Below are positions 1 to 64,000 of a stretch of DNA of 64,000 nucleotides, piece by piece. How positions within the stretch are numbered: the first letter of the stretch is position 1; each line of letters starts with the position of its first letter. Under the pieces are notes generated by a model. The model did not search any database and was not told the DNA's origin. It saw only the letters and a program-made list of their open reading frames with translations. Source of the stretch: an uncultured Sulfolobales archaeon (lineage in GTDB: Archaea > Thermoproteota > Thermoprotei_A > Sulfolobales > NBVN01); NCBI GenBank assembly GCA_938017505.1, contig CALIKV010000006.1, positions 1-64,000 on the forward strand, in the 5' to 3' direction. The position numbers and the translations under genes are program-made.

Positions 1-1
1 G

Positions 2-559
2 GCCACTATTGGCGGTAATTTGTGTAACGCGTCGCCCGCGGCCGACTCAGCACCCCCACTCCTAGTACACGAAGCGAAAGCAAGACTAGCAAGCCTGGAA
101 GGATCCAGAGAAGTAAGCATCGAGGAATTCTTCACAGGACCGAGAAAGACCGTTATGCATACCACTGAGCTACTCTACGAAGTGAAAGTACCATACGACG
201 AGAACTTCGCCAGGGGTTACTCATACGTCAAGTTAGGTAGGAGGAACGCCTTCACGTTATCGGTAGTGTCCTTAGCGGCAGTTCTCAAAACGAACGAAGG
301 GAAGTTTAACGACGTCAGGCTGGCGCTTAACTCAGTCGCCCCAACGCCGGTCAGGGCCAGGAGCGTTGAGTCCTTCCTATTGGACAAAGAAACAAACAAG
401 AGAAACATTGAGGAGGCGGCTGAGCTCGTCGTTAAAGACATATCGCCTATAAGTGATGTAAGGGCCTCAGCTGAGTACAGGAGACAAGTCTCTAAGGTTT
501 TAGTTAAAGATGCCCTAACTAAGGCGCTAACTAGATTGAAGGAGGCTGGAGGTGATTAA
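2..559 (+). CDS. Molybdenum hydroxylase FAD-binding (medium, CoxM-type) subunit, 5'-truncated by window edge
   Basis: C-terminal part of the FAD subunit of a xanthine oxidase/CO dehydrogenase-type enzyme, which passes electrons between the FeS subunit and FAD. The reading frame is open from base 2 and begins inside the FAD-binding motif TIGGNLCNASPAADSAPP, so the N-terminal FAD subdomain and the start codon lie outside the window. The rest matches the C-terminal CO-dehydrogenase flavoprotein domain. It overlaps or abuts the next gene, the 2Fe-2S subunit, so the two are one operon. The molybdopterin large subunit is not in the window. The substrate cannot be told from this subunit; CO dehydrogenase is only one possibility. 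Confidence 0.9.
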   Translation, partial: ATIGGNLCNASPAADSAPPLLVHEAKARLASLEGSREVSIEEFFTGPRKTVMHTTELLYEVKVPYDENFARGYSYVKLGRRNAFTLSVVSLAAVLKTNEGKFNDVRLALNSVAPTPVRARSVESFLLDKETNKRNIEEAAELVVKDISPISDVRASAEYRRQVSKVLVKDALTKALTRLKEAGGD

Positions 560-563
560 CACA

Positions 564-1025
564 GTGCTAACTAGGTTTAAGTTGAATGGAAAGGAAGTAG
601 AGGTTGATGCAAAGCCTAACGAAGTACTTCTCGATACTCTGCGGTTGAGGTTAGATGTTAAGAGCGTTAAGAGGGGGTGTGAGAGAGGTGAATGCGGGTC
701 TTGCACAATACTGCTGAACGGAGAGCCTGTGACCTCCTGCTTAGTATTAACGCCGCAGGTTGAGGGAGCTGACATAGTCACCGTAGAGGGGCTTGAGAGC
801 GACCCGAAGTTCGTGGAGTTAGTTGAGAACTTCGTTAAGGAAGGAGCTATTCAATGCGGGTTCTGCACGCCGGGATTCCTGCTCACGGCCTACGCTGCGG
901 TAACTAAGGGTAAAGTCAAGACTCCTGAGGATATCAGGAAACACCTTGAGGGCAACCTCTGCAGGTGTACGGGATATGTCAAGATAATCGACGCAGTTGC
1001 TAGAACAACTCTTAAACCCGCTTAA
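564..1025 (+). CDS. Molybdenum hydroxylase 2Fe-2S (small, CoxS-type) subunit
   Basis: Small iron-sulfur subunit that carries two [2Fe-2S] clusters and relays electrons from the molybdopterin subunit to the FAD subunit. The plant-ferredoxin-like N-terminal domain has the cluster motif CERGECGSC followed by a fourth Cys (VTSCLV). The C-terminal domain has QCGFCTPG and NLCRCTGY. At about 153 residues it is the usual length. I chose GTG at 564 because the strong Shine-Dalgarno GGAGGTGA at 548-555 sits 8 bases before it. GTG at 552 lies inside that element, but would overlap the preceding stop codon in the usual coupled way. It is the last gene of the operon. Confidence 0.93.
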   Translation: MLTRFKLNGKEVEVDAKPNEVLLDTLRLRLDVKSVKRGCERGECGSCTILLNGEPVTSCLVLTPQVEGADIVTVEGLESDPKFVELVENFVKEGAIQCGFCTPGFLLTAYAAVTKGKVKTPEDIRKHLEGNLCRCTGYVKIIDAVARTTLKPA

Positions 1026-1087
1026 CTCGTTTCTCAAGCCTCACACCGCATAAATACCTTACTTACGTTTTATTATAGGTGGTTATT

Positions 1088-2389
1088 ATGAGTGTTGAGG
1101 AGGAGATCTACAACGACATTCAGACTAACGGTATCATAGGTCCCCACACAAAGATGATTGGACCCGTTGCTGAGGGCGGGAGGGTGATCTTCGTCACCGC
1201 CCCGGGTTGTTGGGGGCCTATGATAACGCCCAACATCCGAGGCGGTCACGAGGTTAACGTACCCGTAGCCGTTGAGGGCGCCAGCGTTGGTGACGCTCTG
1301 GTACTCCGCGTCATGAGCATTGAGGTTCTCTCCAAGGCCACTTCATCAGGCGTTGATAAGACCAGGGCTGGGAGCTATGTCGGAGATCCGTACGTTATGA
1401 AGAAATGCCCCTCATGTAACGAGCCGTGGCCTGAGTTCTATGTAGATGGAATCGGTGAGAACTCTGTTAAGTGCAGGAGGTGCGGGTCTCCTGCAGCACC
1501 TTTCATCATGGTTAACGGCTATACCATCGTGTTTGATTTAAGCTTACGTGTGGGGCTCACCGTCAACAAGAGGGTAGCAGATGATATAGCGAAGAATGCA
1601 AGTGAGTGGATACTCCTCCCGAAGAACTCTAAGCAAGTCCCAGTGCTGGTCTTGGGCAGGAGTGACATAGTTGGCTTGGCAACCAGGATGCGACCATTCC
1701 TAGGTCAGTTAGGTAGCGTCCCTGCAGTGAACATACCTGACTCCCACAACGCAGGTGACTTCGGGTGGTTCCTCGTAGATGCACCGCATCCTTACGCGAT
1801 CACGAAGGAAGATTACGAGACAAAGCTGACTGACGGTCATTTAGACGTGAATTCAGTTAGGGAAGGCTCCACCCTAATAGTTCCAGTCAAGGTCGAGGGC
1901 GGAGGAGTTTACGCTGGCGACGTCCACGCAATGCAAGGAGACGGTGAGGCAGCGGGTCACACAACAGACGTCACGGCTAAGAGCATCGTTGAGGTATCTC
2001 TAATCAAGAACTTAGCTCTAGAGGGTCCTATACTTCTTCCGCCTGAGGAAGACCTCCCACCGCTCGCCAGACCCTGGAGGAAGGATGAATGGGAAAACGT
2101 AACAAGCCTGGCTAGGAGGATGAAGATAGAGGTTGAGCCAGTGGCGCCTGTTCAAATAATAGGATCCGGGCCGACGTTAAACGACGCCGTTGCGAGGGGC
2201 TTTGCAAGGGCTTCCAAGCTCTTTGGAATGAGCGTGGAGGAGGTCAAGAACAGGGTCACGATTAGTGGAGCTGTGGAGATAGGAAGGTTACCAGGGGTGG
2301 TGCAGATAACGTTACAGACTCCTCTAAGGGTTCTGGAGAAGCTGAGACTAGATAGGATAGCTACAAGTCAGTACAAGCTACCATATTAG
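1088..2389 (+). CDS. Acetamidase/formamidase family protein
   Basis: Hydrolyses short amides to acid plus ammonia in characterised FmdA/AmdA relatives. Family marks are the N-terminal GGHEVNVPV region, HNAGDFGWF in the middle, and the signature GDVHAMQGDGE followed by AAGHTTDVTA. At about 433 residues it is slightly longer than bacterial formamidases. An extra feature is a zinc-ribbon-like pair, CPSC and CRRCG about 20 residues apart, near residues 108-135. ATG at 1088 is preferred over GTG at 1079 because GGTGG just upstream can serve as ribosome binding site. It stands alone between the molybdenum hydroxylase operon and a metal transporter, so the physiological amide is unknown. Confidence 0.88.
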   Translation: MSVEEEIYNDIQTNGIIGPHTKMIGPVAEGGRVIFVTAPGCWGPMITPNIRGGHEVNVPVAVEGASVGDALVLRVMSIEVLSKATSSGVDKTRAGSYVGDPYVMKKCPSCNEPWPEFYVDGIGENSVKCRRCGSPAAPFIMVNGYTIVFDLSLRVGLTVNKRVADDIAKNASEWILLPKNSKQVPVLVLGRSDIVGLATRMRPFLGQLGSVPAVNIPDSHNAGDFGWFLVDAPHPYAITKEDYETKLTDGHLDVNSVREGSTLIVPVKVEGGGVYAGDVHAMQGDGEAAGHTTDVTAKSIVEVSLIKNLALEGPILLPPEEDLPPLARPWRKDEWENVTSLARRMKIEVEPVAPVQIIGSGPTLNDAVARGFARASKLFGMSVEEVKNRVTISGAVEIGRLPGVVQITLQTPLRVLEKLRLDRIATSQYKLPY

Positions 2390-2446
2390 TTTTCTCACTA
2401 AAACACATTTCGAAGTGCGTCTCCAGCCGGGTCACCAGCCTCGTCA

Positions 2447-2457
2447 ATGTTTAAAGG
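2447..2457 (+). promoter_or_regulatory. Probable TATA box for the CDF transporter operon
   Basis: ATGTTTAAAGG lies about 35 bases before the TTG start at 2491, which would put the transcript start near 2480 with a short leader. Position and sequence only. Confidence 0.4.
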
Positions 2458-2490
2458 TTGTATTAGTCTTCTTTCCTTGGTGTAGCTGGT

Positions 2491-3303
2491 TTGGCAGGTG
2501 TTAAGGCATTGCCTTTGATTCTGGTGTTCTCTGCTCTGGGAGGTTTCTTCAAAATCTTGGGAGGTGTTCTCTACGGCTCCAAGGCGGTCTTCGTTGATGC
2601 CTTAACCTCAATAGCTAATTTAATAGCTCTACTGTTAGCTATTAAGTATTGGAGAAGCAGTCTGGAGCCCCCAGACGAGGACCACCATTTCGGTCATCAT
2701 AAACTAGCGTTTGGAGGCTCTATATTAACGTTAATGGCCTACTCATTCGTCGCAGGTGTAGTGACTCTCAAGTTGTTAGATCTCAGAGAGTACTCAATCT
2801 CGTTGAACGCTCCTCTCATGGCCTTCTTAGGAGTGATCTGTTACCTAGTATCCATAATTATCTCTAGGAGGTTTAGCATCGTCTTCACTCACTACTCAAC
2901 GTTTACCGTGAGCGAGTTAATTGAGGGCGCCGTTGTCGTCTCCACATCCCTTGTTGGCGCTCTCTACAGCTACTTAATAGACTATAGCGGTGCCGTACTC
3001 CTCACGCTGTACATATTTTATGAGTTGAGGAAGGTCTTTACAGAGGTCCTAGGCTTCATCAGCGACGTAGCCCCCCCGAGAGACCTCATAAACGTGGTGA
3101 AGGAGGAATTCGTTAGGAACGGTTTAAGTCTCAGTGAGTTGCGTCTCAGGCGCGTTGACGATAGACGCTATCAAGGCATGGCGTACGTGCTCCTTAAGCC
3201 TGACGAGAACCTAACACTGGCTAGCAGCAAGGTTGACGCCATTAAAGACGCGCTGAGGAATTACGGCGTTGAATTAGTGATTGAATTCAGACCGGGTGGT
3301 TGA
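2491..3303 (+). CDS. Cation diffusion facilitator family transporter
   Basis: Membrane antiporter that exports divalent metals such as Zn2+, Fe2+ or Mn2+ in the CDF family. Hydrophobic segments alternate with the conserved VDALTSIANL helix, whose Asp lies in the metal site, and the DEDHHFGHHK loop, whose HxxHH-like histidines are typical of the family. The last 80 residues form the soluble cytoplasmic CDF domain. At 270 residues it is a normal to slightly short family member. TTG at 2491 is preceded by GGTG. The stop codon overlaps the FolE reading frame, so the two are cotranscribed although their functions are not obviously linked. The metal cannot be inferred. Confidence 0.88.
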   Translation: MAGVKALPLILVFSALGGFFKILGGVLYGSKAVFVDALTSIANLIALLLAIKYWRSSLEPPDEDHHFGHHKLAFGGSILTLMAYSFVAGVVTLKLLDLREYSISLNAPLMAFLGVICYLVSIIISRRFSIVFTHYSTFTVSELIEGAVVVSTSLVGALYSYLIDYSGAVLLTLYIFYELRKVFTEVLGFISDVAPPRDLINVVKEEFVRNGLSLSELRLRRVDDRRYQGMAYVLLKPDENLTLASSKVDAIKDALRNYGVELVIEFRPGG

Positions 3304-3305
3304 AC

Positions 3306-3935
3306 GTGAGGTCTGCTGAGTCGAGCTCTAAATATGAAGACCTTAGAAAGGTTGTGAAGGATTTCATCAGGCTCATAGGGGACGATCCTGAACGCCCTGA
3401 ACTTAGGGAGACCCCGGAGAGGGTGGCTAGGATGTGGCTTGAGGAACTGGCGTCAGGCTATGATCAGGATCCTGACGAACACTTGAAGTACTTCCACGTC
3501 AGTTCTGCCGACTACATAAGCGCGAACCGTTTAATAGTAGTGGTTAATGTGCCTATTAGATCCATGTGCGAGCACCACCTACTACCCTTCTACGGGTACG
3601 CGCACATTGCATACATACCGGGCGACGAAGTAATTGGGTTAAGCAAGTTTGCACGCGTTCTTAATGTATTCGCAAGGAGGCTGCAGTTACAAGAAAGACT
3701 GACCGAGGAAATAGCTGATTACCTATACAAGAAACTCAAGACCAGAGGGCTCCTGGTCATGATCGAAGCTACGCACACCTGCGCCTTAATTAGAGGTGTT
3801 GGAGAGCCGTTAAGCATGATCACTCTCTCGACTAGAGGAGAGTTGAGCGTTGACGAGAAATTACGGACAGAGGCTATGGAGCTGATTAACAACTCTAGAG
3901 CGTCAATACACAAGGAAGATACCATACGTGAATGA
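3306..3935 (+). CDS. folE: GTP cyclohydrolase I (FolE type IA)
   Basis: Converts GTP to 7,8-dihydroneopterin triphosphate, the first step of pterin or queuosine-type pathways. The family core is clear: RETPERVARMW near the N-terminus, the zinc-binding SMCEHHLLPFYG, GLSKFARVLNVFARRLQLQE, and the second zinc Cys in THTCALIRGVGE. The length is normal for the tunnel-fold enzyme. GTP cyclohydrolase IA occurs in some archaea in place of MptA. I chose GTG at 3306, 6 bases after GGTGG at 3295-3299; TTG at 3300 is the longer alternative and overlaps the upstream stop. It is convergent with the asparaginase gene that follows. Confidence 0.95.
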   Translation: MRSAESSSKYEDLRKVVKDFIRLIGDDPERPELRETPERVARMWLEELASGYDQDPDEHLKYFHVSSADYISANRLIVVVNVPIRSMCEHHLLPFYGYAHIAYIPGDEVIGLSKFARVLNVFARRLQLQERLTEEIADYLYKKLKTRGLLVMIEATHTCALIRGVGEPLSMITLSTRGELSVDEKLRTEAMELINNSRASIHKEDTIRE

Positions 3936-3986
3936 TGAAGTCTCTGTCAATGCGTGTTTGAGCCTGGACATAGAGTCCGCGGAAGC

Positions 3987-4907
3987 CTATCTGAGCCCGG
4001 ACACAACCACTTCTCCTGACCCTACTCTGGTAAATCCCCACGGCATAGCCTGAGTGTTGTAAGCTCCATAGGGGTTCCCCTCACGGTCGAGGACTATTAT
4101 GCCAGCAGTGTCCTTCCCGTGAATTGATGTGTGATATTGGATGGCTAGGCGAGCAGCCGTGCTTGCTAGGTATCCTTCATTGATGAAGGAAACAGCTCTG
4201 TAAGACAACAAACTCATGATTATGGTTTCCCCTATCCCAGTAGCTACTGCCGCCCCCTGTCTGTTGGCGTAGAACCCAGCGCCAGGAATGGCTGAGTCAC
4301 CCACACGTCCCGGAAACTTGAGGATAATCCCTCCTGTTGATACTGCAGCAGCCAGCCTACCTCCGTCATCTCTAGCAACCGCTCCTACGGTGTCCACGTA
4401 GCCTAGTTGGACGGCCAGGTTGAAGCTATTCCTGAAATATAAATCACCTGATCTGGCCTTACTTAGAACTTCCCCATATTGTCTTTTAACCTCTTCGGAA
4501 GGGCCTGGGTGTCTGGGAAGTCTTAAACGAGCGGCTAGCTCGTCAGCCGCACTCCCAGTAAGCAATATGTGATCCGTTAACTCAAGAACCTTGCGTGCAA
4601 GCAGTACTGGGTTCCTAGGATACGTAACCGCGGCGACCGCTGCAGCCCGTCCGCTCAGCCCGTCCATAATCCCAGCGTCCATCGAGATAGTCCCTCTTAG
4701 GTCAGGAACTGAGCCGAGACCTGCGTTAAGAACACCTGAGTCCTCAAGCGTTACCGTAGCTTCAACAACCGCATCCACCGCTGTCCCGCCTCTCGTCAAA
4801 GCGTCCACACCCGCCCTTAATGCATCTGAGATCACCTTCTTTATGAGGTTTTCGTCAGCGCTCATCAGTTTACCCGCCCCGGCATGAACTACGATAACCC
4901 CCTTCAT
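3987..4907 (-). CDS. Isoaspartyl peptidase / L-asparaginase (Ntn hydrolase, plant type)
   Basis: Threonine-type N-terminal nucleophile hydrolase that removes isoaspartyl residues from peptides and/or hydrolyses asparagine. The N-terminus VVHAGAG, GGTAVDAVVEATVTLED, and LNAGLGSVP ... MDAGIMDG are family landmarks. The autoproteolysis site and catalytic Thr lie in YVDTVGAVARD, followed by AAAVSTGG and GRVGDSAIPGAGFYA. The 306-residue precursor would be split into alpha and beta chains at the Thr. It follows the inositol phosphate synthase gene by 20 bases on the same strand, so they are probably one transcript. Confidence 0.93.
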   Translation of the reverse strand: MKGVIVVHAGAGKLMSADENLIKKVISDALRAGVDALTRGGTAVDAVVEATVTLEDSGVLNAGLGSVPDLRGTISMDAGIMDGLSGRAAAVAAVTYPRNPVLLARKVLELTDHILLTGSAADELAARLRLPRHPGPSEEVKRQYGEVLSKARSGDLYFRNSFNLAVQLGYVDTVGAVARDDGGRLAAAVSTGGIILKFPGRVGDSAIPGAGFYANRQGAAVATGIGETIIMSLLSYRAVSFINEGYLASTAARLAIQYHTSIHGKDTAGIIVLDREGNPYGAYNTQAMPWGFTRVGSGEVVVSGLR

Positions 4908-4927
4908 TTAGAACCACCTGAAAGGGA

Positions 4928-6097
4928 TCAAACCATAGTCCTCACTTTATGTAGAGGTAATAACCCGAACTTGTTGAGCAGTTGGTAATACGCTTTGATT
5001 TTGGCCGTGTTCGGCGATCCGCGAGGACCTGGTCTCTTCATGAAGAATGCGTTAACCTCATACACAGTCCCTTTCCAGCCTCTCTCAACGGAGATCTTGC
5101 CGAGCCTGATTAAATCGCATAGGATCCCCGCTAGTGCTGGGGAGTCATTTATCCTGGCGTTCACATATATAGAGTCTCTAAAGCCGTTGAAGCTTAGGTA
5201 CTCTATATGCATTGCCACATATTTTTTATCGCCTAGGGGTTCTAGATAGCCTGTAGGTCTGATGTAGGTGGGTACTTCATACCCTGTAATGTCCTTAACC
5301 ATGCTGGTCTTAGTTAATTCTTTCATTTGGTTCCTGTCTTCCCTGGTTAAGGCCTGGAAGTCCGTGTTACCCCCTATGTTGAACTGAACGATGAACTCAA
5401 TTAACCTGTTCCTCTGTGTCAGATGCTCAAGGAGATCGGCTGTCAACGGTGTAGCGCCCGTCGCACCGTCGTCCCCGAACACTGTAACTCCTGAGTCCTC
5501 CATGATTTTAAGGAGTCCAGGGTTATTCGCTACAGGCGTCGGTATTGCGTTGATGAACGCAACACCTCCTCTGGCCTTGGCGTAGAGGGCGGCTACGTAG
5601 GCATAAACATGAGTAGCTGGTACGTCACCCTCCTTAAGTCTGTTCATCGCAGTCGCAACGTCATCATATTCTTCACCGTGCTCTGTCGTTATCACGTTGA
5701 CGATGACGTCGGGTCTCAAGTCAATCCATTCCTTAAGTAGCGCCTCTAAACAGCCCTCATAACCCATAACATCATCAAGTCCCTGGGCATGAATGCCCAG
5801 CCCGTCGGTTGAGTTCCTCCTCACACCCCTTCTAACCATTACGTACTTAAGCTCTTCAGGGACTGGGTACTCACCACCCATAACCTCCCTAGCTATCTCG
5901 TAGAGTGTCTTACCCACTTTAGAGTCGTCAACGTCATACGCCCCGACGACCTCGATATCCTCCAGACCGTAAGGCAGCTTATACTTCGCTAGGGGGATGC
6001 CGTAGGGTTCAATGAGCTTCTTCTTCAACCTCTCCAGGCCCGTGGCAAGGTGGGTCGTGACATACCCAGAACCCAACAACAGTACTCTAATCACCAT
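4928..6097 (-). CDS. ino1: Inositol-1(3)-phosphate synthase
   Basis: NAD-dependent cyclisation of glucose 6-phosphate to myo-inositol 1-phosphate, which feeds archaeal inositol phospholipids and compatible solutes. The N-terminal Rossmann fold shows VLLLGSGYVTTHLATG. Later come AFINAIPTPVANNP, the family catalytic region FGDDGATGATPLTADLLEHL, and FNIGGNTDFQAL, all characteristic of the archaeal MIPS family. A TATA element at about 6127-6139 puts the transcript start near 6106, so ATG at 6097 with a short leader fits best. ATG at 6109 would add four residues. First gene of a two-gene unit with the asparaginase. Confidence 0.94.
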   Translation of the reverse strand: MVIRVLLLGSGYVTTHLATGLERLKKKLIEPYGIPLAKYKLPYGLEDIEVVGAYDVDDSKVGKTLYEIAREVMGGEYPVPEELKYVMVRRGVRRNSTDGLGIHAQGLDDVMGYEGCLEALLKEWIDLRPDVIVNVITTEHGEEYDDVATAMNRLKEGDVPATHVYAYVAALYAKARGGVAFINAIPTPVANNPGLLKIMEDSGVTVFGDDGATGATPLTADLLEHLTQRNRLIEFIVQFNIGGNTDFQALTREDRNQMKELTKTSMVKDITGYEVPTYIRPTGYLEPLGDKKYVAMHIEYLSFNGFRDSIYVNARINDSPALAGILCDLIRLGKISVERGWKGTVYEVNAFFMKRPGPRGSPNTAKIKAYYQLLNKFGLLPLHKVRTMV

Positions 6098-6126
6098 ATT
6101 TATCCCCATAAATATAGATTTCCAGC

Positions 6127-6139
6127 ATATTAAAGTTTT
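6127..6139 (-). promoter_or_regulatory. Probable TATA box for ino1
   Basis: On the minus strand the sequence reads AAAACTTTAATATG. Its centre is about 26 bases before a transcript start near 6106, which implies a short-leader or leaderless mRNA for ino1. Confidence 0.45.
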
Positions 6140-6177
6140 AGAGGGTAGGAGCTCGTGTAGAATCCGGTCAAAGTAAA

Positions 6178-6187
6178 GTTAATAAAG
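6178..6187 (+). promoter_or_regulatory. Probable TATA box for valS
   Basis: GTTAATAAAG lies 30-40 bases before the GTG start at 6218, and AGGTGATT just before the start can serve as Shine-Dalgarno. Divergent from the ino1 promoter. Confidence 0.45.
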
Positions 6188-6217
6188 TTTCATCTTCATA
6201 ATGCTATAGGTGATTGA

Positions 6218-8671
6218 GTGACGCTGGAACCTAAGGTTAAGGTTAAGAGATGGGAACCACGTATGGAGGAGGAGTTGCTTAAGGTATGGAGTGAGGAGGG
6301 GGTTGAAGGGCCTGAAATAGACCTCATAAAGGACAGCAACTACATCGTCGTAGACACCCCACCGCCCTACCCTTCAGGGGAGTGGGGTGTTGGTCAAGCA
6401 GCTCACTACGTGCAGATAGACATGGCAGCACGGGCTCTGAGACTACTAGGTTATAAGGTCCTCCTGCCTTTCTATGCTGACAGGAACGGTCTGCCGGCTG
6501 AGGTAGTTGTTGAGAAGAAATACGGGATCTCAGCGCATGAGATCGCGAACAGCCCTGAAGGCAGGCTTAAGTTCCTTGAGATGGTTAGTAAGGTGCTTGA
6601 CGAGTATGAAGCCATTTTAGTGAATACGTGGAGGAGGTTGGGGTGTTCTTACCAGTACTGGAGGGATGGGACGGACTCCCCCATGTACAGGAGATTAACT
6701 CAAGCGACGTTCATGGACATGTGGTCCAAGGGGCTCGTATATGAAGCTGAGAGACCGGTTATGTGGTGCCCCAGGTGTAGAACGTCACTGGCTGAAGCCG
6801 AGATAGAGTTTCGCGAGGAGGAGGGAAAGCTCTACTACATCAAGTTCGACGTTGCTGAGACAGGTGAGAGCGTGACGATCGCAACCACGAGGCCTGAGTT
6901 GCTGAACGGGTGTGGAGCTGTCATATTCCATCCAGACGACTCAAGATATAAATACCTTGAGGGGAGACATGCTATAGTGCCCCTCTACGGTAACAAAATA
7001 CCTATAATGGCTAGCACGTACGCTGATCCGCACTTCGGTACAGGGCTGGCTATGATGTGTTCTTACGGTGATACGAGAGATATCTGGTTCTTTAAAGAGC
7101 AAGGGTTAACGCCGAGGATACTAGTCAACCCTGACGGGACTATGAACGAGGCTTCAGGCTTCCTTAAAGGGCTGAGCATAAGGAATGCGAGGGAGCGCAT
7201 CGCAAATGAGCTGAGGCAGAACGGCTTCCTGGTTAGGGAGGAACTCATAAGACATGAAATCCCCACATGCTGGAGATGTAGGACCCCTGTAGAGTACATT
7301 CACGTTAAGGAGTTCTTCCTGAAGCAACTTGAATTCAGGGATGAGTTACTTAAGGTAGGGGGCATGATGTCCTTTAAGCCCGTAGAACACAAGGTGAAGT
7401 TTGATAACTGGGTTACGTCGTTGAAGATGGACTGGCCTATCTCGAGAACTAGGTTCTATGGTACTGAGGTGCCTCTCTGGAGGTGTAGAAGGTGCGGGCA
7501 TGTAATCCTCGGCAAGTATGGGGAGTACGTGAGGCCCTGGATCGACCCACCCCCCCTCAATGCATGTCCTAACTGCGGTGCTACTAAGGAAGAATTGGTT
7601 GGTGAGACCAGAACCTTTGATACCTGGTTTGACTCTTCGGTCAGCGTGCTTTACGTAACTAAGTGGCTTGATGGTAAGGAGGCATCTCTTAAAGCTCTTG
7701 AGAACGCGTTGAGGCCACAGGGATACGACATAATAAGGACATGGCTCTACTATTCCATATTAAGGGTGTGGCTACTCACAGGGAAGCCACCGTTTAAGTG
7801 GGTCAGGATCTCAGGCATGGGACTAGATCCTAAGGGGAGGGCCATGCATAAATCACTAGGCAACATAGTGCCGCCGATGCCTTATGTAGAGAAATACGGC
7901 GCTGACGCGTTCAGGTATTGGGCAGCGGCCTCCGGCATGCTTGGTAGCGATTATAGGTGGTCGGAGGATTTAGTTAAGAGCGGGCAGGCGTTCGCAACGA
8001 AGCTGGTCAACATAGGCAGGTTTGTTTCGTTTTTCGAAGAGCCTTTGTTGAAGGACTCTACGCTGAAGGAGATTGACAAAGCTATGATTAAGTATGCGAT
8101 AACAGTAGTAAAGAGGGTTCTCGAATACTACAGAGAGCTGGATGTGTTTAGACCGGTGAATGAGTTATATGCCTTGGCATGGGATCTATTCGCGTCGAAT
8201 TACTTGGAGACTGTTAAGTCAAGGGCATATGGATTTGAGAACTACGATGAGAAATACGTGAACGGCGCTAGATACACCCTACATAGAGTCTTCAGGCTCA
8301 TACTCAAGGCGCTTCATCCGATAATGCCTTTCGTGACTGACTACATATGGAGAAGTATGTACTCTTCAAGAGGTTTAAGGGATGAGGTGATGACGAAAGA
8401 GGATCTAAGCGAGCTTGGTGGTAACGAGAAACTAATAGAATACCTGGTGAACGTTAACTCCGCGGTATGGAAGTATAAGAAGGAGAACAACATATCCTTC
8501 GCCGAGCCGCTGGAAGGTGTTTTGTATATCCCGCATGAATACGTTGAGATAGCGGATGATGTTAAGGAACTACATAAAGTCACGGCAGTGGTGACAGGGG
8601 TTCCGGAGGATATGACCAGTGCAATTAAGTTAGCTGAAGGGATTTATCTGGTGTTTCTTAGGGGGCGATAA
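6218..8671 (+). CDS. valS: Valyl-tRNA synthetase
   Basis: Charges tRNA-Val in the cytoplasm. The order is N-terminal Rossmann half with TPPPYPSGEWGVGQAAHY, zinc-type CPRC, CP1 editing domain with ATTRPELLNGCGAVIFHP, the DWPISRTRFYGTEVPLW region typical of Val/Ile enzymes, a second zinc ribbon (CRRCGH...CPNCG), the C-terminal Rossmann half with AMHKSLGN, and an anticodon-binding helical domain. PYPSG, AHYxQID and DRNGLP point to archaeal ValRS rather than IleRS or LeuRS. At 817 residues it is normal for archaea. Both catalytic signatures look atypical: the HIGH position reads GVGQ and KMSKS reads AMHKS. GTG start after AGGTGATT. Confidence 0.92.
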   Translation: MTLEPKVKVKRWEPRMEEELLKVWSEEGVEGPEIDLIKDSNYIVVDTPPPYPSGEWGVGQAAHYVQIDMAARALRLLGYKVLLPFYADRNGLPAEVVVEKKYGISAHEIANSPEGRLKFLEMVSKVLDEYEAILVNTWRRLGCSYQYWRDGTDSPMYRRLTQATFMDMWSKGLVYEAERPVMWCPRCRTSLAEAEIEFREEEGKLYYIKFDVAETGESVTIATTRPELLNGCGAVIFHPDDSRYKYLEGRHAIVPLYGNKIPIMASTYADPHFGTGLAMMCSYGDTRDIWFFKEQGLTPRILVNPDGTMNEASGFLKGLSIRNARERIANELRQNGFLVREELIRHEIPTCWRCRTPVEYIHVKEFFLKQLEFRDELLKVGGMMSFKPVEHKVKFDNWVTSLKMDWPISRTRFYGTEVPLWRCRRCGHVILGKYGEYVRPWIDPPPLNACPNCGATKEELVGETRTFDTWFDSSVSVLYVTKWLDGKEASLKALENALRPQGYDIIRTWLYYSILRVWLLTGKPPFKWVRISGMGLDPKGRAMHKSLGNIVPPMPYVEKYGADAFRYWAAASGMLGSDYRWSEDLVKSGQAFATKLVNIGRFVSFFEEPLLKDSTLKEIDKAMIKYAITVVKRVLEYYRELDVFRPVNELYALAWDLFASNYLETVKSRAYGFENYDEKYVNGARYTLHRVFRLILKALHPIMPFVTDYIWRSMYSSRGLRDEVMTKEDLSELGGNEKLIEYLVNVNSAVWKYKKENNISFAEPLEGVLYIPHEYVEIADDVKELHKVTAVVTGVPEDMTSAIKLAEGIYLVFLRGR

Positions 8672-8731
8672 GCAGTCACCAAGAAGGCGGTTAAGTTAGA
8701 CCTAACCCGTTGCGACGACGTAGGGTGTTGG

Positions 8732-9724
8732 GTGGGTAAACTCCCTAAGGGATGTATCCAGTGTGTCAAAGGTCTGAAGAGCGTCTTCCTCGCGACAGGC
8801 GTGTGTAATGAGGGATGCTTCTACTGCCCGCTCTCAAGTGCTAAGAAGGGTAAAGCAGTGAGTTACATTAACGAAGTCCCGGTGAGGGAAGGACGGGATA
8901 TATTGCTGGAAGTGCTGGCTTCAAGGTCTAAGGGGGTGGGGATAACTGGTGGGGACCCCATCCTGGTGGTTGACTACGTCGCCGACGTGATTAAGTTGTT
9001 GAAAGGTAGTTTAAGGCGGGGGTTTCACATTCACTTATACACCACGGGCAAACATCTAAATGAGAACGCCCTTAGGAAACTGGTTGACGCGGGTCTTGAC
9101 GAGCTCAGAATACACGTTACAGGGGCTCATTCATGGAGGGCGTTAGGGATGGCGCTTAACTACAGCAGTCTGGATGTAGGTATCGAGAACCCGGCTGTCC
9201 CGGACTTTGAGACCCTTAAGAACATAGTGGTCGAGGGGTTTAAGCTTGGTGTTAACTTCATAAACCTAAATGAGATGGAAGTTAGCGAGTTGAACTACGC
9301 CGGAGTGGTGAGTAGGGGTTTAAGGGTAAATCCTGACGGCCTTACGGTGGCTGGCTCTAGGGAAGCTGCCCTACAGGCACTAAATTGGGTGTTGGGGGAG
9401 GGGTTTCCAGTAAATCTTCATTACTGCCCGGCAAGATTCAAGGATAAATACCAGTTCAGGAGGAGGTTGATTAGAAGATTCAGAGGGTCGAGGAGAGTTT
9501 ACGAGTCCATTAATTCAGAGGGATTGGTTAAGTGGATTGAAGTACCGTTTAGCGATGACGACCTTCTCAACGGTCTAATTCTATCAGATCTTGCATACAG
9601 GAGAGGATCTACTGTTTACTTGAGCGTTAGGCTGGCTAAACGCTTAAACTTAAACGAGAGTCCTAAGGTCGTTGAAGCCTACCCGACAACGCCGAGGATG
9701 ATTCTTAACACGTACGAAGCTTGA
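8732..9724 (+). CDS. Radical SAM protein (COG2108-like, PFL-activase related)
   Basis: Probable [4Fe-4S]/SAM radical enzyme of unknown substrate. The cluster motif is CNEGCFYC (CxxxCxxC) near residue 30, followed by GGDP, which matches the SAM-binding GGE/GGD position. The N-terminal GCIQCVKGLKS just before it adds further cysteines. The upstream frame stays open to base 8672, right after valS, and encodes a CDDVGCW stretch that looks as if it belongs to the protein, yet it has no ATG, GTG or TTG. The true start may therefore be non-standard or the annotation 20 residues short. It follows valS by 60 bases and is probably cotranscribed. Confidence 0.82.
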   Translation: MGKLPKGCIQCVKGLKSVFLATGVCNEGCFYCPLSSAKKGKAVSYINEVPVREGRDILLEVLASRSKGVGITGGDPILVVDYVADVIKLLKGSLRRGFHIHLYTTGKHLNENALRKLVDAGLDELRIHVTGAHSWRALGMALNYSSLDVGIENPAVPDFETLKNIVVEGFKLGVNFINLNEMEVSELNYAGVVSRGLRVNPDGLTVAGSREAALQALNWVLGEGFPVNLHYCPARFKDKYQFRRRLIRRFRGSRRVYESINSEGLVKWIEVPFSDDDLLNGLILSDLAYRRGSTVYLSVRLAKRLNLNESPKVVEAYPTTPRMILNTYEA

Positions 9725-9788
9725 TCCTCTCTTCCGTTATGAAGCATTTCCATCATCGAACATGAAGACTACTAGTCAACGTACAGCG

Positions 9789-9798
9789 AATTTATAAC
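9789..9798 (+). promoter_or_regulatory. Probable TATA box for the sugar nucleotidyltransferase gene
   Basis: AATTTATAAC lies 40-49 bases before ATG at 9838, predicting a transcript start near 9820 with GGTG between it and the start codon. Confidence 0.4.
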
Positions 9799-9837
9799 TC
9801 CCTCTCCGTAAATTTCTATGATTACGTGGTGTTGCTG

Positions 9838-10944
9838 ATGAATATAGATACTGCTATAATTCTCGCAGGCGGGTACGCTACACGGTTGCGTCCCTTAACA
9901 TTAACAAGGCCTAAGGCCTTATTGCCAGTTCTAGGGAAGCCATTATTGGACTGGATACTTGATAATCTGAGGGAGGCTGGACTCAGGAAAATCATTATGT
10001 CCGTTAGGTACATGAGCAACATGATTAAAGAGAGGTATAGGGATGGGTCAGAGTTCCAGGTTAATATAGAATATATCGAGGAGATAAATCCGTTAGGTGA
10101 CGGAGGACCAATCCCGCTGATAATCGATAAATTTGGTCTCAATAATCCGTTCTTGGTGATCTACGGTGATATATTTACCGATCTCTCGATACGTGACTTC
10201 ATCAAGGCTCACGTGGATAATGACGGCATGGCTTCCATAGTCCTAACCCATGTTGATGACCCGTCGAGGTACGGCGTTGCACAAGTAGATAGTAATTGTA
10301 AGGTCACTAAATTCGTTGAAAAACCTCGGGAAGCATCCCCCTCAGACCTCGTGAACGCCGGGATATACATATTCAACCCTGATCTAGTTAAGTATTTCCC
10401 AAGTAAGAGGCCTTCTAAACTGGCGGTGGACGTACTTCCCAAGCTCGTGGAGTTAGGGATTCTGAACGCATACGTCCATAAGGGTCTCTGGCTTGACATA
10501 GGAGTCCCTGCGGATTACCTGAAGGCAAACTTAAACGCGTTGAAATACCTGATGCCAGGGGGTTTCATAGCAACTACAGCTGATATCGGAGAGGATGTGG
10601 AGGTGATTCAGCCCGTCTTTGTAGACGAGCTTGTCAGGATAGCACCTGGCTCAGTGATAGGTCCTTACACGTTGATAAGTAGGGGATCCATAATAGGCAG
10701 TAACACGCGTATAATCAACTCATTAATCCTGGATAACGTGGTCACTGAGTCTGCCTGTTACATGAAGGAAGTTATAATAGGTGTGGGATCTCATGTAGGT
10801 CGATGGGTGCGCATGTCCCCCGGCGTTGTTCTAGGGGACGAAGTCAGGGTTCACGATAACGTGTTCATATCTAGGAACGTGACAGTGCTTCCACATAAGG
10901 AATTAAACGAGGACGTCGAAGAGGAAGGTAAGGTGATCCTCTGA
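9838..10944 (+). CDS. NDP-sugar pyrophosphorylase family nucleotidyltransferase
   Basis: Transfers an NMP to a sugar 1-phosphate, giving NDP-sugars for glycosylation or polysaccharide synthesis. The N-terminal nucleotidyltransferase domain begins IILAGGYATRLRPLTLTRPKAL, followed by IYGDIFTDL (metal-binding Asp), VEKPREASPSDLVNAGIYIF and GLWLDIG. The C-terminal 110 residues are repetitive, with isoleucine-patch hexapeptides (IGPYTLISRGSIIG, IGVGSHVGRWVRMSPG), indicating a left-handed beta-helix. The arrangement resembles GDP-mannose or glucose-1-phosphate thymidylyl/UTP enzymes of archaea; the exact nucleotide and sugar are not determinable. ATG at 9838 fits the promoter and GGTG better than GTG at 9826. 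Confidence 0.9.
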   Translation: MNIDTAIILAGGYATRLRPLTLTRPKALLPVLGKPLLDWILDNLREAGLRKIIMSVRYMSNMIKERYRDGSEFQVNIEYIEEINPLGDGGPIPLIIDKFGLNNPFLVIYGDIFTDLSIRDFIKAHVDNDGMASIVLTHVDDPSRYGVAQVDSNCKVTKFVEKPREASPSDLVNAGIYIFNPDLVKYFPSKRPSKLAVDVLPKLVELGILNAYVHKGLWLDIGVPADYLKANLNALKYLMPGGFIATTADIGEDVEVIQPVFVDELVRIAPGSVIGPYTLISRGSIIGSNTRIINSLILDNVVTESACYMKEVIIGVGSHVGRWVRMSPGVVLGDEVRVHDNVFISRNVTVLPHKELNEDVEEEGKVIL

Positions 10945-10980
10945 AGAAATGTCCGCATGTTGATGGTTGACGAGCGCTCA

Positions 10981-11937
10981 TCACCTCTGGATCTTTATCA
11001 GTTCTTCAGGCGGGTTGACCGCTATCCAAGCCGCACCGTAAATGACGACCTCATCCCCAAAGCTGGTTATAGCGTACTCTGGCGCCCTATTCGTTGCATA
11101 CTGATTAACTAGGTTTAAAGACAGCTTAAGGAGTTCAGGGTTGTTAAGCACTACTGAGCCACCGAAGCTAATCATCTCTGGGTCGTAGGCGTTGATTACT
11201 GAGGCTATGCCTGCGGCGTTTATTCTGGCTAATTCATTGACTACGTATGAGGCGAAGCCGTCACCATCACGCCAATATCTGAATAACGTTTCAGCCGTGA
11301 TTACTTCTGAAGCGCTTAATCTGTAGAGCTCTGAATCGCCATGCCACTTAATCCTAAGCTGTTTAACGAGTTTCCACACGTTACCCCCTGACGCCAAGGC
11401 TTCCCAGTGTCCTATACCACCGCAACCGCACTTAATGTCTGAATCGTAAGAAATCGCCAGATGGCCGATCTCGTGCGCGTTGCCGTCCTTCCCTAGGAGG
11501 ACATGACCATCCACTATAACGCCGCCTCCTATGCCTGAGCTGATGGTTATGTAGACCACGTTTCTCTTACCTGCTCCAGCCCCAGCCATGAACTCGGCAT
11601 AGACAGCAGCTACGCAATCGTTCACCACGTAGGTGGGTTTATTGAAGTGTTTCATTAACGGTGTTCTAATACTGAAGTTCTTCAGTGGGATGTTAGGTGA
11701 GTTAACCACACTTCCTCTCCTAATGTCTAAAGGGCCTATAGAACCCACGCCGATGGCCATTACCTCATGAAGCCCTAGGGTTTTCATTAGGGCCTCAGCG
11801 GCATCAATGATAGCCTTGGCAACCACATTCTCATCGCCTTCCTGCGGGGTCCTGAGAACTGTTCTGATCAACAGCCTCATGCCCTTAGGGTCAAAGATCC
11901 CGACCCTCGTCTTAGTAGCCCCTACATCTGCCGTCAC
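10981..11937 (-). CDS. ROK family sugar kinase (glucokinase-like)
   Basis: ATP-dependent phosphorylation of glucose or a related hexose is the usual role of archaeal ROK kinases. The N-terminal phosphate motif reads ADVGATKTRVGIFD. VVNDCVAAVYAEF holds the catalytic Asp, and HEIGHLAI with the zinc site CGCGGIGHWEALASGG is the ROK signature. At 318 residues the length is normal. The start is GTG, with GGTGAT from the end of the upstream gene serving as a distant ribosome site. It follows the LOG-like gene by 18 bases, so they form an operon. Convergent with the nucleotidyltransferase gene, which suggests a sugar-phosphate theme. Confidence 0.9.
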   Translation of the reverse strand: MTADVGATKTRVGIFDPKGMRLLIRTVLRTPQEGDENVVAKAIIDAAEALMKTLGLHEVMAIGVGSIGPLDIRRGSVVNSPNIPLKNFSIRTPLMKHFNKPTYVVNDCVAAVYAEFMAGAGAGKRNVVYITISSGIGGGVIVDGHVLLGKDGNAHEIGHLAISYDSDIKCGCGGIGHWEALASGGNVWKLVKQLRIKWHGDSELYRLSASEVITAETLFRYWRDGDGFASYVVNELARINAAGIASVINAYDPEMISFGGSVVLNNPELLKLSLNLVNQYATNRAPEYAITSFGDEVVIYGAAWIAVNPPEELIKIQR

Positions 11938-11955
11938 TATGAAGCTCAGCGTTAA

Positions 11956-12495
11956 TCACCCGTGTATGGAGGGGGCTTGTTGAGGTTTAAGATTTCTTAA
12001 ATGCTCACATAGGTCCTTAAGAAGTTCACTCTCATCGTCGAATTTCTTGAGCGGTGCTAATTTCCTGTGGTCTAAGTACTCAGGCAATCCTTCAGTGACG
12101 TCTGTTGGCAATCCTGTCTTAACTAGAACATACGTTGGTTTGCCCTCAGTGTACGCTGTCACTAGTTCTTGAAGGCAACCTGCACCGCCGCCTAGAACCA
12201 CAAGAACGTCGGAGGTTCTGACCATGAAGACGGACCTGACTCTGAAGGACGTGCCTGTCTTTACAACTAAAGCTCCTTCAGGGAAGTTCACGTGCTCCAG
12301 CTCTAAAGGAGGCAGGATCAACACCTTCAAGCCTAGGCTGAGGGATACGTCTACCACGTCCTTCATCAGACCCCAGTAGCCGCCGACAACGACCGTCAGG
12401 TTGTCAGGACTGCACTCGCCTAATCCTCTGAAGAGCCTTAGGGTCTTGAGTCTTAAAGATTCGTCGACATCGCCTGAGTGAGCTGCGAAGCTCAC
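11956..12495 (-). CDS. LOG/SLOG-family Rossmann protein
   Basis: Small Rossmann-fold protein of the family historically called 'lysine decarboxylase-like' (TIGR00725/LOG group). Members bind nucleotides, and some are nucleoside-monophosphate phosphoribohydrolases. Visible marks are VVGGYWGLMKDV, then VLGGGAGCLQELVTAY, which corresponds to the family PGGxGTxxE motif with AG-C in place of GT. The change could alter catalysis. At 179 residues the size is typical. It is the first gene of a two-gene unit with the ROK kinase and starts with GTG 29 bases after a clear TATA box. Function is not established for this variant. Confidence 0.75.
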   Translation of the reverse strand: MSFAAHSGDVDESLRLKTLRLFRGLGECSPDNLTVVVGGYWGLMKDVVDVSLSLGLKVLILPPLELEHVNFPEGALVVKTGTSFRVRSVFMVRTSDVLVVLGGGAGCLQELVTAYTEGKPTYVLVKTGLPTDVTEGLPEYLDHRKLAPLKKFDDESELLKDLCEHLRNLKPQQAPSIHG

Positions 12496-12523
12496 GTACT
12501 TAAACTTACATCACCGAAAGACT

Positions 12524-12533
12524 CTTTATAAAC
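12524..12533 (-). promoter_or_regulatory. Probable TATA box for the LOG-like/ROK operon
   Basis: On the minus strand GTTTATAAAG lies about 30 bases before the GTG at 12495, with GGTGAT between them. Confidence 0.5.
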
Positions 12534-12559
12534 TGAGTTAAAAACACATGAGGCATCCC

Positions 12560-12581
12560 GGCTATCCTTGACACGATAGCC
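12560..12581 (-). terminator. Hairpin downstream of the metal ABC ATPase gene
   Basis: A perfect 7-bp inverted repeat, GGCTATC / GATAGCC with an 8-base loop, begins 23 bases after the stop codon of the ABC ATPase gene. It may terminate or stabilise that transcript. There is no long T-tract next to it, so the role is tentative. Confidence 0.35.
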
Positions 12582-12604
12582 AACGTTAAAATATCAAGGA
12601 GCAT

Positions 12605-13375
12605 TTACATGTGGTAATCGTGTATGTGTGTATGTTTTTCATGAACCGTTATCGCCTCACCGTAGACCTCCTTGAGTACTTCCTCTGTTAGAATCTCATA
12701 AGGCTTGCCAAAGAACCACCTACTGTTTCCAAGCAACAGTATCTCATCAGTGTGAGGTAGCAGTAACGTAGGGTCATGGCTACTCATTATTACAGTCATA
12801 GAGTTATTCCTCACCAACTTAATTAACGTCAGCGCTAACGAGGTTCTGCTGGTTGGATCTGCTAAAGAAAAGGGTTCGTCAAGTATAAGCAGCTTAGGCT
12901 CATGTACTAAAGCCCTAGCTATCAGAATCCTCTGTTTCTGACCCCCTGATAATTCCCAGAAGCTCTTACGCCTTATATCCTCGCCAAGCTCGACCAGTCT
13001 TAAGACTTCGTTGATTCTTTCCTTGATGAGTTTATTAGAGGAAATCCTAGGCCACCTCCTCCTGTAGAGGAGATATGAGGACTCTATGAACTCCTCAACA
13101 CTCACCGGGTAAGCGAAATAGGAGGGCGTAAATATTTGTGGTACATATCCTACGTACCTCCCTATGAGGTCCGGCATTCCGGTGACATCCAACTCGCGCA
13201 AGAATACCTTACCTCTTAAAGGCCTTATAAGTCCTATGAGGGTTCTAAGCAAAGTCGTCTTCCCAGAGCCGTTGGGCCCGACCACTTGCGTTAACGTGCC
13301 TTCTCGGAACTTGACTGTGATCCCTTCAACCACAGGTTCCGAGTAGCCTATACTCAAATCAATTGTCCTAAGCAC
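12605..13375 (-). CDS. Metal (Zn/Mn-type) ABC transporter ATP-binding protein
   Basis: Drives uptake of a divalent metal with the permease and binding protein encoded divergently. Walker A is GPNGSGKTT, the Q-loop lies in VPQIF, the signature is LSGGQKQR, Walker B is LLILDEP, and the switch His is in SSHD. The C-terminus ends in a His-rich tail (HEKHTHIHDYHM) that may sense or buffer the metal. GTG at 13375 is preferred because the shared TATA element predicts a transcript start near 13384. GTG at 13393 would add six residues and lies inside the inverted repeat. Confidence 0.9.
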   Translation of the reverse strand: MLRTIDLSIGYSEPVVEGITVKFREGTLTQVVGPNGSGKTTLLRTLIGLIRPLRGKVFLRELDVTGMPDLIGRYVGYVPQIFTPSYFAYPVSVEEFIESSYLLYRRRWPRISSNKLIKERINEVLRLVELGEDIRRKSFWELSGGQKQRILIARALVHEPKLLILDEPFSLADPTSRTSLALTLIKLVRNNSMTVIMSSHDPTLLLPHTDEILLLGNSRWFFGKPYEILTEEVLKEVYGEAITVHEKHTHIHDYHM

Positions 13376-13386
13376 GCCATTCCCTA

Positions 13387-13423
13387 TGCACACTTCTAAT
13401 GAATACTTATAAGCTTGTGTGCA
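13387..13423. promoter_or_regulatory. Divergent promoter with inverted repeat, probable metal-responsive operator
   Basis: The 7-base arms TGCACAC (13387-13393) and GTGTGCA (13417-13423) are separated by 23 bases. Between them is the palindromic CTTATAAG at 13406-13413, which can act as TATA box in both directions. The dyad overlaps the expected start of the ATPase transcript. NikR-type regulators bind long-spaced dyads, and a NikR-like gene closes the rightward operon, so autoregulation by that protein is likely but inferred. Confidence 0.5.
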
Positions 13424-13446
13424 CAGATAGCTGCTAGGGTAGGGGT

Positions 13447-14442
13447 ATGGTCAGCATTGTGAGGCTCTTAACCCTTGTCGGCGTAGTCCTTCTGTTAGTT
13501 AGAGCTAACCCGCTAATAAGCAGTAGCAGTGACAATGGACTAAGTATAGTTGTAACGTCCCCAAACCTAGTCGACGACATCAACATGGTTAAGTGTGAGG
13601 AGGACCGCGTGATTTCCATCCTTCCTCAGTTAGCGGACCCTCATGATTACTACCTAACCCCTGAAGACGTCCGCCTGTTGAAGCAGGCCGACTTAATCGT
13701 ATCAACAGCACATACGCATTTCGAGTTACAGATACATGAGTTGATAGATGCTGGTGAAATTAACTCGTTTTTAATAGAAATACCTAGGATTCCGGAGGTC
13801 AAGATAATGAAGAACCCCACCACACGTATGGACAACCTACACATGCCTATTTATGACCCGTGGAATTACCTCACGTTTATGAGGAACGTCACTGAGACCT
13901 TGGAGAGGCTCAACCCCTCATGCTCGCTAATCTACGAGGCTAATTACGCGGTGGTAGAGGCAGAGGTAAAGTCATTACTAGCACATAACACAACTCGTCT
14001 TTTAAGAGGGATAGCAACGAAGCCAGTCGCCCAGTACGCTGTTGCATGGCTTGGCGTCAACGTAACTAGGTTAGTAATTCCAGAAGAGGGGGTGAGTCCA
14101 ACGACTACTGCGATACTGGAGATCGAGAATATGCTTAGAACTCGTGGCGTTGAGATACTGGTAGTTATTAAAGGGGATGAGTACTCAGATTATCTAAGGA
14201 ATCTCGGCAAGCAGTACGGAGTGCCTGTTATAGAGATTCCCATCCCGTTTGCACAAGGATCGATAATCAGTAAGTTGGAATACGTAGTTTCTCAAATCAG
14301 TGAGATACAGATCTCAAACACTTTGCAAGAGAGGCTTGAGTATCACGACCCACACGACGTAACGACGCTAGTGCTTACGGCGTTTGTTGCGTGTTTGCTG
14401 TTTGTAGCGGTGATGACGATCTCGCGTAGGGGCTGGCTGTGA
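13447..14442 (+). CDS. Metal ABC transporter substrate-binding protein (ZnuA/TroA-like), membrane-anchored
   Basis: Captures a divalent metal outside the cell and delivers it to the permease. An N-terminal hydrophobic segment (LLTLVGVVLLLV) acts as signal or anchor. Metal ligands of the TroA fold are apparent as DPHDYYLTPEDVRLL (His), TAHTHFE (His), an acidic loop later in the protein, and VEILVVI...D near the end. A second hydrophobic helix at the extreme C-terminus (LTAFVACLLFVAVM) followed by basic residues is the likely archaeal membrane anchor. The ATG is preceded by GGTAGGGGT. First gene of a three-gene rightward operon. Confidence 0.85.
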   Translation: MVSIVRLLTLVGVVLLLVRANPLISSSSDNGLSIVVTSPNLVDDINMVKCEEDRVISILPQLADPHDYYLTPEDVRLLKQADLIVSTAHTHFELQIHELIDAGEINSFLIEIPRIPEVKIMKNPTTRMDNLHMPIYDPWNYLTFMRNVTETLERLNPSCSLIYEANYAVVEAEVKSLLAHNTTRLLRGIATKPVAQYAVAWLGVNVTRLVIPEEGVSPTTTAILEIENMLRTRGVEILVVIKGDEYSDYLRNLGKQYGVPVIEIPIPFAQGSIISKLEYVVSQISEIQISNTLQERLEYHDPHDVTTLVLTAFVACLLFVAVMTISRRGWL

Positions 14443-15317
14443 TGCATGCTTATAGACTTGTTTTAACCTATACGTTGATTTCAGCATTCCTTCTAGGGCT
14501 TAGTATGTTGCCGAGGATGGAGCTGAAATGGGTTATAACTTTTCTTTCTCTAGGACTGCTCTTCGGCTTCCTCAGCCCAATGATAGCTGCCAGGAGACTC
14601 TATTACCTCTCAACAGCTGCCCCGCACGCCTCGTTACTCTCTATCACGTTATCAATAATACTCACAGGGTCCATAGGGTCTAACAATTACTACTTGGCAT
14701 CGATCCTAATAGCTATTTCAATGATGTTTGGTGTTAACCATTTGGTAAGATCCGGTCTTGATCCTGACGTAGCTACGTCAGCCTTCGTCGCAGGTAGTGC
14801 TGCCTTTAGTGTCCTCCTACTTTACTACGTCCTGGTTAATTACAGGATGGTGTACTCGATCAACGCTCTGATGTTAGGTGATCCACTGCTCATATCGTTT
14901 CAGGAGGCCCTAATTCTGGTGGTAGTCCTCATCCTAACAATAGCTATTGCCCTCACCACGTTTAGAGAAAATATTTGTATAGGCATAGACGCTGATCTAG
15001 TAAGACTGAGCGGTGTTAAGGCATTCTTCTACGATTTAACGCCGTACGTGCTGATTGCTATCAATGCGGTGATTTTAGTGAAGCTTGTTGGCTATGTCTT
15101 ATCGCACGTTATGATATTACTCCCGTCACTCGCTTCTATGAACCTCAGCAAGCAGGCCCATGAGACATTAATACATAGCGTCGGTCTCAGCGTAGTCACG
15201 GCCTTAGCAGGACTTTTCCTCTCAACTTACTTAAATGTGTCCCCTTCAGGAGCTATTGGAGGTGCCTTAACGTTAATTTACTTAGCAACGCTGATTAAAC
15301 GGAGGTGTTCCGTGTAA
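14442..15317 (+). CDS. Metal ABC transporter permease (ABC-3/ZnuB family)
   Basis: Integral membrane channel of the metal importer. Eight or so hydrophobic helices cover the 291 residues, and the segment PMIAARRLYYLSTAAPHASLLSI near residues 45-65 matches the start of the ABC-3 family. The ATG overlaps the stop codon of the binding-protein gene (TGATG), a sign of translational coupling. Its own stop overlaps the NikR-like start. Metal specificity (Zn2+, Mn2+ or Ni2+) is not readable from the permease. Confidence 0.87.
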   Translation: MHAYRLVLTYTLISAFLLGLSMLPRMELKWVITFLSLGLLFGFLSPMIAARRLYYLSTAAPHASLLSITLSIILTGSIGSNNYYLASILIAISMMFGVNHLVRSGLDPDVATSAFVAGSAAFSVLLLYYVLVNYRMVYSINALMLGDPLLISFQEALILVVVLILTIAIALTTFRENICIGIDADLVRLSGVKAFFYDLTPYVLIAINAVILVKLVGYVLSHVMILLPSLASMNLSKQAHETLIHSVGLSVVTALAGLFLSTYLNVSPSGAIGGALTLIYLATLIKRRCSV

Positions 15318-15715
15318 TGCGGAAAGAGAGGTTTGGAATTTCAATACCTGCTGAGCTTTCGAAGAGGATTAAAGAGCTCGCCGATAAAAGAGGCGTAACG
15401 AGATCTGAGGTAGTTACGGAGATCGTGAGGAATTACGTTAACGATTTAGAGCACGAGAACATGCCTCACCACTGTTCAGGGGTTATGATAGTGGTTAAGA
15501 AAGAGGTTGAAATCAGCCTCGAGAGCCTCTATGAAACGTTTAAGGAAATCATAACAGGGTATACACATCAACACGTCGGTGACTTATGCGTCAACGTGGT
15601 CTTCGTTTCAGGCTCTTCGCAGAGGATAGAAAACCTATCGAGGAGCCTGAACTCCTGCGGATGCTTCACGAGATTCTTACCGCTTCACGTTAAGGAACCT
15701 TGGAGAGAAACTTAA
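15317..15715 (+). CDS. NikR-like ribbon-helix-helix metal-responsive regulator
   Basis: Probable repressor of the metal importer operon. The N-terminal RHH DNA-binding domain reads ERFGISIPAELSKRIKEL followed by RSEVVTEIVRNYV. The C-terminal ACT-like domain carries MPHHCSGVM and YTHQHVGDLCVNVVFV, which line up with the His/His/Cys metal site of NikR (HxH then Cys). A tail with CGCF adds further cysteines. At 132 residues it has NikR size. GGAGGTG at 15301-15307 lies 9 bases before the ATG, which overlaps the permease stop. Whether it senses nickel or zinc is open; the neighbouring importer is of the Zn/Mn class. Confidence 0.82.
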   Translation: MRKERFGISIPAELSKRIKELADKRGVTRSEVVTEIVRNYVNDLEHENMPHHCSGVMIVVKKEVEISLESLYETFKEIITGYTHQHVGDLCVNVVFVSGSSQRIENLSRSLNSCGCFTRFLPLHVKEPWRET

Positions 15716-16062
15716 CTCTTAGGCGCATAAGACCCGATTACGCTTTAGTCGTGAATCACTCGTCAGGAGTTATGAGCCTCCCTCGAGTCCGTTGGCACAT
15801 GCTTAAATCATAACCATCACGCGTCACTCATCGTATAAAGAAGGGTGTTTAGATCTTATTATAGTTGTGAAGTCTTCGTTACCGTTTCCAACTCACGTTT
15901 TTGGGTCCCGTAGGTTACTTCTTAACGATTTCCTTAGTTTCTCACTACTAAATCTGACCCGCAGCTATAGATTTTAGGACCGACAGCGTCAGCATACCTC
16001 ATGGCGCTAAAAGCATTAAAACATCTACGAACGAGAAACTGTTGCCAACTCGGCGTTGAACA
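15716..16062. other. Gene-free stretch, nothing recognised
   Basis: 347 bases between the NikR-like gene and the convergent coiled-coil gene. I see no open frame of useful length, no tRNA and no strong hairpin. A T-rich run (CGTTTTTGGG near 15896) could be a terminator for the metal operon. Confidence 0.4.
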
Positions 16063-16776
16063 CTAGGCCTTAATTACCCACTTCTTCTTGCTCCTGTCGT
16101 AGTAGGCTACAGCGGACTCCATCAGCTTCTTGAGTAGCTCTGCCTCCTGTCTGTTAAGCACCTTAGCTATATCATCGTCCCTATCAGATGTCATTCCTTC
16201 AACCTTCTTAACGAATTCGTTCCAAAACGTCTCATCTACAGCCACTCTCTGATCTTTAAGATTCAGTACCACTGCCCCCTCCCTCTCCAGCTTATCGAAG
16301 AATGCGTCCCTATTTCTTATCTTCTTAGCTACGTCAGCCTCGTAGATCGTCTTCTGTTTCCTGAGTATCTCGATAGCGGTGACCCTTCTTTCTTGAGAAG
16401 GTGCAACCTCCTCGCCTCTAGGCATTTGTAGTCCAGCTGCCTCGGGGGGAGCCTGTGTGACGATCCTGGACGGTAGCTCTTCAACTTTCAGCCCTAGCTC
16501 GTCCAGAACCTCGCGTATCTCGACGAGCTTGCTTCTTAACTCTGTAAGTAATGACGAGTAAGTGTTTATAGTGTCTGTCGCAGATCTTAAGAGCCTCTGA
16601 ATGCTACTGAGCGACTCGTCCGGTGATAATTGACGTTGAACGGCCCTACTCAAGTAATCCTCAACAGCTTTCTTAACAAGCTCCTCGTTCGGAAGCCCTG
16701 GATATATCTTCTTCAGCGAGTTAAGCAATTCCTCAGGCAAATCAAGAATTACCCGGACCAAGCTAAACCACTCCAT
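16063..16776 (-). CDS. Hypothetical protein: RHH-like N-terminus, coiled coil, C-terminal winged-helix-like domain
   Basis: Function unknown. Residues about 5-45 (RVILDLPEELL ... EELVKKAVEDYLSR) look like a ribbon-helix-helix DNA-binding motif. Residues about 50-105 are a heptad-rich coiled coil (RSATDTINTYSSLLTELRSK...), followed by a Pro/Gln-rich linker. The last 100 residues (TAIEILRKQKTIYEADVAKKIRNRDAFFDKLEREGAVVL) resemble a helix-turn-helix fold with a small beta hairpin, and a basic end (RSKKKWVIKA). This suggests an oligomeric DNA-binding or chromatin protein. An upstream TATA-like sequence (ACTTAAATAC on the minus strand) supports expression as a single gene. Confidence 0.65.
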   Translation of the reverse strand: MEWFSLVRVILDLPEELLNSLKKIYPGLPNEELVKKAVEDYLSRAVQRQLSPDESLSSIQRLLRSATDTINTYSSLLTELRSKLVEIREVLDELGLKVEELPSRIVTQAPPEAAGLQMPRGEEVAPSQERRVTAIEILRKQKTIYEADVAKKIRNRDAFFDKLEREGAVVLNLKDQRVAVDETFWNEFVKKVEGMTSDRDDDIAKVLNRQEAELLKKLMESAVAYYDRSKKKWVIKA

Positions 16777-16889
16777 TTGCTGACTCTACTAAGAAGTGAG
16801 ACTAAGTTAGTATTTAAGTTTGCTTAAAATCTCGGATAAGGGCGACTTCAAGGTCTTGATTCATGAAAGAGTGAGTTAACTTCATATCG

Positions 16890-17729
16890 TTAGGCGCCAA
16901 ACCTCCTCTCCCTCCTCTGGTAAGATCTAATAGCCCTCAATAGGTCTATGCGCCTGAACTCGGGCCAGTAAGCGTCGCAGAAGTAGAGCTCGCTGTACGC
17001 TATGTGCCACAGCAGGAAGTTACTTATACGTAGCTCTCCCGAGGTTCTTATGACCAGATCTGGTTCGGCTAGATCGTCTGAAGGTAGGTAGGAGGTCATA
17101 GTTAAGTATCTCCTGAAGACTTCCTCGTTTACTTCATTTATCGATCTCCCGTTAATCACATCATTCACTAGAGCGGTTATGGCGTCTAGTATCTCCTGCC
17201 TGCCACCGTAACATAGCGCTATATTAAGAAACCTGCTTGAGTGTAGGCGGCTTAAGCTCTCCACCTCCTCCACTCTGCTCCTGACGTCCTTAGGGATTAA
17301 GTCAAGCCTCCCGATGAACTTAACACGCACACCGTACTTCTCATATGCCCGCTCTTCCACGAACCTGCTTAAGCCTCTTTCCATGAGACTGAACAGGAAC
17401 CTCTTTTCATCCTCAGGTCTCTTGATGCAGTTCTCGTAAGACATTCCGTAGACAGTCACTACCTTCACACCTAGATCCCAGAGCCACCTAAGAACGTCTT
17501 CAAGTTTTTCATAACCAGCCTCATGCCCTACGTTGGCGTCGAGCCCTAAACTCCTCGCCCACCGTCTATTACCGTCAGGAATTATCGCCACGTGCTCAGG
17601 TATGGGCCCTTCAGATACCTGGGCGTGAAGCCATTCCTCGTAAAACCTATAAATGAACCTCCCGAGAGGTCTTGAGATCCACTTTAGCCTCCTACTGAGG
17701 ATTCTAGCTCTTCTAGCGAGGGACTCCAT
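16890..17729 (-). CDS. uppS: Undecaprenyl/polyprenyl diphosphate synthase (cis-prenyltransferase)
   Basis: Condenses isopentenyl diphosphate units in cis to make the long polyprenyl (dolichol-type) carrier for glycan assembly. The signature EHVAIIPDGNRRWA with the catalytic Asp is at about residue 45. Further landmarks are GHEAGYEKLEDVLRW, VTVYGMSYEN, LNIALCYGGRQEI, PDLVIRTSGELRISNFLLW and SELYF...WPEF, all class signatures. At about 279 residues it is slightly longer than bacterial enzymes because of a basic N-terminal helix. ATG at 17729, directly after a TTG, is used. A minus-strand TATA (GGTTTTAAACG) lies about 40 bases upstream. Confidence 0.95.
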   Translation of the reverse strand: MESLARRARILSRRLKWISRPLGRFIYRFYEEWLHAQVSEGPIPEHVAIIPDGNRRWARSLGLDANVGHEAGYEKLEDVLRWLWDLGVKVVTVYGMSYENCIKRPEDEKRFLFSLMERGLSRFVEERAYEKYGVRVKFIGRLDLIPKDVRSRVEEVESLSRLHSSRFLNIALCYGGRQEILDAITALVNDVINGRSINEVNEEVFRRYLTMTSYLPSDDLAEPDLVIRTSGELRISNFLLWHIAYSELYFCDAYWPEFRRIDLLRAIRSYQRRERRFGA

Positions 17730-17910
17730 CAACCCTACGTTATACCCAGTTAGATACTTCTAACACGTTTAAAACCTTAACTCACCCGATCTGAAGGCCT
17801 ACCCCATTAATTAGATGTCTTAGTGACGAGGTTGTAGGCGTGGTTCCATACTTATTAACCTTACACGTACCTTAGACTTAGACGGTCACAAGACTTAAAC
17901 GGTGATTGGA

Positions 17911-18297
17911 GTGAGCGTGTATCAGGGTAAGGACTTCAGGAGGGTGTCTGGTGGGAGGAGGAGATCCCACAGGATGAATAGGAAGTATGAGTTAGGCAGG
18001 TTCCCGACCATGACCTCCTTAAGCGACGAGGAAGTGTCAGAGGTACTCCGGGTGAGGGGAGGGAACGTTAAGATACGCCGTAAGGAGACCTCATACGCAA
18101 ACGTTCTAGATCCATCTACTAACGTCGTTAAGAAGGTTAGGATAATTAAGGTGGTTGAGACCCCGTCTAACAGGGAGCTAGCCAGGCTCTCAGTAATGAC
18201 TAAAGGCTCCATCATCGAGACTGAGGCAGGTCTGGCTAGGATTACATCTAGACCTGGGCAGGACGGGGTAATCAACGCCGTGTTGATTAAGCAGTAA
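17911..18297 (+). CDS. rps8e: 30S ribosomal protein S8e
   Basis: Small-subunit protein found only in archaea and eukaryotes. The start SVYQGKDFRRVSGGRRRSHR is the family signature. KYELGRFPTMT, VKIRRKETSYANVLDP and the Gly-rich end TRPGQDGVINAVLIK-like segment complete the domain. GTG at 17911 gives the normal N-terminus and follows GGTGATT at 17901-17907. An in-frame GTG at 17902 would add three residues. A TATA-like CTTATTAA lies near 17850. Divergent from uppS, followed by SRP19 on the same strand. Confidence 0.95.
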   Translation: MSVYQGKDFRRVSGGRRRSHRMNRKYELGRFPTMTSLSDEEVSEVLRVRGGNVKIRRKETSYANVLDPSTNVVKKVRIIKVVETPSNRELARLSVMTKGSIIETEAGLARITSRPGQDGVINAVLIKQ

Positions 18298-18364
18298 GAT
18301 TAAATACGCTAGACAAGGATTTAAGATACTTCCGAGCAGGTCAATTTTCACATGTGGTGATAAT

Positions 18365-18658
18365 TTGCACGAGTACGTGATATGGCCTGAGTACTTGTCC
18401 CCCGACCTGAGTAGGGGCAGAGGCAGGAAGGTTATGAAGGCCTCAGCGCCGTCTAGAGTAACGCCTGAGCTAGTCATTAGGGCCTGCAATGAACTGAGCT
18501 GGAAATGTAGGGTGGAGGAGGGGAGATATCCACGCACATGGTTTGAACCTCACGGCTTTAAAATAATCGTGGAATTCGAGAGTAAGATTGCTAGCAAGAA
18601 CTCGGTGATTAGATCCTTGACAGCTAAACTGAAAGAAATTAGCGAGAGAAAGGTATAA
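18365..18658 (+). CDS. srp19: Signal recognition particle subunit SRP19
   Basis: Binds 7S RNA and promotes SRP54 loading for membrane targeting. The protein shows VIWPEYLSPDLSRGRGRKV near the N-terminus, followed by PELVIRACNELSWKCRVE, YPRTWFEP and GFKIIVEF, the classic SRP19 fold. At 97 residues it is normal for archaea. The TTG start at 18365 follows GGTGATAA closely. It lies 67 bases after S8e, so cotranscription is likely. The SRP RNA gene itself was not recognised in the window. Confidence 0.93.
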   Translation: MHEYVIWPEYLSPDLSRGRGRKVMKASAPSRVTPELVIRACNELSWKCRVEEGRYPRTWFEPHGFKIIVEFESKIASKNSVIRSLTAKLKEISERKV

Positions 18659-18740
18659 TGCGCTTAAGTAATACACGTCGTATTATCAAACCTCACCAAA
18701 ATACAGCTCTTTAAATCAACTGAGGTATTACATAAATTAT

Positions 18741-18753
18741 TACTTTTAAATCC
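18741..18753 (+). promoter_or_regulatory. Probable TATA box for the gar1-tfb operon
   Basis: TACTTTTAAATCC lies about 40 bases before the TTG start of gar1 at 18788, in an A+T-rich stretch, and predicts a transcript start near 18775. Confidence 0.45.
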
Positions 18754-18787
18754 TCTTGCAGGATAGAGTCTTGGCTCGGGGTCAATC

Positions 18788-19027
18788 TTGATTAAACTTG
18801 GGTATTACCTTCATAGAGTTCCCTCAGGTAGGCTGATAGTCAAGATTAGCGGCAGAAGCCCTCCTAGACTCGGGAGCAGGGTCATTAACAGTAAGGGTGA
18901 GTTGCTAGGTATGGTCATTGATGTCATAGGACCTGTGAGCTCCCCTTACGCAGTCATAAAGCCCGTAAGACCTGATATGAACCTAAGCCGGTTTGAGGAG
19001 GTCTTCGTTAAGGTGGGTAGGAGGTGA
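18788..19027 (+). CDS. gar1: H/ACA ribonucleoprotein component Gar1
   Basis: Small beta-barrel protein of the H/ACA RNP that guides pseudouridylation, working with Cbf5, Nop10 and L7Ae. The 79 residues show RLIVKISGRSPPRLGSRVIN, GELLGMVIDVIGPVSSPYAVIKP and a basic end (VKVGRR), which match archaeal Gar1. TTG start. The gene overlaps or abuts tfb, a gene pair conserved in many archaea, which supports the call. Confidence 0.92.
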   Translation: MIKLGYYLHRVPSGRLIVKISGRSPPRLGSRVINSKGELLGMVIDVIGPVSSPYAVIKPVRPDMNLSRFEEVFVKVGRR

Positions 19028-19032
19028 GCAAT

Positions 19033-19896
19033 ATGTCTGCATGTCCCCCCACATCGATAATTTACGATGAAATTCGCGGTGAATACATCTGCACTGAAAC
19101 AGGTGAGGTCCTTGAGGAGAGGATCGTTGACGTAGGTCCTGAATGGAGGTTCTTCGAGATAAACAGCGACATTAATAGGGTTAGAGGTGGTGAGCCCATA
19201 ACTAGCAAGGTGCATGACTACGGCATGGTCACGTCGATAGATGAGTACTCCTATGAAGGTAAGAAACTCAATGACCTGAATAAAGCCATAAGAGCCTCGG
19301 GGAAGGAGAAGAGGGTTGTTAAGGCTTTGCAGTTGATGAATTCCGTGGCAAATAAACTCAACCTACCTAATTCAAATCTCGTTAAGAACGACGCCGGGAT
19401 GATAGTCAATAAACTTTACCGTAAGGGCTTAATTAAGAGGAAAAATTTAAAGGCGATGATAGCTGCAGTCCTCATAACAACGCTTAAGAACTACAGCATC
19501 CCATTTGACAACAGAGAGATCCTTAACCTATGCCAAGTAACTCAGAAGGATGTCTGGAAGGCGCTTCTCAAAATACACAGAGACTCAGGGGAGAGAATCC
19601 GTGCGGGTTTGATAGATCCCCTCAGCTATGTAAGGCAGTACTCACACGTTCTTGAAGTAGCTCCTGAAACTGAGTCTCTAGCTATGACCTTAGTTGCCGC
19701 CGCCAGGAAATCAGGTATAATGTCTGGTAAGGGTCCGCAGGGAGTGGCTGCGGCTGCACTTTACCTAGCCTCGATACTTATGAACGAGAAGCGGACGCAG
19801 CAAGAAGTCTCAGAAAGACTTAACGTCACTGAAGTCACTCTAAGAAACCGCTATAGAGACCTGGTTAATGAATTAAACATAGTCGTAGAGTTCTAG
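19033..19896 (+). CDS. tfb: Transcription initiation factor B (TFB) with contracted linker
   Basis: Recruits RNA polymerase to the TBP-TATA complex. The N-terminal ribbon has only two Cys (CPPTSIIYDEIRGEYICTETGEV), like the Sulfolobus-type CPPD/CSET form, followed by the B-reader (GPEWRFFE). The two cyclin folds run from about residue 95 to the end, with NRYRDLVNELNI as recognition helix. The segment between the reader and the first cyclin fold is about 14 residues shorter than in my recollection of Sulfolobus TFB1 and lacks the RxRKWQ element. The ATG at 19033 follows GGAGGTGA at 19020-19027 by five bases; GTG at 19024 is the coupled alternative. Confidence 0.93.
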   Translation: MSACPPTSIIYDEIRGEYICTETGEVLEERIVDVGPEWRFFEINSDINRVRGGEPITSKVHDYGMVTSIDEYSYEGKKLNDLNKAIRASGKEKRVVKALQLMNSVANKLNLPNSNLVKNDAGMIVNKLYRKGLIKRKNLKAMIAAVLITTLKNYSIPFDNREILNLCQVTQKDVWKALLKIHRDSGERIRAGLIDPLSYVRQYSHVLEVAPETESLAMTLVAAARKSGIMSGKGPQGVAAAALYLASILMNEKRTQQEVSERLNVTEVTLRNRYRDLVNELNIVVEF

Positions 19897-19906
19897 CGTT
19901 AGGGCT

Positions 19907-20608
19907 TCAATCACTTGCCAGTCCTTGTAGAAGTTTTAGCGCTCTAAGCGCGGCGGCGTGAGGGTCTGTCGACCTCGTTATTGCGGAGCCTATCACCACG
20001 ATCGAGGCTCCAGCACTCCTGAAGAGGTAAGTCTCTTCAGGTTTTATCCCGCCGCTGACGGAAAGAAATAAACTGCTGTACTCGTTCTTAAGCCTTCTCA
20101 CTAAATCAACGCTATCCTTGGCTGTTAAACCTCTGATGAGCTGTACGTCTATCCCTGTATGTATGTTGATTACGCGAGCGCCTAGGCTAACCACCTCTTC
20201 AAGCCTCTCTAAGAGGTATCTAGGTCTAACACCAACTGTATCGATCACTACATCGATGTCCAGCTCTTCACCTTTCTCAAGGGCTGATTTAATCACCTCG
20301 TCATCACTACTAAGCAATACCGTGGTGATGTCTGCGCCTGCCTTCTTAGCGAGCGTCACCTCAAGCGCGCCTACATCAGCTGTTTTCATATCGGCTAGAA
20401 CCAGGTTCTCAGGCTTCAAGAGAGATCTAATGGCCGTTACTGCCTCAACTCCTCTACTCTTAATTAACGGAGTGCCGACCTCGAAGATCCCTATATCCAA
20501 GTTAATGAGCTTCTTGATAACCTTAAAGGCATCTGCCAGGTCTGTGAAGTCAAGGGCAACCTGAAGAAGAACTCCCCCAGCGTTAATTGCCTTCAACAAC
20601 CTGCCCAT
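19907..20608 (-). CDS. hxlA: 3-Hexulose-6-phosphate synthase (OMP decarboxylase superfamily)
   Basis: Aldol condensation of formaldehyde with ribulose 5-phosphate, or the reverse, which supplies ribulose 5-phosphate in archaea lacking the oxidative pentose phosphate pathway. LQVALDFTDLADA, FEVGTPLIKSRG, VLADMKTADVGALE (the DxKxxD metal/phosphate motif), INIHTGIDVQ and VSGGIKPE are HPS rather than PyrF features. ATG at 20608 follows GGTGAT; the longer frame from 20641 would add 11 residues. No phosphohexuloisomerase domain or gene is present nearby, although the two are often fused or adjacent. Confidence 0.88.
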   Translation of the reverse strand: MGRLLKAINAGGVLLQVALDFTDLADAFKVIKKLINLDIGIFEVGTPLIKSRGVEAVTAIRSLLKPENLVLADMKTADVGALEVTLAKKAGADITTVLLSSDDEVIKSALEKGEELDIDVVIDTVGVRPRYLLERLEEVVSLGARVINIHTGIDVQLIRGLTAKDSVDLVRRLKNEYSSLFLSVSGGIKPEETYLFRSAGASIVVIGSAITRSTDPHAAALRALKLLQGLASD

Positions 20609-20705
20609 AACATCACCCACACAGTATCCATATGAACGCATAAAAATTCAGTTGCGATCCTAACGAACTAGTCTCGTTTTAACTCGCCGTGCTTAAGAGC
20701 TTTTC

Positions 20706-20957
20706 TTAACCACCCTCTGGTGGGTGCATTAAAACCACTTCATCCAGATCATTTAGGCAGGTTCCCAGGCCCCCTATGTAGTCGGCGTGCCTTCCATTAA
20801 CCAATATTATCGTGTTCCTGCTGAGATCTATCTTAAGACCAATCGCCTCTAGATGCTCTACCAGATCCTTCAAGGTTGAACCATCTCTCATATGTACCCA
20901 GAGATCATTTACGCCCTCCGGGCGTTCCTCAAGTAGTATCTTAACTAGGACCTTCAT
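20706..20957 (-). CDS. MoaD/ThiS-type sulfur-carrier protein
   Basis: Beta-grasp (ubiquitin-like) protein of 83 residues ending in the required Gly-Gly (HPPEGG), where E1-like enzymes adenylate the C-terminus for sulfur transfer. IILVNGRHADYIGG and the DLDEVVLMHPP segment before the tail match MoaD. It overlaps the end of the tungsten-type AOR gene by four bases, so it is translationally coupled. This fits a role in making the tungstopterin cofactor for that enzyme. Confidence 0.88.
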   Translation of the reverse strand: MKVLVKILLEERPEGVNDLWVHMRDGSTLKDLVEHLEAIGLKIDLSRNTIILVNGRHADYIGGLGTCLNDLDEVVLMHPPEGG

Positions 20958-22807
20958 TTGACATCAATCCTAGTGCTAGCTGGCTTAACCTCGCTTAAGC
21001 CAAGTTCGTTGAGCTTTCCTCTTGTCGGCATCCCCCTCTCGTCCCACCCTCTAGCCCTATAGTAATCCTTCAGGAGGATCTCCTCCTCGAAGACCTGTCC
21101 TTTTGATGGGAACCTCGGGACCGGCTCCTTAACAATCCTTAACGGTGCTTTGTCATACTTGCCGTCGATACCTTCACGAGCGTTTATGAGTCTCTCCAGG
21201 TTAAATATTCTCTCACCGACAAGTAGTAGATACTTAACATCATTAAACTCCCTAATACCCGTCGCGGCGTAGAGCATTCTACTGTATAACTCCTCGTCCA
21301 TCATCCATCGATTCCACGGAAGCGTGCAGAAAACTCCTGTCTCGATCAACGCTACTCTGTCCTGGACGTACTTAGTTATCTCCGCCTTACCTTCAACGCT
21401 TAAGGGATCCATTTTCTGCGGTATCCCGGCAATCTCATATGAATTCCAACCCATTGTGTGGCTAGCTCCTATAGGTGACGTCACTAAGTTTAAGCCGTTA
21501 GCCTTAGCTGACCGGGGGTCGTACGCAGGGAGTTCCAGACCTTTAACGTGCATAGCGAACCTCTCAGCACCTCTCCCTAAGGCCTCAGCGGCTCTCTTAA
21601 CCCCCTCGGCAAGTATGTCTCCAATACCTTCCCTCAACGCTATCTTCCTAACGAGATTCACCATAGGTTCGGGGTCTCCCCACCTTAAATCAAGACCTCC
21701 GATCTCCTTCCTGCCTATGATCCCCTTCTCATAGAGCTCGTAGACTAGTCCTATAACAACACCCGTCGATATGGTGTCTAATCCGTACTTGTCGCACAGC
21801 ATGTTGGCCACAGTTATGGCCTCCACATTGGTAATGCCTAGATTGCCGCCGAAAGACCAGTGGGTTTCATACTCTGGAAAGTCCCACACGACTCCAGCGT
21901 AAGGTCCTTCCGTGAGTTTAAACACCTTCCCACATCTTATCATACATCCGTAACACCCGTAGTGCTTCACCATATACTTAGTCAAGTTCTCGATTCTGAA
22001 GGCCTCTATGTTGTCGAGCTCAAGTTGCTTGAAGTTATAGGTAGGGAAATGTCCTAGCGTGTAGAACGGGTAACAGGAGCCATCGGTCCCGAAGGCCTTG
22101 AGCCTCTCGAAAACGGGATTCTTCACGAATCTCTCAACCTGCTCCTTCACAACCTCTCTGAACGCATCCTCGTCGTATATAGTCGGCCTACTGCTTCCCT
22201 TGACCACTATAGCCTTTAGATTCTTAGAACCCATCACAGCACCGCCACCACCCCTAGCGGCAGTTCTCATGTCATCAGTGACTATGGCTGAGATCCTAAC
22301 CAATCTCTCGCCTGCAGGACCTATGACGACCATCTTAGAATCTTTGCTGGTTTCATCTCTTAGGAAGTCTCTGGTCGCGTCAGTTGTCATGCCCCAAACG
22401 ATGTCGGCCTTCCTGAACTCAACGACGTCATTCTCTATGTAGACATAAGTCGGTCTTTCAGCCCTACCCCTCACGACTACAGCGTCGTACCCTGCAAACT
22501 TAAGCTCGGCGCCGAAGAAACCTCCACCAACTGACCTGAAGTACGTGGTGGTGAGCGGTGATTTAAACTGCGCTACCCACCTGTGTGAAGACTGAGCTGA
22601 AGTTCCCGTTAAAGGACCTACGGAGAAGATCAAAACGTTCTCAGGACTTAAAGGATCTACGCCTGGCTTAAGCAGATCCCATAAGAACGAAGCGCCAATG
22701 CCCCTCCCGCCGATGAAGCGCTTGACCAAATCCTCACTAAGAGTCATAGGCGTTGCCTTGCCTTTGGTTAGGTCAAGCTCGAGCACTCTGCCCATATAAC
22801 TAAACAT
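20954..22807 (-). CDS. Tungsten-dependent aldehyde:ferredoxin oxidoreductase (AOR family)
   Basis: Oxidises aldehydes to carboxylic acids with ferredoxin as acceptor; the reverse reaction is possible. The N-terminal pterin-binding domain shows LDLTKGKATPMTL, FIGGRGIGASFLWDLL and PLTGTSAQSSHRWV. AARGGGGAVMGSKNLKAI is a signature. The cluster-binding Cys motif CYGCMIRCGKVF is at about residue 285, with a further Cys near residue 500 (GVFCTLPW). ASHTMGWNSYEI matches the substrate region. At 617 residues the length is normal. The ATG follows GGTGA. It forms an operon with the MoaD-like gene. Aldehyde specificity is not evident. Confidence 0.94.
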   Translation of the reverse strand: MFSYMGRVLELDLTKGKATPMTLSEDLVKRFIGGRGIGASFLWDLLKPGVDPLSPENVLIFSVGPLTGTSAQSSHRWVAQFKSPLTTTYFRSVGGGFFGAELKFAGYDAVVVRGRAERPTYVYIENDVVEFRKADIVWGMTTDATRDFLRDETSKDSKMVVIGPAGERLVRISAIVTDDMRTAARGGGGAVMGSKNLKAIVVKGSSRPTIYDEDAFREVVKEQVERFVKNPVFERLKAFGTDGSCYPFYTLGHFPTYNFKQLELDNIEAFRIENLTKYMVKHYGCYGCMIRCGKVFKLTEGPYAGVVWDFPEYETHWSFGGNLGITNVEAITVANMLCDKYGLDTISTGVVIGLVYELYEKGIIGRKEIGGLDLRWGDPEPMVNLVRKIALREGIGDILAEGVKRAAEALGRGAERFAMHVKGLELPAYDPRSAKANGLNLVTSPIGASHTMGWNSYEIAGIPQKMDPLSVEGKAEITKYVQDRVALIETGVFCTLPWNRWMMDEELYSRMLYAATGIREFNDVKYLLLVGERIFNLERLINAREGIDGKYDKAPLRIVKEPVPRFPSKGQVFEEEILLKDYYRARGWDERGMPTRGKLNELGLSEVKPASTRIDVK

Positions 22808-22839
22808 GAGCAGTTCACCTATCTTACAATATATCAGCT

Positions 22840-22851
22840 TGGTTTAAAAGC
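22840..22851 (-). promoter_or_regulatory. Probable TATA box for the AOR-moaD operon
   Basis: Minus-strand GCTTTTAAACC lies about 35-44 bases before ATG at 22807 and predicts a transcript start near 22820. Confidence 0.45.
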
Positions 22852-22977
22852 CCCTCGCCAGAGACATACGGATAAGACTCGGTTCTTAGGATTCAACGGA
22901 TCCCTTTAATATTCTCAAGGTATGGTATAAGCGCGTCCTGTAAGCCCGTGAGCCCTATTGGTAGCGGATTCATTGCC

Positions 22978-22996
22978 AGAGGTTCTTCAAACCTCT
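22978..22996 (-). terminator. Hairpin downstream of the epimerase gene
   Basis: A perfect 7-bp stem, AGAGGTT / AACCTCT with loop CTTCA, lies 22 bases after the epimerase stop on the minus strand. It probably marks the 3' end of that transcript. Confidence 0.4.
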
Positions 22997-23017
22997 CCTG
23001 GAACGAATACAGTAGAT

Positions 23018-24013
23018 TCACAGGTACCCGTTATCCCTATACCACTTGATCGTGTCTCTAAGTCCTCTCCTTAAATCGTATTGCGGTCTGTAGCCCAGCT
23101 CCTTCTTAGCTTTATCTATCCTATAGGCTCTGTGGGTAGTCACTGCGTCAACTATCTTCATTCTCAGCATCAGGTTATCGCCTCCTCTCAATCTATCGTA
23201 GATTTCCGTGAACGCTAGCAGACCTTTAGCCAGTATAGGGTGTATTGTGTACTTCGGCGGTTCCTTGTCCAGCAGCTCGGCGAGTATTTGATAGACCTCC
23301 CTATACGTGTAGGCGTTCTCGTCGCTTATTATGTATGTCTGCCTTGAGGAGACCTCTGGGTTCTCGAGGACTAAGGTGAAGCCCTCTACGACGTCCTTCA
23401 CGTGTGTGAATTGAACTAAGTAATTGCCATCCCCAACCATGAATTTGGAGAATACACCGCCCTTAGCGACGTTCATTATAAACCAGTAAGCCACATCATT
23501 CACGTTCCTAGGTCCGTAGATTCCTGAGGGTCTGACTATAGTGTAGTCAAGCCCCTTACTTCCTAAATCCCTCACAACCTCCTCAGCCGCTAGTTTTGAT
23601 CTACCGTACTCGAATTGAGGGTTAGGTGGTGTGAGCTCGTCGCCCGGCGGGTTTCTAACAGGTCCAATGGCCTCAGTAGTGCTGCAGTATATAAATCTCT
23701 TGACCCCTGCCTTAAGTGAGGCCTCAGCCAATGCTCTAGTGCCATCAACGTTAACGAGCCTGTAGAGCTTCTTACTGCCAACGAAGGTGTAGTAAGCCGC
23801 CAGGTGAACGACTGCATCAACTCCCTTAACCGCTGAATAGAGGGTGTCGTGAAGAGTTAAATCACCATAGAAGACCTCGACGCCTAGCTCCCTCAAGCGA
23901 CCTGCCTTAGCAGGGTTCCTCACCATGCCCCTTACACTGTAACCTTTTTTACTCAACTCGTCTATCAAGTGTCCGCCTAGGAAACCCGAGGCGCCAGTGA
24001 CTAATATCTTCAC
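23018..24013 (-). CDS. NAD-dependent epimerase/dehydratase (extended SDR)
   Basis: Rossmann-fold oxidoreductase acting on a nucleotide sugar or on an aldehyde/ketone. The NAD(P) motif is TGASGFLGGHL at residues 7-17, followed by DAVVHLAAYY. The catalytic residues are in FIYCSTTEAIG (Ser/Thr) and EYGRSKLAAE (YxxxK). The N-terminus and C-terminus (YRIDKAKKELGYRPQYDLRRGL) resemble hopanoid-associated epimerases and dihydroflavonol reductases, so the substrate is open. It lies between AOR and a LuxC-type reductase on the same strand but with its own upstream gap. Confidence 0.88.
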   Translation of the reverse strand: MKILVTGASGFLGGHLIDELSKKGYSVRGMVRNPAKAGRLRELGVEVFYGDLTLHDTLYSAVKGVDAVVHLAAYYTFVGSKKLYRLVNVDGTRALAEASLKAGVKRFIYCSTTEAIGPVRNPPGDELTPPNPQFEYGRSKLAAEEVVRDLGSKGLDYTIVRPSGIYGPRNVNDVAYWFIMNVAKGGVFSKFMVGDGNYLVQFTHVKDVVEGFTLVLENPEVSSRQTYIISDENAYTYREVYQILAELLDKEPPKYTIHPILAKGLLAFTEIYDRLRGGDNLMLRMKIVDAVTTHRAYRIDKAKKELGYRPQYDLRRGLRDTIKWYRDNGYL

Positions 24014-24147
24014 TTGACCCCACCTTAACCAAGTTCATTAATTACACGCATTAAAATACTCACTATCGACTTTGGTCTTCAGCTCTCCGGAGTGAGGTTT
24101 AAATCTCTACTGCAGGTTAGTGTGACCCATTCCTGCAGTTCATAATA

Positions 24148-24325
24148 GTGTTCATGTTCATAGGTCTCTCAGTGATCTTCAGCCAGCACGTCGTGGTTGG
24201 CGAGGTTTTAGAGTGCTATCCATAAAATAGCTATGGCCTTCGCAGTAATACTCATCCCCATAGCGTTCTATCTAGTCAGGAGGGTTCTGATTGAGGCTGA
24301 AAGAAAACCCATAGGGAGTAACTGA
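24148..24325 (+). pseudogene. Possible frameshifted small membrane protein
   Basis: Two short frames follow one another. The first starts at GTG 24148 and reads VFMFIGLSVIFSQHVVV, ending at TAA 24223-24225. The second starts at ATG 24233, reads MAFAVILIPIAFYLVRRVLI, and ends at TGA 24323-24325. Together they would make a protein with two membrane helices, one frame apart near GGTTTTAGAG. They could also be two tiny independent proteins, or chance. The rest of the 335-base gap around them is featureless. Confidence 0.28.
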
Positions 24326-24348
24326 TAACTAGTCCTTATCAATTCTAG

Positions 24349-25803
24349 TTAACCTTCACTCAAGAGCTTCTCCCTGAAGTAGACAGTATACGTGAAGTAA
24401 CGCGGCATGAATTCACCGTCATAAGGCTCGAAGGGCGTTCTTATGTAAGATTCGCCCAGAGGTACTACCCTGTAGACACCTGCCTTAATTAATTCCCTGA
24501 TGTACTCTCTTCTCCTCCAGCCGTCCTTCACCCAGAGGGCGACTGTTTGAACTCCGTCTATTCCCGTGTATCCGGGGATCTTAGGTAGCTCTCTAATGAT
24601 CTTAACGCATTCCTTAATGTCAGGGACCGACACTATCTCCAGGAACCTCCTCCTTAAGTGAATATTGAGCGGGATAAGCTTTAAGCCGACGAAGGAGGAC
24701 TTCCCTTTACTAATCACTATCGTATATGGATTCTCATGATCCCTTGAGCGAATAACCTTTGCTCCATGAAGCTCTAGAGCCTTCCTAAGCGTGGTCAAAC
24801 CGAACATCCATCCCTCAGACACTTCAAGTTTATACAGAGCTCCATGGATGTCTAGGCGATTGCCAACCTCCTTAGCAAGACCCATCGCTCTCTCGTAGTC
24901 ACCTATCAAGAAGGATATTGTTGGTGAACTACATAACTGCTGATCATACATGAGGACCTCCCTAGCAAGAGCTTCAGAGAGCTCGTCGCTTACGGAATCG
25001 CCGTCCACCACGGCAACCCCAGTCAGCGGACCGTTAACATACAGCCTCGGTCTGTAGGGATTCTCCATTACAGCTCTATACACTCTTGTCCTGCCTGGCT
25101 CGCCGCCCCAATAATTAACGACGCCAATAGGCGCGCTCTTTAACAGATACTCCAGTACTTCACTGTCATGCGCTAAGTACGTAACTAGAAGAGCTCTCCC
25201 CACTACCGAACCATCCCCGCCAGCTTCTGCTAAGTCCTCAAGAGGCTTAAAGACCTCCCTAACGACTTTGTAGTTAGTTAGTGAAGGCCTTAGTATGGTT
25301 AAGTTGCCGGTTGCCAGGGACGTGACTGCAGCTATTAGGGGCGGTATTACGGAATTGCCTGAGGCTATTATTAATACGGGGCCTGCAGGAAAGTTAGAGA
25401 CGTATTCCCCCAGTTCTACCTCGACGAAGTCGTCAAGGCTTCTCCACCCACCCTGGAGGCCCGCGTTCATTAACGCTTCAATGTTCTCTTTCTTAAAAAC
25501 CTCAACGACAAATCGCAGGTCTTTCTCTATCATCGCTCTACCGTAGCCGGTGTTTCTCGTAAGCTCCATCTTCAAGCCTTCAAGCGAGCAACTCTCTAAT
25601 TTCTCTACCCATGCCTTACCTAGCTCCTCGAGAATCCTGACACGCCTTCTGAAACCTATGCTCCTTGATTCGTCCTGAATGACTTTAGCTTGACTTAAAT
25701 ATTCCTCGAACCACTTCATGCTCGGTGTTGAGTATCTCACAGCACCCTCAACTAGGTTGGTCGGTAGGCCTCTTATCCCGGGATGTAACGGTTCCAGACT
25801 CAT
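24349..25803 (-). CDS. LuxC-type acyl-CoA / acyl-protein reductase (ALDH superfamily)
   Basis: Reduces an acyl thioester to the aldehyde with NAD(P)H; in bioluminescent bacteria LuxC works on acyl groups handed over by LuxE. The N-terminal Rossmann half shows ELGEYVSNFPAGPVLIIASGN and LATGNLTILRPS. The catalytic domain has EVLMYDQQLCSSPT, with the nucleophilic Cys followed by SSP as in the family. The C-terminal end GVYRVVPLGES ... PFEPYDGE matches LuxC closures. ATG at 25803 is preceded by GGAGGG; ATG at 25821 is the longer form. A LuxE-type partner is encoded 27 kb away at 52.2 kb. Confidence 0.85.
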   Translation of the reverse strand: MSLEPLHPGIRGLPTNLVEGAVRYSTPSMKWFEEYLSQAKVIQDESRSIGFRRRVRILEELGKAWVEKLESCSLEGLKMELTRNTGYGRAMIEKDLRFVVEVFKKENIEALMNAGLQGGWRSLDDFVEVELGEYVSNFPAGPVLIIASGNSVIPPLIAAVTSLATGNLTILRPSLTNYKVVREVFKPLEDLAEAGGDGSVVGRALLVTYLAHDSEVLEYLLKSAPIGVVNYWGGEPGRTRVYRAVMENPYRPRLYVNGPLTGVAVVDGDSVSDELSEALAREVLMYDQQLCSSPTISFLIGDYERAMGLAKEVGNRLDIHGALYKLEVSEGWMFGLTTLRKALELHGAKVIRSRDHENPYTIVISKGKSSFVGLKLIPLNIHLRRRFLEIVSVPDIKECVKIIRELPKIPGYTGIDGVQTVALWVKDGWRRREYIRELIKAGVYRVVPLGESYIRTPFEPYDGEFMPRYFTYTVYFREKLLSEG

Positions 25804-25855
25804 TGTAACGCTTCCCTCCATTGCTTAGGTTTCTCCAATGCCCTGTCACAACGTT

Positions 25856-25885
25856 CACCGTTATCGGAGGGCTCAATAACCGGTG
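25856..25885. promoter_or_regulatory. Inverted repeat in the leader of the LuxC-type gene
   Basis: The arms CACCGTTAT (25856-25864) and ATAACCGGTG (25876-25885) pair over 9 bp with one bulged C. It sits about 55-80 bases before the chosen start, either an operator or a leader hairpin. A minus-strand TTTTAAT box is near 25912. Confidence 0.35.
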
Positions 25886-26091
25886 ACTTGCTGTCCAGAG
25901 CTTGACACCGATTAAAACCTAGAGTGTAGTTTTTATGGTTTAGTAAAAATCTAAAACAGCTTCAAACAATTGTTGTTCGTACAATGGCCTTAATAAACAC
26001 GTAGTTATGGTGTTGACGAACGTAAATATGGAAAGCTGTTTCGTTACATATCTATATTTTTGTCTGTGTCCTGATCAACTTTGATGGATAT
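25886..26091. other. A+T-rich gene-free stretch before the decayed gene
   Basis: Nothing coding was recognised. Composition becomes noticeably A+T-rich from about 25.92 kb (for example AGTTTTTATGGTTTAGTAAA), which could mark the edge of an acquired segment. No flanking direct repeat or terminal inverted repeat was found. Confidence 0.3.
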
Positions 26092-26853
26092 TTGACTGCG
26101 TGGAGGCTGCCCTTATGGATTGGAGCATGTACAGCAATTTTTAGTGAGGAGGTGGTGAAATTGTCCTTTTCTCTGTTCTGGAGGGTTAGGATAGAGAAGT
26201 TGGTGGTAGGAAGGACAGACCAGTGTGTGAAAGCGCGTTTCACTGTTGACGTTGAGACTAAGGAGCTTAGCGATGGAAATGACCACAGGCGATGTTCGCG
26301 AGTCCAAAAGCATTGCTGGCATTAATCGATGATGCCTTTAAGCATGAGAGAATTAGCGAAGCACTCATACATGAAGCGTTTGACTTAGCCAAGATCTATA
26401 GGCTTCCAGGAGAATTGGTGTGAAAACATATCAAGCCTAGGCGTGACACTAGAACCAATAGAGGTCCTCGGAAGGAAAGGACGTAGAACAGTCAGGCTTA
26501 TCAGAAGGCTAGGCGAGGAAGGTGGACTACGGTATGAGGTAGACTGCCGAAACAGCATTATCAACCTTCATAACGCCAGTACGGAGAACCTATATGACTA
26601 AAACACGAACAATAGCATAAAGAGGGAACTAGTGACTAAAGCATACGCATACGACATGCTAATAAACCTAAAGGCAATATCTAAAAGAGACCATATAATC
26701 GGAGAAGAGCTGTGGCAAACTAATTTGGAGAAAGTCCATAATCAGAAGACCTGTTAAATAAAACTTACATCTTCTGCTCTGAGGAATGCGCGAAGAAGAG
26801 GTTTCAGGGTTGGCTACGTCGACAAACACTAAATAATTCCATATTCTACAAAA
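26092..26853 (+). pseudogene. Decayed gene with TRASH-like metal-binding C-terminus, multiple frameshifts
   Basis: Protein-like segments follow one another in order but in different frames. First is RVRIEKLVVGRTDQCVKARF (frame of 26155). Next is FASPKALLALIDDAFKHERI (from 26292), then NISSLGVTLEPIEVLGRKGR (to about 26600). After that, GEELWQTNLEKVHNQKT (frame of GTG 26632) leads into YIFCSEECAKKRFQGWLRR (frame of 26763). Joined, they give one basic protein of about 200 residues ending in a FCSEECAKKRF zinc-finger like the TRASH/YHS group. At least three frameshifts and two in-frame stops interrupt it, so it is almost certainly inactive. The original role is unknown; a metal sensor or handler is plausible. 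Confidence 0.5.
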
Positions 26854-26916
26854 ATCCATAAATGAAAATTGAGCGTTTTAGAGAAAATAGTGTTTAGTAA
26901 CTTAGCGAGAAGATAC

Positions 26917-26928
26917 GTTTATATAACT
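26917..26928 (+). promoter_or_regulatory. Probable TATA box for the sulfur-transfer operon
   Basis: GTTTATATAACT lies about 30-40 bases before ATG 26957, and GGTGATGTG precedes the start. It is the only clear promoter before the four-gene operon. Confidence 0.5.
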
Positions 26929-26956
26929 CTGTTATAAAATTATACTTGGTGATGTG

Positions 26957-27367
26957 ATGTCAAAAATATCTATAATAGTGGCCTCAGAAAAACTGGATAA
27001 GCTACTTCCAGCGGCGACGCTGGCTACGACAGCGGCCGTCATGGGTTGGGAGTCAGAGATGTTCTTTACATTTTGGGGGCTCTTAGCCCTAAAAAGGGAT
27101 TATGAGCCAAAGGAAGTTAGCTCGGATTATAAAGTTTATGAAGACTATTTAAGAAGGGCTGTTAGCTCTGGAGCTATGCCGAGCTGGCTAGAAATATTAG
27201 AGCAGGGAAAGAAGACTGGAAGGTTGAAGGTTTATGCTTGCTCTGCAACGATGAGTTTTCTCGGTGTGAAGACTGAAGACTTGGTAGAATACGTTGATGG
27301 GGTTGTTGGCGCTGCATCCTTTTTAAGTAAAGCGAAGGATTCAGATATTAATCTATTCATATCCTAG
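26957..27367 (+). CDS. DsrE/DsrF/DrsH-like family protein (putative sulfurtransferase)
   Basis: Small protein of the DsrE-like (COG2210, peroxiredoxin-like) group, members of which carry persulfide on a conserved Cys. Seen: an N-terminal KISIIVASEKLDKLLPA, MGWESEMFFTFWGLLAL typical of DsrE3-type proteins, and the single central Cys in LKVYACSATMSFLGV (about residue 95), followed by EDLVEYVDGVVGAASF. No membrane helix is strong enough to call. First gene of a four-gene operon with TusA-, IscS- and IscU-like proteins, so it probably accepts sulfur from TusA or donates to it. Codon use is A/T-rich unlike flanking genes. Confidence 0.82.
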   Translation: MSKISIIVASEKLDKLLPAATLATTAAVMGWESEMFFTFWGLLALKRDYEPKEVSSDYKVYEDYLRRAVSSGAMPSWLEILEQGKKTGRLKVYACSATMSFLGVKTEDLVEYVDGVVGAASFLSKAKDSDINLFIS

Positions 27368-27383
27368 TACAGGTGGTAGCTTT

Positions 27384-27614
27384 ATGAAAGTCGATATAGT
27401 TGTGGATGCGCGATATAAGTCTTGTCCAGGTCCACTTTTAGCATTAGCTGAAGCAGTTATGAAGGCCAGTCCAGGTCAGATAATTATGCTCCTGGCAACT
27501 GATCCAGGCGCTCCTCGGGATATTAGGGAGTGGGCTTTAAATGTAGGTCATAAGGTTCTGAATATTGAAAAGGCGGATGAAACATACCAAATATATTTGG
27601 AGGTTTCAAGTTGA
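27384..27614 (+). CDS. TusA/SirA-family sulfur carrier
   Basis: 76-residue sulfur-relay protein. The conserved N-terminal motif VDARYKSCPGPLLALAEA contains the persulfide Cys in CPGP (CPxP), followed by the family segment ASPGQIIMLLATDPGAPRDI. It starts 16 bases after the DsrE-like gene, with AGGTGG upstream, and overlaps the IscS-like gene by four bases. This makes tight translational coupling of carrier and cysteine desulfurase likely. In bacteria TusA accepts sulfur directly from IscS, which fits the arrangement. Confidence 0.9.
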   Translation: MKVDIVVDARYKSCPGPLLALAEAVMKASPGQIIMLLATDPGAPRDIREWALNVGHKVLNIEKADETYQIYLEVSS

Positions 27615-28852
27615 CCTATAGTGACCTATCAAAGCCGATAGATGAGTTAATCAAGTCGCATGGTCTACCAGAGAGAGAAGTTTATTTAGATCACGAGAAC
27701 TCCGGCTTAATAATCCCGGAAGCCCTAAGAGCTATAGATGACGCCTATAGGTTAAGTGGTAAAGGACATCCATCTATAACTCATTTGATGGGCTGGATAA
27801 GCTATCAGGCTCTTTATGAAGCCACTGTAAATATCGCTTTGGCGATCAATTGTAGCCCAGAAGAAATAGTTTACACCCATAGTGGGACTGAAGCGAATAA
27901 CTTAGCCATAATGGGCTCGTCCGAGCTCTCATCAAAGAGAAAGAAGATTATAGTGTCAAGTATAGAGCATTTAAGTGTGATTTTTCCGGCTGAGAGACTT
28001 GAAAAACACGGGTTCAAGGTTATAAAGGTACCTGTTGATGGAGAGGGCTTCGTAAACTTGGATTTCTTATCCGAGCATGTTGACAAGGAGACCTTAATAG
28101 TAAGCGTGGCAGCTGTAAACCATGAGATAGGCACTATACAAGACATAAAAGCCATAAGGGACATTGTCAGAGATAAAGACGAAGGAATTCTGATTCACAC
28201 AGATGCCTGCGATGCCCTTGGAAGAATTCCGCTGGACATGAAGAAACTTGACGTTGATTTGGCATCCTTTAGCAGTCATAAAGTGTATGGACCTAAAGGC
28301 GCAGGTGCACTATATGTTAGAGAGGGAATTAAACTTGAACCAATCGTCCATGGACAACTTAGCACACAAAAGCTCTGGCCGGGCATTGAGAACATACCCA
28401 GCATAATCGGCTTCTCCAAGGCTGTTGAGATCATGCACAGAAATTTTAAAGAGAACGTGTTAAAGATGACTGGTCTTAGAGAACGCTTGATTAATGGCAT
28501 TTTAAACAGTATTGATCATACTTTATTAAACGGTCCTTTTGGCCATAAACGCGCTCCGGACAACGTGAATGTTAGCTTCCTTTATTGCGAGGGAGAGGCT
28601 TTAACAGTTGAGTTAAGTACGAAAGGCATTTACGTCTCTAGTGGAAGCGCCTGCACAAGTCGCGTCTTAGAGCCTAGCCATGTGCTCTTAGCTATTGGGC
28701 GAAAATATGAGGAGGCGCATGGAAGTTTGCTGATGAAGGTCTCACCGTTTCATACAACATTAGACGTAGAGTATGTTTTAGACGCTTTGCCTGGCGCTGT
28801 TAGAAGAATTAGATCGTTAAGTCCGATTAAACCCCCGAGGAAGGTGATATAA
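27611..28852 (+). CDS. Cysteine desulfurase (NifS/IscS family)
   Basis: PLP enzyme that takes sulfur from cysteine and forms a persulfide for Fe-S assembly or sulfur relay. VYTHSGTEANNLAI (PLP phosphate), SSIEHLSV (His stacking on PLP), IHTDACDALGRIPLD (Asp) and SFSSHKVYGPKGAGALYV (Lys Schiff base) are all present. The active-site loop is SSGSACTSRVLEPSHVL with the catalytic Cys, in the long loop of group I IscS-type enzymes. The usual N-terminal YLDNAATT is replaced by VYLDHENSGL. Start TTG, overlapping tusA. Two bases separate it from the IscU-like gene. Confidence 0.92.
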   Translation: MTYSDLSKPIDELIKSHGLPEREVYLDHENSGLIIPEALRAIDDAYRLSGKGHPSITHLMGWISYQALYEATVNIALAINCSPEEIVYTHSGTEANNLAIMGSSELSSKRKKIIVSSIEHLSVIFPAERLEKHGFKVIKVPVDGEGFVNLDFLSEHVDKETLIVSVAAVNHEIGTIQDIKAIRDIVRDKDEGILIHTDACDALGRIPLDMKKLDVDLASFSSHKVYGPKGAGALYVREGIKLEPIVHGQLSTQKLWPGIENIPSIIGFSKAVEIMHRNFKENVLKMTGLRERLINGILNSIDHTLLNGPFGHKRAPDNVNVSFLYCEGEALTVELSTKGIYVSSGSACTSRVLEPSHVLLAIGRKYEEAHGSLLMKVSPFHTTLDVEYVLDALPGAVRRIRSLSPIKPPRKVI

Positions 28853-28854
28853 AT

Positions 28855-29355
28855 TTGTCGAGCCGAGTTCCTCTAACATACGGAAAGAAGGTTCTTGAGC
28901 TATTTAGAAATCCGAAGAACCTTGGCAGAATGGAGGATGCTAACGCCGAAGCGCTTGCTGGCAGCCTAGCATGCGGAGACATGATAGCAATATACTTGAA
29001 AATTAATGAATTGACTGAAAAAATTGTTGATGCGAAGTTTGAAAGTTATGGCTGCGCTGCAAATATAGCCGCGGCAAGCATACTAACTGAAATGATCAAG
29101 GGGAAAAACCTGCAAGATGCTTGGAAGATTTCATGGAGAGACGTGTCCAATGAGCTTGGCGGACTACCACCAGTTAAATATCATTGTGGCGTGCTTGCAG
29201 TCGGATCGCTTAGGAGAGCTATAAGAGCCTACTACGCAAATAGATCTAAGCCAGATTGGCTTCCTGAGGAGTTCACACAAGAAGAAAAACATGCTCTGGA
29301 GGAAGAAAAGCTAATGGAGACCCTTGCCAAAAGAGCACAAAGAACGGCGCTTTAA
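28855..29355 (+). CDS. IscU/NifU-N-type Fe-S cluster scaffold
   Basis: Scaffold on which [2Fe-2S] clusters are built with the cysteine desulfurase next door. The three cluster Cys are in SLACGDMIAIYLKI (with the conserved Asp), SYGCAANIAAAS and VKYHCGVLA. ELGGLPPVKYHC carries the LPPVK motif that binds HscA in bacteria, although no HscA/HscB gene is nearby. About 35 extra acidic, helical residues follow the family domain (SKPDWLPEEFTQEEKHALEEE). TTG start two bases after the IscS-like stop. ISC-type systems are unusual in archaea, which mostly use SUF. Confidence 0.88.
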   Translation: MSSRVPLTYGKKVLELFRNPKNLGRMEDANAEALAGSLACGDMIAIYLKINELTEKIVDAKFESYGCAANIAAASILTEMIKGKNLQDAWKISWRDVSNELGGLPPVKYHCGVLAVGSLRRAIRAYYANRSKPDWLPEEFTQEEKHALEEEKLMETLAKRAQRTAL

Positions 29356-29375
29356 CGAGCTGAAACATCGATCAG

Positions 29376-29516
29376 TTAGCAACCATGTTTGCATAGTTCA
29401 TGTCTTTCACAAACCTTCATAAGCTTTAGCATCTCAAGTGTGGTCAATGAAAATGTGTCTTTGAATCTAGAAGTTTTCATCGTCTTAACTGGCCATAGAG
29501 TGGAACTTTTCAACAT
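29376..29516 (-). CDS. Possible 46-residue Cys-rich small protein or gene remnant
   Basis: ATG at 29516 opens a 46-codon frame ending CERHELCKHGC. The Lys/Met/Leu-rich helix before it looks protein-like, but I know no family and see no clear ribosome site. The 301-base gap containing it is strongly A+T-rich and otherwise empty. It could be the tail of a gene lost with the acquired segment, or chance. Confidence 0.22.
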   Translation of the reverse strand: MLKSSTLWPVKTMKTSRFKDTFSLTTLEMLKLMKVCERHELCKHGC

Positions 29517-29656
29517 TTAAGAAAACAGGAAAGGACTTTTTCAATCTTACTTTCTAACTCATGTCCTTCTCCAAATAGTATTTTCGCAAAAGAATTGAAT
29601 GCTCTATCTTAAATTTTCCTCCCGCTACAGAATTAATTTGAGAATAAAGAGTGGTT

Positions 29657-30586
29657 CTATTCTGTAGGAAATCTCACGTTCAAGGTTATCCTATACGTAT
29701 CAGGTGCTCCTACGAAGCTCACCAAGAAGTCTAGATCGATGTTCTTCCCTTTGAACTCTTCTCTGAAGTGCTCGAGGATTTGAACCGGCGCTGTTATTTT
29801 CCTTGACTCTCCAGGCATGACAATCTCCTTAGGAGTGGACACCCACCCTACTACAGTCCCGGTTCCCGAACGCTCTATGCCGACGCTCTGTAGGATCAGC
29901 GGCACATCCCCGACGTTGGTAATAGTTAGACTCAGATTCTCGTCCCAGGAGGTCCACACGGTCGGGGTTATAGATGTGTTGAAGGCCATCCTAAAGACGA
30001 AGCTCTTATCGAAAAGTACTGATTTGTTTTCATACGGTCCCTGCAACCAAATTACAATCCTATATGTTCCATCTAGGAAGGACTTCTCCCACCAAGCCTC
30101 AACGTCGAGCACGTAAGCATCAAAGATTTCACTTCCTGAAAGATACCGTAAACTCGTTACAATGTTCGTGTAATCAGGAGGCTTGAAGATGTATGCATGC
30201 TCCCCGTTAGGGAGCGTCACGTTAATTCTACCGAACCACCAACTGTAAATTCCATTGATCTCGATTTTATCCCGTAGATCAACCTCACCTGAGATCTTAA
30301 ACCTCCAGTAGATCTCCCCGTCCACGTGTACAAAACCTTCCGACGTAACGTCAGTTATCCTGGGCTGGATGTAGCTGGTTGAGGTGGTTGGCGTTGTAGG
30401 AGGTATTGAGGTGTTCGGGGCTGTAGTAGGCTTGGTGGTGGGGGTCGGGGTAGACAGAGTAGCTGAGGTGATGGACGTTTGCGTCGTCGTAATAGTAGGT
30501 GTTGTTAGGTAGTAGGCGATCCCAGCTACTACGCCTAGAATGATTAGAAACACTACAACTAACAGCGTCCTTTCCAACTTTAGCAC
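29657..30586 (-). CDS. Secreted or membrane-anchored protein with Thr/Pro-rich stalk
   Basis: Function unknown. Residues 5-27 form one membrane helix (LLVVVFLIILGVVAGIAYYL). Residues about 28-72 are a Thr/Ser/Pro stalk (TTTQTSITSATLSTPTPTT and similar), typical of O-glycosylated archaeal surface proteins. The remaining 235 residues are a beta-rich extracellular domain with several N-glycosylation sequons (NTS, NES-like, NLS). There are no Cys residues and no recognised catalytic motif. Its promoter region contains a palindrome over the predicted transcript start, so expression is probably controlled. Confidence 0.7.
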   Translation of the reverse strand: MLKLERTLLVVVFLIILGVVAGIAYYLTTPTITTTQTSITSATLSTPTPTTKPTTAPNTSIPPTTPTTSTSYIQPRITDVTSEGFVHVDGEIYWRFKISGEVDLRDKIEINGIYSWWFGRINVTLPNGEHAYIFKPPDYTNIVTSLRYLSGSEIFDAYVLDVEAWWEKSFLDGTYRIVIWLQGPYENKSVLFDKSFVFRMAFNTSITPTVWTSWDENLSLTITNVGDVPLILQSVGIERSGTGTVVGWVSTPKEIVMPGESRKITAPVQILEHFREEFKGKNIDLDFLVSFVGAPDTYRITLNVRFPTE

Positions 30587-30593
30587 CTACACT

Positions 30594-30623
30594 CGTTATT
30601 CAAATAACGTAATTTAAATATAA
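30594..30623 (-). promoter_or_regulatory. TATA box with palindromic operator candidate
   Basis: Minus-strand TTATATTTAAATT (30611-30623) predicts a transcript start near 30591. Directly between it and the start codon, CGTTATT (30594-30600) and AATAACG (30603-30609) form a palindrome with a 2-base centre, covering the initiation site. A repressor bound here would block initiation. Confidence 0.45.
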
Positions 30624-30678
30624 GATTATAAATGTACGTGCGTAAAAACAACTCGTTAAACCATGTCTGAGAGAAAAT

Positions 30679-30795
30679 ATGACTTCAGTGTTAGTTAATT
30701 GTAGGGATGACTTATGTGAGGAGGCTGTTATAAGTGACGTCTTCGAGATGCCGAAAGATGGGAAGATGCTGTACGTTGGCAGGGAATTCCTGTAG
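30679..30795 (+). CDS. Possible 38-residue small protein
   Basis: ATG 30679 to TAG 30795 encodes an acidic 38-residue peptide with two Cys (VNCRDDLCEEAVI) and the end GKMLYVGREFL. No homologue comes to mind and no strong ribosome site precedes it. It occupies the middle of a 324-base gap between divergent genes, in which nothing else was recognised. Could be a remnant. Confidence 0.22.
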   Translation: MTSVLVNCRDDLCEEAVISDVFEMPKDGKMLYVGREFL

Positions 30796-30919
30796 GAAAG
30801 GACACGGGCGGTGTGAAGTTCCGATTTACATGTTCACGTCGTGATGATCAGGGGCTTTCAGTCTTCAGCTCGTTCAAGTGTTTTTAAGATACCGCGTAGG
30901 ATTTAGTTAGGTGGTTATT

Positions 30920-32278
30920 GTGGACTGGAGTCTCGTAGATAGTTTTGTCCTTGATAAGATGAGTGAGTATAGGATGCCAGGCCTCAGTCTGGCCGTCGTT
31001 AAGGGTGGTGAGGTGATTTACTCTAGGGGTTACGGCTACAGGAATATTGAATTTATGATCCCAGCAACCCCTGGGACTGTTTACGGCATTGGCTCTATCA
31101 CTAAGTCCTTCACAGCCCTTGCGATTATGATGCTTCACGAGGGCGGTTTCCTAGATATCCACGATCCCATCGCTAAGTACGGGGTGGATCTCAGGGTTTT
31201 AGGCGAGCCTATCACCATACACCACCTGCTGACTCACTCTAGCGGCATCCCAGCCCTAGCATATGCGGAGGCGTTCATGAGGAGCTTCTTCAACTCGGAA
31301 TCAAAGTGGCTTCCAACATCTTACCCGGAGGACGTGATAGCGTTCATGAGGGGATATGAGGAGTGGGTTGACGTGAAGCCCGGCATTAAGTTCTATTACC
31401 TCAACGAGGGTTACGTTGTGCTGGGCAAGGTCGTGGAGAAGGTCTCCGGCATGAAGTATGAGGAGTACGTCAGGGAGAGAATACTTAACCCGCTAGGTAT
31501 GATTAGAACCTACTTCAGCAGGGAGGAGGTGAAGAAGGATGAGGACGTGGCCACGGGCTACATAATTGACCGCGAGGGGAAGCACGTGCCTAAGGAGTTC
31601 CCGTATGGTGTAACCGCCGACGGCGGTCTTCTGAGCAACCCTCTAGACATGGTCAAGTACATTAATATGTACTTGAGGTGGGGGAGGTGTGGCGACGTCG
31701 AGCTCATCACTAAGAAGAGTGTGGAGGTTATGGAGGCCCCCCACATAAGGCTACCCTATGAGTCCGTCATGGCCGATCACTACGGCTACGGCCTGATGGT
31801 GAAGCAGGACTTCCACGGTAGGAGGCTTGTCGGTCATGGAGGCTCTGTAGGGAACTACACAGCTTACATAGGCTATGTCAGGGGTGACGAGATCGGCGTA
31901 GCTATTGCGGCTAACGCCTCAGGCTATCCCCTATCACTGCTTGGGCAATACATACTGACCTACGTGCTGGGGTTAGATCCGGAGGGGTTGAACTTCAGGA
32001 AGGTTGAGAAGGTGCTCTCAAAACTCACAGGCACTTACGAGACGTTCAAAGGCACTATGAGACTAGTTGTGAAGGGGAAGCAGCCAGCTCTACTCGTGGA
32101 GCAGAGAGACAAATACGTGGAGGAGATAACACCGCTGACTCCACAGATAATAGATGAGGATTACGCTCTCTTCTACGCGCATGAATTGAGTGGGAGGGTG
32201 CCGGTGGAGTTCAGGATTAAGGAGGGCAGGGTGGAGATGACATACGATAGATATAAGCTGTTCAAGGTAGGGCCGTGA
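30920..32278 (+). CDS. Beta-lactamase/serine hydrolase family protein (class C / DD-peptidase fold)
   Basis: Serine hydrolase of the penicillin-binding-protein fold; archaeal members are probably esterases or D-aminopeptidase-like peptidases. The nucleophile is in GSITKSFTALAIMM (SxxK), the second motif is YYLNEGYVVLG (YxN), and the third is VGHGGSVGNYTAY (HGG, replacing KTG). A C-terminal 100-residue beta domain follows (lipocalin-like DUF3471-type region). No signal peptide is seen, so it is likely cytoplasmic. GTG 30920 is chosen because GGTGG at 30909-30913 then acts as ribosome site. The substrate is unknown. Confidence 0.85.
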   Translation: MDWSLVDSFVLDKMSEYRMPGLSLAVVKGGEVIYSRGYGYRNIEFMIPATPGTVYGIGSITKSFTALAIMMLHEGGFLDIHDPIAKYGVDLRVLGEPITIHHLLTHSSGIPALAYAEAFMRSFFNSESKWLPTSYPEDVIAFMRGYEEWVDVKPGIKFYYLNEGYVVLGKVVEKVSGMKYEEYVRERILNPLGMIRTYFSREEVKKDEDVATGYIIDREGKHVPKEFPYGVTADGGLLSNPLDMVKYINMYLRWGRCGDVELITKKSVEVMEAPHIRLPYESVMADHYGYGLMVKQDFHGRRLVGHGGSVGNYTAYIGYVRGDEIGVAIAANASGYPLSLLGQYILTYVLGLDPEGLNFRKVEKVLSKLTGTYETFKGTMRLVVKGKQPALLVEQRDKYVEEITPLTPQIIDEDYALFYAHELSGRVPVEFRIKEGRVEMTYDRYKLFKVGP

Positions 32279-32348
32279 TCAGTTGCCGTTAGGAATGATG
32301 GACATTCTCTAAAGGCGTGTGATGAGGCCGACCCAAGAGGTAACCTGT

Positions 32349-33302
32349 ATGGGATTATTCGAGGGAATTCAGGAGGCTGAGGAGAGGGTAAGAGGTTATG
32401 TTAGGGAGACCCCGTTAGAGTACTCACCGTTCTTAAGTAGGTTGGGTGGCGCTCACGTTAGCCTGAAGCTCGAGAACCTTCAGGTTAGCGGATCCTTTAA
32501 AGCCCGAGGCGTCTTTAATAAGCTCCTATCCTGTAACAACCGCGGCAAGCTCTTCGTGACGGCCTCAAGCGGAAATCACGGCGTTGCATTCGCCTACGCC
32601 ACCACGTTACTAGGTCTGAGAGGGGTTGTGTTCCTGCCTGAGAGCGCTTCTCCAGCCAAGGTTCAGGACATAATGCTTTACGATGTTGAGGTCAGGTTCT
32701 ACGGCAGGGACACAGTAGAGACCGAGGCTTACGCAAGGGAATACGCCGAGGCAAGTGGAGGTACATATATCTCGCCTTACAACGACGTCGAAGTGATCGC
32801 TGGTCAGGGCACCGTTGGAGCGGAGCTGGTCAGACAGCTCAGGGATTTTGACGCGGTGTTAGTGCCTGTAGGTGGCGGGGGTCTGATCTCAGGCATCGCG
32901 GTGTACTTGAAGAACGCGGAACCTGAGGTAATGGTGATTGGCGTGCAACCCGAGAACTCCGCCGTAATGTACTACTCGCTGAAGGCTGGCAGGATATTGA
33001 ACATGGAGACAAAGTCGACGCTGGCTGATGGCGTTGCTGGAGGTATTGAGGAGGGCTCCATAACGTTCGAGCTCTGCAGGAGGTATGTGGATAAATTCAG
33101 TCTCGTAACGGAGGAGGAGATAGCTAACGCGATAAAACTAATGATCGAGAAACACCATATGTTGATTGAGGGTTCAGCTGCACTCCCTATCGCGGCATAC
33201 GTGAAGAATCCAACCATCTACAAGGACAAGAAAATAGTCCTACTTGTAACGGGATGCAGGATAGACTTGAAAACTCTTAAGAAGATCCTTGAAACCCATT
33301 GA
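32349..33302 (+). CDS. Threonine/serine dehydratase (PLP fold type II)
   Basis: Deaminates threonine to 2-oxobutanoate (isoleucine synthesis) or serine to pyruvate. The PLP lysine is in VSGSFKARGVFNKL; substrate-binding SSGNHGVAFAYA and the PLP phosphate loop VPVGGGGLISG follow. At 317 residues there is no C-terminal ACT regulatory domain, so it is of the catabolic or archaeal short type. ATG at 32349 after AGAGGT gives the usual N-terminus; in-frame starts at 32319 and 32322 would add up to ten residues. Confidence 0.92.
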   Translation: MGLFEGIQEAEERVRGYVRETPLEYSPFLSRLGGAHVSLKLENLQVSGSFKARGVFNKLLSCNNRGKLFVTASSGNHGVAFAYATTLLGLRGVVFLPESASPAKVQDIMLYDVEVRFYGRDTVETEAYAREYAEASGGTYISPYNDVEVIAGQGTVGAELVRQLRDFDAVLVPVGGGGLISGIAVYLKNAEPEVMVIGVQPENSAVMYYSLKAGRILNMETKSTLADGVAGGIEEGSITFELCRRYVDKFSLVTEEEIANAIKLMIEKHHMLIEGSAALPIAAYVKNPTIYKDKKIVLLVTGCRIDLKTLKKILETH

Positions 33303-33477
33303 CCCTCCTTACCCCGTCTCTAATTCGTCTGTACTGTGCTGTTGAAGCACGTCTCGCGAAATGTCATGATGAGGCGCTTATCGTTGTTTACGCTAGTATC
33401 TACGTAGGTAACGGATTCGTTGCCTAGGATGGGTAGTGAATCTTCGCGAACTCGGGGATCTAAAAGACATCCTAGTC

Positions 33478-33690
33478 TCTCCGACCCTACAGTCGACCTA
33501 ACGACATTTTGTTATAGTTTCGAATAGTTTCTGTCCAGGTTGGCTGGGGTCTGTGCCCAATGCGCAGGGTTAGGCAAGTCCGAATGAGCACAGGAGGAAG
33601 GAGACGGACGTGAGGACTTCGCCCGTTCACCAAGAAAGCCTTTCCATGAAGAGGCCTGGCGTGACGAAAGCTAACGCAGGTCGGAACGAT
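33478..33690 (+). ncRNA. Candidate structured non-coding RNA, identity unknown
   Basis: No open frame, but four consistent helices. CTGTGC/GCGCAG (33551-33567) has loop CCAAT. GGCAAGTCC (33573-33581) pairs with GGACTTCGCC (33614-33623) with one bulge. GCCTTT/AGAGGC is at 33638-33655. CCTGGCGT/ACGCAGG (33655-33680) has one bulge and a GAAA-containing loop. A possible closing stem is TCCGACC (33480-33486) with GGTCGGA (33679-33685). A TATA-like TGTTATAGTT near 33510 suggests a plus-strand transcript from about 33535. I could not match it to RNase P or SRP RNA with confidence: the RNase P P4 3' strand and the SRP helix 8 motif are missing. Confidence 0.33.
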
Positions 33691-33724
33691 TGAGGTAGGT
33701 TTAATAAAAATACAGGCAGAGGTT

Positions 33725-33761
33725 CCCCACTACATATTTTGTCTGGGGCGAGGTCTCTCGC
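33725..33761. other. Two short hairpins in tandem
   Basis: CCCC (33725-33728) / GGGG (33745-33748) encloses a T-rich loop. GCGAG-GTCT-CTCGC (33748-33761) is a perfect 5-bp tetraloop hairpin. They lie between the candidate RNA and a convergent gene and may act as transcript ends. Confidence 0.3.
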
Positions 33762-33787
33762 AGTCAAGGATCTGAATCACTACCTGT

Positions 33788-34360
33788 TTAAATTGAGGTC
33801 CACAGGTTTTCAGTTAAGCCCCTGACCTCAATCCTCCCGGCAAGCTTCTCTCTGATAGGTTCTGCGTCTCTCCACTCATCCTCGTTTAGCGGCGGGGCGT
33901 CAACCCTCTTCACTATCTCCCTCAACACGCTCACCGCTTTGGCTCCACCGTCCTCAGACTTGGGTACGATTAGCCAGATGTCGTAATAGAGCGATGGTCT
34001 GAAAGCCCTTGGGATCTCTGCGAGGAACTCCAGCAGAATGTAGTCGTCGGTCTCGATCCCTGCCCTGTATAGGACTTTCTTCAGCATGGCCATGAACACT
34101 CCAGTGGGGAGCAGGAAGGCGAGTGCAAGCCCCTTTATGAGTTGCGCGGTAGAGACCTTCATACCCTTAGACCCAGCGACTCTGTCGAGGGCTCTCTGAG
34201 CCTCATCCCTGTCGAGCTCGACGAACCCAACGCCCATCCTCCTCAGGATATCCACTAGAGGTTTCCTAACTATCAAGCCCAGGCTGAAAGTCTTAGAAGC
34301 CTTATCTATGAACCTCTTGCTAACATACAACATGAAAGGTTCCGCAACGATGATGCTCAT
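33788..34360 (-). CDS. Hypothetical protein, 190 residues
   Basis: No family recognised. The N-terminus (IIVAEPFMLYVSKRFIDKA) and the basic RKPLVDILRRMGVGFVELDRDEA suggest a small alpha/beta domain. Residues about 85-115 (LIKGLALAFLLPTGVFMAML) are hydrophobic enough for one membrane pass or a buried helix. The C-terminal half is acidic and charged (EDGGAKAVSVLREIVKRVDAPP). Codon use and the TATA-like TTTTTAAAGG upstream on the minus strand support a real single gene. Confidence 0.62.
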   Translation of the reverse strand: MSIIVAEPFMLYVSKRFIDKASKTFSLGLIVRKPLVDILRRMGVGFVELDRDEAQRALDRVAGSKGMKVSTAQLIKGLALAFLLPTGVFMAMLKKVLYRAGIETDDYILLEFLAEIPRAFRPSLYYDIWLIVPKSEDGGAKAVSVLREIVKRVDAPPLNEDEWRDAEPIREKLAGRIEVRGLTENLWTSI

Positions 34361-34518
34361 ACAAGACCCTCAACAATATTAATAACTCAACCTTTAAAAA
34401 CGTAAAGACTCAACGTTTCTGAAGGGACGAGAGTAGATGCGCCCGACCTAAAGTCTTCCTTTAAATGAGAAGGGGAAGAAAGCTTTAAGCGACGGAATTC
34501 GTTCTGACCTGGCGTCGA

Positions 34519-34618
34519 CTTCCGTAACGCTAGGCCTCCCCCCGTATCGTGGGGAGGGCTTCGGAGTGAACCTGTGAAGACCCTCACATCTATCTTTACT
34601 TTCTACGCCTGACGGAAG
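34519..34618. other. Candidate structured RNA element with closing stem
   Basis: A long-range 7-bp stem, CTTCCGT (34519-34525) / ACGGAAG (34612-34618), encloses a strong hairpin CCTCCCC (34535-34541) / GGGGAGG (34551-34557) and a weaker GTGA/TCAC stem. No coding frame explains it. It is part of a 495-base gene-free stretch (34361-34855). Strand is undecided. Confidence 0.3.
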
Positions 34619-34740
34619 GTTTACAAACTCAACGCTAGAGAGAAGCGATTTCAAACAGGTTTCTAGATCAACTGATGAAGGAGTGATGAAGAGCCCCTAA
34701 TGACAGGCGCTAGACACATTCCAAGTCGGTGAACCCTTAC

Positions 34741-34790
34741 GGAGGAATACGCTGGTTATTACGTAACTTCCTCCAGAGCCCCTGAGGCTC
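34741..34790. other. Strong tandem hairpins downstream of the subtilase gene
   Basis: GGAGGAA-TACG (34741-34751) pairs with CGTA-AC-TTCCTCC (34762-34774), 11 bp with a 2-base bulge. It is followed at once by GAGCC-CCTGA-GGCTC (34776-34790). They begin about 65 bases after the subtilase stop on the minus strand. They could be its terminator or 3' structure, or belong to a small RNA. Confidence 0.35.
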
Positions 34791-34855
34791 GCACACTATA
34801 AATCGGTAGAAGGTTGGCACCTAGTTTCGTGCATTTGGTGTGGTTAGGTGAAAAA

Positions 34856-36109
34856 CTATGATGCAAGCGCTCCTTGAACGGCTGCATAAGCGTCAATGAG
34901 TCCGTAGCCTGAGTACACGTCGAGGCCTGAAGGCCCTATATCTTTCGCTGTGGTTGTGATTACATCATAAATTTCCTTGGGTGTGAGTAAGCGTTCGTTG
35001 TTAGCTAGTCTTAACGCTTGGATTAAGGCTACGACAGCTGAGACGTGGGGTGTAGCCATAGAAGTTCCGCTTAACGTGGCGTACTTGTTGTTCTTGTATG
35101 TCGAATACACGTTCACTCCAGGGGCAGCTACGTCAACTTCAGGACCGTCACTACTCCAGCTGGGGATGCCGTAGTGCTGGTCCACAGCTGCCACAGCGAT
35201 AACCCATTCATACCTGGCCGGGTAGGCCACGTTGTCCGTTGATGGGTTGCCGTCACCTGAGTTCCCCGCCGCAGCTACTAGGGTTGAGCCCATATCGTAT
35301 GCCCACTTCGCAGCGTCTCTCAGGACTTGAGAGTCCGTTGAACCACCAAGGGACATGCTTAAGACCCTTGCATCATCAGCGGTCCCGACCAATCCGTCAG
35401 GGCCCTTCACCGCAAGCGTGATTCCCTCAGCTATATCTGAGTACGTCCCGTAACCAGCGTCGTTCAAAACCTTGACAGCGTATAAGGTTACGTTGGGTGA
35501 GACCCCCGCAGACCCGAATCCGTTTACCTGGGCAGCCACTATCCCGGCGACGTGGGTTCCGTGTCCGTTCTTATCAGCACACTTGCTTAGGTCGTTACCC
35601 ATGTAGGTCTTTGTTCCGACGGTATTGGCGCACCAAGAGACCCTACCCTTTAGGTCGGGGTGACGGTAATAGATGCCTGTGTCGAGGATGGCTACGGTGA
35701 CTCCGTACCCGAGGGAGCTCCAGCCCATTAATTCATAAAACTCGTCCCAGACCAGAGTTGCGTTTATCATGACTGTGTTCCACTTAACATCAGGGCTTGA
35801 GCCGAACTCAAGAACTTCAGCAACCCCATCCTCCTCAACGTACCTCACGCCGGCGTATCTTAAGACCCCCTTGATGGCCTGTCTAGGCAGAACGATGACA
35901 GCGGCTTTAATCTCCTGAATGTTCTTCAGAGGCCGGGTACCGTATGACTTAGCTATACCCTCCACAACATCTTCGTTGATGTAGCCGACGACCACCCTCA
36001 CGAGATCCTCAGCTGGTGATGCAAGGCTGTGTATAGGGACTAAAGCGATCAAAACCAGGAAGGCAAGGATTAGAGCGGCTGAGGCTTTCATAGAGGCTCC
36101 TGTCATCAT
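34856..36109 (-). CDS. Secreted subtilisin-like serine protease (S8) with propeptide
   Basis: Extracellular protease. A signal peptide (residues about 7-27, AALILAFLVLIALVPIHSLA) is followed by a short I9-type propeptide (VRVVVGYINEDVVEG ... RYVEEDGVAEVLE). The catalytic domain has Asp in VAILDTGIYYRHPDL, His in GHGTHVAGIV, oxyanion Asn in AAAGNSGDG and Ser in LSGTSMATPHVSA. It ends soon after the domain, with no C-terminal extension. ATG 36109 is chosen because GGAGG lies just upstream and the TATA box (36140-36149) places the transcript start near 36118; the longer frame to 36151 would cross the promoter. Confidence 0.94.
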   Translation of the reverse strand: MMTGASMKASAALILAFLVLIALVPIHSLASPAEDLVRVVVGYINEDVVEGIAKSYGTRPLKNIQEIKAAVIVLPRQAIKGVLRYAGVRYVEEDGVAEVLEFGSSPDVKWNTVMINATLVWDEFYELMGWSSLGYGVTVAILDTGIYYRHPDLKGRVSWCANTVGTKTYMGNDLSKCADKNGHGTHVAGIVAAQVNGFGSAGVSPNVTLYAVKVLNDAGYGTYSDIAEGITLAVKGPDGLVGTADDARVLSMSLGGSTDSQVLRDAAKWAYDMGSTLVAAAGNSGDGNPSTDNVAYPARYEWVIAVAAVDQHYGIPSWSSDGPEVDVAAPGVNVYSTYKNNKYATLSGTSMATPHVSAVVALIQALRLANNERLLTPKEIYDVITTTAKDIGPSGLDVYSGYGLIDAYAAVQGALAS

Positions 36110-36139
36110 ATAGTCCTCCAGTTGTATTGATGTTTGAAA

Positions 36140-36149
36140 CAATATAAAC
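36140..36149 (-). promoter_or_regulatory. Probable TATA box for the subtilase gene
   Basis: Minus-strand GTTTATATTG is 31-40 bases before ATG 36109, with GGAGG between them. It decides the start codon. Confidence 0.5.
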
Positions 36150-36192
36150 ATCAGGGGAAGCTCCAGTTATTGCTGACTCTACGTAAGGTTGA

Positions 36193-37029
36193 TCACTTCC
36201 AACGTATCTTGGTCTTAATGCTTTTGTCTATCTCCTCACCTATCTCCATCGATCTCATGTACGACGTCTCCACTACCTCCATCAATCCTGCTTTAATTCC
36301 CTTGCTCTCGAGGATCTTCAGCCCTCTTATCGTGGTGCCTGCCGGGGTTGTTACCTCGTCCCTGACCTCCACGGGGTGTATCTCCAACTCCTTGAGTAGC
36401 TTGGTGGTTCCTTCGATCATGTCAAGCACTGCCTTGTATGCGATGTCCCTGGACATGCCGGAGGCGACCGCCCCTAAGACGAGCCCGTCTATTATCTCGG
36501 CCATGAAGGCCGGACCGCTGCCTACCAGGCTTGTCCACGCGTCCAGGTACTCTTCAGGAACCCAGTAGACGCTGCCTAAACACTTGAAGACCTTCTCTAC
36601 AGCGGCTTTCCCGGAGACGCTGACGTCGTTGTTAGTCGCTATGGCTGTAGTTGACCTCCCGACTAAGGCGTTTACGTTCGGCATGGCTCTGAAGACCTCG
36701 GCCCCGTTGAGGGCCTTACTTAGAGTACTCAGTTTAACGCCGGCCATTATAGAGATCACGGTCTTGCCTGACCACAGTCCCCTCGGAACCTGGTTATAGA
36801 GCTCTGGGAAATGATAAGGCTTAACACTTATTATAACTAGCTCGGAATTGCTTACCACGTACGCGTTATCCTTACTCACTAAGGCGCCGAGTCCTGAGGC
36901 CTTCAGGAGGGTCTCATCCCTCCTTCCGCTAGCGTATATCCTAACCTCAGGCATACATGCCTTAAGAGCCTTGATAATTGCCGATCCTATTCTGCCAGCA
37001 CCCAGGACGCCTACGCTCGCCTCGCTCAT
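36193..37029 (-). CDS. proC: Pyrroline-5-carboxylate reductase
   Basis: Last step of proline synthesis, NAD(P)H-dependent. The dinucleotide motif is VGVLGAGRIGSAIIKAL. VIISVKPYHFPE, ISIMAGVKL, FRAMPNVNALVGRSTTAI, VGSGPAFMAEIIDGL and the proline-binding DEVTTPAGTTIRGL are family signatures. At 278 residues the length is normal. A free-standing gene between the subtilase and Tfx genes. Confidence 0.95.
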   Translation of the reverse strand: MSEASVGVLGAGRIGSAIIKALKACMPEVRIYASGRRDETLLKASGLGALVSKDNAYVVSNSELVIISVKPYHFPELYNQVPRGLWSGKTVISIMAGVKLSTLSKALNGAEVFRAMPNVNALVGRSTTAIATNNDVSVSGKAAVEKVFKCLGSVYWVPEEYLDAWTSLVGSGPAFMAEIIDGLVLGAVASGMSRDIAYKAVLDMIEGTTKLLKELEIHPVEVRDEVTTPAGTTIRGLKILESKGIKAGLMEVVETSYMRSMEIGEEIDKSIKTKIRWK

Positions 37030-37145
37030 CGCTCGTCCACCACCTTACTAGTTATATTTTGAGGAACCACGGACATATAAACTCGCTCCTGTCGGGAAGC
37101 CTTGTTAGGATTACCGCTATCAAGTTCGTTTCACTTTCGTCCTGC

Positions 37146-37574
37146 TTAGCGATGCTCGCTGACTTGATAAGTGCCATCCCTGTACAGCGTTATCTTTATC
37201 GGTTTTGACACTCTCATCCCTTTAACGCACCCACTCGCGTTGATCCTTATGTAGTCGTATATGGCCGTGAAGTTTCCTCTCAACTTCACCCCTCTCTCGT
37301 CAGCCAGCTGGATCAGCCTCTGCGGTAACGTCACTAGGTGTGTTCCTGGCTCAACTATAGTCTCCCCAGCCTTCATAAGGTCTCTGTACGTTTTGAGAGT
37401 TTCTTCAGCCAGTCTCACCTTCCTTAAGGCACTCCTCTCTATTACGGAGACGTTCTCCCTGGTCATGCCTAGAGCCTCAGCAACTTCTTTCTGAGTCTTC
37501 CCCTCCATCCTGAGCTTCAGAACCTCATACTGCTTCCTAGTCAGGAAGCCGTATGAACACTGCTCGTCTCTCAC
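37146..37574 (-). CDS. Tfx-family DNA-binding protein
   Basis: Archaeal transcription regulator. The N-terminal HTH reads FLTRKQYEVLKLRMEGKTQ followed by KEVAEALGMTRENVSVIERS, and the C-terminal acidic/ligand-like domain contains the family segments AGETIVEPGTHLVTLPQRLI and FTAIYDYIRINA. In methanogens Tfx binds the fmdECB promoter; the target here is unknown. At 142 residues the length is typical. It is transcribed away from the M50 protease gene, sharing a 69-base divergent region. Confidence 0.9.
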   Translation of the reverse strand: MRDEQCSYGFLTRKQYEVLKLRMEGKTQKEVAEALGMTRENVSVIERSALRKVRLAEETLKTYRDLMKAGETIVEPGTHLVTLPQRLIQLADERGVKLRGNFTAIYDYIRINASGCVKGMRVSKPIKITLYRDGTYQVSEHR

Positions 37575-37643
37575 TGCCCACCGACCGTTGATCGATTCTC
37601 TGCTAGGCTTATATTTACTCCTCCCCTATGACCTTAGGGCTGG

Positions 37644-38273
37644 ATGATGTCTTCATTCGTTTACTTTGGTAGGGGCGTGTACTGGAGGGGCGAGGCCTTT
37701 GACCTCCTTGTTTCATGGACTCTGCTCAGCTTCTCATTCGCGCTCTTCATGAAACCTGACGTCAGTCAGTTACCCTTAAGCCTCCTCTACTCCTCGGTAG
37801 GGGTTGGATCGGCTTTCGTGCTTCATGAACTGGCTCACAGGGAGGTGGCTAAGAAGTACAGGCTAGCGGCTAGGTATAGGGCTTGGTACTTAGGCTTAGT
37901 AGTCACTCTAGCCGTAGCCCTCCTGAACGCCTTCATCAGACTGCCCATCCTCTTTGCAGCCCCGGGAGCTGTGGTGATCTACGGGTACTGGGGTTCCGTT
38001 AGCCCGCGTGCAGAGCTGAGGATCGCTGAAGCAGGTCCGCTGACGAACATAGTCTTAAGCATCGCGGCCTGGCTGATACTCACCGCAACGCCTGTAGGGA
38101 CGTTCACGATGCGCGAGCTGATCTACTACATAGCGAGGATAAACGTCTGGATAGCCTTCTTCAACATGCTCCCGCTACCGCCGTTGGACGGCTTCAAAGT
38201 GCTTAAGAGATCCCCTATCGAGTGGATTGCGATATTCGCGGCGTGTGTGATGATGCTGAGACTGGTTCTTTGA
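37644..38273 (+). CDS. M50-family membrane metalloprotease (site-2 protease-like)
   Basis: Intramembrane zinc protease candidate. The zinc motif HELAHREVAKKY (HExxH) is in the second hydrophobic segment near residue 65, and NMLPLPPLDGFKVL (NxxPxxxLDG) supplies the third ligand. AEAGPLTNIVLS is also typical of the family. About five or six membrane helices in 209 residues; no PDZ domain. Divergent from the Tfx gene, which might be a regulatory partner, but no substrate is evident. Confidence 0.9.
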   Translation: MMSSFVYFGRGVYWRGEAFDLLVSWTLLSFSFALFMKPDVSQLPLSLLYSSVGVGSAFVLHELAHREVAKKYRLAARYRAWYLGLVVTLAVALLNAFIRLPILFAAPGAVVIYGYWGSVSPRAELRIAEAGPLTNIVLSIAAWLILTATPVGTFTMRELIYYIARINVWIAFFNMLPLPPLDGFKVLKRSPIEWIAIFAACVMMLRLVL

Positions 38274-38546
38274 TTTAGGGTGTTGCTCGTTCCCCACTCC
38301 CAACTACAGCAGTATCCGTTCCGAAAGCACTCGCAACGGTCACGTTTCCGCCTCCGCCCATTTCCTATACATGTTTCTTTAAGCCCTCAATCTCCTTAGC
38401 CGGCTCTAAGCCCTACCTTATCGCATAGAATAGCTTCAGGAAAAGAGGTGCATCTGATACCAGCTTTTCAATAAATTGAAGGACTTCAAAAGCCTTTCCC
38501 TAAGGTTTATTAGGTTACGTGTAGTTTATATTAATGTGGTGTTATT

Positions 38547-39545
38547 GTGCGTGGGGTATCGAAGGTCCTCATCGTGGCTTTAATCGCCATAGTGTTGGTG
38601 GTCGTGGGTCTTGTGGCTTACTATGTCAGTCTTCCTAAAGCCCCCTACTCCGTCACCATATACACAGGCGGTACGGGCGGTGTATACTACCCGCTAGGCG
38701 TTAAGCTGGCTGATCTGCTGAATAAGTACGCTGGTGATAAGATCAAGGCCTCGGCCTCCTCAAGCGGAGCTTCAGTCGCTAACGCGAGGGCTCTGGGGAC
38801 GGGAGACGCTAACCTGGTCTTCATACAGAACGACATAGCTTACTACGCTTTAAACGGCCTCTACATGTTCGAGGGCAGTGGGGTTGCGAAGATAAGGGGC
38901 CTCGCAGCCCTATACCCGGAGATAATCCAGGTAATAGTTAGAGCCGACAGCGGGATTAAGTCTATAAGTGATCTTGCCGGGAAGAGAGTCGCTGTCGGGG
39001 CTGCAGGCAGTGGAACTGCTGTCGAGGCTGAGATAATACTCAAGGCGGCTGGGGTGTGGGAGAGGATAACAGTACAGAACCTTGACTTCACTCAAGCAGC
39101 CGAGGCCCTCAAGCTCGGGCAGGTCGACGCAGCGTTCGTCGTAGCTGGGATCCCGACCTCAGCCGTAATGCAGTTAGCGGCGACAACGCCTGTCAACCTA
39201 GTTGAGATACCTGACGCGCTCTTCAACACGCTGAGGCAGCAGGGCTACCTATTCTTCGTGCCCTACACAGTACCTAAGGACACATACACAGGGATGGACA
39301 GGGACGTCAAGACGGCCGCCGTGATGGCTATGCTGGCCATAAGCTCTGACGTGCCTGAAGACATAGCCTACACAATACTTAAAGTGATGTACGACCATAT
39401 AAGCGAGCTCAGGGAAGCCCACCAAAGAGCGCAGGACATAAAGCTTGAGACAGCGCTCAACGGAGTACCCATAAAACTACACCCAGGCGCTTTCAAGTAC
39501 TACCAAGAGAAAGGAGTGAGCGTGCCGACTGAACTGAGACCCTGA
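38547..39545 (+). CDS. TAXI-family TRAP transporter solute-binding protein
   Basis: Extracellular receptor of a sodium- or proton-coupled TRAP importer. An N-terminal membrane helix (VLIVALIAIVLVVVGLVAYY) anchors it. The mature domain begins YSVTIYTGGTGGVYYPLG, the TAXI signature, followed by SSSGASVANARAL and LVFIQNDIAYYAL, and the typical end LHPGAFKYYQEKGV. TAXI proteins often bind glutamate or other dicarboxylates; specificity here is unknown. GTG start. Followed at 14 bases by the DUF1850 gene and then the fused permease. Confidence 0.93.
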   Translation: MRGVSKVLIVALIAIVLVVVGLVAYYVSLPKAPYSVTIYTGGTGGVYYPLGVKLADLLNKYAGDKIKASASSSGASVANARALGTGDANLVFIQNDIAYYALNGLYMFEGSGVAKIRGLAALYPEIIQVIVRADSGIKSISDLAGKRVAVGAAGSGTAVEAEIILKAAGVWERITVQNLDFTQAAEALKLGQVDAAFVVAGIPTSAVMQLAATTPVNLVEIPDALFNTLRQQGYLFFVPYTVPKDTYTGMDRDVKTAAVMAMLAISSDVPEDIAYTILKVMYDHISELREAHQRAQDIKLETALNGVPIKLHPGAFKYYQEKGVSVPTELRP

Positions 39546-39558
39546 ACGTGACTGACGA

Positions 39559-40056
39559 ATGTTGGGCGGGAATAAACTCTTTTTACTTCTCACAACCTCA
39601 ACGCTCATGATACTCCTACTTACGACGCCCATCATCCAGGTCACTAAAGTAAAGACAGGCGACGGGGAAATCGTGACCAGACCCGACGTAAAGACCACGA
39701 TAACTCTGGAGTACGTACACAGCGTCGAGCTAGGGAGGGTTGTAGAGACTTATGAAATAATTAACTGCGAGATTAAACTAACCAGACTAACATGGCCTGG
39801 CCACGGAGCCGGACTCCCCTCAACCCCGAGCGACTTTACAAACCCGGTTGTGAGCGAGGGCGGCGAGTACGTGGTTGAGAACATGTCACTCCACCTAGGG
39901 GACGTGCTGACGTTAAGCATGAAGCACAGAATCAACCCAAGGCTGCTCATAAACGGCGATGAGATCGAGACAGGGGATCTGGTCGAGATAAGGGCGTGCA
40001 CGAGCGAGCCACTGGCGTGGCTCCTCTGGCAGGGACTCGGGAGCTTGTTAAGGTAA
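39559..40056 (+). CDS. DUF1850 protein of the TAXI-TRAP system
   Basis: Small protein with an N-terminal membrane segment (LFLLLTTSTLMILLLTT) and one extracellular DUF1850 domain. The landmark is the ITLEYVHSVELGRVVETYEI segment followed by GHGAGLPS. Such genes accompany TAXI-TRAP transporters and are thought to assist the transporter, though the role is undemonstrated. Sits between receptor and permease in one operon, followed by 91 bases with a possible internal promoter (CTTATTTTTACTT). Confidence 0.85.
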   Translation: MLGGNKLFLLLTTSTLMILLLTTPIIQVTKVKTGDGEIVTRPDVKTTITLEYVHSVELGRVVETYEIINCEIKLTRLTWPGHGAGLPSTPSDFTNPVVSEGGEYVVENMSLHLGDVLTLSMKHRINPRLLINGDEIETGDLVEIRACTSEPLAWLLWQGLGSLLR

Positions 40057-40147
40057 TCACTAGAGTTGAGTCACGAACCCATGGCAGAGGGCCTAATTTA
40101 TAAACGGTACGGCTTATTTTTACTTAGGCTTATGCAGGTGTCTCATC

Positions 40148-42262
40148 ATGACTGAGGTAATAACTGTTGAGAGAGCTAAGACCGGGATGATGGCTAAGGC
40201 CATCCTAATCATAGGTCTTGTGTTCGCGTTCTACGAGCTTGTTTTCGTCATGGGGCTCAACTTCTCCTTATACACGATGTTGAAGAATGTGGGTATAGAC
40301 CTCAAACCCCTCCTATACGCCCCGGACATACAACAGAGCATGGCCTTCCTGCTCGGGTTGCTCCTATTAGTCTCCTTCATTATCTACCCGGTAAGCAAGA
40401 AAACCAGGACTGAGGGGATACCTGCCTACGACTACGTACTAGGAGCGTTAGGCCTTGCTTCAATGCTCTACCTAGTCATCATATACCCGACGGTTATTCA
40501 GTACGGTTACGTAGAGGCAACACTCCTCAACACCCTGATACCCCTCATAGCGATAGGCCTTCTGCTGGAGGCCTCAAGGAGGTCCCTCGGAGTAGCACTG
40601 CCGACAATAGCGCTTGTCGTAATGCTCTTGGGAATCAGCTACGAGGGATTCAACGTAAGGCGCTTCATAAATCACATGTTCTACGCGAGAGAGGGGATCT
40701 TCGCAATACCGCTCTACGTGATGGTCTCCTACGTCTTCGCCTTCGTCTTCTTCGGCTCAGTGCTTGAGAAAGTCGGTGTCGGCGACTACATAACTAAGTT
40801 TGTGATGTCCCTAGTTGGTCATAGGTGGGGAGGTCCGGCCAAGACAGCAGTGGTTGCGAGCGCCTTAATGGGGACGGTCTCAGGGAGTTCGGTCGCCAAC
40901 GTCCTAACCACGGGGACGTTCACAATACCGCTGATGAAGAAAACCGGCTATCCGCCGGAGGTGGCGGGGGCTGTCGAGCCGGCAGCCTCGACTGGAGGGC
41001 AACTCATGCCCCCCATCATGGGGGCCGCCGCCTTCGTTATGGCTCAATTCCTAGGCAGGCCTTATAGGGACATAATAATAGCCGCAGCAATACCGGCGAT
41101 CCTTTACTTCACCTCAGTATACGTATTCATCGACAGAATCACCAAGAAGTTAGGGGTCAGGCCTATCCCGAGGGAGTTACTGCCTAACTTCAGGGAGTTA
41201 GTGAAGGGAGCGTACCTCCTCAGCCCGATACCGGTGGTCACGTACTTGCTGCTTTCAGGGCTTGAACCACAGTACAGCGCTCTTGGGGCGATTGGAGCGG
41301 CAATAATGTCTGCCTGGATTTACCAGAAGGGTTTAGAAGCGGTCTCGAAGTTGGTGGTCGTGGGAGGGATCACGTTTGTAGGTGTTCTATCCTATGTGCT
41401 TGGGCTACCGGTGAGCGCTGCTGTCTTCTTCGCCGGAGTCATGTCGGTGGTGGTGGCCATGCTTATTGGTTACGCGTTTAAGGAGAGCAGAACCATGACT
41501 TCAGCCCTGTTGAGGGCCTTCGATTCGAGTTTGAGGAGCGCGGTGACGGTCTTCCTAGCAGCTTCGTGCGCCGGGCTGATTCAAGGAATCCTCACGATGA
41601 CCGGGTGGGCCACTACTATAGGGTACCAGTTAATTGAGATATCCGGAGGCAACATATTCATATTGATGTTCACGGCCATGTCCATCAGCCTTGTGCTTGG
41701 CATGGGGGTTCCGACCACGGCTAACTACATAATAACCTCAACGATCGTCGGAGGCCCGATGGCTAGGGCGATAGCCTCAATAACCGGCGTAGAGCTTGAG
41801 ATGGCTAGGCTGGTCTCACACATGTTCGTCTTCTACTTCGGGATATTAGCGGATTTAACGCCTCCTGTAGCTCTGGCATCCTACGCTGGCTCCATGCTCG
41901 CTAAGTCTGAATTCTGGAAGACTGCCTTGAACGCAACTAAGTTCGCGCTGGCAGGTTATTTAGTTCCCTACATATTCGCTCTAGACCCAGTCCTACTAAT
42001 ACTCCCTTCAGGGGCTCTCAACCTATACGTGGTGTATAGAATGACTTACGGAATAGCGAACACCCTTCTTTCCATGCTGATGTTAAGCGCAGGTATAGTG
42101 GGCTGGCACGGCGTGCAGATAGGGAAGATCCAGAGAGCAATACTAGTAGTTCTAGGTATAGCGAACCTAACGCCATACGAGTACATAACTCCTTTACTAG
42201 CGACGACCTACGTAGCGCTCTACATCTACAACACCAAACACAGATCAGCATCAAGTGGTTAA
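40148..42262 (+). CDS. TRAP transporter fused permease (DctQ-DctM type)
   Basis: Membrane component of the TAXI-TRAP importer. The first 180 residues form the small 4-helix (Q-type) part and the rest the large 12-helix (M-type) transporter. Landmarks in the M part are ALMGTVSGSSVANVLTTGTFTIPLMKKTGY (family core), EPAASTGGQLMPPIMGAAAFVMA, and the second-half repeat LVLGMGVPTTANYIITSTIV with ADLTPPVALASYAGS. At 704 residues the length is normal for fused forms. ATG start in the same operon as the binding protein and DUF1850. Confidence 0.94.
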   Translation: MTEVITVERAKTGMMAKAILIIGLVFAFYELVFVMGLNFSLYTMLKNVGIDLKPLLYAPDIQQSMAFLLGLLLLVSFIIYPVSKKTRTEGIPAYDYVLGALGLASMLYLVIIYPTVIQYGYVEATLLNTLIPLIAIGLLLEASRRSLGVALPTIALVVMLLGISYEGFNVRRFINHMFYAREGIFAIPLYVMVSYVFAFVFFGSVLEKVGVGDYITKFVMSLVGHRWGGPAKTAVVASALMGTVSGSSVANVLTTGTFTIPLMKKTGYPPEVAGAVEPAASTGGQLMPPIMGAAAFVMAQFLGRPYRDIIIAAAIPAILYFTSVYVFIDRITKKLGVRPIPRELLPNFRELVKGAYLLSPIPVVTYLLLSGLEPQYSALGAIGAAIMSAWIYQKGLEAVSKLVVVGGITFVGVLSYVLGLPVSAAVFFAGVMSVVVAMLIGYAFKESRTMTSALLRAFDSSLRSAVTVFLAASCAGLIQGILTMTGWATTIGYQLIEISGGNIFILMFTAMSISLVLGMGVPTTANYIITSTIVGGPMARAIASITGVELEMARLVSHMFVFYFGILADLTPPVALASYAGSMLAKSEFWKTALNATKFALAGYLVPYIFALDPVLLILPSGALNLYVVYRMTYGIANTLLSMLMLSAGIVGWHGVQIGKIQRAILVVLGIANLTPYEYITPLLATTYVALYIYNTKHRSASSG

Positions 42263-42343
42263 GGGCTGTGAACACGTGGTCATGGGGGAGAAGCCAAGCG
42301 TGTTAAAAGCCGACTTATTTGAGACGTGGAGGTGGGCAGCTCC

Positions 42344-42506
42344 ATGAAACGGTTGAGGGTTGAGCAGTTTCTAGACATCGTTTCAACGTACGTAGAAAAG
42401 CATTGAGGAAATAGCTGTGGAACCTGGAATAAGGATCCACATAGGCTTCAGAGAACTACGTTGGAAGTTAAGCAGCCACCATATCTTCGTAACGAAGAAG
42501 TCGAAG
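42344..42506 (+). pseudogene. Frameshifted fragment of an unrecognised gene
   Basis: GGAGGTG at 42329-42335 lies 8 bases before ATG 42344, which reads MKRLRVEQFLDIVSTYVEKH and stops at 42406. From 42399 a second frame carries on with SIEEIAVEPGIRIHIGFREL and then RWKLSSHHIFVTKKSKL to about 42506, where it runs into the end of the dehydrogenase gene. It looks like one small protein broken by a one- or two-base change and cut off at its 3' end. No family was recognised. Confidence 0.4.
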
Positions 42507-43487
42507 CTAACTTGCTTGAATACATCCCGACGCGTTGATGACTGTGTAGGGAAGCTTGCCCTCGTTAACGAAGCTGATCACGCTCTTAGCCATAAACTCA
42601 CTGGTACCTCCCAGGGCTTCGTAAGTGAAGCCAGCTATATGCGGTGTTAAGACCGTGTTCCCCAGCTCTATCAATTTAGAGTCGCTCTGCAGTGGTTCAG
42701 TCACGTAGACGTCAAGCCCTGCGTAGATCCTGCCCTCGCTTAAAGCCTTAACTAAAGCCTCCTCATCCACTATAGCGCCTCTGGAGACGTTGATCAGCAC
42801 AGCACCGGGCTTAAGCATTGAGAGCTCCCTATGACTTAGTAAATTCCTAGTGCTTGGAGCCAGCGCTATAGACACGACGATCACGTCAGACGTTCTAAGC
42901 AACTCATCGAATGAAAGGTACTTCAGATCCAGAGCGTGCTCGACCTCAGCCTTCCTAGATCTACTCCAGTAAACCACTTCAACGCCTAAACTCCTGAACA
43001 ACTTAGCAATTTCAGAGCCAACCCTCCCTAATCCAATCACACCAACTCTCTTACTCCTTAAAGACCTCCCGGTAAGGGATCTCTGCGTGTCAGACCCCCA
43101 CATACCAGCCCTAACAACCCTATCACCGGCAGCAACGTTCCTTAACACAGCCAGCGTCAGAGCTAGAGCGTGCTCGGCAACCGCCTGAGCTATCGCGTCA
43201 GGCGCGTTAGCGACGTATATCCCCCTCTTACAGGCTTCGTTCACATCCACCTTATCAAGACCTGAGCCGTGGACGAAGAGCAGTTTGAGGCCCGGGGCCA
43301 GATCCATTAACTCGGCGTTGAAGAACTGCGATGGAGGCACCACAACTACTAAGGCATCTCTCAAGTTCCTCTCAAGCCACTCCCTCGGCGGGTTATGACC
43401 ATCGAAGTACGTGAAATCAACGCCGGCCTCACTCAGCATATCTAGAGCAGCCTTACTCGGCTTGAACGTGATCACTACCTTACTCAC
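42507..43487 (-). CDS. D-isomer-specific 2-hydroxyacid dehydrogenase
   Basis: NAD-dependent oxidoreductase of the phosphoglycerate/glyoxylate/D-lactate dehydrogenase group. The coenzyme motif is VGVIGLGRVGSEIAKLF. Catalytic Arg, Glu and His are in INVSRGAIVDE, AGLDVYVTEP and LTPHIAGFTYEA. At 326 residues it lacks the ACT domain of serine-pathway PGDH, so the substrate may be 3-phosphoglycerate, glyoxylate or another 2-oxoacid. Start GTG, with a TATA-like CTTTTTAAG (43520-43531) upstream on the minus strand. Confidence 0.92.
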   Translation of the reverse strand: MSKVVITFKPSKAALDMLSEAGVDFTYFDGHNPPREWLERNLRDALVVVVPPSQFFNAELMDLAPGLKLLFVHGSGLDKVDVNEACKRGIYVANAPDAIAQAVAEHALALTLAVLRNVAAGDRVVRAGMWGSDTQRSLTGRSLRSKRVGVIGLGRVGSEIAKLFRSLGVEVVYWSRSRKAEVEHALDLKYLSFDELLRTSDVIVVSIALAPSTRNLLSHRELSMLKPGAVLINVSRGAIVDEEALVKALSEGRIYAGLDVYVTEPLQSDSKLIELGNTVLTPHIAGFTYEALGGTSEFMAKSVISFVNEGKLPYTVINASGCIQAS

Positions 43488-43519
43488 GAGTTAAGCACCG
43501 TAAGTAATGTTCTGATAAC

Positions 43520-43531
43520 TCTTAAAAAGCC
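43520..43531 (-). promoter_or_regulatory. Probable TATA box for the 2-hydroxyacid dehydrogenase gene
   Basis: Minus-strand GCTTTTTAAGAG about 33-44 bases before the GTG at 43487. Confidence 0.4.
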
Positions 43532-43545
43532 CTCAAGAACTAGGG

Positions 43546-43558
43546 AAAATATATAACT
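43546..43558 (+). promoter_or_regulatory. Probable TATA box for the Lrp-ligand-domain gene
   Basis: AAAATATATAACT lies 33-45 bases before GTG 43591, followed by AGGTGTC as ribosome site. Divergent from the dehydrogenase promoter. Confidence 0.45.
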
Positions 43559-43590
43559 CCCGGTTTAATTTCTATCCTCAGGTGTCTTGA

Positions 43591-43833
43591 GTGGGCGGCG
43601 TTAAGGCTTACGTTCTAGTCGTCACAGCGTTAGGACTGGAGTACGACATAGCTAACGAGATATTGAAGCTGGGCAACGACGTTAAGGTTAGCGTCGACGT
43701 GGTTTTCGGCGAATACGACTTAGTAGTCACGGTTGAGGGAAGAGACCTAAGAGACATAGACAGTCTCGTCACGGCGTTGAGGAGGCTGAACGGCGTTCAC
43801 AAGACCTCAACGCTGATAACCTCTAGGGGTTAA
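43591..43833 (+). CDS. Stand-alone Lrp/AsnC ligand-binding (RAM) domain protein
   Basis: 80-residue alpha/beta RAM domain without the usual N-terminal HTH. KAYVLVVTALGLEYDIANEI, VDVVFGEYDLVVTVEGRD and GVHKTSTLIT are the typical strands and helices of the effector-binding domain. Such proteins can join Lrp-type regulators as amino-acid-sensing subunits, or act on enzymes. Seven bases separate it from the next small gene, and it is divergent from the hydroxyacid dehydrogenase, possibly a metabolic link. Confidence 0.88.
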   Translation: MGGVKAYVLVVTALGLEYDIANEILKLGNDVKVSVDVVFGEYDLVVTVEGRDLRDIDSLVTALRRLNGVHKTSTLITSRG

Positions 43834-43840
43834 TAGGTTA

Positions 43841-44080
43841 ATGAGCAAGGAAGCAAAGAAGCTGATGACTAAACTACTCAGCAATAAAAGTAGTTTCTTT
43901 GATAAGAACAACGTGCTCAACTCGGACGGCCGTAGACTGCTCAGCAAGGTTATCAAACTAACCCTTAGAGAACGTCCTGAATTGAGAGGCATCCTAAGTA
44001 AGACCAGGAAGAACCCTACGTTGGATAACGTGATGCGCCTAGCCGAAGAGCTTTTAGGGGTCGAAGATGAAGCACCCTAA
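43841..44080 (+). CDS. Hypothetical small basic helical protein
   Basis: 79 residues, no family recognised. Lys/Arg/Ser-rich N-terminal half (KKLMTKLLSNKSSFFDKNN) and amphipathic helices afterwards (LSKVIKLTLRERPELRGILS, NVMRLAEELLGV). It starts 7 bases after the RAM-domain gene, so the two are cotranscribed. It overlaps the converging SPL-like gene end by four bases. Could be a nucleic-acid-binding or adaptor protein; that is only a guess from charge. Confidence 0.6.
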   Translation: MSKEAKKLMTKLLSNKSSFFDKNNVLNSDGRRLLSKVIKLTLRERPELRGILSKTRKNPTLDNVMRLAEELLGVEDEAP

Positions 44081-44913
44081 GAGGTGAAGGCCGGCTTACA
44101 AACCACACCCTTATCTTTACAGATCCTCGTGATCCCCTCCTCAACAACCCTGCGCCACTCCGAATAACTGCCCCGTCTAACGTAGTGTATGGGGTCAAGA
44201 CCTACAGACCTGAAGAAGACTTCTAACCCATCCCTGAACCTAAGCCAATCATAGTAAAGAGTAGAGTTAGTCTCTTGCGCGACGTCAATGATCTCTTTAA
44301 TCCCTCTTAAGTCGTCATTCAAGCCAGGTATTATAGGGCCTAGGAAGATCCAAGTCCTTAAACCGGTCTCGGCGATCCTCCTCAACGCGTTAACCCTAGC
44401 ACTAGGTGGCGGCGCCCTGACCTCAACACCCTTCATTAGATGTTCGTCGAGAGTCGTTACAGTAAAACCCACCTCGACTAAATCAGGCCTGAGCTTAAGG
44501 ATATCTAGATCCCTCAGCACGAGAGGGGATTTAGTCTGTATGACAACCCTGAAACCTGACTTCAGGAGGAGGTCAATGCACCTCCTGGTAATCCCAGTCA
44601 GCGCGTCAATGGGTTGATAGGGGTCGGTCACCGTTGAGACCCCTACAGCACCTACACGAAGCCTCCTGACCTCACTCCTAAGCAGGTTAACCACGTTCCC
44701 CTTAACGTAGATCACGTCGCCCCACCGCGTCCGCGGTTCCTCATACCTACAGTAGCTCCTCGCGTAGCAGTACCTACACTTGTGATAGCAACCAACATAC
44801 GGGTTCAGAGCGTAGTCCAGGTCAGGCAGGCCGGATTTACTTAAAGCTGAGGAGACATGAACGAACACGTACTTGATACCACCCTTAACCACGCTTCCTC
44901 CAATAGGAATCAA
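44077..44913 (-). CDS. SPL-family radical SAM protein
   Basis: Radical SAM enzyme related to spore photoproduct lyase (the Rv2578c-like branch). The cluster motif is CYHKCRYCYARSYC (CxxxCxxC) near residue 38, followed by the typical VKGNVVNLLRSEVRRL and VGVSTVTDPYQPID. TKSPLVLRDLDIL and PGLNDDLRGI follow. The start overlaps the end of the NreA gene by 29 bases, so the two are translationally coupled. True SPL repairs thymine photoproducts; this branch has no assigned substrate, but the link to a repair gene is suggestive. Confidence 0.88.
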   Translation of the reverse strand: MIPIGGSVVKGGIKYVFVHVSSALSKSGLPDLDYALNPYVGCYHKCRYCYARSYCRYEEPRTRWGDVIYVKGNVVNLLRSEVRRLRVGAVGVSTVTDPYQPIDALTGITRRCIDLLLKSGFRVVIQTKSPLVLRDLDILKLRPDLVEVGFTVTTLDEHLMKGVEVRAPPPSARVNALRRIAETGLRTWIFLGPIIPGLNDDLRGIKEIIDVAQETNSTLYYDWLRFRDGLEVFFRSVGLDPIHYVRRGSYSEWRRVVEEGITRICKDKGVVCKPAFTS

Positions 44914-46123
44914 GGGTCCTCACCTTACCGAACGTCTTGAGGACGTACGAGCTCCTCACGATGTCCTGAACGTCCACGCGCGTCAACCCTCTTAAACTCC
45001 CTAATGCCTCCTCCAAGGAGCTGAACCTCCTGGGAGCACTCTCGAAGAGCCTCCTTACGTTCTCCCTAACGAACCAGACACCAATAGGTATGTTGAAGCC
45101 CTCGTAGATCTCTCTATAGAGAACGACCGTCGCCTGCCTCCTTAAGCCGTGCAGGAGGTGCTCCGCCGCCGCTAAGCGGGCTGCGTAATAGCAACCCCCA
45201 GTCAACGCGTACTCGGACCTTCCTAAAGGCCCTTCGTGATCCCCACTTATAGCAGTCATCCTCCCTGATGGGTTCCAAGTGCTTCCGGGGAACCACGCTT
45301 CAATCCACTCGTAACTCCACATGCCGGGTAGCAACACCGCTATGAAGAGGTTCTGCACGTACCTCCTGACGTAAACGAGGATCTCACCTAGCCTGGGTAG
45401 CTCCTTAACCTCCCTCACCAGGTGCCTGGAGATTATGTCGTCGACCGCCGTTATAGACCACCTAGTAGGGACTAACCTCCTGTCCCTCAGCCTGCCTAAA
45501 GCACCCACCGAGAACACCCTTTGAATCCTCGAGACCGGGATCCCTTCACTGTATAGTATTAGAACTGCGTGAACGGCCTTCAGATCCGAGTCACTGTAGA
45601 CCTTCTCAACAGGCCTGCCGAAGTATGGGTTCCCCGTCACTCTCACGTCCTTGAGTAAGACTCTAGGCCCGATAGGAGGTAACTCCTCGCCGAAGAGAGG
45701 CCTCCTCAAATACCTCTTATCGAGAAGCATCTCAGCATCTACAGACCTCTCAGAGAGCGCTAGCTCCTGAAGCCTGGTCACGAAGCCTGATCCCACGTCC
45801 TTGACCCTGGTTTGAGTGACTCCTACAACCATTGAGAGCCTCTTAATGAGTATCTCCTCAAGGGGCTTCCCTATCCAAGTCTCAGGCAACTCATACGTGG
45901 ACGTGTCCCCGATTTGAGGCGGGAGGGAGGGTCCCACGTTGACCTTAGGGTACCCGAACCTGCCTACGAACACTGAGGGCGGTGAGGAGCCCTGCAGGAC
46001 CTCACTCAACTCAACCTGCTTGACGTTGATCCTACTGTAGAAACTAACCAGGAGTGGGCAGTAAGTTAAGCCGCAGAGGTACCTAGACCCCCTGCAGATA
46101 CTACATATCTCCCCCCTAACCAC
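44885..46123 (-). CDS. nreA: NreA-type archaeal DNA repair protein
   Basis: Nre (nucleotide excision repair-related, COG1602) protein, implicated in DNA damage tolerance in haloarchaea. The N-terminal zinc-like motif is CSICRGSRYLCGLTYCPL, followed by FVGRFGYPKVNVGPS. Later landmarks are VTQTRVKDVGSGFVTRLQELALSE, ISGDHEGPLGRSEYALTGGCYYAARLA and REIYEGFNIPIGVW. Halobacterial and euryarchaeal NreA may carry a C-terminal PCNA-binding motif; here the end (RTLDSYWRKRG) shows none. 412 residues. Overlaps the SPL-like gene. Confidence 0.9.
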   Translation of the reverse strand: MVRGEICSICRGSRYLCGLTYCPLLVSFYSRINVKQVELSEVLQGSSPPSVFVGRFGYPKVNVGPSLPPQIGDTSTYELPETWIGKPLEEILIKRLSMVVGVTQTRVKDVGSGFVTRLQELALSERSVDAEMLLDKRYLRRPLFGEELPPIGPRVLLKDVRVTGNPYFGRPVEKVYSDSDLKAVHAVLILYSEGIPVSRIQRVFSVGALGRLRDRRLVPTRWSITAVDDIISRHLVREVKELPRLGEILVYVRRYVQNLFIAVLLPGMWSYEWIEAWFPGSTWNPSGRMTAISGDHEGPLGRSEYALTGGCYYAARLAAAEHLLHGLRRQATVVLYREIYEGFNIPIGVWFVRENVRRLFESAPRRFSSLEEALGSLRGLTRVDVQDIVRSSYVLKTFGKVRTLDSYWRKRG

Positions 46124-46200
46124 GTCTCAAGCCTAGTTAATTAGGGTGTACGCAAGTATTAAGAATTACGTTGAGGCGGGCACAAGCGTTAGGCAGCTGG

Positions 46201-47295
46201 TCATTGCTGGAACGTAATCCAGTCGACAATCTTCTTCAAGTCGTTGGGACCTAGCCTGGACCTTCCGCCATCACATAATTCCCTCAGCCCCTCAGGAGAT
46301 TCATCGCTGCAGACCAACTTCCTCAACCTGCTCGTTACGTAAGCTCTCCTCCTTGAGGGCGTTGGGACCTCCTCAAGAGGCCTGGTAAGTGTCTTAGGAG
46401 GCATGACGTGACTTAGGAAATACCTCACTAGCACCGTCAGGAGGGTGAACGTGAGTAACGCTAGACCTGCTGGACTCAAGCCCTGACTCAAGAGCAACAC
46501 GTACCTGAAAGGGTTCGAGAACGCCGCGATCACGTAGCTAAGTTTGCCTGAGTCAAGTATCTCCGACTGCGTGAGTGGTCTAAGACCGTACTTAGAGGAC
46601 TCCATGTATATAGTCCCGTTCAAGCATGTATTGCTGAAGACGTTGTTCACCAGCTGGACGTACGGGTTAACACGGGACTTACTCGCTAATGCCGCGTTCG
46701 TGAAGATCGAGCCGTCGCCGAAGACGTAGATCTTACTTCCCTGAACCCCAGTCCTGACTCCCAGGGTCACCCCTCCTCTGGACGCCACTACTTCACCTGA
46801 ATCATCGTGAACGACGGGGGAGGCGTAGGCGAAGTACAGGACTGAAGTGAAGTTGTCCAAACTCACCCTGGCCGGGAAGATATAAGAGTTACTGAAGCTG
46901 ACGTGACTCCCAGCGATCCTGACCCTGCTTTCCAGGGCCTCAAGCAACGCGTTGCTGTAGAGGCCTTCGTCAGCTATGATTAAGTGCGCCCCACCGCGAA
47001 CCATGCCGGTTATCACGTCAATCTCCTCGCTAGTGTAGGGCTTCTCAGGGGAGATTATCAACAAGACCTCGCAGGATCTCCTCCTCAGAATCAGCCGCGC
47101 GAGACTCCAGGCCTGCACCAACTCCACGTCGTATCCCAGATCCTCTAGTAAGTCGTGCATCAGTGAAGTCCCATCGTGACCGGTGTTGAGGGGAGAGGCC
47201 CCGCTGACTGCGACCCCTACGGGAACGGGCTCTATGATGAAGGCCGCGAGGAGAATCGCTATGAACGCCTTACTTAGACGAACCCTCCCCACCAC
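46201..47295 (-). CDS. DUF4350-domain membrane protein of the MoxR module
   Basis: An N-terminal signal or anchor helix (AFIAILLAAFIIEPVPVGV) is followed by an extracytoplasmic DUF4350-like alpha/beta domain (GTSLMHDLLEDLGYDVELV, LLIISPEKPYTSEEIDVITGMVRGGAHLIIADEG, YVFGDGSIFTNAAL). A membrane helix near residue 280 and a basic cytoplasmic tail complete it. Such proteins belong to MoxR/DUF58 modules, where they are thought to help chaperone or activate membrane or surface complexes. Last gene of a four-gene leftward arm. The exact role is unknown. Confidence 0.75.
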   Translation of the reverse strand: MVGRVRLSKAFIAILLAAFIIEPVPVGVAVSGASPLNTGHDGTSLMHDLLEDLGYDVELVQAWSLARLILRRRSCEVLLIISPEKPYTSEEIDVITGMVRGGAHLIIADEGLYSNALLEALESRVRIAGSHVSFSNSYIFPARVSLDNFTSVLYFAYASPVVHDDSGEVVASRGGVTLGVRTGVQGSKIYVFGDGSIFTNAALASKSRVNPYVQLVNNVFSNTCLNGTIYMESSKYGLRPLTQSEILDSGKLSYVIAAFSNPFRYVLLLSQGLSPAGLALLTFTLLTVLVRYFLSHVMPPKTLTRPLEEVPTPSRRRAYVTSRLRKLVCSDESPEGLRELCDGGRSRLGPNDLKKIVDWITFQQ

Positions 47296-47449
47296 AGTGC
47301 CTCCACCTCACGTAATTCAGTAGCGAGAGCCCAGCGACGAGGGACATCACTGAGGCGACGTACCTCTGGCCCAACGCCAGCACGACGGCTACGACTAACA
47401 AGGCAAGACTTAAGTACAGGATCGCTGTCTCGGCGATCGGTCTAGCCAA
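47270..47449 (-). CDS. Small two-helix membrane protein of the MoxR module
   Basis: 59 residues from TTG 47449 to TAA 47270. It reads LYLSLALLVVAVVLALG, then YVASVMSLVAGLSLL, and ends RWRHCGGEGSSK, so two membrane helices with a basic cytoplasmic tail. The start overlaps the stop of the preceding membrane-protein gene, and its 3' end overlaps the DUF4350 gene start by 26 bases. The tight packing and regular hydrophobic pattern make it more than chance, although no family was recognised. Confidence 0.6.
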   Translation of the reverse strand: MARPIAETAILYLSLALLVVAVVLALGQRYVASVMSLVAGLSLLNYVRWRHCGGEGSSK

Positions 47450-48242
47450 TCAGTCTCACCGTCTCGTCGACTAACCTAAGGATCTCCTCAAGCAAGTCTA
47501 TTAAGTGTGCCCCACCAAGGAGGAGGAAGTACGTCGTGACCGCAAGAACGAGCACTAGTCTGACGTAATGACCACGAACTACTGCCCAGATGGTGGGGGT
47601 GGCAACTCCTGCTATTAGAGACACTACGAGCGACTGGAAGACGGTTAAGCCGTGAGCTAAGAGAGCAAGGAGGGATGGTAGGAACACCATGACAAACATG
47701 TAGGCAAGCGTGAGTAAGTTAAGCAGTCTACCGGCTTCAAAAAACGAGACAACCTCCACTTCAGGGATTCCCAGGTCCGAGCACTCGTATCCAATCAACT
47801 CCTCAGCAACCCTGATTGAGTAGCCGGTGATGAGGACAACGGCGGAGACGAAGACATGGTGGAGGAATAATACCTCGGTTACCGGGTGTAACACCAACCC
47901 CCCTATAAACAGAGGAAGTAACGTTAGGAGAAGCGTGAACGAAGTCCTGCCGGACTTGATTAGAGTTGCCAAGATTAACGTGAGTGGATAGTAAGTGAGC
48001 GTAAACATCAAGTACTGCCCTGTGGCCAAGACCTGGAAGGGTACGGCGAAGAGCGTTACGAGTAAGGCTTGAGTGAAACGCTCAGCGATAACGCAGTACG
48101 TGTACGTAACAAGACCAGCCACCGACACCACTAGGAAATCACCTGAATACAGGGAGGTTACCAGAGAAGCGATGAAGACACTCAGGACTAGCAGGTTAAA
48201 CAAGCTACTCCTTAAGAAGGAGCCTCTCAAGCCTCCTGACAT
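47442..48242 (-). CDS. Multi-helix membrane protein of the MoxR module
   Basis: 266 residues, seven or eight predicted helices (LVLSVFIASLVTSLYSG, FTLLLTLLPLFIGGLVL, HHVFVSAVVLITGYSI, VFLPSLLALLAHGLTVFQSLVV and others). A charged loop (EELIGYECSDLGIPEVEVVSFFEAG) is in the middle. No family recognised. The start overlaps the DUF4129 gene end by 38 bases, and it is followed directly by the small membrane protein and DUF4350, indicating a membrane complex. Confidence 0.68.
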   Translation of the reverse strand: MSGGLRGSFLRSSLFNLLVLSVFIASLVTSLYSGDFLVVSVAGLVTYTYCVIAERFTQALLVTLFAVPFQVLATGQYLMFTLTYYPLTLILATLIKSGRTSFTLLLTLLPLFIGGLVLHPVTEVLFLHHVFVSAVVLITGYSIRVAEELIGYECSDLGIPEVEVVSFFEAGRLLNLLTLAYMFVMVFLPSLLALLAHGLTVFQSLVVSLIAGVATPTIWAVVRGHYVRLVLVLAVTTYFLLLGGAHLIDLLEEILRLVDETVRLIG

Positions 48243-49788
48243 CAGACCTCATCCCCTCATCCTCACACGTGTTGCCGAACCTAACTAGCTCGTAGCGGTG
48301 GGTTAACTCGCTCAACAGGTCGGCGGAGCGGCTACCCACGGTTAAACCTAGCTTTCTAGTTATCTTCGACTTAAGCTCCCTATGCGTCTCGTACCTCTCA
48401 ATCTTAACCTCGAGGGAACTGGCTAGAGCTCCAACCACACGCCAGAAGGCCCTAACAACCTCGCTCTTGATTAAATCCTCGTCGTGAATAGGCCCAGCAA
48501 CCACTGAAGCGGTTCTCAAGCTACGTGCCCCCCTCCTCGCATATTTGAGTAGTGGAAACACACAGGCCGTTAATGAGATCACCACAACAATCACGGGCAG
48601 GGCTTCGTAGGAATTCACCAGTCTTCCAGCAAGCGCTACGGGCTGAGGGAAAGACCTCTCTTCAGTTAAGGAAGTATCCCGCCCCACGTTGAAGGCTGAC
48701 ACAACGGACACTAAACCCATGAGAGTGCTTAACTGGTCAGACAGCTTGTAGACCTGACCACTGTCTGTCGAACTGGCCCACGTGATGACGGTCATCGGGC
48801 TTGACGGCTTGAACATAGGCCCTGCAGTCTGCAATGGGTAATACTCCCTCTCCATCACGTACCTACTGATCTCCTCGAGGACGTACTCGTCGTTGAGATC
48901 TGTAAGGGGTTTAAGCCTGTTGATTATTCTCTCCAGCTCCTCCGGCGGCAACCTCCTGAGCACCTCCACTACATCTACGCTGATGTTCATGTGTTCGATG
49001 ACCTCAAGCAGTTGTGACGGCATGGTGGGGGCGTTGCCTGTGCTCTGAGAGTCCGCAACAGGTCTGCTTAAATATACGCGGCTCCCATACGTCGAAGCTA
49101 TAACGTACATGTATGAACCGATAATCAGTGAAGTAGTGCGGGAAGTGTTGACGCCTACTTCAGCGGCTTTCTTAAAGTCGCCTAGGTCCACACAGCCGAG
49201 GAACAGGAGGATCTGACGTCTTAACTCGCTTATCAGCTCCCGGCTCACATTACTCGACGAGCCTTCCTTCATTAAGTAGACTACGAGGTAGGAGAGCTCG
49301 TTGTGATCTCCATAACTCACGAGACCTGAGAGGACTTTAAGCAACGTGTTTGAGAGGGAGTGGTAACCGGTATTGTTGAGGTGTAGGGTGGAGTGGTAGA
49401 GCAACCAGCCTAAGTCCCTGGCACTGATTACGAGATCCTCAGTGTTATTGAGTACCTTGAGAGCTAACAACTGCCTAGCCCCTACTAACAGGGGGGCTAG
49501 TGAATCGCCTTTGATGAAGGCATAAACGGACTTAACAAGCGACTGTGCCGGGATCGAGTCCCCTTCCAAGGCAGCGTTACGTAGCGACTCTTCTAAGTCC
49601 TCCCTACCAACGCTACTTAACCAAGAACCCAGAACCTCAGGAGCCCTCTGAATTTCAAGAACCCTATCTAGAAGCTCCGGTGAGTGTCGAGACTCAGCAT
49701 ACACAACTGTAAAGCCTGACAGCACTAAGGATAGCATGAGATACGGAGCAAGACTGATGAACCTATGAAGTCCTACCTCGACTGTCAT
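48205..49788 (-). CDS. DUF4129-domain membrane protein of the MoxR module
   Basis: A signal sequence (LAPYLMLSLVLSGFTVVYA) leads into about 360 extracytoplasmic residues with mixed helices. A single membrane helix (LPVIVVVISLTACVFPLLKYA) follows near residue 400. The cytoplasmic tail has the DUF4129-type pattern (EVVRAFWRVVGALASSLEV ... LLSELTHRYELVRFG). DUF4129 proteins are regular partners of MoxR and DUF58. First gene of the leftward arm, divergent from MoxR by 182 bases. Confidence 0.78.
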   Translation of the reverse strand: MTVEVGLHRFISLAPYLMLSLVLSGFTVVYAESRHSPELLDRVLEIQRAPEVLGSWLSSVGREDLEESLRNAALEGDSIPAQSLVKSVYAFIKGDSLAPLLVGARQLLALKVLNNTEDLVISARDLGWLLYHSTLHLNNTGYHSLSNTLLKVLSGLVSYGDHNELSYLVVYLMKEGSSSNVSRELISELRRQILLFLGCVDLGDFKKAAEVGVNTSRTTSLIIGSYMYVIASTYGSRVYLSRPVADSQSTGNAPTMPSQLLEVIEHMNISVDVVEVLRRLPPEELERIINRLKPLTDLNDEYVLEEISRYVMEREYYPLQTAGPMFKPSSPMTVITWASSTDSGQVYKLSDQLSTLMGLVSVVSAFNVGRDTSLTEERSFPQPVALAGRLVNSYEALPVIVVVISLTACVFPLLKYARRGARSLRTASVVAGPIHDEDLIKSEVVRAFWRVVGALASSLEVKIERYETHRELKSKITRKLGLTVGSRSADLLSELTHRYELVRFGNTCEDEGMRSDVRRLERLLLKE

Positions 49789-49970
49789 CGCCTAGAATAA
49801 TGGGTTTTCAAAGGAAATAAGGACTACATGTAAGGGGAGAAACCATCGCTCAGACATAAGTCGACCTCCACCTCATCCCTGCTCTGGGGGAAGGACCCTT
49901 GACTGTAGAACGTAAGTAAGGTCGTTGATTCATATTACTTGGTTGTTACGGTATTATTCTGGGAGCGGTC

Positions 49971-50915
49971 TTGGAGAGGGTTGAGTCTGTTGTAAGTAAG
50001 GTCATCGAGGCTTCGAGAGAAGTGTTGGTTGAGAGAGAGCAGGACGTCAAGTTGCTCGTCTTATCCGTTGTTGCCGGAGGACATGTGTTGATTGAAGGCA
50101 TACCCGGCATTGCTAAGACGCTCACAGCTAAGACCATCGCTAAGTTACTTAACCTTAAGTTCAGCAGGATCCAGTTGACACCGGATCTGTTGCCGGCGGA
50201 TATCGTCGGTACTAAAGTCTTCAACCAGAAGGTAGGGGATTTCGAAGTGGTTACGGGGCCTATCAACGCTAACTTAGTCCTGGCTGACGAGATCAACAGG
50301 GCATCACCGAGGACACAGAGCGCGTTGCTTGAAGCCATGCAGGAGAGGCAAGTTACTATAGAGGGATTCACTATTAAATTGCCTGAGCCCTTCACGGTCA
50401 TAGCTACGATGAATCCCATAGAGCTAGAAGGGGTCTTTCCGTTGCCGGAAGCCCAGCTTGACAGGTTCTTCATTAAGATAGAGATGGGGTCGCTTAGCGA
50501 GGGCGGGTTAGTGGAGTTGCTTAAGAGAGGTTCTACGAGAATCGATGAAGCTTACGATAATCTCAAGCCGATTGTACGCGCTGACGAGATCTTGGACGGG
50601 AGGAGGGAGTTAAGTGAGGTATACGTCGAGGACTCAGTGATTAACTACATGCTGAGGCTTTACAACGCCATCAACAACCACAGGCATGTAAGGCTAGGAG
50701 TGACTCCAAGAGGCCTCATGATGCTACACACCCTAGCCAGATGCCTCGCCCTAGCCGATGGAAGGAAGTACGTCATTCCAGATGACGTGAAGACGGCCGC
50801 CCCACCGGCTCTAAGTCATAGAGTGCTTCTTAAGCCGGAAGTGATGGCTGAGGGCATCTCCGGGAGGAGGGTGATCGAGGAGGTCCTCAAGAGCGTGGGG
50901 GTGCCTAGACCATAG
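49971..50915 (+). CDS. MoxR-family AAA+ ATPase
   Basis: Chaperone-like ATPase that remodels or activates partner proteins, often metal-enzyme or surface complexes. Walker A is EGIPGIAKTLTAKTIA, with Gly-Ile-Ala-Lys in place of GxGKT as in MoxR. TPDLLPADIVGTKVF, LADEINRASPRTQSALLEAMQERQV (Walker B and arginine-containing helix) and TMNPIELEGVFPLPEAQLDRF are family signatures. TTG 49971 is the first start after the ribosome site GGGAGCGG; divergent from the DUF4129 gene. Pairs with the DUF58 gene. Confidence 0.94.
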   Translation: MERVESVVSKVIEASREVLVEREQDVKLLVLSVVAGGHVLIEGIPGIAKTLTAKTIAKLLNLKFSRIQLTPDLLPADIVGTKVFNQKVGDFEVVTGPINANLVLADEINRASPRTQSALLEAMQERQVTIEGFTIKLPEPFTVIATMNPIELEGVFPLPEAQLDRFFIKIEMGSLSEGGLVELLKRGSTRIDEAYDNLKPIVRADEILDGRRELSEVYVEDSVINYMLRLYNAINNHRHVRLGVTPRGLMMLHTLARCLALADGRKYVIPDDVKTAAPPALSHRVLLKPEVMAEGISGRRVIEEVLKSVGVPRP

Positions 50916-50983
50916 AGAGCGTCAAAGCAGACATCACCTACGTCAGTTACAGTGGGATCTACCTCCTAGTTATAACGACCTTA

Positions 50984-52219
50984 ATGCTACCGGTAGTTCT
51001 AGTAGCCACAGAGGTTACTTACCCCTACGTGTTGGTCAGCTTGACCGGACTGACGCTCGTTGGTTACGCCTCAGGGTTAATACGTTCGCTGAAGAGACTC
51101 AAGGTGATTGAAGTCGAGTACCCTGACGTCGCGAGAGCCGTCGAGGGCGAGATCGTCGAGGTCCGGATGGAACTGAAGCATAACCTAATTGAGTTGATGA
51201 GGTTCACCGAGTTTAAGGCTGTTCACGACGAAGGTGTTAAGATAACGCACTACGAGTTCAGCAAGGAGGCATCCAGTCTACGAGTGATTCTACACGTCAG
51301 TCCGCGTGTTGGCACACATAAAATAACCTCGCCAAGGCTTTACTTCAACGTCCTCGGAGGGCTTGCTAAGGGCATGATTACCCTGGACATCTCTATCAAG
51401 GTATCTGTATTACCCGGCTTTAAGGCCTCATACCTCCCGTACTTAATGCCCGGGTTTAGACACATAGGCACAGGACCCTCCAGGACTAGAGGAGGCGGCA
51501 CCAACATATTAGAGGTTAGGGAATACGTTCCTGGGGACGAGTTTAAGAAGATAGATTGGAAAGCGACCGCCAGGCTCTCTAGGCTAGTCGTTAAGGAGTT
51601 CGAGAAAGAGATGCGTAGAGACGTCGTGCTAGTGCTCGTGTTAAGCGACAGGTTCTTCGCAACGGAGGCGAGGGTTCTTGAGGGTTTAACGTATGACGTG
51701 TGTATGCTTTCTTCAGGCCTTCTCATCAACGGACTACATGTCAGACTACTCATCGTCACGGAGAGAGGCTTTATACTGAGCGATAAGGTGACATCCGTCA
51801 GCGGGATCGGGGAGATACTTAACGCGTTGTCAAGGATTGAATGGCCCGAGAGACCGCTCACAACGTACTCAGCGCTTAAGGTCGCATCATGGCTAATCCT
51901 TCCAGTAGTCATTAACTCGTGTAGCGCGTCATGCGTGGTCGTAGGCGTGGTAAGTTTCGAGGACTTAAGCGATGTTGAAGCAGCTCTCCGTGTATGGAAG
52001 AGGCTTAAGACCCTCTCCCATGAGACGATCTTCGCAGTCGTATCACCGGCTTTAATCGCTTTAAGGCATGAGGAGATCGATCTAGAAGGCCTGACCAGAA
52101 TGCACCCGGAGCTGGAGACCCTGGTTAAGCTGTCTAAGAGAGTTCCTAACAGCGTTATCGCCTACGACATACACACCGACTTGCTTGAAAAGATCTTAAG
52201 ACTTAGAGAGACGTTTTAG
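50984..52219 (+). CDS. DUF58-domain protein (MoxR partner)
   Basis: Partner of MoxR with two N-terminal membrane helices (PVVLVATEVTYPYVLVSLTGLTLVGYA), a beta-rich domain and the DUF58 core (YVPGDEFKKIDWKATARLSRLVVKEFEKE) leading into a von Willebrand-A-like fold. The frame stays open upstream to base 50909, encoding a continuation of the first helix (YLLVITTL) without ATG, GTG or TTG. ATA at 50912 overlaps the MoxR stop. The ATG at 50984 may thus be too late, or initiation may use ATA. Convergent with the LuxE-type gene. Confidence 0.87.
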   Translation: MLPVVLVATEVTYPYVLVSLTGLTLVGYASGLIRSLKRLKVIEVEYPDVARAVEGEIVEVRMELKHNLIELMRFTEFKAVHDEGVKITHYEFSKEASSLRVILHVSPRVGTHKITSPRLYFNVLGGLAKGMITLDISIKVSVLPGFKASYLPYLMPGFRHIGTGPSRTRGGGTNILEVREYVPGDEFKKIDWKATARLSRLVVKEFEKEMRRDVVLVLVLSDRFFATEARVLEGLTYDVCMLSSGLLINGLHVRLLIVTERGFILSDKVTSVSGIGEILNALSRIEWPERPLTTYSALKVASWLILPVVINSCSASCVVVGVVSFEDLSDVEAALRVWKRLKTLSHETIFAVVSPALIALRHEEIDLEGLTRMHPELETLVKLSKRVPNSVIAYDIHTDLLEKILRLRETF

Positions 52220-52220
52220 G

Positions 52221-53510
52221 TTATTGAGTGGGAGGTCCTCCCCGCATCAGTTCCTCGAGAGTCCCTCCGCAAGCCCTCTGAAGATCCCAGCCCTCATCCT
52301 TAGTCAATCTCCTGACGTATACGTACTCCCTCCCATAGTACCTCTCGGACTCAACGAACTTCATTAAGTCCCCTGGGAGAAATGCTTCAAGCCATGATAC
52401 GGCGAGTGGATCGTAAATCCCCAGGATACCCTCCTTACCGGGCTCGTTAATCAATTCGTAGGTCTTGGGATCCAGCAGGAAGACCTCCTGCAGTGGGTGC
52501 GGGACCTTGTTCATCACTCCATACCTATCTAGGAGGGCTGTGAGGGTTTCGGTCATGCCTAACACGTCCATGAATGGTGTGGGAACCTCATTACCGCCCG
52601 CATCTCTAGCTTTAAAGAACTTCCTGGCGTCCTCAACTATACCGCTGTAGGGCGGCAGGTCCACAAATCCCTTGCTTCCTCCACCCGTAACTATAACACC
52701 ACCTGCACCTAGATCTACCGGCGGCACTCCAGCCACAAGTCTGCTGAGCGCTCTCTTAACGGCGCTCATGTCTCTGAACTGCTTCGTAAGTAGGTGAACC
52801 CCTGCAGGCGCTGAGAAGAGCAACTTCGGTTCCTCCTTACTCCTAAGGAATTCCATTATGGCCTCTTTATTAGGAACTAACTTCTGCCATTGAGACCCTT
52901 CAGTCATGCCGCTGACCAGGTCCATGCCGTAGAGGAGTTTTATCTTCTTCCCCTGCAACGCCAGGTCAACGAAAGCCACGAAATTGAGCTTATTCCTCAG
53001 TTCCTTAGCCGCTAGGAAGAGCGCTAATCCCTTACCCTCCTTCAGTGAGCCCCCGTACACGTACTCGAAGAGAAGGGTGTTCGCCCTGGTCATCATGGCC
53101 AGCTCAAGAGGACTCCTGTAGATCTTGACTGGGATGCTATTAGTGGTTCCACTTGACGTGAAGAGCACGCCCCCCTCATCTGGATCGTCTATTAGGAACC
53201 TCCTATATTCGTCACCCCTCAACATATCTGACGGTACAGCGAGCTTAACTAGGTCTTCGAGCTCGGCGCTCTTGTGATCCAATTCAAGCCTCTCTAGCAA
53301 TTCTGCGTAGAAGCCACTACGTTGAGCAAAGAACTTGAGGGAGTCCCTAAGTAAGGACCTCCTAAGGGTCCTCAGATAATCGGGGGATTTATTGAAGAGA
53401 CTTGCATCTCCTGAGAGCTCCCATAACCTCTGGACGTGTGGGTCGTTAATGAACTTACTCTTCGATGAAGCTCTGTAAATCTCCTCTAAAGCAGGTAACT
53501 CACTATTCAA
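52221..53510 (-). CDS. LuxE-type acyl-protein synthetase
   Basis: Adenylates a carboxylic acid and holds it as a thioester on a Cys before passing it on; in luminous bacteria the acceptor is LuxC. The ATP-binding motif is LFTSSGTTNSIPVKIY, followed by the adenylate region GVIVTGGGSKG, LGMTETLTALLD and GDLMKFVESERYYGRE. At 429 residues it is a bit longer than LuxE. The protein contains a single cysteine, at about residue 414 close to the C-terminus (DLQRACGGTL), just where LuxE carries its acyl-Cys. No neighbour is related; the LuxC-type gene is 27 kb away. ATG start. Confidence 0.85.
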   Translation of the reverse strand: MNSELPALEEIYRASSKSKFINDPHVQRLWELSGDASLFNKSPDYLRTLRRSLLRDSLKFFAQRSGFYAELLERLELDHKSAELEDLVKLAVPSDMLRGDEYRRFLIDDPDEGGVLFTSSGTTNSIPVKIYRSPLELAMMTRANTLLFEYVYGGSLKEGKGLALFLAAKELRNKLNFVAFVDLALQGKKIKLLYGMDLVSGMTEGSQWQKLVPNKEAIMEFLRSKEEPKLLFSAPAGVHLLTKQFRDMSAVKRALSRLVAGVPPVDLGAGGVIVTGGGSKGFVDLPPYSGIVEDARKFFKARDAGGNEVPTPFMDVLGMTETLTALLDRYGVMNKVPHPLQEVFLLDPKTYELINEPGKEGILGIYDPLAVSWLEAFLPGDLMKFVESERYYGREYVYVRRLTKDEGWDLQRACGGTLEELMRGGPPTQ

Positions 53511-53623
53511 GACTTAACACCAGGTGAAAACCTAGACCCAGTTTTTATGTTTTAACATGATCTCAAGCCCTTTGAGAGTAAAAGAATAAAAGACTTACTC
53601 AAGACCTCTCTTGAGGTGTCTGA

Positions 53624-55999
53624 GTGCGGTCAGGCAAGTACCTCATAATCCACGCCCATTTCTACCAGCCTCCTAGGGAGGATCCATGGTTTAGTCAAGT
53701 CCTCCTTGAGGACAGTGCCTACCCGTACCATGACTGGAACGAGAGGATAACGGAGGAGTGTTACAGGCCGAACTCGCTAATACCGATAGTGGACCCGGAG
53801 AACTACGTAGTTGACGTGATCAACAACTACTCCTGGATAAGCTTCAACGTGGGCCCTACCCTCCTCAAGTGGCTTGAAGTAAGGGCTCCTGACGTATATG
53901 AGGCGATGGTGGAGGCAGATTACGTGAGTAGAAAGAGGTTCTCCGGACACGGCTCCGCTATAGCACAGATCTACAACCACATGATAATGCCTCTAGCTAG
54001 GAGGGAGGATAAATGCTTAGCGACCTACTGGGGTGTGGAGGTGTTTAGGGAGGCCTTCAAGAGGCCTCCTGAAGGTATGTGGTTGCCTGAGACAGCTGTC
54101 GACGACGAGTCGCTGGACGTCCTAGCTGAGTTAGGGATTAAGTTCACAGTGCTGGCACCTCATCAGGCAAGTAAGGTGAGGGCTTTAGGTGGTGAGTGGG
54201 TTGACGTGAGCAACGGTCGTCTGGATTCCAGGAAACCGTACCTCTACAGGACCTCCTCAGGCAGGACCATAACTATATTCTTCTACGACGCCCGCCTCTC
54301 GCATGGAGTGGCTTTTGGCGACCTGCTAAGTAACGGTGACACGCTAGCAGCGAGTCTCCTTAATGCTTTCAGCAGCAATGACGAGGTCGAGCTGGTCACC
54401 ATAGCTACTGACGGCGAGACTTATGGACACCACAAGAGACACGGACACCTGGCACTTGCCTACGCCATAAGGACCCTGAACAAACGAAATGATGTAAGGA
54501 TAACGAATTTCGGGGAGTTCCTGGAACGTAATCCGCCCACGCATGAAGTCAAGGTAGTTGAGAAGTCGTCGTGGAGTTGTCCTCACGGGGTTGAGAGATG
54601 GAGGAGTAACTGCGGGTGTAGAGTAGACCCAAGCAGGTCCTGGAGTCAGGAATGGAGGACCCCCCTCAGGGAGGCCGTGGACTGGCTAGGGAGTGAAACA
54701 CGCAAGATATACCTCAGCAAAGCGTCGGAGTTGATCAACAACCCTGTTAATGCATTGATGGGTTACGTGACTGTAATGGGGAAACCTGAGGATATTGTAG
54801 ATGGTTACCTTAAGAAATTCAGCAATGCCGAGATGAGTCAGGACGTTAAAGTGAGGTCGCTTAAGTTGCTGGAAATGATGAGGCACTCCCTCCTGATGTA
54901 CGCTAGCGACGGTTGGTTCTTCGACGACATATCCAATATAGAATCCGTTCAAGTCATGAGGCATGCGGCCAGAGCTATCGAGCTGGCGAGCGAGTTCGTA
55001 AGTGAGGATCTCGAAAGTGCTTTCCTCGAATACCTCGCGAAAGCGTCTAGCAATGTGGCTGAGTTGAAGAATGGTGAGAATATCTACAGGCTGCTCGTCA
55101 AGAGCGCTTCAGTAGATCACCTTGATATCTGCATTCTCTTCGCGGTGCTGAACCTAGTCAACGGAACTCTAGCGTCGGCCGTTAGTGGAGGTGTGGGGAG
55201 GGTTTTCAACTATGTAATTGTTAACGCGGGACGTGAGCTGACCGGCGTTGACGGCTTCACCGCTGTTCTCGGAAAGGCTAGAGTTAAATCGCTAACGACT
55301 TTAGAAGCACGCGAGTGCGTGTACTATGCCCACTCACTTAGAGGTCAGGTGATTATAGGCGCGTCAGCCCCTGCGGAGGGCAGGGATCTGAGGCTCATCA
55401 GCAATCACCTCGTGGAACGCGTTAACGTACACGATCTCGAGGGAGTGCGGGAAATCCTACATAAGCACTTCGTCAAGGTTAAGGAGTTAAGCGAGTTACC
55501 GAAGGACTTTCAGCTTTACCTCGTTGAAAACATCCCCGGCATGCTACGCGTAATACCCTCTAAAACACCCTTCCTGAATCGCTTGGGGAAGACGACCAAG
55601 CTACACATAACCCCCGATACGCTATCCCTAGACCCGCTGGAGCTACGTTACGTCTTAACCAAGGTCATCGAATTAGGGGTGGAGCTACCTAGCTTAATGA
55701 ATGAGTTGGATGTGGAGCTTTCTGGGCAGATTAGGGGGCTGATTAAAGCCCCGGAGGGACTAGCCACGCTAGAGGACGTCAGGAGATGTGTTCTAGTGTT
55801 GAGGAGTATAGCGGGAGGGCTGAATACCCTGAGGGAGTTATGGAGGACTAGGGCTACTGTATGTCAGCTCGGGAGGATGCACTTGCACGAGTTCGAGGAG
55901 CGGAGTAAGGCTGGTGAGAAGAGGGCGTATGAGTGGGTACTCACCTATAATGAGTTGAGCGATCTCTTAGGGGTCAGGTGTGTTGAGGCCTCGTTCTAG
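53624..55999 (+). CDS. Glycoside hydrolase family 57 protein with DUF3536-type C-terminus
   Basis: Probable alpha-glucan acting enzyme (amylase, amylopullulanase or branching type). The N-terminal GH57 barrel shows YLIIHAHFYQPPREDPW, FNVGPTLLKW, GHGSAIAQIYNHMIMPLA, the catalytic nucleophile motif PEGMWLPETAVDDESLD, and the acid motif TIATDGETYGHHKRHGHLALAY with Asp. About 350 further residues are helical (DUF3536-like). No signal peptide, so it is intracellular and may act on glycogen. 791 residues. Starts GTG after AGGTGT. Confidence 0.9.
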   Translation: MRSGKYLIIHAHFYQPPREDPWFSQVLLEDSAYPYHDWNERITEECYRPNSLIPIVDPENYVVDVINNYSWISFNVGPTLLKWLEVRAPDVYEAMVEADYVSRKRFSGHGSAIAQIYNHMIMPLARREDKCLATYWGVEVFREAFKRPPEGMWLPETAVDDESLDVLAELGIKFTVLAPHQASKVRALGGEWVDVSNGRLDSRKPYLYRTSSGRTITIFFYDARLSHGVAFGDLLSNGDTLAASLLNAFSSNDEVELVTIATDGETYGHHKRHGHLALAYAIRTLNKRNDVRITNFGEFLERNPPTHEVKVVEKSSWSCPHGVERWRSNCGCRVDPSRSWSQEWRTPLREAVDWLGSETRKIYLSKASELINNPVNALMGYVTVMGKPEDIVDGYLKKFSNAEMSQDVKVRSLKLLEMMRHSLLMYASDGWFFDDISNIESVQVMRHAARAIELASEFVSEDLESAFLEYLAKASSNVAELKNGENIYRLLVKSASVDHLDICILFAVLNLVNGTLASAVSGGVGRVFNYVIVNAGRELTGVDGFTAVLGKARVKSLTTLEARECVYYAHSLRGQVIIGASAPAEGRDLRLISNHLVERVNVHDLEGVREILHKHFVKVKELSELPKDFQLYLVENIPGMLRVIPSKTPFLNRLGKTTKLHITPDTLSLDPLELRYVLTKVIELGVELPSLMNELDVELSGQIRGLIKAPEGLATLEDVRRCVLVLRSIAGGLNTLRELWRTRATVCQLGRMHLHEFEERSKAGEKRAYEWVLTYNELSDLLGVRCVEASF

Positions 56000-56020
56000 C
56001 TTGTAAAAGAGGTGTGTTCT

Positions 56021-56722
56021 TTACAGTCTTATGATACCCAGGTACGAGAGTATGAAGAGGGATAGGAAAGCCGTCACACTGATTAGTACGTTGTCGTCTA
56101 TCGGGTTAAACTCGTAATGCTCTACGTAGGATGAGAGAGCCGCTATCGGGACGCCCCACGATCCAACGAAGTAGTAAGCCATCGGTGCACAGACCAGGAA
56201 CATCGCGACGTTACCCCACCAGGACTTAGTCCTCCGCCTATAGATGAGGTTTCTGACGACCCCGGTGGCTGCATCGCCGAAGGACATGAAGAGCACTGGA
56301 ATTAATCCGTAGACAGGTGTGTTGAAGACGAGCCAGGAGACAAGCAGGACCGTCCCCCAGACTACGCAGAAGTTGACCTCGTATATATTCTCAGCTACCT
56401 GGAACCAAGTCATTAGCTTGCCCATCTTATGTGGTAGCCACGTGACCAGCGCTAGAACCAGTGCAAGCACGAAGGGTATGGTGGGTGAGGAGAACAGGAA
56501 GGGGACAAGCAACGCGACGACACCACCAGCAAGAACGTGTATTATCTTTCTATTGAAGTAGACGGCGACGTTATGCGGGAGCCCTTTCCCAGTCATGAAT
56601 TGATATACATACTTGGTTCCGTAGACCACTCCTAACACATACGCGAAGAGCACGGAAGCGGACAGCGATTCCATAATCACGTTGCCAGGTAATAACACGT
56701 CCATGTGTATATTCATGTTCAT
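56021..56722 (-). CDS. Dolichol kinase/phytol kinase-like CTP-dependent membrane enzyme
   Basis: Family of CTP-dependent lipid kinases (Sec59, Dgk1, VTE5) and related cytidylyltransferases. Six or seven membrane helices surround NRKIIHVLAGGVVAL near the N-terminus and the motif FMSFGDAATGVVRNLIYRRRTKSWWGNVAMF, where the GD and the RRxKSWWG residues match the nucleotide-binding core. Its likely job is to phosphorylate a polyprenol or archaeal lipid alcohol, which would fit with the cis-prenyltransferase gene in this window. ATG start; divergent from the EamA gene. Confidence 0.8.
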   Translation of the reverse strand: MNMNIHMDVLLPGNVIMESLSASVLFAYVLGVVYGTKYVYQFMTGKGLPHNVAVYFNRKIIHVLAGGVVALLVPFLFSSPTIPFVLALVLALVTWLPHKMGKLMTWFQVAENIYEVNFCVVWGTVLLVSWLVFNTPVYGLIPVLFMSFGDAATGVVRNLIYRRRTKSWWGNVAMFLVCAPMAYYFVGSWGVPIAALSSYVEHYEFNPIDDNVLISVTAFLSLFILSYLGIIRL

Positions 56723-56845
56723 TTCTTACTACCTCATCGAACCAGCGTATCACGAAACGCTGATAAGTATCTCACGGCATAGCTTTTATATTTTACGTAG
56801 TTCAGTTGAGTCGTCCTCCCTAGTCCTCGAGCGCTGTAGAGATGT

Positions 56846-56859
56846 TAACACGCGTGTTA
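56846..56859. promoter_or_regulatory. 14-base perfect palindrome in a divergent promoter region
   Basis: TAACACGCGTGTTA is an exact palindrome in the 236-base gap between the lipid-kinase gene and the EamA transporter. A second inverted repeat, CAGCGT (56743-56748) / ACGCTG (56757-56762), is nearer the kinase start. TATA-like boxes flank them (AGCTTTTATATTTTAC near 56783; CTTTTAAAG near 56913). Confidence 0.35.
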
Positions 56860-56958
56860 TCGTCAAGTCCCAGCACTTGATCTTCCATAGTTAGCGGTCC
56901 CGCTCTTCGTTCTTTTAAAGTTATGTATAGCTAGACGTTTAGGGTAAGGTGTTACGCG

Positions 56959-57810
56959 TTGCTAGGTTACGTGGCGATCATGACAGCCTCCATCCTGTGG
57001 AGCCTAACCCCTGCTCTCATAAGTAGGTATAGGAGGTATGTAAGGCCAATCACGTTCACGGGCTTGAGAGCTACGGTCGCCACAATCACGTTGGGTTCAC
57101 TGCTTTTAGGCCGCGATACGAGCCTCGACTTAAGACTCCCCAGCATCGTCTTAGTAGTTTCGTCAGCCCTCATAGGGCCGGGCATAGGCGACATATTCTA
57201 TGTTAGATCCATTCAGATTCTGGGAGGCTTTCTTGCAGTGATACTTGCTTACACCTACATATTCGTGGCTCAAGCGCTCGCCGTCCTTGCCTTGGGGGAG
57301 TCCATGGAGATCGTCTTGATGATTGGCAGCTTAATCTCATTCGTAGGCGTGGTCGTCGCGGTGAGTAGTGGTGTGAGTGGCTTCAGGCTTAAGGCCAGCG
57401 GCATAGCCTACGCTGTCATCGCTTCAATCACTTGGGGGATCTCCACGTCGATGGTTAAGGTGGCTTTAGGATTTGCCGACGAACTCACGTTAACTACGTT
57501 TAGACTCCTGACCATATCAATGGCCTTTCTACCCTTAGGCTTACTGACTGAAGGACCCCCGCCTAAAGATAGCGTTAAGCCGTTGTTCTTCACAGCCGCT
57601 CTTACAGCCACGCTCGACTGGACTGTAGGCATGTACCTCTTCGTGTACTCAATAAACTCAATCGGCGTCTCGGCAACGGCCGTAGCCACGGCGCTCACAC
57701 CGGTTCTATCAACGATCACAACCAAGACACTGGCCCGTGAGAAGCCCTCGATCAGGAGCATCGCTGGAGTGCTCCTAACCTCAACAGGTATATTAATCAC
57801 GGCCCTCTGA
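56959..57810 (+). CDS. EamA/DMT-family transporter
   Basis: Ten-helix drug/metabolite-type membrane transporter with two repeated EamA domains of about 135 residues each. The second-repeat boundary SGIAYAVIASITWGISTSMVK and the first-repeat WSLTPALISRYRR, followed by YVRPITFTGLRA, are the family hallmark, and the end KPSIRSIAGVLLTSTGILIT closes the second repeat. The transported compound cannot be predicted. TTG start; promoter TATA near 56913. Confidence 0.9.
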   Translation: MLGYVAIMTASILWSLTPALISRYRRYVRPITFTGLRATVATITLGSLLLGRDTSLDLRLPSIVLVVSSALIGPGIGDIFYVRSIQILGGFLAVILAYTYIFVAQALAVLALGESMEIVLMIGSLISFVGVVVAVSSGVSGFRLKASGIAYAVIASITWGISTSMVKVALGFADELTLTTFRLLTISMAFLPLGLLTEGPPPKDSVKPLFFTAALTATLDWTVGMYLFVYSINSIGVSATAVATALTPVLSTITTKTLAREKPSIRSIAGVLLTSTGILITAL

Positions 57811-57843
57811 ACCGGTCCAGCGTTAACCCCTAATTAACGTAAC

Positions 57844-58665
57844 TCACCAGAGAGACACTGTCTTAACGCCCTCCTTAAGCATCCTACGTAGCTGTGTTCT
57901 GAAGTACGCATAACCTCCTGCGAGAAACCCAAGCGGGTACAGTATGGAGGTTGCGACGAGTGTGACCTCAGGTAACACCGGTGTCGAGAGCCCTAACGAA
58001 TGCCTGAGGAGCTCTGCAGGATAACTGAAAGGCGTTAGCAACGCTGCATACCTCATGGCAATCGGCAGATTGGCTAAAGGCGTAATGCCTCCAGTAGCTA
58101 TTGGGAGGATCCATGAGACGAACTCAACGACTATGCCTGACGTCCCTGACGCTATTAAGGTAGCGCCCAGTACTAGAGCATAGGCAAAGAGAACGAGCAT
58201 CAGGGAGAAAATCCCCAGGACTAATAGAGCTGCGTTGCTTACATGAAGGACAGGCGGGGCGACCAGGATGGAGAGTATAACGTAAGTTAGGGTGAGAGAC
58301 AACGTTAGCCAGCTCACAGTAACCGGAACTATGCCCGCGTAGAGCACGAACATGCTTGAACCGCTAACTAATACGTTCTCCAGAACGCCTCTGAATAAAG
58401 CGTCTCTTAACTCCCATCCCCAGTCCCAAGTGCTCACCGAGTATGCCTGGAAGATCGCAACACCGACGAACATGTAGGTTGATACCAGCCCTGCGGGCAT
58501 CTCCGGGTCTCTGAAGAGTGTCATGGGAAGCATGAAGAGCACCAGCCAGGTGGCCATTGAGAGGAGCCCCACGAAGAATCCTCTACTCCTCAACAACTCG
58601 GCTTTAACGTAACTCACAAACACTACCCTAATTGAATTTAGGAACTCACACACCTCTCCAGTCAC
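57844..58665 (-). CDS. ABC-2 type transporter permease (second subunit)
   Basis: Six-helix ABC-2 permease (MATWLVLFMLPMTLF, FAYALVLGATLIASGTSGIVVEFVSWILPIATGG, PAELLRHSLGLSTP). LANLPIAMRYAALLTPFSYPAELLRH near the end is the typical ABC-2 'periplasmic loop plus P..P' region. It overlaps the upstream permease gene by four bases. Together with the other permease and the ATPase it makes an exporter of unknown substrate. 273 residues. Confidence 0.85.
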   Translation of the reverse strand: MTGEVCEFLNSIRVVFVSYVKAELLRSRGFFVGLLSMATWLVLFMLPMTLFRDPEMPAGLVSTYMFVGVAIFQAYSVSTWDWGWELRDALFRGVLENVLVSGSSMFVLYAGIVPVTVSWLTLSLTLTYVILSILVAPPVLHVSNAALLVLGIFSLMLVLFAYALVLGATLIASGTSGIVVEFVSWILPIATGGITPLANLPIAMRYAALLTPFSYPAELLRHSLGLSTPVLPEVTLVATSILYPLGFLAGGYAYFRTQLRRMLKEGVKTVSLW

Positions 58666-59474
58666 GTCTTAACTCCCTCCCTCAGTTTCTTGAACTCCAG
58701 GGACTTACTAGCCCTGTAGGAAGGAGGGCCGTACATAACGGCCAGCGCCGTGCCAACACCCAGTAGGGAGACAGCCATAGTCAACTCCGGTAGCCACCCG
58801 CTCACAAGGGTTCTCATGATTAAGTCAATCACATGCGATGAGGGGAGTGTGTAGGAGAGCACCTGGACTGTGAGCGGCATCATAAACCTTGGGTAGTACA
58901 CACCAAGCATGATCATTATCGCCGGTCTAACTATGTTGAGCAGCCTCCATGACTCACCAACCATCATAGAGATGCTGCACACGAGCAGAACTGCGAAGGT
59001 CGAGAGCAACAACCCAGCGAGGGCTGCTAAAACCATAACAACAAGCGAGATGGTTAAACCGGTTAATCCCTCAAGGTACGTGAATAACGGGACAACACTA
59101 GTGAATCCCAGAACAACAGCTATTACTAGACGCGGTATTGGTATGATGAGGAACCTCAGGAACCACGGCGTCGGGCTTGATATCACGTACGGTAGAGTTC
59201 CTATGTTATCATCGTAGATAGGACTCCATAAAACGTCGTCAACTATGCCTAGTATCACGAACAAACTGAACGAAGCTGTCATGAGGTACGCCAGAGGATT
59301 CACGCCGATTCTAACTTCAAAGGACTCAAGAGATCCTACTGAAGAGCCTATGAAGACTATGAAGAACGTCATCAGGTATGGGTACAACGCATAAATAAGT
59401 AGGCTCTGCTTCCTCCTCAGCAACTCCCCGTAGACAAGCAGCATCTCAGATTTGATTAAAGCCAATATATTCAT
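58662..59474 (-). CDS. ABC-2 type transporter permease (first subunit)
   Basis: Membrane half of the exporter, 270 residues with six helices (LLIYALYPYLMTFFIVFIG, RLVIAVVLGFTSVVPLF, ISLVVMVLAALAGLLLSTFAVLLVCS and so on). The GESWRLLNIVRPAIMIMLGVYYPRFMMP segment and the SSHVIDLIMRTLVSGWLP end resemble ABC-2 permeases. It is linked by 4-base overlaps to both neighbours. Two different permeases suggest a heterodimeric channel. Confidence 0.85.
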   Translation of the reverse strand: MNILALIKSEMLLVYGELLRRKQSLLIYALYPYLMTFFIVFIGSSVGSLESFEVRIGVNPLAYLMTASFSLFVILGIVDDVLWSPIYDDNIGTLPYVISSPTPWFLRFLIIPIPRLVIAVVLGFTSVVPLFTYLEGLTGLTISLVVMVLAALAGLLLSTFAVLLVCSISMMVGESWRLLNIVRPAIMIMLGVYYPRFMMPLTVQVLSYTLPSSHVIDLIMRTLVSGWLPELTMAVSLLGVGTALAVMYGPPSYRASKSLEFKKLREGVKT

Positions 59475-60481
59475 GCAGGCCCCCCTCTGGTGAAGTAGAT
59501 GAAGACGTCTTCAAGAGTTGGTTCGACAAGCTTGAAAGAATTCATGAAGAGCCCGCTTACAGTTATTGTCTTTATAGTTCTGTCGAGCACCTCTTCAGAG
59601 GGCTTCACGTTGAACCTCACCTCTACTAAGTCATCATCAATGTACTCCACGGAAGCGTTGCTTACAGCCACCTCACTTAACCTACTTAGGAAAGCGTTCA
59701 GATCACCAACGCCCTTCCTGACCTGCACTATCATGGTCCTTATGTCGCTCACCTTATTCTTCAATTCCTCAGAAGTCCCTGAGGCGACTATCAGGCCCTT
59801 ATTAATTAGTAGTATCCTGTCGCAAACCAACTCAGCCTCGAACATGTTGTGTGTGGTGTATATCACGGCCTTACCTTCCTTGGAGGCCAGGGTCTTGACC
59901 AGATCTCGAACCTTCCTAGCGCTTGCCGGATCTAGTCCTAGTGTAGGTTCGTCTAGCAGGAGTACGGGCGGGTCTTTAAGGAGTGCCCTAGCCAGTGAGA
60001 GGCGGGCTTTCATACCTGTTGAGTATTCCTCGTAGAGTTTATCCTCGGCCTCCAACTCCTTAAGACCCACGAGTTCAATCATGTGATCAACTCTTCTCAA
60101 GAGTTCGCTCCCACTTAACCCGTAAAGCGATCCGAAGTAAATCAGATTCTCCCTGCCCGTTAGCTTCCCGTAGAAACCCTTCTCCACACTGAGCATCACC
60201 CCTATTCTCCTCCTGACTTTACTGGCCTCCTTAACCACGTCGAAACCCTCTACCCTGGCTTCTCCTGAATCAGGGTAAAGTAACGTAGATATTATCTTAA
60301 TCGTTGTTGTCTTGCCAGCGCCGTTGGGCCCTATAAGCCCCACAACCTCGCCGTGTCTGACGTTGAATGTAATTCCCTTAAGGGCCTCAACCACTAAGGA
60401 CTCGCTTCTAAGCAGTCCTTTCCTCTTCCTGCTGATGTACCTCTTCGACAGGTTAAAAACTTCAACAGCGTCTTCAGTCAT
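59471..60481 (-). CDS. ABC-2 type transporter ATP-binding protein
   Basis: Nucleotide-binding subunit of the three-gene exporter. Walker A is GLIGPNGAGKTTTIK, the signature reads YSTGMKARLSLARAL, Walker B is PVLLLDEPTLGLD and the switch His is in YTTHNM. The sequence after LLINKGLIVASGT... is the 100-residue C-terminal extension of drug- or polysaccharide-type ABC-2 ATPases. ATG 60481 is preferred; the longer frame to 60562 adds 27 residues with no family resemblance. First gene of the operon. Confidence 0.9.
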   Translation of the reverse strand: MTEDAVEVFNLSKRYISRKRKGLLRSESLVVEALKGITFNVRHGEVVGLIGPNGAGKTTTIKIISTLLYPDSGEARVEGFDVVKEASKVRRRIGVMLSVEKGFYGKLTGRENLIYFGSLYGLSGSELLRRVDHMIELVGLKELEAEDKLYEEYSTGMKARLSLARALLKDPPVLLLDEPTLGLDPASARKVRDLVKTLASKEGKAVIYTTHNMFEAELVCDRILLINKGLIVASGTSEELKNKVSDIRTMIVQVRKGVGDLNAFLSRLSEVAVSNASVEYIDDDLVEVRFNVKPSEEVLDRTIKTITVSGLFMNSFKLVEPTLEDVFIYFTRGGPA

Positions 60482-60681
60482 CGGTCTCCCTATTAAATAG
60501 TGGGGAGTGTTGAGTAATAAGGATCTAGAGGGCCAGCCTCCTCCGGTTTCATTACATCTCATCGTTCACGAGAACTAAGTAGTTCACGTTCTAGATCTCG
60601 AGAACGTCACCATGGAACTGCCTCCCCTTTGGAGCAATTCCAATCTCTTCTAGGTGAGACACACGTTAAGTACGGGCATCC

Positions 60682-62064
60682 TTAAGGCAACACTTTATCG
60701 GGATTGAGGATGCCATTCGGATCGAGGGATTTTTTCAGGGCTCTCATAGTTTCAACCCACACGTCGCCGAGCATCCCGCGAACATACTTCCTCCTGATGT
60801 ACCCCACACCATGTTCACCGGTTATCGTCCCACCTAGAGCCACAGCCGCCTCGTAGACCTCGTCAACAATCCTCCCTAACTCCTCAACAGTGTAGCTCGG
60901 GTAGTTAAGGACGTGGACGTGGAGGTTTCCATCCCCAACATGACCGAAGACCGGTAGCCAGATGCCGTGCTTGCTCTCAATACGTGTAATGCTCTCTATG
61001 AACTCCTCCACGCTTCCTATGGGGACCGTCGTGTCTAGGATGTCGTAGGAGCTGCTCTTCAGCGCTGGGAATATCTCGCTCCTGATCTTGAGGAGCTGTT
61101 TCTGCTCATCGCTCCTCTGCGCCACGAAGGGCTCAAGCCCCTCCTCCTCCCTTGCGACTTTGTCTATGTAGTCAAGCTGTACATACAGCATGTCCTCCAG
61201 CGCCTCAGCCAGTATGACCATCAGGAAGTGCTGCCCCTCAGCTATAGGCCACGAGACCCCGAGGTGCTTTGCAGAGGCCTCAATGACCCTCCGATCAAAG
61301 TACTCCATAGCTAGAGGGACCATGCCTGTGAACAATATCTTCTTAGCGGTTCTGAACGTCGCCGTCCTTCCGTTGAAAGGTATTATAAGAGTTGCCGTGT
61401 GCCTCCACCTCGGGTAGAGCCTCAGCCACGCCTTCGTGACCACGCCCAGCACTCCCTCACACCCCACGAAGAGGTGAGCGAGGTTGAGGCCCATGTTGTT
61501 TTTCAGAGTCTTACCGCCAATCCTGAGTATGGAGCTAGTTGGCAGGACCACCTCAAGCCCCAGCACGTAGTTCCTGAGAACCCCGGTCCTCACTGCTCTG
61601 GAGCCACCGGCATTGCACGCCACCAGACCGCCTACGAAAGCTCCCTCATCACCGGGGTGTGGAGGGAACATGAGACCGTGCTTCTCAGCCTCCTCAAGGA
61701 GTCTGGCTAAAGTAACTCCGGCCTCAACCTCAGCCACCATATTCTCAACGTCCACGTTTATCCTGTCAAGCCTCTCTAGCGAGAGCACTATGCCGGGCCT
61801 CGTCGGCACGGCCCCCCCTACAAGGCCTGTGCCGCCACCCCTAGGATATACAGGAACCCTGCGCTTGTTCGCCACCTTAAGGACCTCTGCAACCTCCTCA
61901 GCTGACCCCGGCTTAACGACCACGACCTCTTTTGAGGCCTGTGGATGGACGCTCGGGACCGTCTCGTCCTGCAGGTACCTCCTCAACGCTCTCTCGTCAG
62001 TCACAACCCACTCGTCTCCAACCACCCCCGCGAGCTCCGCTACCAAATTGTTTGGGAACGCCAT
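60682..62064 (-). CDS. FAD-linked oxidase, GlcD/D-lactate dehydrogenase type
   Basis: Oxidises a 2-hydroxy acid such as D-lactate or glycolate. The PCMH-type FAD domain shows VPVYPRGGGTGLVGGAVPTRPGIVLSLERL, MFPPHPGDEGAFVGGLVACNAGGSRAVRTG and GCEGVLGVVTKAWL. The cap domain ends in HVGDGNLHVHVL and GGTITGEHGVGYIRRKYV, GlcD signatures. At about 460 residues it is complete, with no Fe-S domain. It lies at the end of an EtfB-EtfA-GlcD operon, so electrons probably go to the flavoprotein and then to a carrier. ATG 62064 is preferred over the longer GTG start at 62076. Confidence 0.92.
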   Translation of the reverse strand: MAFPNNLVAELAGVVGDEWVVTDERALRRYLQDETVPSVHPQASKEVVVVKPGSAEEVAEVLKVANKRRVPVYPRGGGTGLVGGAVPTRPGIVLSLERLDRINVDVENMVAEVEAGVTLARLLEEAEKHGLMFPPHPGDEGAFVGGLVACNAGGSRAVRTGVLRNYVLGLEVVLPTSSILRIGGKTLKNNMGLNLAHLFVGCEGVLGVVTKAWLRLYPRWRHTATLIIPFNGRTATFRTAKKILFTGMVPLAMEYFDRRVIEASAKHLGVSWPIAEGQHFLMVILAEALEDMLYVQLDYIDKVAREEEGLEPFVAQRSDEQKQLLKIRSEIFPALKSSSYDILDTTVPIGSVEEFIESITRIESKHGIWLPVFGHVGDGNLHVHVLNYPSYTVEELGRIVDEVYEAAVALGGTITGEHGVGYIRRKYVRGMLGDVWVETMRALKKSLDPNGILNPDKVLP

Positions 62065-62075
62065 GCGGCACACCA

Positions 62076-63068
62076 CTACAACTTACTCTTGAGCTCCTTA
62101 ATTCTCTCCACCAGCTTGGGTATGACTTCGTAGAAGTCTCCAACAACGAGTAAGTCACTGTACCTTCCTATAGGGGCTGAGGAGTCTGTGTTCACTGCTA
62201 TGACGTACTCGGAATCCCTCATGCCAGCTAGGTGTTGAGGCGCGCCGGATATTCCGCACGCTATGTAGATCCTAGGCCTCACGACGTTTCCGCTGAAGCC
62301 AACCTGCCTGTCTCTCTCCATCCATCCCACGTCGACGAGGGGCCTGCTGCACGCGACCTGCCCCCCTAGCGCTTTAGCGAGCTCTTCGAAGAGTCTTAAG
62401 TCCTCCCTACTTCTCAAGCCCTTGCCGACGGAAATTATGACCTCGGCCTCCGAGAGCTTTACGAGCTTCTCTCTGGCGACTCCTAAAACCCTCACCCCAG
62501 CTACGTCGTTCCCGGGAATGTTTAACTTCATACATAGGACGTCACCCTTCCTACCGTGGTCGGGCTCCGGCATCGGGAAGACCTTGGGTCTCACAGTCGC
62601 TATGACCGGGGTTCTCAGGGTCTTTATGTGGGCTATGACGTTCCCGGTGAAGGCAGGCCTGACCTGAACGACGTCGCCGTTTTCGTCAACGTATATGTCA
62701 AGGCAGTCCGCAGTTATTCCTGTCTTGAGATGTGCGGCTACTCTAGGACCCAGGCTCCTCCCCCAGGGGGTTGCGCTGATGAGAACCAGCTTCGGTTTAA
62801 GTGCCTTGACCGAATCCACAAGCGCATCCCTGTGGACTAGCTGATTAGGAAGAAGCTCCTTCGGAACCCTGTAGACCAGCACCTTATCTGACCCGTAGTA
62901 GATCAGCTCCTCAGCGTGCACGTCAACCTCTTCCGAGGCTAGCGTGATTGAATAGACAAGGCCTCCTAACCTAGTCCTCAACTCACTAGCCTTACCTAGT
63001 AGCTCGAAGACCGAGGACTTCAGTCCCCTGCCGTAATTTTCAGCGTAGACGAGAACTCCACTCCACAT
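62076..63068 (-). CDS. etfA: Electron transfer flavoprotein, alpha subunit
   Basis: FAD-binding subunit of the EtfAB heterodimer. The N-terminal domain binds the beta subunit (VLVYAENYGRGLKSSVFELLGKA...). The C-terminal FAD domain has the signature EVIISVGKGLRSREDL, the conserved VACSRPLVDVGWMERDRQVG, and YIACGISGAPQHLAGMRDSEYVIAVNTDSSAPI. At 330 residues it is normal. Starts GTG, 2 bases after etfB. No N-terminal ferredoxin domain is present, as is found in some bifurcating EtfA proteins. Confidence 0.95.
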   Translation of the reverse strand: MWSGVLVYAENYGRGLKSSVFELLGKASELRTRLGGLVYSITLASEEVDVHAEELIYYGSDKVLVYRVPKELLPNQLVHRDALVDSVKALKPKLVLISATPWGRSLGPRVAAHLKTGITADCLDIYVDENGDVVQVRPAFTGNVIAHIKTLRTPVIATVRPKVFPMPEPDHGRKGDVLCMKLNIPGNDVAGVRVLGVAREKLVKLSEAEVIISVGKGLRSREDLRLFEELAKALGGQVACSRPLVDVGWMERDRQVGFSGNVVRPRIYIACGISGAPQHLAGMRDSEYVIAVNTDSSAPIGRYSDLLVVGDFYEVIPKLVERIKELKSKL

Positions 63069-63070
63069 CG

Positions 63071-63877
63071 CTAGACCAACCTCCTCGATCTAAGCACCTC
63101 AAGAATACGGTCAACCCCTTCCTCGCCCGACACGGTGATTGAGTTCCTGTCCTTCTCAAACACGTTAAACACTCTTACCACCCTCGTGGCAGAGCCTGCC
63201 AGCCCGAAACCCTCCAGATCCGCTACGTCGGCCAGGTAGTAGGCGTCCCAGACCTCTACTCTAGCCCTCCTCGCCTTGAGGACATCGCCCAGTCTAGGAG
63301 TCCTAGGCTCCACAACCCTGTCCCTGAAGACCACGGGCCTGGAGAGCGATATCAGAGCCGGTAGTTGAAGCTCTAGAAGGTAGTAGGCGTCGCCGTAATC
63401 CGACTCAACCACGACTTTGTTGCTTGACACCTCAACAACCCTAGTGACGAAGGCGGCGTGAGGCACGTTAAGGTGCTCAGCGACCTCAGGACCCACGTGT
63501 GCAGTATCCCCATCTACAGACTTCTCCCCGCATAATATGAGGTCATACCCCCCCAGTTTTCTCACCGCCGCCGCCAACGTGTAGGACGTGGCGAGAGTGT
63601 CGGCACCGGCAAACCTTCCGTCCGTAAGGAGGATAGCCTTGTCGACGCCCCTAGCTACCGCGTCCCTCAATGCTCTCTCACCCTGCGGGGGTGCCATGGA
63701 GACTGCCGTCACCGACCCACCCAAGACCTCCTTAATAAGCAGAGCAACCTCCACGGCATAGAGGTCGAACTGATTGATCTCGAGCTCGGCGGATGATCTG
63801 TCGACGACCCCTCTCTCGACGTCAAACCTCACCTTAGTGACGTCGGGAGTTGGCTTAATTAGAACTACTATATTCAA
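63071..63877 (-). CDS. etfB: Electron transfer flavoprotein, beta subunit
   Basis: AMP- or FAD-binding partner subunit of EtfA. The start NIVVLIKPTPDVTKVRFD is typical, followed by INQFDLYAVEVALLIKE, DGRFAGADTLATSYTLAAAVRKLGGYDLILCGEKSVDGDTAHVGPEVAEHL (the ADP-binding signature) and the C-terminal lysine-rich loop region. TTG 63877 is preferred because the TATA box at 63909-63924 predicts a transcript start near 63891; ATG 63904 would lie before it. First gene of an etfB-etfA-glcD operon. Confidence 0.93.
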   Translation of the reverse strand: MNIVVLIKPTPDVTKVRFDVERGVVDRSSAELEINQFDLYAVEVALLIKEVLGGSVTAVSMAPPQGERALRDAVARGVDKAILLTDGRFAGADTLATSYTLAAAVRKLGGYDLILCGEKSVDGDTAHVGPEVAEHLNVPHAAFVTRVVEVSSNKVVVESDYGDAYYLLELQLPALISLSRPVVFRDRVVEPRTPRLGDVLKARRARVEVWDAYYLADVADLEGFGLAGSATRVVRVFNVFEKDRNSITVSGEEGVDRILEVLRSRRLV

Positions 63878-63908
63878 CGTTAACCCCTGACTACTACATG
63901 ACATGTGA

Positions 63909-63924
63909 GTTTTTTAAAATAAAT
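63909..63924 (-). promoter_or_regulatory. Probable TATA box for the etfB-etfA-glcD operon
   Basis: On the minus strand ATTTATTTTAAAAAAC is about 26 bases before a transcript start near 63891. It argues for the TTG start of etfB. Confidence 0.45.
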
Positions 63925-64000
63925 GCCGACCTTAACCCTTTCATGATAAGAAGGGTCCCGACTTCGCGTCGGTAATTCAGCTGGACTTGAGGCCTTACGA

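Follow-up and report, generated by a model that had tools for sequence, protein, structure and literature searches.

A horizontally exchanged DsrE–TusA–IscS–IscU cassette in archaea and its predicted palindromic operator

Four closely packed genes at positions 26957–29355 of the DNA analysed here (a stretch of 64 kb, hereafter the window, at the start of a 179-kb contig from a Sulfolobales archaeon) encode a DsrE-like protein, a TusA-like carrier, a cysteine desulfurase and an IscU-like scaffold. The locus raises the question of whether these genes form a genuine unit, how such a unit came to be in this genome, how it is controlled and where the sulfur handled by its products would go. A preliminary description had read the set as a dedicated path leading from cysteine to IscS and from there either to IscU or to TusA and DsrE.

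Composition of the cassette and its place among known systems

All four genes lie on the forward strand. The first (26957..27367, ATG start) encodes a putative DsrE2-like persulfide carrier of 136 aa and is followed, after a 16-base gap, by the gene of a TusA-like sulfur carrier of 76 aa (27384..27614). The latter overlaps by 4 bases the gene of an IscS/MisS-type cysteine desulfurase of 413 aa (27611..28852, TTG start), and a 2-base gap separates this from the gene of an IscU/MisU-type scaffold of 166 aa (28855..29355, TTG start). The genes, their spacing and the catalytic cysteines, as previously described, were confirmed by open reading frames, Pfam matches and residue alignments. Pfam scores are all well over cut-off: 92 bits for DrsE_2 (PF13686; cut-off 25), 71 for TusA (PF01206; cut-off 28.6), 203 for Aminotran_5 (PF00266) and 139 for NifU_N (PF01592); IscS also scores 371 bits with TIGR03402. 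Cut-offs of the more specific models were not reached, be it by IscS (305 of 643) or IscU (107 of 192) with the bacterial ISC equivalogs of NCBIfam, by DsrE with the DsrE2 equivalog NF047629 (57 of 210), which leaves it a member of Pfam DrsE_2 only, by TusA with the E. coli-type equivalog or by IscU with the model of the zinc sulfurtransferase SufU (TIGR01994; 59 of 92.5). Given low equivalog and high Pfam scores, the cassette proteins belong to these superfamilies and stand outside the bacterial ISC or Dsr equivalogs.

The residues on which function would depend are in place. The DsrE-like protein has a single Cys, within YACSATM, and this Cys and the Thr three positions after it are conserved in all or nearly all rows of the DsrE alignment. 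TusA has the CPxP motif in the form CPGP. IscS has the complete catalytic set (His120, Asp198, Lys224 and Cys348, equivalent to E. coli H104, D180, K206 and C328), and IscU has the complete ligand set (C40, D42, C67, H110 and C111, of which His110 is of the IscU type) together with an LPPVK motif. In aligned rows from 18 cassettes, all 18 retain the catalytic residues and all 18 have CPGP. The closest solved structures are those of Archaeoglobus fulgidus IscS-IscU (4r5f and 4eb5 for IscS, 4eb5 chain C for IscU) and 2qs7 for DsrE.

An adjacent IscS-type desulfurase and IscU-type scaffold, with the His, Lys and Cys of the former and the C, D, C, H, C of the latter, correspond to the published MIS system (MisS-MisU; IscSU2 of Methanosarcina acetivorans), which likewise pairs a type I cysteine desulfurase with an IscU-like scaffold in a cluster lacking HscA, HscB and ferredoxin (PMC7585200, PMC12442378). 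None of these three genes was found beside the cassette among the neighbouring genes in the window, in agreement with the earlier view that this is not a transplanted bacterial isc operon. The preliminary description was mistaken, however, in regarding an IscS-IscU pair as unusual in archaea: NifU_N (IscU) occurs in 201 of 349 Thermoproteota genomes, many archaeal genomes encode an iscSU pair (PMC7585200) and the pair itself is MIS (PMC12442378). What is unusual is the four-gene unit. Whereas the published MIS clusters have iscSU alone or with other neighbours, DsrE and TusA are here fixed in the operon, the operator is a conserved palindrome and horizontal transfer is repeated. A literature search found no paper joining TusA, DsrE, IscS, IscU and archaea.

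Variant desulfurases and scaffolds were seen alongside. In a whole clade of TusA- or DsrE-linked IscS from Bathyarchaeia-type loci (L008–L029 and others; 30 rows) the PLP-binding lysine is replaced by Asp, as in chain A of A. fulgidus 4eb5, so these proteins cannot be ordinary desulfurases; the window IscS has Lys224 at this position. Elsewhere (L049, L054, L058, L060–L062, L066, L068, L070, L073, L076, L078 and L097) Pro stands for the catalytic His104, and at several of these loci a gene for a SufS-type desulfurase adjoins the same IscU, which suggests that sulfur there no longer comes from the IscS-like partner. An intein-like insert is present in the IscU of L096 (5952–7517) and L095 (1024–2592), giving a 521-aa frame; intein models match residues 121–415 in L096.

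The host genome (1.46 Mb, 82% complete) was assessed family by family. One IscU and one TusA were found, both within the cassette. The genome is not SUF-free, a point on which the preliminary description had wanted a check: a SufB-like protein is encoded directly next to a SufC-like ATPase (SmsC-SmsB), and a SufS exceeding the TIGR01979 cut-off lies ~41 kb from the cassette. At 20706–22807 of the window, a gene for a MoaD-like protein directly adjoins one for an aldehyde ferredoxin oxidoreductase; sulfur from TusA/IscS might be used there for the tungsten cofactor.

Distribution and joint transfer of the four genes

A gene-neighbourhood search returned the order DsrE–TusA–IscS–IscU from other archaeal genomes, at loci L048, L050, L056, L057, L059, L064, L074, L081, L082, L083, L221 and L225 and in the named records L100, L104, L108, L109 and L111. 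Recurrence in at least 15 other genomes is far beyond chance, and the cassette anticipated in the preliminary description is real. Its carriers (at least 15 genomes) span different families and classes, including a methanogen; among them are bins of Bathyarchaeota (L100), Nezhaarchaeota (L105, identical with L083) and Methanomethyliaceae (L106, identical with L225), as well as Ignisphaera (L107, identical with L048) and Methanolinea (L111). A DsrE of cassette grade (above ~225 bits) is encoded by 15 of 398 genomes and was absent from the same-genus genome G357 (99% complete) and from the same-family genomes G250 and G377. All matches of this grade are archaeal and one weaker DsrE-TusA match is labelled bacterial; a bacterial origin of the cassette was thus unsupported. 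In the isolate Methanogenium cariaci JCM 10550 (L112, 6658–7907) the cassette IscS is split over several frames, reflecting either decay or draft sequence error.

At the DNA level, similarity extends over the promoter, the four genes and ~170 bp downstream (26710..29525, forward strand), where identity is 90.4% with L057 (2745 bp aligned), 89.2% with the Bathyarchaeota bin L100 (2851 bp) and 85% with L048. Outside 26710–29525 no homology to those loci was found, apart from an element remnant. Judged by these alignments, the transferred unit is ~2.8 kb long. The four proteins also diverged together. Their identity matrices correlate among themselves (r = 0.79–0.95, Mantel P ≤ 0.0006; 10 genomes), the corresponding values for LeuRS being −0.14 to 0.01, and in 13 genomes the correlations were 0.75–0.94 among the four proteins and 0.12–0.29 (weak) with RpoB. 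Between the window genome and G051, the genome of L057 and a member of a distant group, identity is 92% for IscS but 40 and 55% for LeuRS and RpoB; the congener G357, by contrast, has an RpoB 88% identical to that of the window genome, yet carries a different TusA-IscS-IscU. In an IscS tree of 85 rows, the rows from cassettes group together (2 label changes, as against 16.7 after shuffling), and a separate clade outside this group contains the native IscS of the window's genus, family and order. Vertical descent of each gene within ordinary archaeal clades, which the preliminary description had set down as the finding that would undo the cassette interpretation, is the opposite of what this phylogeny gave. 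The comparisons indicate that the cassette is inherited horizontally, as a block, between distantly related heat-loving archaea.

Base composition also sets the cassette genes apart: their GC3 is 0.31–0.43, versus 0.50–0.69 for the other 25 window genes tested. In a metagenome-assembled genome of 46 contigs with 1.8% contamination, this difference could also be had if the cassette contig were a contaminant introduced by binning or assembly. However, the cassette sits inside the 179-kb contig, genes on both of its flanks match the congener G357 at 71–73% DNA identity, and LeuRS from the same contig is 67% identical to that of a same-family genome as against 40% to that of the cassette's closest carrier. 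The matches of the flanking genes to the congener and of LeuRS to the family make an artefact extremely improbable.

A decayed remnant of an insertion element (26430..26711) abuts the left edge of the transferred segment. Over 300 bp it shares 74% identity with part of an element that sits just downstream of the cassette in G051 (L057, 5135–5757) and combines a DDE_Tnp_1 fragment with perfect terminal inverted repeats of 16 nt. Insertion of an element beside the cassette is observed, whereas transport of the cassette by such an element is a guess. Terminal inverted repeats of the segment itself (26723–26747 and 29552–29576, 72%) were no better than a chance match, and synteny with the congener was too scattered for an empty site to be defined. 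The cassette might also have replaced a catalytically dead native desulfurase, an idea raised by the many archaeal IscS without the PLP Lys or without His104, but the congener has an intact IscS and the idea was dropped.

Operator palindrome and candidate regulator

The cassette promoter has a TATA-box-like TTTATATAA (26918..26926, forward strand), conserved in most cassette copies, and a predicted palindromic operator, TATAACTCTGTTATA (26922..26936), overlaps it. An upstream alignment shows that in most cassettes a palindrome TATAAC-N3-GTTATA overlaps the TATA box, with conserved arms and a variable spacer; paired changes in the arms occur in L082 (TTTAAC/GTTAAA) and L048 (TAAT/ATTA). Counts of bacterial sigma-70 promoters and terminators were near the shuffled expectation. 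With at most 1 mismatch, the palindrome stands in front of 11 of the 15 cassettes and, among 58 further IscSU operons (a group counted by hand), in front of 11, compared with 16 of 852 control genes; the corresponding Fisher P-values of 3e-15 and 2e-7 are optimistic, related genomes not being independent. Over 20 genomes, 40 sites were found versus 9 for a reversed control pattern.

Elsewhere, the palindrome lies upstream of genes for E1/ThiF (L257), PALP/cysteine synthases (L258, L259 and L040), TauE and NIR_SIR (L260), Cons_hypoth698 transporters (L258 and L267), a MOT1/sulfate-type transporter (L270), FTR1 (L269) and Nfu (L264 and L265). It is also found upstream of hemerythrins (L273–L275) and copper-type ATPases (L272 and L274), which fit sulfur assimilation less well. 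Two overlapping tandem palindromes precede Cons_hypoth698 (a putative sulfate exporter family) in two distantly related genomes (L258, 4119–4146; L267, 3481–3508).

On correlative evidence, the candidate regulators are small proteins (~110 residues) of a single family, which combine an HTH_3 domain with a Cys at the N-terminal end and an invariant CxxC at the C-terminal end. Genes of this family neighbour IscSU in ~14 loci, and the palindrome stands in front of 5 of 19 of them with at most 1 mismatch (controls, 16 of 852) and of 8 of 19 with at most 2 (controls, 29 of 852). Among 15 cassette genomes, an exact operator is present in 10 of the 11 that have the family and in none of the 4 that do not (G333, an Ignisphaera that is among the closest order-level relatives of the window genome, G121, G103 and G076), with Fisher P = 0.004, or 0.02 at one genome per family. 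Palindrome sites numbered 35 versus 4 for the control in those eleven genomes, and 1 versus 2 in the other four. Because the family is widespread (319 of 349 genomes), the link between regulator and operator depends on a subset. One member is encoded in the host (C7:46633–46935; L282, 4034–4393) and another in G009 (L050, 6696–7022), and several Sulfolobales-type regulators have no clear operator upstream. Since the 1.46-Mb host genome contains no exact match besides the window palindrome, regulation in the host may be vestigial or may concern the cassette alone.

The Thermococcales have SurR, an archaeal regulator of sulfur metabolism that recognizes a short palindrome with the motif GTTn3AAC. 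By contrast, the aligned copies of the cassette operator read AACn3GTT, and the candidate regulator belongs to a different HTH family; a search of the literature on SurR and SufR found no corresponding motif or paper.

There seems, from these counts, to be a control system of archaea, not described before, that governs sulfur and Fe-S metabolism and has the palindrome as its switch. We put forward tentatively that the CxxC HTH protein could be the archaeal counterpart of IscR/SufR, reading AAC-N3-GTT before its own gene, before IscS-IscU operons and before sulfur-assimilation genes, and that the cassette would carry its operator from one archaeon to another and so come under control in any host that has the regulator. 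We infer that the protein probably senses Fe-S, iron or sulfur status through its Cys residues and would co-regulate sulfur-assimilation and Fe-S genes in other archaea; the direction of control is inferred likewise.

Possible routes of sulfur through the cassette

Most likely, the cassette is a MIS that is both mobile and regulated and in which TusA and DsrE form a persulfide branch serving sulfur assimilation. IscS would move sulfur from cysteine to its loop Cys, and IscU would take this sulfur for Fe-S cluster building. TusA, through its Cys14, would compete for the same IscS persulfide, and from TusA the sulfur would move to Cys95 of the DsrE2-like protein. The acceptors beyond are probably steps of biosynthetic thiolation, with thiocarboxylate (E1/MoaD) or otherwise, and transcription would be controlled at the promoter-overlapping palindrome. 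In E. coli, tusA lies outside the isc operon and TusBCD fills the role of DsrE. The E. coli IscS is nevertheless a comparable hub, one desulfurase for which IscU and TusA compete (PMC11302665, PMC2854127), and this makes a TusA/IscU branch plausible here by analogy. The path from cysteine to IscS and its branch point, as first described, fits both that biochemistry and the intact catalytic residues. We regard the explanation as a whole, i.e. a horizontally exchanged, self-contained operon of MIS type with a persulfide branch under palindrome control, as rather probable.

Possible acceptors are suggested by the neighbours of other cassettes. Genes for E1/ThiF, SAMP/MoaD, a threonine synthase-like (ThrC-like) protein, homoserine dehydrogenase and siroheme reductase (NIR/SIR) adjoin several of them, most completely in L057 and L100 and in part in L056 and L064; E1 alone adjoins the L104 cassette and L051, which lacks DsrE. 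Clusters of the threonine synthase-like, MoaD/SAMP, homoserine dehydrogenase (not in L064) and ThiF/E1 genes extend over L057 8673–12300, L100 1–5594, L056 9542–12299 and L064 2067–4715, with siroheme reductase and a second TusA beside the cluster in L100. These clusters possibly represent a protein-thiocarboxylate route to homocysteine, and a route of this kind to sulfur amino acids or cofactors would fit. No acceptor gene was found beside the window cassette; the long E1 seen near other cassettes was not found in the 82% complete host genome, which has only a short E1 of the MoeB type.

Fe-S assembly through IscS-IscU could instead be the sole function of a plain MIS operon, with TusA and DsrE as incidental passengers or storage proteins. 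The cassette IscU is indeed the only IscU in several cassette genomes, many IscSU pairs of nearby clades have neither DsrE nor TusA, and the palindrome is shared with Nfu and FTR1. Yet the four genes, including the small TusA and DsrE with their invariant Cys, co-diverge and transfer together, and TusA or DsrE also adjoins unrelated IscSU versions in Bathyarchaeia; we consider this alternative unlikely. Sulfur might also flow inwards, DsrE and TusA bringing sulfane sulfur (polysulfide or thiosulfate) to IscS-IscU so that clusters would be built from inorganic sulfur and not from cysteine. Related archaeal IscS often lack the PLP lysine, as in the 30 rows above, and use of non-cysteine sulfur probably exists among kin. 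The cassette IscS, however, keeps every desulfurase residue and its operator-linked genes are assimilatory (cysteine synthase, sulfite reductase and sulfite exporter), making inward flow improbable.

The last alternative is dissimilatory sulfur oxidation of the sHdr/Dsr type by the DsrE-TusA pair, with IscSU adjoining by accident. DsrE2-TusA pairs are typical of tusA-dsrE-hdr clusters, as in Metallosphaera cuprina, where DsrE3A/DsrE2B-TusA likewise place a protein of the DsrE2-like family next to TusA and act as thiosulfate/sulfane carriers (PMC4175335), and Sulfolobaceae DsrE are ~41–43% identical. The M. cuprina pair is, however, linked to hdr genes, whereas the partners of the cassette pair are a desulfurase and a scaffold. 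In the cassette neighbourhoods examined, where the neighbours were partly family-scanned, genes for Hdr, Dsr or lipoate-binding proteins were not found, and methanogens also have the cassette. The operator is that of assimilatory genes, a company that argues against oxidation, which we rate as very improbable. Of the readings considered, the MIS operon with a persulfide branch thus remains the one we prefer.

The cassette is real, conserved and horizontally exchanged, and it is as a variant of MIS with DsrE and TusA that it is new; operator, regulon and transfer are additions to what had been described. The archaeal sulfur/Fe-S regulon with its candidate regulator would be the larger novelty, supported by several counts though not proven. 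The cassette system is close to the proposed ancestor of ISC. Although the minimal ISC is often seen as an ancient system passed on vertically, archaea of different classes can gain or swap it as a regulated block with dedicated sulfur carriers. For the study of how archaea regulate Fe-S cluster and sulfur supply, the finding offers a defined operon with its 15-base operator and, as the regulator, a single candidate family.
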